From Actinotalea sp. (lineage in GTDB: Bacteria; Actinomycetota; Actinomycetes; Actinomycetales; Cellulomonadaceae): DNA of 15,806 nucleotides. The position numbers and the translations under genes were made by a program. Where the stretch lies: assembly GCA_014360395.1 (NCBI GenBank), contig JACIXM010000340.1, forward strand, positions 1 through 15,806. Reading direction: 5' to 3'. Below, piece after piece: positions 1 to 15,806 of this stretch (position 1 is its first letter; every line of letters starts with the position of its first letter). The notes below the pieces were generated by a model. That model had not been told where the DNA came from. It ran no database searches and saw nothing but the letters and a program-made list of their open reading frames with translations.

Positions 1-1423
1 CCGCGCGGCACGTCGGGCACCGCCACCCGACGGCGAGCCGACCGCACCACCGGCAGGACGGCGCCGCCGACGACCCGGTCAGCCCGAGCGGTCCGTGGCA
101 GGCGGGGCACCGCGCGGCCGCCCGGCAGCGCACGCAGGCCACGGCGGGGACGTAGCCGGCCCGCGGGACCTGCACCAGGACCGGGCCGCGGGCCAGCCCG
201 TCGCGCACCGCCCGCCAGGCCGGGGCGGGCAGCCGTGCGGCTGCGGCCGGCCCCTCCGCCGCGAGGTCGGCCGAGCCGAGCGCCGTGACCCGGGCGACGC
301 TGCGCCGGACGGTCGGGCGGTCGGCCTGGACCTCCCGCGCCGTGCCGTCGCGGACCCACCGCTGCACGTCGGTGGAGCGGCTGTACCCGCCGACCAGGAG
401 CGCGCTGCCCTCGAGCTCCGAGCGCAGCAGCAGCACGTCCCGCGCGTGCGGGTAGGGCGCCCGCGGCTCGGCGTGCAGGCCGTCCCCCTCGTCCCACAGG
501 ACCGCCAGACCGAGGCTGGCGACCGGTGCGAACACCGCGGCGCGGGTGCCGACGACGACGTCGGCCTGCCCGCGCGCCGCCGCGAGGTACGCCCGGTAGC
601 GGGCGGCGGGGCCGTCCTCCGCCACGAGCCGGACCCAGCCCCGGTCCGAGCCCGGCGCCCAACCGGGCGTGCCGTCGGCGTCCAACGCCGCGGTGACCAC
701 GTCGACGTCCGTCTCGGTCGGGACGACGACGAGGGCGCCGCGACCCCCCGTGGTCGCGGCCCGCACGGCCGCTGCCACCAGGCCCGCCCACGCGTGTGGT
801 CCGCGGCCCGGCAGCGCGGACCACACCGCGCGGGGGGCACCGCCGTCGGTGACGTGCCGCAGGAACGCCGCTCCCCCGGTGTACGCGGCCCAGCCGCCGG
901 GTGGTGTCGAGGCGGCGCCGCCGTCGGTCGTGGCGCCGGCGTGCCCCCGGGCCTGCCGGGCGCCCGCGCGCGCAGGCTCCTCCGTCTCGGTGCGCGCATG
1001 GCGCGGCGGCACCGCCAGGCGAAGGACGTCCGCGAGGGTCCCGGCGCTGGTGTCCGCCACCCGACGTGCCAGAGCGAGGACGGCGGGGGTGAGCACGACC
1101 TCCGGTGACACGACCCGGCGCAGCGGCACCAGCTCGCCGTCGTGCTCGGCCTCGGCGGTCCGGTCGACCACGAAGCCGTCGACGTCCTGGCCGCCGAACC
1201 GGACGCGGACCCGGACCCCGGCGCGTGCCTGGGCGTCCATCGTGGCGGGCACGCCGTACTCGAACACCCGGTCCAGGTGGGTCACCGGGCGGTCGACGAC
1301 CACGCGGGCGACGGGCAGCTCCTCGGCCAGGGGCACGGGACCACGGGGGCGCCGCCGGCGTGGTCCGGGGACGCCCGTGAGCGTCGGCTGGACGGCCTCG
1401 CCGGGATCGGACGGACCGGTCAC
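1..1423 (-). CDS. priA: Primosomal protein N' PriA, actinobacterial helicase-lacking type (partial, C-terminus off the left edge)
   Basis: Replication restart protein that would recognise stalled forks and help reload the replicative helicase. The frame is open for 474 codons from a GTG at 1423 to the window edge. The N-terminus (about residues 30-100) resembles the PriA 3'-DNA-binding domain, starting ELPVARVVVDRPVTHLDRVF. Where helicases have a Walker A motif, this protein reads PGRGPHAW (from residue 205). The DEAH-type box is degraded to WDEGD (D311, E312). The zinc-binding region is intact as far as it can be seen: eight cysteines in four CxxC pairs at 430/433, 439/442, 457/460 and 469/472. 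Actinobacterial PriA proteins are known to lack recognisable helicase motifs, so this is the family norm, not decay. The start lies 5 nt after the metK stop without a clear ribosome site, suggesting translational coupling; a GTG at 1336 is an alternative start. About 200 C-terminal residues should lie outside the window. Confidence 0.9.
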   Translation of the reverse strand, partial: MTGPSDPGEAVQPTLTGVPGPRRRRPRGPVPLAEELPVARVVVDRPVTHLDRVFEYGVPATMDAQARAGVRVRVRFGGQDVDGFVVDRTAEAEHDGELVPLRRVVSPEVVLTPAVLALARRVADTSAGTLADVLRLAVPPRHARTETEEPARAGARQARGHAGATTDGGAASTPPGGWAAYTGGAAFLRHVTDGGAPRAVWSALPGRGPHAWAGLVAAAVRAATTGGRGALVVVPTETDVDVVTAALDADGTPGWAPGSDRGWVRLVAEDGPAARYRAYLAAARGQADVVVGTRAAVFAPVASLGLAVLWDEGDGLHAEPRAPYPHARDVLLLRSELEGSALLVGGYSRSTDVQRWVRDGTAREVQADRPTVRRSVARVTALGSADLAAEGPAAAARLPAPAWRAVRDGLARGPVLVQVPRAGYVPAVACVRCRAAARCPACHGPLGLTGSSAAPSCRWCGRLAVGWRCPTCRA

Positions 1424-1428
1424 CGGTG

Positions 1429-2628
1429 TCAGGACAGCGCGCTGTGCAGGTCCAGCACCCGGTCGGTGCGCTCCCAGGTGAAGTCCGCCAGCTCCCGCCC
1501 GAAGTGGCCGTAGGCGGCGGTCCGGGAGTAGATCGGGCGAAGCAGGTCCAGGTCGCGCACGATCGCGGCGGGACGCAGGTCGAACACCTCGCGGATGGCG
1601 GCGGTCAGCCGGTCCACGGGCACCGTCTCGGTGCCGAACGTCTCGACGTACAGCCCGACCGGGTGCGAGGCGCCGATCGCATAGGCGACCTGCACCTCGC
1701 AGCGGCGCGCGAGACCCGCCGCGACGACGTTCTTGGCGACCCAGCGCAGGGCGTAGGCGGCCGAGCGGTCCACCTTGGACGGGTCCTTGCCGGAGAACGC
1801 ACCACCGCCGTGGCGTGCCATCCCGCCGTAGGTGTCGACGATGATCTTCCGACCGGTCAGGCCCGCGTCGCCCTGGGGACCGCCGATGACGAACTGGCCC
1901 GTCGGGTTGATGAGGAGGCGGTGCCCGGTGGTGTCGAGCTCCAGCTCGTCCAGCACCGGCGAGATCACGTGCTCGGCCACCTCGGGCGCGAGCGTGGCGT
2001 CCAGGGCCACCCCGGGGTCGTGCTGCGTGGACAGGACCACGGTGTCGACCCGCACCGGCCGGTCGCCGTCGTAGCCGACGGTCACCTGGGTCTTGCCGTC
2101 GGGGCGCAGGTAGTCGAGCGTGCCCTCCTTGCGGACGGTGGCCAGACGCTCGGCGAGGCGGTGCGCCACCCAGATCGGCAGGGGCATGAGGGACGGCGTC
2201 TCGTCGCTGGCGTAGCCGAACATCAGGCCCTGGTCGCCGGCCCCCTGGGCGTCGAGGGGGTCCACGTCCTGCCCGTGGCGGAACTCCCACGCCTTGTCGA
2301 CACCGGCGGCGATGTCCGGGGACTGCTGCCCGATGGAGACCGAGACGCCGCAGGAGTCGGCGTCGAACCCGATCGAGGACGAGGTGTAGCCGATCCGGCG
2401 CAGGACGTCGCGGATCACCTGCGGGATCTCGACGTACGCCTCGGTCGTGACCTCGCCGGACACGTGCACCAGCCCCGTGGTGACCATGGTCTCGACCGCG
2501 ACACGCGACGCCGGGTCCTGCTCCATCATGCGGTCGAGGATGGCGTCGGAGATCTGGTCGCAGACCTTGTCCGGGTGCCCCTCGGTGACCGACTCGGACG
2601 TGAACAGGCGCAGCGGCGTGACGGACAT
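1429..2628 (-). CDS. metK: S-adenosylmethionine synthetase (methionine adenosyltransferase)
   Basis: Makes S-adenosylmethionine from methionine and ATP in the cytoplasm, releasing phosphate and pyrophosphate. The protein has 399 residues, the usual size. It shows the N-terminal [11 protein letters not shown] segment with the ATP-site histidine (H18), signature [12 protein letters not shown] (129-140), and the glycine-rich phosphate loop GGGAFSGKD (274-282). The C-terminal AYGHFGRE segment is also typical. The ATG at 2628 is chosen because the frame upstream has no MetK similarity and this start gives the standard N-terminus. There is no Shine-Dalgarno sequence ahead of it; instead a TAGGCT -10-like box ends 8 nt upstream of the A of the ATG, suggesting a leaderless message. 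It lies downstream of coaBC with a 76-nt gap and is followed by priA after 5 nt. The gap is too short for a SAM riboswitch plus promoter, and I see none. Confidence 0.97.
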
Positions 2629-2635
2629 GGCGGCC

Positions 2636-2664
2636 AGCCTAGTCTCGGGTGCCGACACGTCCGC
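2636..2664 (-). promoter_or_regulatory. Candidate metK promoter giving a leaderless transcript
   Basis: On the minus strand the hexamer TAGGCT (2641-2636) fits the actinobacterial -10 pattern TAnnnT. Seven bases separate it from the A of the metK ATG (2628), so the expected transcription start falls on the start codon itself. A 17-base spacer leads back to GCGGAC (2664-2659), a poor -35 box. The absence of any Shine-Dalgarno sequence before metK agrees with leaderless initiation, which is common in Actinobacteria. This is a pattern-based prediction only. Confidence 0.45.
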
Positions 2665-2678
2665 CGGGGGTCCGGCGG
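2661..2678 (-). terminator. Hairpin in the coaBC-metK gap, possible terminator
   Basis: A perfect 7-bp inverted repeat with a 4-nt loop (CCGCCGG-ACCC-CCGGCGG in RNA sense) lies 26 nt after the coaBC stop. There is no U tract after it, so it is not a classical intrinsic terminator, though U-poor hairpins may act as such in Actinobacteria. It abuts the proposed metK -35 region, so it could also influence metK expression. Confidence 0.35.
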
Positions 2679-2704
2679 GGCGGCGAGCGGGCGTGCTCGG
2701 TCGC

Positions 2705-3904
2705 TCAGGCGAGCCGCTCGACGACCGCGTCCCAGACCCCGTGGGCCACGTCGTCCTTCGACCCGGTGGACCGGGCGACCTCGGTGCCGTCCCCGGCGAG
2801 CACCACCACGTCGTTCCCGACCTCGCCGAACCCCCGGCCACCGCCGACCGCGTTGACCACCAGGAGGTCGGCGCCCTTGCGGCGCGCCTTCGCCCGGCCG
2901 TGCTCCAGCACCGATCCCGTCGCGTCGCCGGTCTCGGCCGCGAAGCCCACGACGACCTGGCCGGCCCGCAGCCGGTCCCGGGACAGCTCGGCGAGCACGT
3001 CGGGGTTCTGGACCAGGTCGAGCGTCAGGCCGCCGCTGCCGTCCTTCTTGAGCTTCTCCTGCGCCGCCCGCGCGGGGCGGTAGTCCGCCACCGCGGCCGC
3101 CATGACGACGACGTCGGCGGTGGCCGCGTGCTCACGGACACCGGCGCGCAGCTCCGCGGTGGTCTCCACGGGGACGACCAGCACACCGGGCGGGTCCGGC
3201 AGCGTGACGTTGGCCGCGACGAGCGTCACGTGCGCGCCGCGCGCCGCCGCCGCCCGCGCCAGCGCGTAGCCCTGCCGCCCGGTCGACCGGTTGCCCAGGA
3301 ACCGCACGGGGTCCAACGGTTCCCGCGTCCCACCCGCGCTGACGACGACGCGCCGGCCGGCCAGGTCCTGGGGCGCCGGGTCCTCGACGAGGGCCAGCGC
3401 GGCCGCGGCGATCTCCTCGGGCTCCGGCAGGCGGCCCGCGCCCGAGTCGGCGCCGGTGAGCCGGCCGACCGCGGGCTCCAGGACGTGCACGCCGCGGGAG
3501 CGCAGCGTCGCGACGTTGGCCTGCGTGGCGGGGTGCTCCCACATCTCGGTGTGCATCGCCGGGGCGAGCAGCACCGGGCAGCGGGCCGTCAGCAGCGCCG
3601 CCGTGAGCAGGTCGTCGGCGCGGCCGGTGGCGGCGCGGGCCAGCAGGTCCGCCGTGGCGGGCGCGACGACGACGAGGTCCGCCTCCTTGCCCAGGCGCAC
3701 GTGCTCCACCTCGGGCACGTTCTCGAACACCTCGGTCGTGACGGGACGACCGGACAGGGCCTCCCACGTCGCGGTGCCGACGAACGCCAACGAGGCCCGT
3801 GTCGGGACGACACGGACCTCGTGACCGGACTCCGTCAGGAGCCGGAGGAGCAGGGCCGACTTGTAGGCGGCGATGCCCGCCCCGACACCGAGGAGGATGC
3901 GCAC
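2705..3904 (-). CDS. coaBC: Bifunctional phosphopantothenoylcysteine decarboxylase / phosphopantothenate-cysteine ligase
   Basis: Catalyses two steps of coenzyme A synthesis: CTP-dependent joining of 4'-phosphopantothenate to cysteine (CoaB), then FMN-dependent decarboxylation (CoaC). The 399-residue protein has the CoaC flavoprotein domain first (about 1-175) and CoaB second (about 184-399). Visible motifs are the flavin-binding [10 protein letters not shown], the CoaC catalytic histidine in VEHVR (H68), and the substrate clamp PAMHTEMW (115-122). CoaB shows [15 protein letters not shown] (N205), AAVADYRP (D274) and the EKLKK lysines (284-287). Two motifs differ from the E. coli form: PAMN is PAMH, and the flap usually written ACGDxGxGRM reads [11 protein letters not shown], without its cysteine. 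I recall the same forms in mycobacterial CoaBC, so they look lineage-typical. The GTG start is 10 nt after the rpoZ stop with no strong ribosome site, suggesting coupling to rpoZ. Older name: dfp. Confidence 0.95.
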
Positions 3905-3914
3905 GGCAGGGGCG

Positions 3915-4181
3915 TCAGGACTCGTCGTTGCTGGTGAAGGTCAGCAGTCCCGCGTTGATCTCGCGCATCGCGATCGACAGCGCCTTCTCCTGGTGACGGG
4001 CCTCGACGAGCGGGCCCACGTACTCCAGCAGGCCCTCGTTGAGCTGGGAGTAGTAGGCGTTGATCTGCCGGGCGCGCTTGGCCGAGTAGATGACGAGCGC
4101 GTACTTGGAGTCGGCGGCCGAGAGGAGGTCGTCGATCGGCGGGTCGGTGATGCCCTCGGGCTTGGCGACGGTTCCGGACAT
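3915..4181 (-). CDS. rpoZ: DNA-directed RNA polymerase omega subunit
   Basis: Small RNA polymerase subunit that helps fold and hold the beta-prime subunit. The 88-residue product begins [20 protein letters not shown] and contains the family segment [20 protein letters not shown], followed by a helical stretch and an acidic end. The ATG at 4181 is preferred over an in-frame GTG at 4196 because it yields the standard actinobacterial N-terminus and has a GGAG about 9 nt upstream, whereas the GTG has none. It lies between gmk (147-nt gap upstream) and coaBC (10-nt gap downstream), the conserved actinobacterial order. The upstream gap holds its own promoter-like TAGGAT box, so it may be transcribed both from there and by read-through from mihF-gmk. 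Confidence 0.96.
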
Positions 4182-4231
4182 GAGGCGCGGCTCCACGGGG
4201 AAGAGGTGGTGGGTGGTCGTCGAGGATCCAG

Positions 4232-4250
4232 TGGTCGACTGACCATCCTA
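4232..4250 (-). promoter_or_regulatory. Candidate rpoZ -10 box with overlapping inverted repeat
   Basis: TAGGAT on the minus strand (4250-4245) fits the TAnnnT -10 pattern and would give a leader of roughly 57 nt for rpoZ. No convincing -35 box is visible 17-18 bases upstream. Directly overlapping its last base is a perfect 5-bp inverted repeat TGGTC-AGTC-GACCA (4245-4232), which would span the transcription start and could be an operator or a small 5' hairpin. The promoter call is moderate; the operator idea is speculative. Confidence 0.4.
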
Positions 4251-4270
4251 ACGTCCGTCCGGCTCGTCCC

Positions 4271-4307
4271 GGCACGCGGCCGCTCCGGCGCCGGACCGGG
4301 CGTGGCC
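4271..4307 (-). terminator. GC-rich stem downstream of gmk, possible terminator
   Basis: Between the gmk stop and the rpoZ promoter, GGCCACGC pairs with GCGTGCC with one bulge, enclosing a perfect 12-base palindrome TCCGGCGCCGGA (4284-4295). No U tract follows. Placement after gmk and before a promoter-like box fits a terminator or attenuator, but such stems also arise by chance in DNA this GC-rich. Confidence 0.3.
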
Positions 4308-4328
4308 GGCCCTGCCCCTCGCGTCGGC

Positions 4329-4970
4329 TCAGCGACCGACGCCGGAGCCCTCCCTGGTGCGCACGCCCATGATCGAGACGAGCTCGTCGGTGGCGCGGTG
4401 CACCTCGTCGTTGACGATCACGTGGTCGAACTCCGCCTCGGCCGCGAGCTCGACGCGCGCGGTGGTGAGCCGGCGCTCACGCTCCTCCTCGTCCTCGGTC
4501 CCCCGGCCGACCAGCCGCCGGACGAGCTCGTCCCAGCTGGGCGGGGCGAGGAAGACGAACCGCGCCTCCGGCATCGCCGCCCGGACCTGACGAGCCCCGG
4601 CGAGGTCGATCTCCAGGAGGGCGGGGGTCCCCGCGGCCAGGCGCTCCAGCACGGCCGCACGCGGCGTGCCGTACCGGTTGCGGCCGTGGACCACCGCCCA
4701 CTCCAGGAACTCGCCCTGCTCGACCATGCGGTCGAAGGTCGCGTCGTCGACGAAGTGGTAGTGGACCCCGTCGATCTCCCCCGGCCGAGGTCGACGGGTC
4801 GTCGCCGAGACCGAGAGCCAGATCTGCGGGTAGCGCGCCCGGACGTCCGCGGAGACGGTCCCCTTGCCCACCGCCGTGGGCCCCGCCAGCACGGTCAGGC
4901 GCAGGTCCGGTCCCGGTCCCGGCCCCTGCCCCGGACCGCCGGCGTCACGCGTCGTGTCGTCGGACCGCAC
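4329..4970 (-). CDS. gmk: Guanylate kinase
   Basis: Phosphorylates GMP to GDP using ATP, a required step toward GTP and dGTP. The 213-residue product has the P-loop GPTAVGKGT, the GMP-binding [13 protein letters not shown] segment, the VHYHFV strand and the [13 protein letters not shown] segment, all diagnostic of the family. A longer in-frame ORF reaches back to 5087, but that part overlaps mihF and shows no similarity. The GTG at 4970 is chosen because it sits 1 nt after the mihF stop (TGA-G-GTG) and gives a normal length. The N-terminus carries an unusual Gly/Pro-rich linker ([12 protein letters not shown]) encoded by short GC-rich repeats, probably disordered. There is no good ribosome site, so translation is probably coupled to mihF. 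Confidence 0.95.
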
Positions 4971-4971
4971 C

Positions 4972-5283
4972 TCAGCCGAAGCGCTCGATGAGGGCCTGCG
5001 CCTGGTGCGGGCCCAGACCTCGCAGGCGGCGGGTCTCGGAGATGCCGATCTCGGCCATGATCGCGCGGGCCTTGATCTTGCCGACACCCGGGAGCGACTC
5101 CAGCAGCGCGGAGACCTTGAGCTTGCCGATCACGTCGTCGGTGCGGCCCTGCTCGATGACCTCGGCCAGGGAGCCCTGGGAGTACTTCAGCCGGTTCTTG
5201 ACCTCGGCTCGTGCCTGGCGCGCTGCGGCGGCCTTCTCGAGGGCCGCGGCACGCTGCTCGGGGGTGAGAGGGGGTAGGGCCAC
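4972..5283 (-). CDS. mihF: Integration host factor, actinobacterial type (MihF/sIHF family)
   Basis: Small basic nucleoid-associated protein of Actinobacteria. Family members bind DNA, affect supercoiling and transcription, and the mycobacterial form was found as the host factor for phage L5 integration. The 103-residue protein has an N-terminal Ala/Arg/Lys-rich helix (about 8-32), then [21 protein letters not shown], then the DNA-binding part with [18 protein letters not shown] (64-81), a helix-turn-helix resembling ribosomal protein S13, ending at [19 protein letters not shown]. The start is a GTG at 5283 with the strong ribosome site AAGGTGA (5296-5290) 6 nt upstream. It has its own promoter-like sequence (TTGCCC-18 nt-TACGTT) and is followed by gmk after 1 nt. 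It is unrelated to the HU-like IHF of E. coli despite the name. Confidence 0.94.
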
Positions 5284-5327
5284 GCGGGGTCACCTTCTTC
5301 GCGGGAGGGACAGGGGCGGACGGATCG

Positions 5328-5357
5328 AACGTAGCGAGCAGGGGGCACCCAGGGCAA
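5328..5357 (-). promoter_or_regulatory. Candidate mihF promoter
   Basis: On the minus strand TTGCCC (5357-5352) and TACGTT (5333-5328) are separated by 18 bases. The first shares four of six bases with TTGACA and the second fits TAnnnT. The expected transcription start near 5321 gives a leader of about 38 nt that contains the strong AAGGTGA ribosome site. This is the best-formed -35/-10 pair in the window and suggests that mihF-gmk can be transcribed apart from the pyr operon. Confidence 0.55.
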
Positions 5358-5408
5358 CGCGGGACGACGACGAGATCGTGATGGCTTGCGCAGGTCAGCG
5401 CGCCGTCG

Positions 5409-5433
5409 GGGGTCCGGGACCGGCCCCGGCCCC
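5409..5433 (-). terminator. GC-rich imperfect stem right after pyrF, possible terminator
   Basis: The bases following the pyrF stop form two 10-base GC-rich arms (5433-5424 and 5418-5409) around a 5-base loop; in RNA sense eight of ten positions pair. No U tract follows. The position between the end of the pyr operon and the mihF promoter is where a terminator would be expected, but the structure is imperfect. Confidence 0.3.
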
Positions 5434-6350
5434 TCAACGGAGCGCCGCACCGACCTCCTCGGCCGTCCGCCGGGCCGCCGCCAGGAGGCCCTGCGGGTCC
5501 GGCCCCGCCCCGAGGACCCCGCGCGAGACCGACGCGAGCACCGCGCGCCGCGCGTCCCCGAAGACGTCGGCGAGCTCCGCGGGCCCGGCGCCCTGCGCGC
5601 CGACGCCCGGCGCGAGCAGCGGCCCGCCGACGGCGGTGAGGTCGACGCCGAGCATCCGGGCGGCGCCGCCGATGGTGGCGCCGACGACGAGCCCGACCGG
5701 ACCCAGCGGCGCGCCGGTGCGGGCGATCTCCGCGGCGTTGACCCGGGCCGCCTCGGCCGCGACGATGCCCGCGACGGACGGCCCGGGGGCACCGTCGGCG
5801 CCGACGAGCCGGGCGTGCTGCACGCTCGCACCCTCGGGGTTGGAGGTCAGGGCGAGGACGAACACCCCCCTCCCGCCGTCGCGGGAGGCGTCGACGGCCG
5901 GACCCAGCGAGCCGAAGCCCAGGTAGGGGCTGACCGTCAGGGCGTCTCCGGCCAGGGGGGCGCCCGGACGCAGGTACGCGTCCGCGTAGCCGTCCATCGT
6001 CGACCCGATGTCCCCGCGCTTGGCGTCGACCACCAGCTGCGTGCCGGAGCCCCGGACCGCCGCCACGACCTCCTCCAGCACCGCCACACCGGCGGACCCG
6101 TGGCGCTCGAAGAACGCCGACTGCGGCTTGAGCGCGGCGACGGACCCGGCGAGCGCCTCGACGACCGTGAGCGCGAACCGGCGCAGCCCCGCGACGTCGT
6201 CGGGCAGGTCCCACCGCTCGAGCAGCCCCGGGTGCGGGTCGATGCCGACGCACAGCGGGCCGTGGCGGTCCATGGCGGCGGCGAGCCGGGTACCGAACGG
6301 CACGGGGGCGCCGTCGTCGGCGGGACCCCCGGCCCCCGCGGACGACAGGG

Positions 6351-6354
<4 letters not shown>
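5434..6354 (-). CDS. pyrF: Orotidine 5'-phosphate decarboxylase, type 2
   Basis: Decarboxylates OMP to UMP, the last step of de novo UMP synthesis. The 306-residue length and motifs place it in the longer type 2 family found in Actinobacteria rather than the roughly 230-residue E. coli type. Visible motifs are [12 protein letters not shown] near the N-terminus, [11 protein letters not shown], and the catalytic [12 protein letters not shown] with its Lys-Asp pair. [11 protein letters not shown] and [13 protein letters not shown] follow. The GTG start at 6354 overlaps the carB stop by four bases (GTGA), so translation is coupled. It is the last gene of the pyr operon; a GC-rich stem and the mihF promoter follow. 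The first 20 residues are Ala/Gly-rich, and a start slightly inside cannot be excluded. Confidence 0.95.
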
Positions 6355-9678
<3,324 letters not shown>

Positions 9679-9695
<17 letters not shown>

Positions 9696-10935
9696 CGGTG
9701 CTGGTCTCCTTCGTGGCGTCGGCGGCCGGCGCGGCCGGGGCGTCCCCGGTGGCGCGCTCGGGCACGGACCCGGTGGTCATGAGGTCGATGAAGCGGTCGA
9801 ACAGGTAGTCGGCGTCGTGCGGGCCTGCCGCTGCCTCGGGGTGGTACTGCACCGAGAACGCGGGGAGGTCCAGGCACTCCAGCCCTTCGACCACCTGGTC
9901 GTTGAGGGCGACGTGGGAGACGACGACGCGGCCGTACCGACCGCCGTCGTGCGGGGCGGTGGACTCCCCCTGCGTCGGGGCGTCGACCGCGAAGCCGTGG
10001 TTGTGCGCGGTGATCTCCACCTTGCCGGTGCGCCGGTCCAGGACCGGCTGGTTCACGCCGCGGTGGCCGTACTGGAGCTTGTACGTGCCGTACCCCAGCG
10101 CGCGGCCCAGCAGCTGGTTGCCGTAGCAGATCCCGAAGAAGGGGATCCGGCGGTCCAGCACGTCGCGCAGCAGCCCGACCTCGTGCACCGCGGCGGCCGG
10201 GTCGCCCGGGCCGTTGGAGAAGAAGACCCCGTCCGGCCGCAGGGCCAGCACGTCCTGCGTCGTCGCCGTGGCCGGCAGGACGTGGGTGCGGACGCCGCGC
10301 TCGGCGAGCCGCTGCGGCGTCATCGACTTGATGCCGAGGTCGATCGCGACCACGGTCGCGACGACGTCGGTGCCGCTGCCCGGTCCGCGCTTCGGCTCGA
10401 CCGTGTACGGCTCGGCGACCGTGACCTCGCGGGCCAGGTCGGAGCCGGCCATGAGCGGCGCGGCCGTCACCTCGTCCAGGAGGTCCTGCTCGACCTTGCG
10501 CCGCCCGGCGGCGTCGACGAGCGCGTCTCCGGAGAAGATCCCGGCGCGCATGACGCCGCGCTCGCGCAGGTGGCGCGTCAGGGCCCGGGTGTCGAGGTCG
10601 CTGATCCCGACGACACCCTCCTCCGCCAGCGCGTCGTCCAGGGTCCGGGTGGAGCGCCAGTTCGACGGTCGGATCGCCGGGTCGCGGACCACGAAGCCCG
10701 CGACCCAGATCCGCGTCGACTCCGGGTCCTCCTCGTTCACGCCCGTGTTGCCGATGTGCGGCGCCGTCATGACGACGATCTGGCGGTGGTACGAGGGGTC
10801 CGTCAGGGTCTCCTGGTACCCGGTCATCCCGGTGTTGAAGACGATCTCCCCGACCGTCGCGCCGCGGGCACCGAAGGCGCGCCCGGTGAAGGTGCGGCCG
10901 TCCTCCAGCACCAGCACCGCGGTCTGCTCGCTCAT
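9679..10935 (-). CDS. carA: Carbamoyl-phosphate synthase small (glutaminase) subunit
   Basis: Hydrolyses glutamine and passes ammonia to CarB. The 418-residue protein has the N-terminal CarA domain (about 5-150; [31 protein letters not shown]) and a class I glutamine amidotransferase domain (about 193-380). The catalytic cysteine is C270 in [12 protein letters not shown], with H365 and E367 in QYHPEA completing the triad. The SNGPGDP oxyanion segment is also present. The C-terminus (about 393-418) is an Ala/Thr/Asp-rich tail beyond the usual end and overlaps the carB start by 17 nt. ATG 10935 has a consensus ribosome site AAGGAGG (10949-10943), 7 nt away. That site lies inside the end of the upstream gene, whose stop overlaps this ATG (ATGA). 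Confidence 0.97.
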
Positions 10936-11567
10936 CGGGGCTCCTCCTTCGACGGGGTGGGCGTGGGCGCGTCGTCGTCCCCGGGCGTGGTGGACGGTGC
11001 TGCCGTGGCGGCCGGGTCCGCGGCGTCCGCCTCCGGGGCGGGGGCGTCGCGCTCGGCGAGGAGGCGCTCGACGGTCTCGACGAGCAGCTGCTGCTCGGCT
11101 CGGTGCCGCAGCCGCAGACCGGTGTCCAGGACGAGGTCACCGTCGTCGTCGCGCAACGTCCAGCGCAGCACGACCAGGCCCTCGCGGCCCGGGTACTTGC
11201 CGACCTGCCCGCTGGAGCGGTGCACGTCGACGAGGTCGGCGACGGGCAGGAAGAGGTCGCGCTCGCCGGTGCGCAGCACGGTCACGCCGGCGTCGAACAC
11301 CTGCACCTGAGCGGGCGACCGGCGGCCGAGCGTGTGGCCCGGCACGCGGTCGAGCCAGTCCTGCGCCGTCGTCGTCGAGACGTACGTGCCCTCGAGCTCG
11401 TCCGTGCGCGCGGGGCCCAGCAGGGCCGTCTCGGGCACCTGCGGGGGCGGCGGGACGGACGCGCTGGACGCCCGCTCCTTGGAGCGCATCGAGCGCAGCA
11501 TCGCGACGACCACGAGGGCGAACAGCAGTGCGAGGATCGCGACGGCGATCCAGGTCCGGTCGGTCAC
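10932..11567 (-). CDS. Conserved pyr-operon membrane-anchored protein with PH-like domain, function unknown
   Basis: A 211-residue protein of unknown function between pyrC and carA. Residues about 6-24 ([19 protein letters not shown]) form one transmembrane segment, followed by an Arg/Lys patch (RSMRSKER), so a cytoplasmic C-terminus is expected. A Pro-rich linker leads to a compact domain (about 50-170) with [19 protein letters not shown], then beta-rich stretches around [26 protein letters not shown] take this as the bacterial PH-like domain annotated in the equivalent genes; mycobacteria have one at the same place (Rv1382). The end (about 175-211) is an Ala/Pro/Thr/Asp-rich, probably disordered tail. 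The GTG at 11567 has GGAGG 7 nt upstream and overlaps the pyrC stop (GTGA); its stop overlaps the carA ATG. Position and coupling suggest a role linked to pyrimidine synthesis, which is inference. Confidence 0.88.
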
Positions 11568-12886
11568 CGCGCCACCTCCGCGTGCTCCACGGGGGCGCCG
11601 TCCAGGACGGTGGCCCGGCCGCGCAGGAACGTCGCGACGACGCGCCCGCTGAGCTCTCGGCCGCCGTACGGGGTGTTCGTGCTCGCGCTGAGGAGCTCCC
11701 GCGGCTCGACGCTCCAGCGCGCCGCCGGGTCTACGAGCGTGAGGTTGGCCGGCTCGCCGACGGCGATCGGCCGGCCCTGCGCCGCCGGTCCGCTGTCGAC
11801 CCGGCCGATCCGGGCGGGCGCGGTGGACAGGACGCGGGCGACGTCGGCCCACGTCATCCGGCCGGTCTGGACCATCGTGCTGATGACGATCGGCAGCGCC
11901 GTCTCCAGGCCGGTCATGCCGAACGCCGCGGCCGCCCACTCGCAGTCCTTGTCCTCGCGGGTGTGCGGCGCGTGGTCGGTCGCGACGACGTCGATCGTCC
12001 CGTCCTCCAGCGCGCCGCGCAGCGCCTCGACGTCCTCGGCCGTGCGCAGCGGGGGGTTGACCTTGTACAGCGGGTCGTAGGTCCGCGCCAGCTCGTCGGT
12101 GAGCAGCAGGTGGTGCGGCGTCACCTCCGCGGTCACCGCGATCCCGCGGGCCTTGGCCCAGCGGACGATCTCGACCGACCCGGCGGTCGACAGGTGGCAG
12201 ATGTGCAGCCGGGACCCGACGTGCTCGGCGAGCAGCACGTCGCGGGCGATGATCGCCTCCTCCGCGACCGCGGGCCAGCCGGCCAGGCCGACCTCGGCGG
12301 AGACGACGCCCTCGTGCATCTGGGCGCCGACCGTCAGGCGCGGCTCCTGCGCGTGCTGGGCGATGACGCCGTCGAACGCCTTGACGTACTCCAGCGCCCG
12401 GCGCATGAGGACCGGGTCGTGCACGCAGTGGCCGTCGTCGGAGAACACGCGCACGCGGGCGGCCGAGTGCGCCATGGCGCCGAGCTCGGCGAGCTGGGAG
12501 CCCGCGAGGCCCACGCTCACCGCGCCGACCGGGAAGACGTCGACCCACCCGGCGTCGCGGCCGAGGCGCCACACCTGCTCGACGACGCCCGCGGTGTCCG
12601 CGACCGGGGACGTGTTCGCCATCGCGTGGACGGCCGTGAAGCCGCCGGCGGCCGCCGCCCGGGTGCCGGAGGCGACCGTCTCGGCGTCCTCGCGGCCGGG
12701 CTCGCGCAGGTGTGTGTGCAGGTCCACGAGGCCGGGCAGGAGCACGAGCCCGGCGGCGTCGACCTCGACGGTGTCGCCCTCCGCGCGGGCGTCCGCGCCC
12801 ATCGCGGCCACGTGGCCGTCGGCGAGCAGGACGTCCGTGGCGTCGCCGCCGAGCGGGGCCGCCCCCCGCAGCAGGTACGTCGTCAT
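11564..12886 (-). CDS. pyrC: Dihydroorotase, class I
   Basis: Cyclises carbamoyl aspartate to dihydroorotate, the third step of UMP synthesis. The 440-residue protein is an amidohydrolase-fold enzyme of the long class I type. Metal-binding and active-site residues are visible: [10 protein letters not shown] (H57, H59), VFSDDG (D150/D151), QHAQEPR (H178), HICHLST (H231) and ATDHAPH (D304). The substrate-contact segment YKVNPPLR is present, as is [11 protein letters not shown] near the end. The His-Ala-Glu-Glu/Asp stretch of many relatives is HAQE here, with the catalytic histidine kept. The ATG at 12886 overlaps the pyrB stop (ATGA) and has GGGAGG 7 nt upstream; its own stop overlaps the next gene's GTG. 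In some bacteria class I dihydroorotase binds the PyrB trimer, which the coupling would suit. Confidence 0.97.
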
Positions 12887-13887
12887 GACCAGGCCTCCCT
12901 CTCCCCCGCCAGCAGCAGGTACAGCACCGCCATCCGGACCGCCACGCCGTTCGCCACCTGCTCCACGATGACCGCCCGCTCCGAGTCGGCCGCGTCCGCG
13001 GAGATCTCCAGCCCGCGGTTCATCGGTCCGGGGTGCATGACGATCGCGTGGTCGGGCAGCATCCGCAGCCGGCGGGCGTCGAGCCCGAACGTCCGCGTGT
13101 ACTCCAGCGGGCTCGGGAAGAAGCTCGTCGTGCGGGAGCCGCCGCCGTCGGCGCCGCCCATCCTCTCCCGCTGCACGCGCAGCATCATGACCGCGTCCGG
13201 CTGCTGGTCGGCGATGACGCCGTCGAGGTCGTAGGACACGGCGCACGGCCAGGCCTCGACGCCCACGGGCACGAGCGTCGGTGGCGCGACGAGCGTCACC
13301 CGCGCGCCGAGCGTGGTGAGCAGCTGCACGTTGGAGCGCGCGACGCGCGAGTGCAGCACGTCACCGACGATCGCGACGTGTCGCCCGGTCAGGTCCCGAC
13401 CGACGCCGTCGGCGTTGTCGGCGTCCCCGGCCAGGTGGCGGCGCAGCGTGAACGCGTCCAGCAGTGCCTGCGTGGGGTGCTGGTGGGTCCCGTCGCCGGC
13501 GTTGACGACGGCGGCGTCCACCCAACCGGCGTGGGCCAGCCGGTGCGGCGCGCCCGAGGCGTGGTGGCGGATGACGACCGCGTCCGCGCCCATCGCCTGC
13601 AGCGTCAGCGCCGTGTCCTTGAGGGACTCGCCCTTGGACACGCTCGACCCCTTGGCCGAGAAGTTGATGACGTCGGCGGACAGGCGCTTGGCCGCGGCCT
13701 CGAAGGAGATCCGTGTCCGCGTGGAGTCCTCGAAGAAGAGGTTGACGACCGTCCGCCCGCGCAGGGTGGGGAGCTTCTTGATCTCCCGGGACTGCGTGGC
13801 GGCCATCTGGGCAGCCGTGTCCAGGACCGTCACCGCGGTGGGGCGGTCCAGGTCCGCGGCGGACAGGAGGTGGCGCAGGCCGGTCAT
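12883..13887 (-). CDS. pyrB: Aspartate carbamoyltransferase catalytic subunit
   Basis: Joins carbamoyl phosphate to aspartate, the committed step of pyrimidine synthesis. The 334-residue protein shows the carbamoyl-phosphate site FFEDSTRTR (S55-R59, then ISFE), GSSVSKGES (80-88) with the catalytic-loop lysine, [14 protein letters not shown] (131-144), [12 protein letters not shown] and the aspartate-side HPGPMNRG (285-292). There is no pyrI regulatory-subunit gene nearby, so this is the unregulated trimeric type or one associated with PyrC. The ATG at 13887 overlaps the pyrR stop (ATGA) and has GGGAGG 6 nt upstream. The protein begins [14 protein letters not shown], typical for the family, although the open frame continues upstream without similarity. 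Confidence 0.97.
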
Positions 13888-14531
13888 CGGGTGCCTCCCG
13901 CGATGACGACGGAGTCGACGCCGTCGGTCTCCGCCAGGCGGACCCGGACGGTCTCCACGAGCGAGGTCGGCAGGTTCTTGCCCACGTAGTCCGCGCGGAT
14001 GGGCAGCTCGCGATGGCCTCGGTCGACGAGCACGGCCAGCTGGACGGCGCGCGGCCGGCCGAGGTCGTTCAGCGCGTCGAGAGCGGCGCGGATCGTCCGG
14101 CCGGAGAACAGCACGTCGTCGACGAGGACGACGACCTGCCCGTCCACCGAGCGGCCGGCCGGCAGCTCCGTGCGCCCGATGGTCCGCGTGGGGTGCCGGT
14201 GCAGGTCGTCGCGGTACATGGTCACGTCGAGCGACCCGGCGAGCTGCTCCGGGTCGACGCCCGGCTCGACGTCCGCGATGCGCTGGGCCAGACGCCGGGC
14301 CAGCGGCAGGCCACGCGTCGGGATGCCCAGCAGCAGGAGGTTCTCGGCGCCCTTGGTGCGCTCGAGGATCTCGTGCGCGATCCGGGTGAGGGACCGCTGG
14401 ACCTCGGCCGGTCCGAGCACCTCGGTGCCGGCGTCGTCGTCGGCGGGTGTCTCGGCAGCCGGTGGCGGGGCCACGGGCACGGGGGTGGGCTCCTCGGCGG
14501 GAGCCCCGGGCACGGCAGGGCCAGAGGACAT
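13884..14531 (-). CDS. pyrR: Bifunctional pyr operon RNA-binding regulator / uracil phosphoribosyltransferase PyrR
   Basis: PyrR binds pyr leader RNA when UMP is plentiful and has uracil phosphoribosyltransferase activity. The conserved core (about 37-215) begins [21 protein letters not shown] and includes LLLGIPTRG (67-74), MYRDDLHR, the PRPP-binding loop [13 protein letters not shown] (134-146) and [12 protein letters not shown] near the end. At 215 residues it is longer than the usual 180 or so. The extra is a Pro/Ala/Glu-rich N-terminal tail of about 35 residues, probably disordered. The ATG at 14531 is supported by a consensus AAGGAGG ribosome site (14545-14539) 7 nt upstream. A start further inside the tail is possible but would lack a ribosome site. 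The leader contains a PyrR-binding hairpin that buries this ribosome site, implying autogenous control. It overlaps pyrB by four bases. Confidence 0.96.
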
Positions 14532-14540
14532 CTGGCGACC

Positions 14541-14575
14541 TCCTTCCCCGCCTCACCGGACGGGCCTTAAAGGAT
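14541..14575 (-). promoter_or_regulatory. PyrR-binding RNA hairpin overlapping the pyrR ribosome site
   Basis: In RNA sense, 14562-14549 matches the PyrR consensus ARUCCNGNGAGGYU over GUCCGGUGAGGC. The outer A-U pair of the consensus is replaced by C-G, a pairing-preserving swap. The fold is a 6-bp upper stem (14564-14559 with 14552-14547, including the U-G wobble of the consensus) closed by the hexaloop CGGUGA. Below it is a purine-rich bulge UAAGG (14569-14565), then a 5-bp lower stem UCCUU (14574-14570) paired with AAGGA (14545-14541). AAGGA is part of the Shine-Dalgarno sequence, so the folded form should block initiation. This agrees with PyrR-dependent translational repression reported in Mycobacterium smegmatis. 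The folding was done by eye. Confidence 0.88.
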
Positions 14576-14589
14576 GTCGGACGCCGCCG

Positions 14590-14595
14590 ACACTA
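14590..14595 (-). promoter_or_regulatory. Candidate -10 box of the pyr operon promoter
   Basis: TAGTGT on the minus strand fits TAnnnT and includes the TAG stop codon of the upstream regulator gene. The transcription start would fall near 14584-14582, giving a leader of about 50 nt that contains the whole PyrR-binding hairpin. No good -35 box is visible; the region it would occupy is partly covered by a perfect inverted repeat (14601-14616). The operon may also be reached by read-through from the regulator gene. Confidence 0.4.
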
Positions 14596-15465
14596 CTGCA
14601 CCGGCGGTGCCGCCGGACGGGCCGGGCCGGCCGGTGGACGCCCGCCCGCCTCCCGGGAGGCGCGCCGGTACTGCGCCGGTGTCTGGCCGGTCAGCCGCCC
14701 GAACGTGCGGGTCAGGACCGCCTGGTCGTAGAAGCCGGTGGCGGTGGCGACGGCGGCGATGGGCTCGTCCGTCGTCGTCAGCAGGGTCGCAGCCCGGTCG
14801 ATCCGGGCGCGCAGCAGGTACCGCCGCGGCGAGAGGGAGAAGACCTTGCGCATCCGCCGGTCCAGCGCCGCCGCCGAGCACCCCGCCGCCGCGGCCATCT
14901 CGGCGACGGTCACCGGCTCCCCGAGGCGCTCGTGCACGAGTGCGACGACCCGGGACAGCGAGCTGAGCGCGACGTCCGCCGGATCGGACGTGCGCAGGTC
15001 CTCGGACACGCTCACGAGGCCGACGACGACGTCGCCCGCGCGCACCGGCTCCTTGGAGGTGAGGTACCAACCCGGCGAGCCGCCCGGCCGCAGGATGAGC
15101 TCCAGCTCGTCGCGCAGCGCCTGCCCACCGGCGATGACCCGCTCGTCCTGCGCGGCGTAGTGCGCGGCGAGGTGCCCGACGAAGAGGTCCTCCGCGCGCC
15201 GGCCGACGACGGCGCGGCGCGACGCCTCGTTGGTGCGGTCCACGAAGGCCTGGTTCACCGCGACGTAGCGGCCGGTCGTGTCCTTGGCGCAGAACATGGT
15301 GCCGGTCAGGCCCTCCATGAGCCGGACGAGCTCGGGGGTCAGCGCCGCGAGGAGCCGCTGCCCCTCGGTCCACGTGACCGCGCCCTGGCGGGGCTCGCGC
15401 TCGCCCGTCGGCGCGGCGGCGTGGTCGGCGCCGGGGGCCGGGTCGTCGTCGTGGGGTGGCCTCAT
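14593..15465 (-). CDS. PAS domain-containing AraC family transcriptional regulator
   Basis: A 290-residue DNA-binding regulator. Residues about 43-157 read as a PAS fold (GLTGTMFCAKDTTGRYVAVNQAF ending in VVVGLVSVSEDL), likely a small-ligand or redox sensor. Residues about 168-268 are a complete AraC-type double helix-turn-helix: VTVAEMAAAAGCSAAALDRR for the first and PIAAVATATGFYDQAVLTRT for the second, then FGRLTGQTPAQYRR, the family signature. The N-terminal 30 residues and C-terminal 20 residues are low-complexity. The ATG at 15465 has no ribosome site, but a TAGGCT -10-like box ends 10 nt before it, so initiation may be leaderless or nearly so. It is divergent from putA, which makes it a likely regulator of proline catabolism. 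AraC family activators of proline use are known in other bacteria (PruR of Pseudomonas), but the target here is inference. It lies 61 nt upstream of pyrR on the same strand. Confidence 0.9.
   Translation of the reverse strand: MRPPHDDDPAPGADHAAAPTGEREPRQGAVTWTEGQRLLAALTPELVRLMEGLTGTMFCAKDTTGRYVAVNQAFVDRTNEASRRAVVGRRAEDLFVGHLAAHYAAQDERVIAGGQALRDELELILRPGGSPGWYLTSKEPVRAGDVVVGLVSVSEDLRTSDPADVALSSLSRVVALVHERLGEPVTVAEMAAAAGCSAAALDRRMRKVFSLSPRRYLLRARIDRAATLLTTTDEPIAAVATATGFYDQAVLTRTFGRLTGQTPAQYRRASREAGGRPPAGPARPAAPPVQ
14601..14616. repeat. Perfect inverted repeat at the end of the AraC-type regulator gene
   Basis: CCGGCGG and CCGCCGG, 7 bases each with a 2-base spacer, lie just upstream of the candidate pyr -10 box. 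As RNA it can form a 6-bp stem with a 4-base loop, so it may slow or end transcription of the regulator gene. As DNA it sits in the -35 region of the proposed pyr promoter and could be an operator. It is inside coding sequence, and its base composition makes chance occurrence possible. Confidence 0.35.
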
Positions 15466-15474
15466 CGCGCGGCG

Positions 15475-15480
15475 AGCCTA
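15475..15480 (-). promoter_or_regulatory. Candidate -10 box of the AraC-type regulator gene
   Basis: TAGGCT, identical to the hexamer proposed for metK, ends 10 bases before the regulator's ATG with 9 bases between. With a normal -10 to start distance the transcript would begin at or within about two bases of the ATG. No Shine-Dalgarno sequence is present. The -35 region is GC-rich and does not resemble TTGACA. Confidence 0.35.
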
Positions 15481-15522
15481 CCGGCGCGGGCCCGGCGCTC
15501 CGGCGCCGATTTGACCCGGCGC
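15481..15522. repeat. Four CCGGCGC direct repeats in the regulator-putA divergent promoter region
   Basis: CCGGCGC occurs at 15481-15487, 15492-15498, 15500-15506 and 15516-15522, all in the same orientation, within 42 bases of the 117-base divergent gap. The last copy overlaps TTGACC (15511-15516), the only good -35-like hexamer on the plus strand facing putA. Repeated direct half-sites next to a -35 box are what an AraC-type activator often uses, but the motif is GC-only and partly self-complementary, so chance is a real alternative. Confidence 0.4.
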
Positions 15523-15582
15523 ACCGCGTGCGAGGTCGACTCCGTACAAGACGCCGCGGCGCGACCGGGCGAGGATGCACGG

Positions 15583-15806
15583 ATGACCGCCACTGTGACC
15601 GACCTCACCGACGCCGCCGTCCGCCTCGCGCACGCGTGGCTGGACGCGACCGCCGCCGGGGAGACCCCGGCGGAGCGCCGCACCACCGGCCGACTGGCCT
15701 CGCTCGTCGGCGACCCCGCGGGCCTGGAGCTCGCGCTGCGGTTCGTCGACCGGGTCGCCCGGCCCGAGGACGACCGCACGGCGGCCGCCGAGCTCGCCGC
15801 GCTGGC
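15583..15806 (+). CDS. putA: Proline dehydrogenase / L-glutamate gamma-semialdehyde dehydrogenase PutA (partial, N-terminus only)
   Basis: Only the first 74 codons are present. They translate to a helical N-terminus with AERRTTGRLASLVGDPAGLELALRF followed by VDRVARPEDDRTAAAELAAL. I recognise the DPAGLE...FVDRVxRPEDxRxAAxxL pattern as the start of actinobacterial bifunctional PutA, which oxidises proline to glutamate via an FAD-dependent proline dehydrogenase domain and an NAD-dependent aldehyde dehydrogenase domain. Neither catalytic domain is in the window. The ATG at 15583 is chosen because GAGGA lies 7 bases upstream; an ATG at 15575 in another frame stops after three codons. It is divergent from the PAS-AraC regulator and is the only plus-strand gene. 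The assignment rests on a short stretch; a monofunctional proline dehydrogenase is the main alternative. Confidence 0.75.
   Translation, partial: MTATVTDLTDAAVRLAHAWLDATAAGETPAERRTTGRLASLVGDPAGLELALRFVDRVARPEDDRTAAAELAAL

Follow-up and report, generated by a model that had tools for sequence, protein, structure and literature searches.

Comparative sequence evidence for a PyrR-binding loop over the pyrR ribosome site in the pyr operon leader of Actinotalea sp.

The whole stretch of DNA that was analysed (the window) comprises 15,806 nucleotides from Actinotalea sp. and carries on its minus strand a pyr operon with the gene order pyrR-pyrB-pyrC-orf-carA-carB-pyrF and six gene overlaps. The genes are the following:

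13884 to 14531, minus strand: pyrR, bifunctional regulator and uracil phosphoribosyltransferase (NCBIfam NF003547, 271.4 bits against a cut-off of 230)
12883 to 13887, minus strand: pyrB, its start overlapping the pyrR stop (ATGA, 13887-13884)
11564 to 12886, minus strand: pyrC, its start overlapping the pyrB stop (ATGA, 12886-12883)
10932 to 11567, minus strand: gene of a bacterial PH-like (bPH_11) protein, with a GTGA overlap with pyrC (11567-11564)
9679 to 10935, minus strand: carA, with an ATGA overlap (10935-10932)
6351 to 9695, minus strand: carB, with a 17-nt overlap with carA
5434 to 6354, minus strand: pyrF, with a GTGA overlap with carB (6354-6351)

The bPH_11 gene is embedded in the operon, with pyrC on one side and carA on the other. 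Shine-Dalgarno sequences of their own are present for carA (GAAGGAGG) and carB (AAGGAG), and shorter Shine-Dalgarno-like stretches for pyrB, pyrC and the PH-like gene. The NCBIfam profile and the structural relatives indicate that pyrR is encoded and intact. The best solved relatives of its product are 11 chains named PyrR, with 1w30 in first place and 1a3c among them, which we take to be the PyrR proteins of M. tuberculosis and B. subtilis, respectively. The product contains the motif TRIAHE, as found in the chains 4p80 and 4p81, and a further 16-residue stretch, both of which are presumably RNA-contacting segments.

Upstream of pyrR lies a gene coding for an AraC/PAS-type regulator (Pfam), whose stop is located at 14593. 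Between this stop and the pyrR ATG (14531-14529), a 34-nt hairpin is found on the minus strand (14574-14541), separated from the start codon by 9 nt. The features of this leader, with the evidence for each in brackets, are:

14595 to 14590, minus strand: -10-like box TAGTGT, overlapping the TAG stop of the upstream AraC/PAS regulator (TAnnnT pattern in relatives)
14578 to 14576, minus strand: GAC, 5' half of a possible extension of the lower stem, with the partner GUC at 14539-14537 past an A.G mismatch (folding)
14574 to 14569, minus strand: UCCUUU, 5' arm of the lower stem, an anti-Shine-Dalgarno (sequence, RF00515 alignment, covariation, folding)
14568 to 14565, minus strand: AAGG bulge (sequence)
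14564 to 14547, minus strand: PyrR recognition hairpin, composed of CCCGUC (14564-14559), the hexaloop CGGUGA (14558-14553) and GGCGGG (14552-14547) (RF00515 alignment, covariation)
14546 to 14541, minus strand: GAAGGA, 3' arm of the lower stem (sequence, RF00515 alignment, covariation)
14545 to 14539, minus strand: pyrR Shine-Dalgarno AAGGAGG, five of its seven bases lying within the lower stem (sequence)
14536 to 14520, minus strand: second hairpin GCCAGA-UGUCC-UCUGGC, which holds the pyrR start codon and abuts the lower-stem extension (minimum free energy fold of the leader to +15, weak covariation)

The core is closed by an upper stem of 6 bp, and the lower stem and the 5' bulge are both present according to the sequence, the RF00515 alignment and the folding. 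An earlier note on this DNA had claimed a core matching the PyrR RNA consensus, and every position indeed agrees with RUCCNGNGAGGY, the consensus core of the PyrR-binding loop. The same note had placed the Shine-Dalgarno inside the lower stem; the pairing UCCUUU/GAAGGA is borne out by the sequence, the RF00515 alignment and the covariation, and the distance from AAGGAG to the start codon is 8 nt. Of the extent that it had given to the element (14541 to 14575), we retain 14574-14541 and remove 14575, an A that stands opposite G14540 as a mismatch. The sequestered stretch may nevertheless be longer than had been proposed, because base pairs between GAC (14578-14576) and GUC (14539-14537) are possible beyond this mismatch.

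The search with the Rfam model PyrR (RF00515), which had been suggested as a check, returned 14574-14541 with identical pairing (27.9 bits, E 0.019 in a search of 121 nt), a score below the gathering score of 54 bits. The match spans only the model positions 4-37 of 115, the positions 38-115 being unmatched. A genome-wide search with a limit of E 10 gives no other RF00515 match (this one has E 0.108), and RF00515 is absent from the Rfam scan of the whole window with a limit of E 1. With the looser limit of E 10, the model also matches nine of the 14 control genomes, E. coli included, and two of these matches exceed the cut-off. The hairpin does not stand out by its folding energy (z -1.10), 27 of 200 shuffles being equally good. 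The RF00515 score is thus weak when taken alone, and the case beyond chance rests on comparison. Two other Rfam matches in the window, to MIR5534 and guanidine-II, are below their cut-offs and were taken as chance.

Of the 61 genomes of the host family, 60 gave a pyrR match. G036, in which only the last 48 residues matched, was dropped from this set of 60, and a second partial match in G038 was left unused; this PyrR-like stretch (G038:C1:1719815-1720033) covers residues 20-94 with 56% identity and lies about 7 kb away from the complete pyrR gene. In all 59 host-family loci read, the Actinotalea sp. locus included, the hairpin stands before pyrR, and the conservation of stem and loop in close relatives, on which the earlier note had staked its reading, is therefore observed. 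The core is exact in 57 of these 59 loci, and the loop of the other two is one base shorter.

A covariance model (R1) was built from the 39 of the 59 host-family loci that have 5 nt separating UUUAA from the core. At E up to 0.05, R1 hits are present in 107 of 119 host-order genomes, 239 of 246 host-class genomes and 87 of 149 host-phylum genomes, which leaves 12 genomes of the order and 62 of the phylum without a match; these counts come from a model trained on the host family, with rough E-values and with drawn genome sets that overlap and include the genome under study. From the R1 matches in the order, class and phylum, 100 comparison loci were picked by hand, one to few per family, a choice that by its design biases the sample towards AAGG and the core. 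In 76 of 78 loci from other families of the host class and in 20 of 22 other loci of the host phylum the recognition core is exact, both sets having been found with the hairpin model.

Covariation was examined in an alignment, fitted to the model, of 99 of the 100 picked loci and the Actinotalea sp. locus (100 matches, one per source; 95 distinct sequences). Across the 95 distinct sequences, 96.3% of the cells are paired, and sliding the partner lowers the pairing to 56-71%. Two-sided changes are observed in 7 of the 12 pairs and in 49 cells (shuffled means of 3.4 and 8.7), values reached by none of 500 shuffles, and the check by covariation that the earlier note had proposed thus came out in its favour. 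The two pairs with the highest numbers of double changes, which occur as C-G, G-C, A-U and U-A, belong to the upper stem near the fixed loop. The weak pairs are the lowest pair (15 of 89 cells unpaired) and the outermost pair of the upper stem (23 of 93). Judged by sequence comparison, the observation is confirmed: the PyrR-binding loop at the Actinotalea sp. locus is real.

The 78 loci from other families of the host class comprise 72 situated before pyrR and six before carA or carB. In all 78, a PyrR, CarA or CarB reading frame opens with a start codon 3-14 nt past AAGGAG (scan range 3-19 nt), and the 3' arm of the lower stem is therefore the ribosome site in this sample. A pattern search of named genomes recovered at least 118 loci, and the 118 fetched all have the loop with AAGGAGGTC before pyrR, the pattern itself containing AAGGAGGTC. 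The matches listed (80 titles) include Mycobacterium, Rhodococcus, Gordonia, Nocardioides and Streptomyces. The architecture had been thought unusually compact in the earlier note. This claim is not upheld: in the 118 fetched loci, too, the 3' arm of the hairpin is the ribosome site, AAGG is found in the Rfam consensus, and the layout is not special, since the named loci of the five genera share it.

The mechanism itself is already known. PyrR-dependent translational repression is named for Mycobacterium smegmatis in the title of Fields and Switzer 2007 (J Bacteriol 189:6236; cited by PMC13328217 and PMC6455119). The pyr leader of M. smegmatis, like that of Actinotalea sp., has a PyrR-binding loop directly before pyrR. 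The named Mycobacterium loci, among whose listed matches M. smegmatis does not figure, also share AAGGAGG in the lower stem, whereas the distance between AAGGAG and the start is 12-14 nt in the Mycobacterium loci listed and 8 nt in Actinotalea sp. The leader of Actinotalea sp. therefore joins a published kind, and its layout is widespread in related bacteria. An ordinary-looking leader is thereby tied to a published mechanism, with a layout that is widespread and not local. The literature searched contained no title on PyrR loops across actinobacteria, which says little, most subscription papers being outside its scope.

At the Actinotalea sp. locus the -10-like box is located 21 nt upstream of the hairpin. 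Among relatives, the first base of a TAnnnT box falls 14-28 nt before the hairpin in 54 of the 59 host-family loci and in 69 of the 78 other host-class loci (raw counts, without shuffle control), most often at 20-23 nt, and boxes of this kind are scarce in the rest of the 70 nt examined. From the box at the Actinotalea sp. locus a transcript start is predicted near 14583, and the position of the box upstream of the hairpin suggests that the loop lies inside the mRNA and that the pyrR transcript includes it.

The loop overlaps the first ribosome-binding site of the pyr operon and is accompanied by no terminator-like site, and PyrR-dependent translational repression is very probably the best explanation of this leader. 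We infer the transcript start, the binding of PyrR, its dependence on UMP, the translational block and the polarity as follows. The leader of the pyr mRNA would begin a few nucleotides upstream of the PyrR-binding loop. At high UMP levels, PyrR with its bound UMP would clamp the loop, and the clamped lower stem UCCUUU/GAAGGA, possibly with GAC/GUC, would keep the pyrR Shine-Dalgarno closed. With the Shine-Dalgarno closed, ribosomes would be unable to start pyrR. The expression of the downstream genes should also fall, at least partly, because each start overlaps the preceding stop, and a polarity reaching all seven genes is plausible, although pyrB, pyrC, the PH-like gene, carA and carB have Shine-Dalgarno-like stretches of their own and some lineages carry a second PyrR loop before carA or carB. 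In M. smegmatis, Fields and Switzer are reported to have proposed in 2007 an occlusion of the first ribosome-binding site, with no terminator. The reading put forward in the earlier note, a shut-off of translation by the bound loop, is partly supported: comparison speaks for the loop, the Shine-Dalgarno in the lower stem, the lack of a terminator-like site, the upstream -10-like box and the six gene overlaps.

Three other explanations were weighed. The loop could act by transcription attenuation in the B. subtilis style, where the PyrR-stabilised loop would serve as an anti-antiterminator and a downstream terminator would halt transcription; the match is after all to the Rfam PyrR element, of which the loop part is present here, and a terminator-like hairpin with a T run follows the loop in 5 of the 11 loci of other classes that have a non-adjacent start. 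However, the gap of 9 nt between the hairpin and the pyrR start is short, and no terminator-like hairpin with a T run was detected within 110 nt downstream of the loop in any of the 59 host-family loci or of the 78 other host-class loci, so that we consider attenuation very unlikely in this leader.

It is also highly improbable that the hairpin is independent of PyrR, that is a static or RNase-related structure merely lowering the translation of pyrR. The hairpin is predicted to fold by itself, without PyrR, in most loci, and its lower stem is nearly invariant, but the exact core is kept in the host family, class and phylum at the frequencies given above (the last two sets having been found with the hairpin model), the changes in the stem are compensated and the controlled gene encodes PyrR itself.

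The folding of the leader bears on the main reading and on the third explanation. When folded from 14583, the assumed 5' end, to +15, the Actinotalea sp. leader has a minimum free energy fold composed of the loop with the extended lower stem (GAC/GUC), directly adjoined by the second hairpin at 14536-14520. When 30 nt of coding sequence are included, an alternative fold is 6.2 kcal/mol better than the best one that keeps the loop. The folding check proposed in the earlier note thus yields the loop with the leader to +15, and the different fold obtained to +30 counts against the main reading. Among the relatives (the two short-loop host-family loci and 3 of the 78 class loci were left out), the upper and lower stems are both part of the minimum free energy fold in 45 of 57 host-family loci to +15 and 39 of 57 to +30, and in 56 and 51 of 75 loci of other families, respectively; the mean cost of keeping the loop is 0.6 in the host family as in the other families.

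Very unlikely, too, is a mutually exclusive switch in which base pairing of the early pyrR codons with the loop's 3' arm would release the Shine-Dalgarno and create a riboswitch-like ON state. In its favour, the fold to +30 (-39.4 kcal/mol) pairs GGCGGGG with CCCUGCC, the mean duplex energy of the arm shows a slight dip around +3 to +12 (about -8.8 in the host family and -8.3 elsewhere, mostly -6.3 to -8.0 further in) and three rare codons, CCT, GCT and TCT, are over-represented among codons 2-9. Against it, codons 2-9 are no more complementary to the arm than composition-matched shuffles (mean z of 0.08 for 56 family loci and 0.18 for 78 others) and the loop remains in the minimum free energy fold of most relatives. 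This anti-sequester model was rejected, the complementarity being mostly a matter of composition.

Of the 22 loci sampled outside the host class, 11 have a start directly behind the hairpin and 11 do not, and all 11 of the latter keep AAGG, a presence that is partly due to construction, the loci having been found with a model that contains AAGG. AAGG also belongs to the general consensus of RF00515, and for this reason the pyrR Shine-Dalgarno looks co-opted from the loop. The RF00515 element and the pyr attenuators of B. subtilis have in common with the Actinotalea sp. leader a loop with a UCCUU/AAGGA lower stem, an A-rich bulge and the core; they differ from it in that Actinotalea sp. lacks a terminator-like site and uses AAGGA also as the pyrR Shine-Dalgarno. 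PMC4347634 presents the PyrR loop of B. subtilis as an anti-antiterminator, and the pyrR RNAs of Streptococcus pneumoniae are among the subjects of PMC10942264. Attenuation and translational wiring seem to coexist within the host phylum, the one loop being linked to a terminator in certain lineages and to a ribosome site elsewhere. The comparison makes an evolutionary question testable, namely how a single protein-binding RNA acquired control of transcription in one lineage and of translation in another, with its own stem serving as ribosome site. A wider scenario can be drawn, which we hold tentatively and consider rather unlikely as a whole. AAGG would have been kept for the loop itself and made into a Shine-Dalgarno by the host class, the same bases forming the repressor site and the ribosome site; the loop would have been rewired between terminator and ribosome control within the phylum; in the host family, the start-codon hairpin would stack on the lower stem (GUC followed by GCC with no gap) to form a two-hairpin lock on the Shine-Dalgarno and the start codon; and the unit would be portable and copied before carA or carB elsewhere.

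The two structures that adjoin the lower stem were also compared among relatives. All three pairs of the GAC/GUC extension are possible in 29 of 71 unique loci of other families (300 shuffles: mean 16.2, maximum 23; 3 of the 78 class loci and 1 of the 22 others were skipped by the pattern), which supports the extension there, and the extension is not significant in the host family (13 of 37; shuffles: mean 9.8, maximum 14). For the start-codon hairpin, the mean best stem of the host family is 4.90 against a null of 4.13 (52 unique regions; the starts of L035, L044, L049 and L052 were placed by eye), and 31 of the 52 regions score 5 or more, only six of them with an individual p of 0.05 or less. 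The other families exhibit no trend (4.11 against 4.13 over 78 regions, 22 of which score 5 or more), which rules out a class-wide feature. The start-codon hairpin is at most a feature of the host family, as far as these sequences indicate, and would distinguish it from the M. smegmatis system. Only two of its pairs change on both sides, a value reached by 8 of 500 shuffles, and a version slid by +3 scores better for covariation (0.090 against 0.066); these figures derive from 24 sequences (22 distinct) of the 27 with equal distance to the start, and the exclusion of L021, L024 and L041, whose arms are in another register or absent, favours the hairpin. By eye, a start-codon hairpin is also seen in L072 and L073 of one other family, and the arms seem to change together in L014, L039, L047, L050 and L072.

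Additional loops were detected within some operons. Among the 118 named loci fetched, four (Nocardioidaceae contigs) have two loops, the second of which opens a CarA frame in three cases (L192, L195 and L217) and possibly in L225, where the frame was not recognised. Inspection of the motif and by eye revealed a second PyrR loop, with a Shine-Dalgarno in its lower stem, before carA in L125, L127, L129 and L153, and a carB with its own PyrR loop in L092, L095 and L097, which come from three genomes of one family of the host order. In other classes of the phylum, the loop is situated upstream of a terminator-like hairpin in L139, L149, L150, L157 and L158, and by eye in L159. Finally, the beginning of pyrR (codons 2-9) in the host family is rich in the rare codons GCT, CCT and TCT: GCT represents 32 of 67 alanine codons in codons 2-9, against 21 of 331 in codons 15-60. 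The ordinary guess would be that these early codons reflect an avoidance of structure near the gene start.
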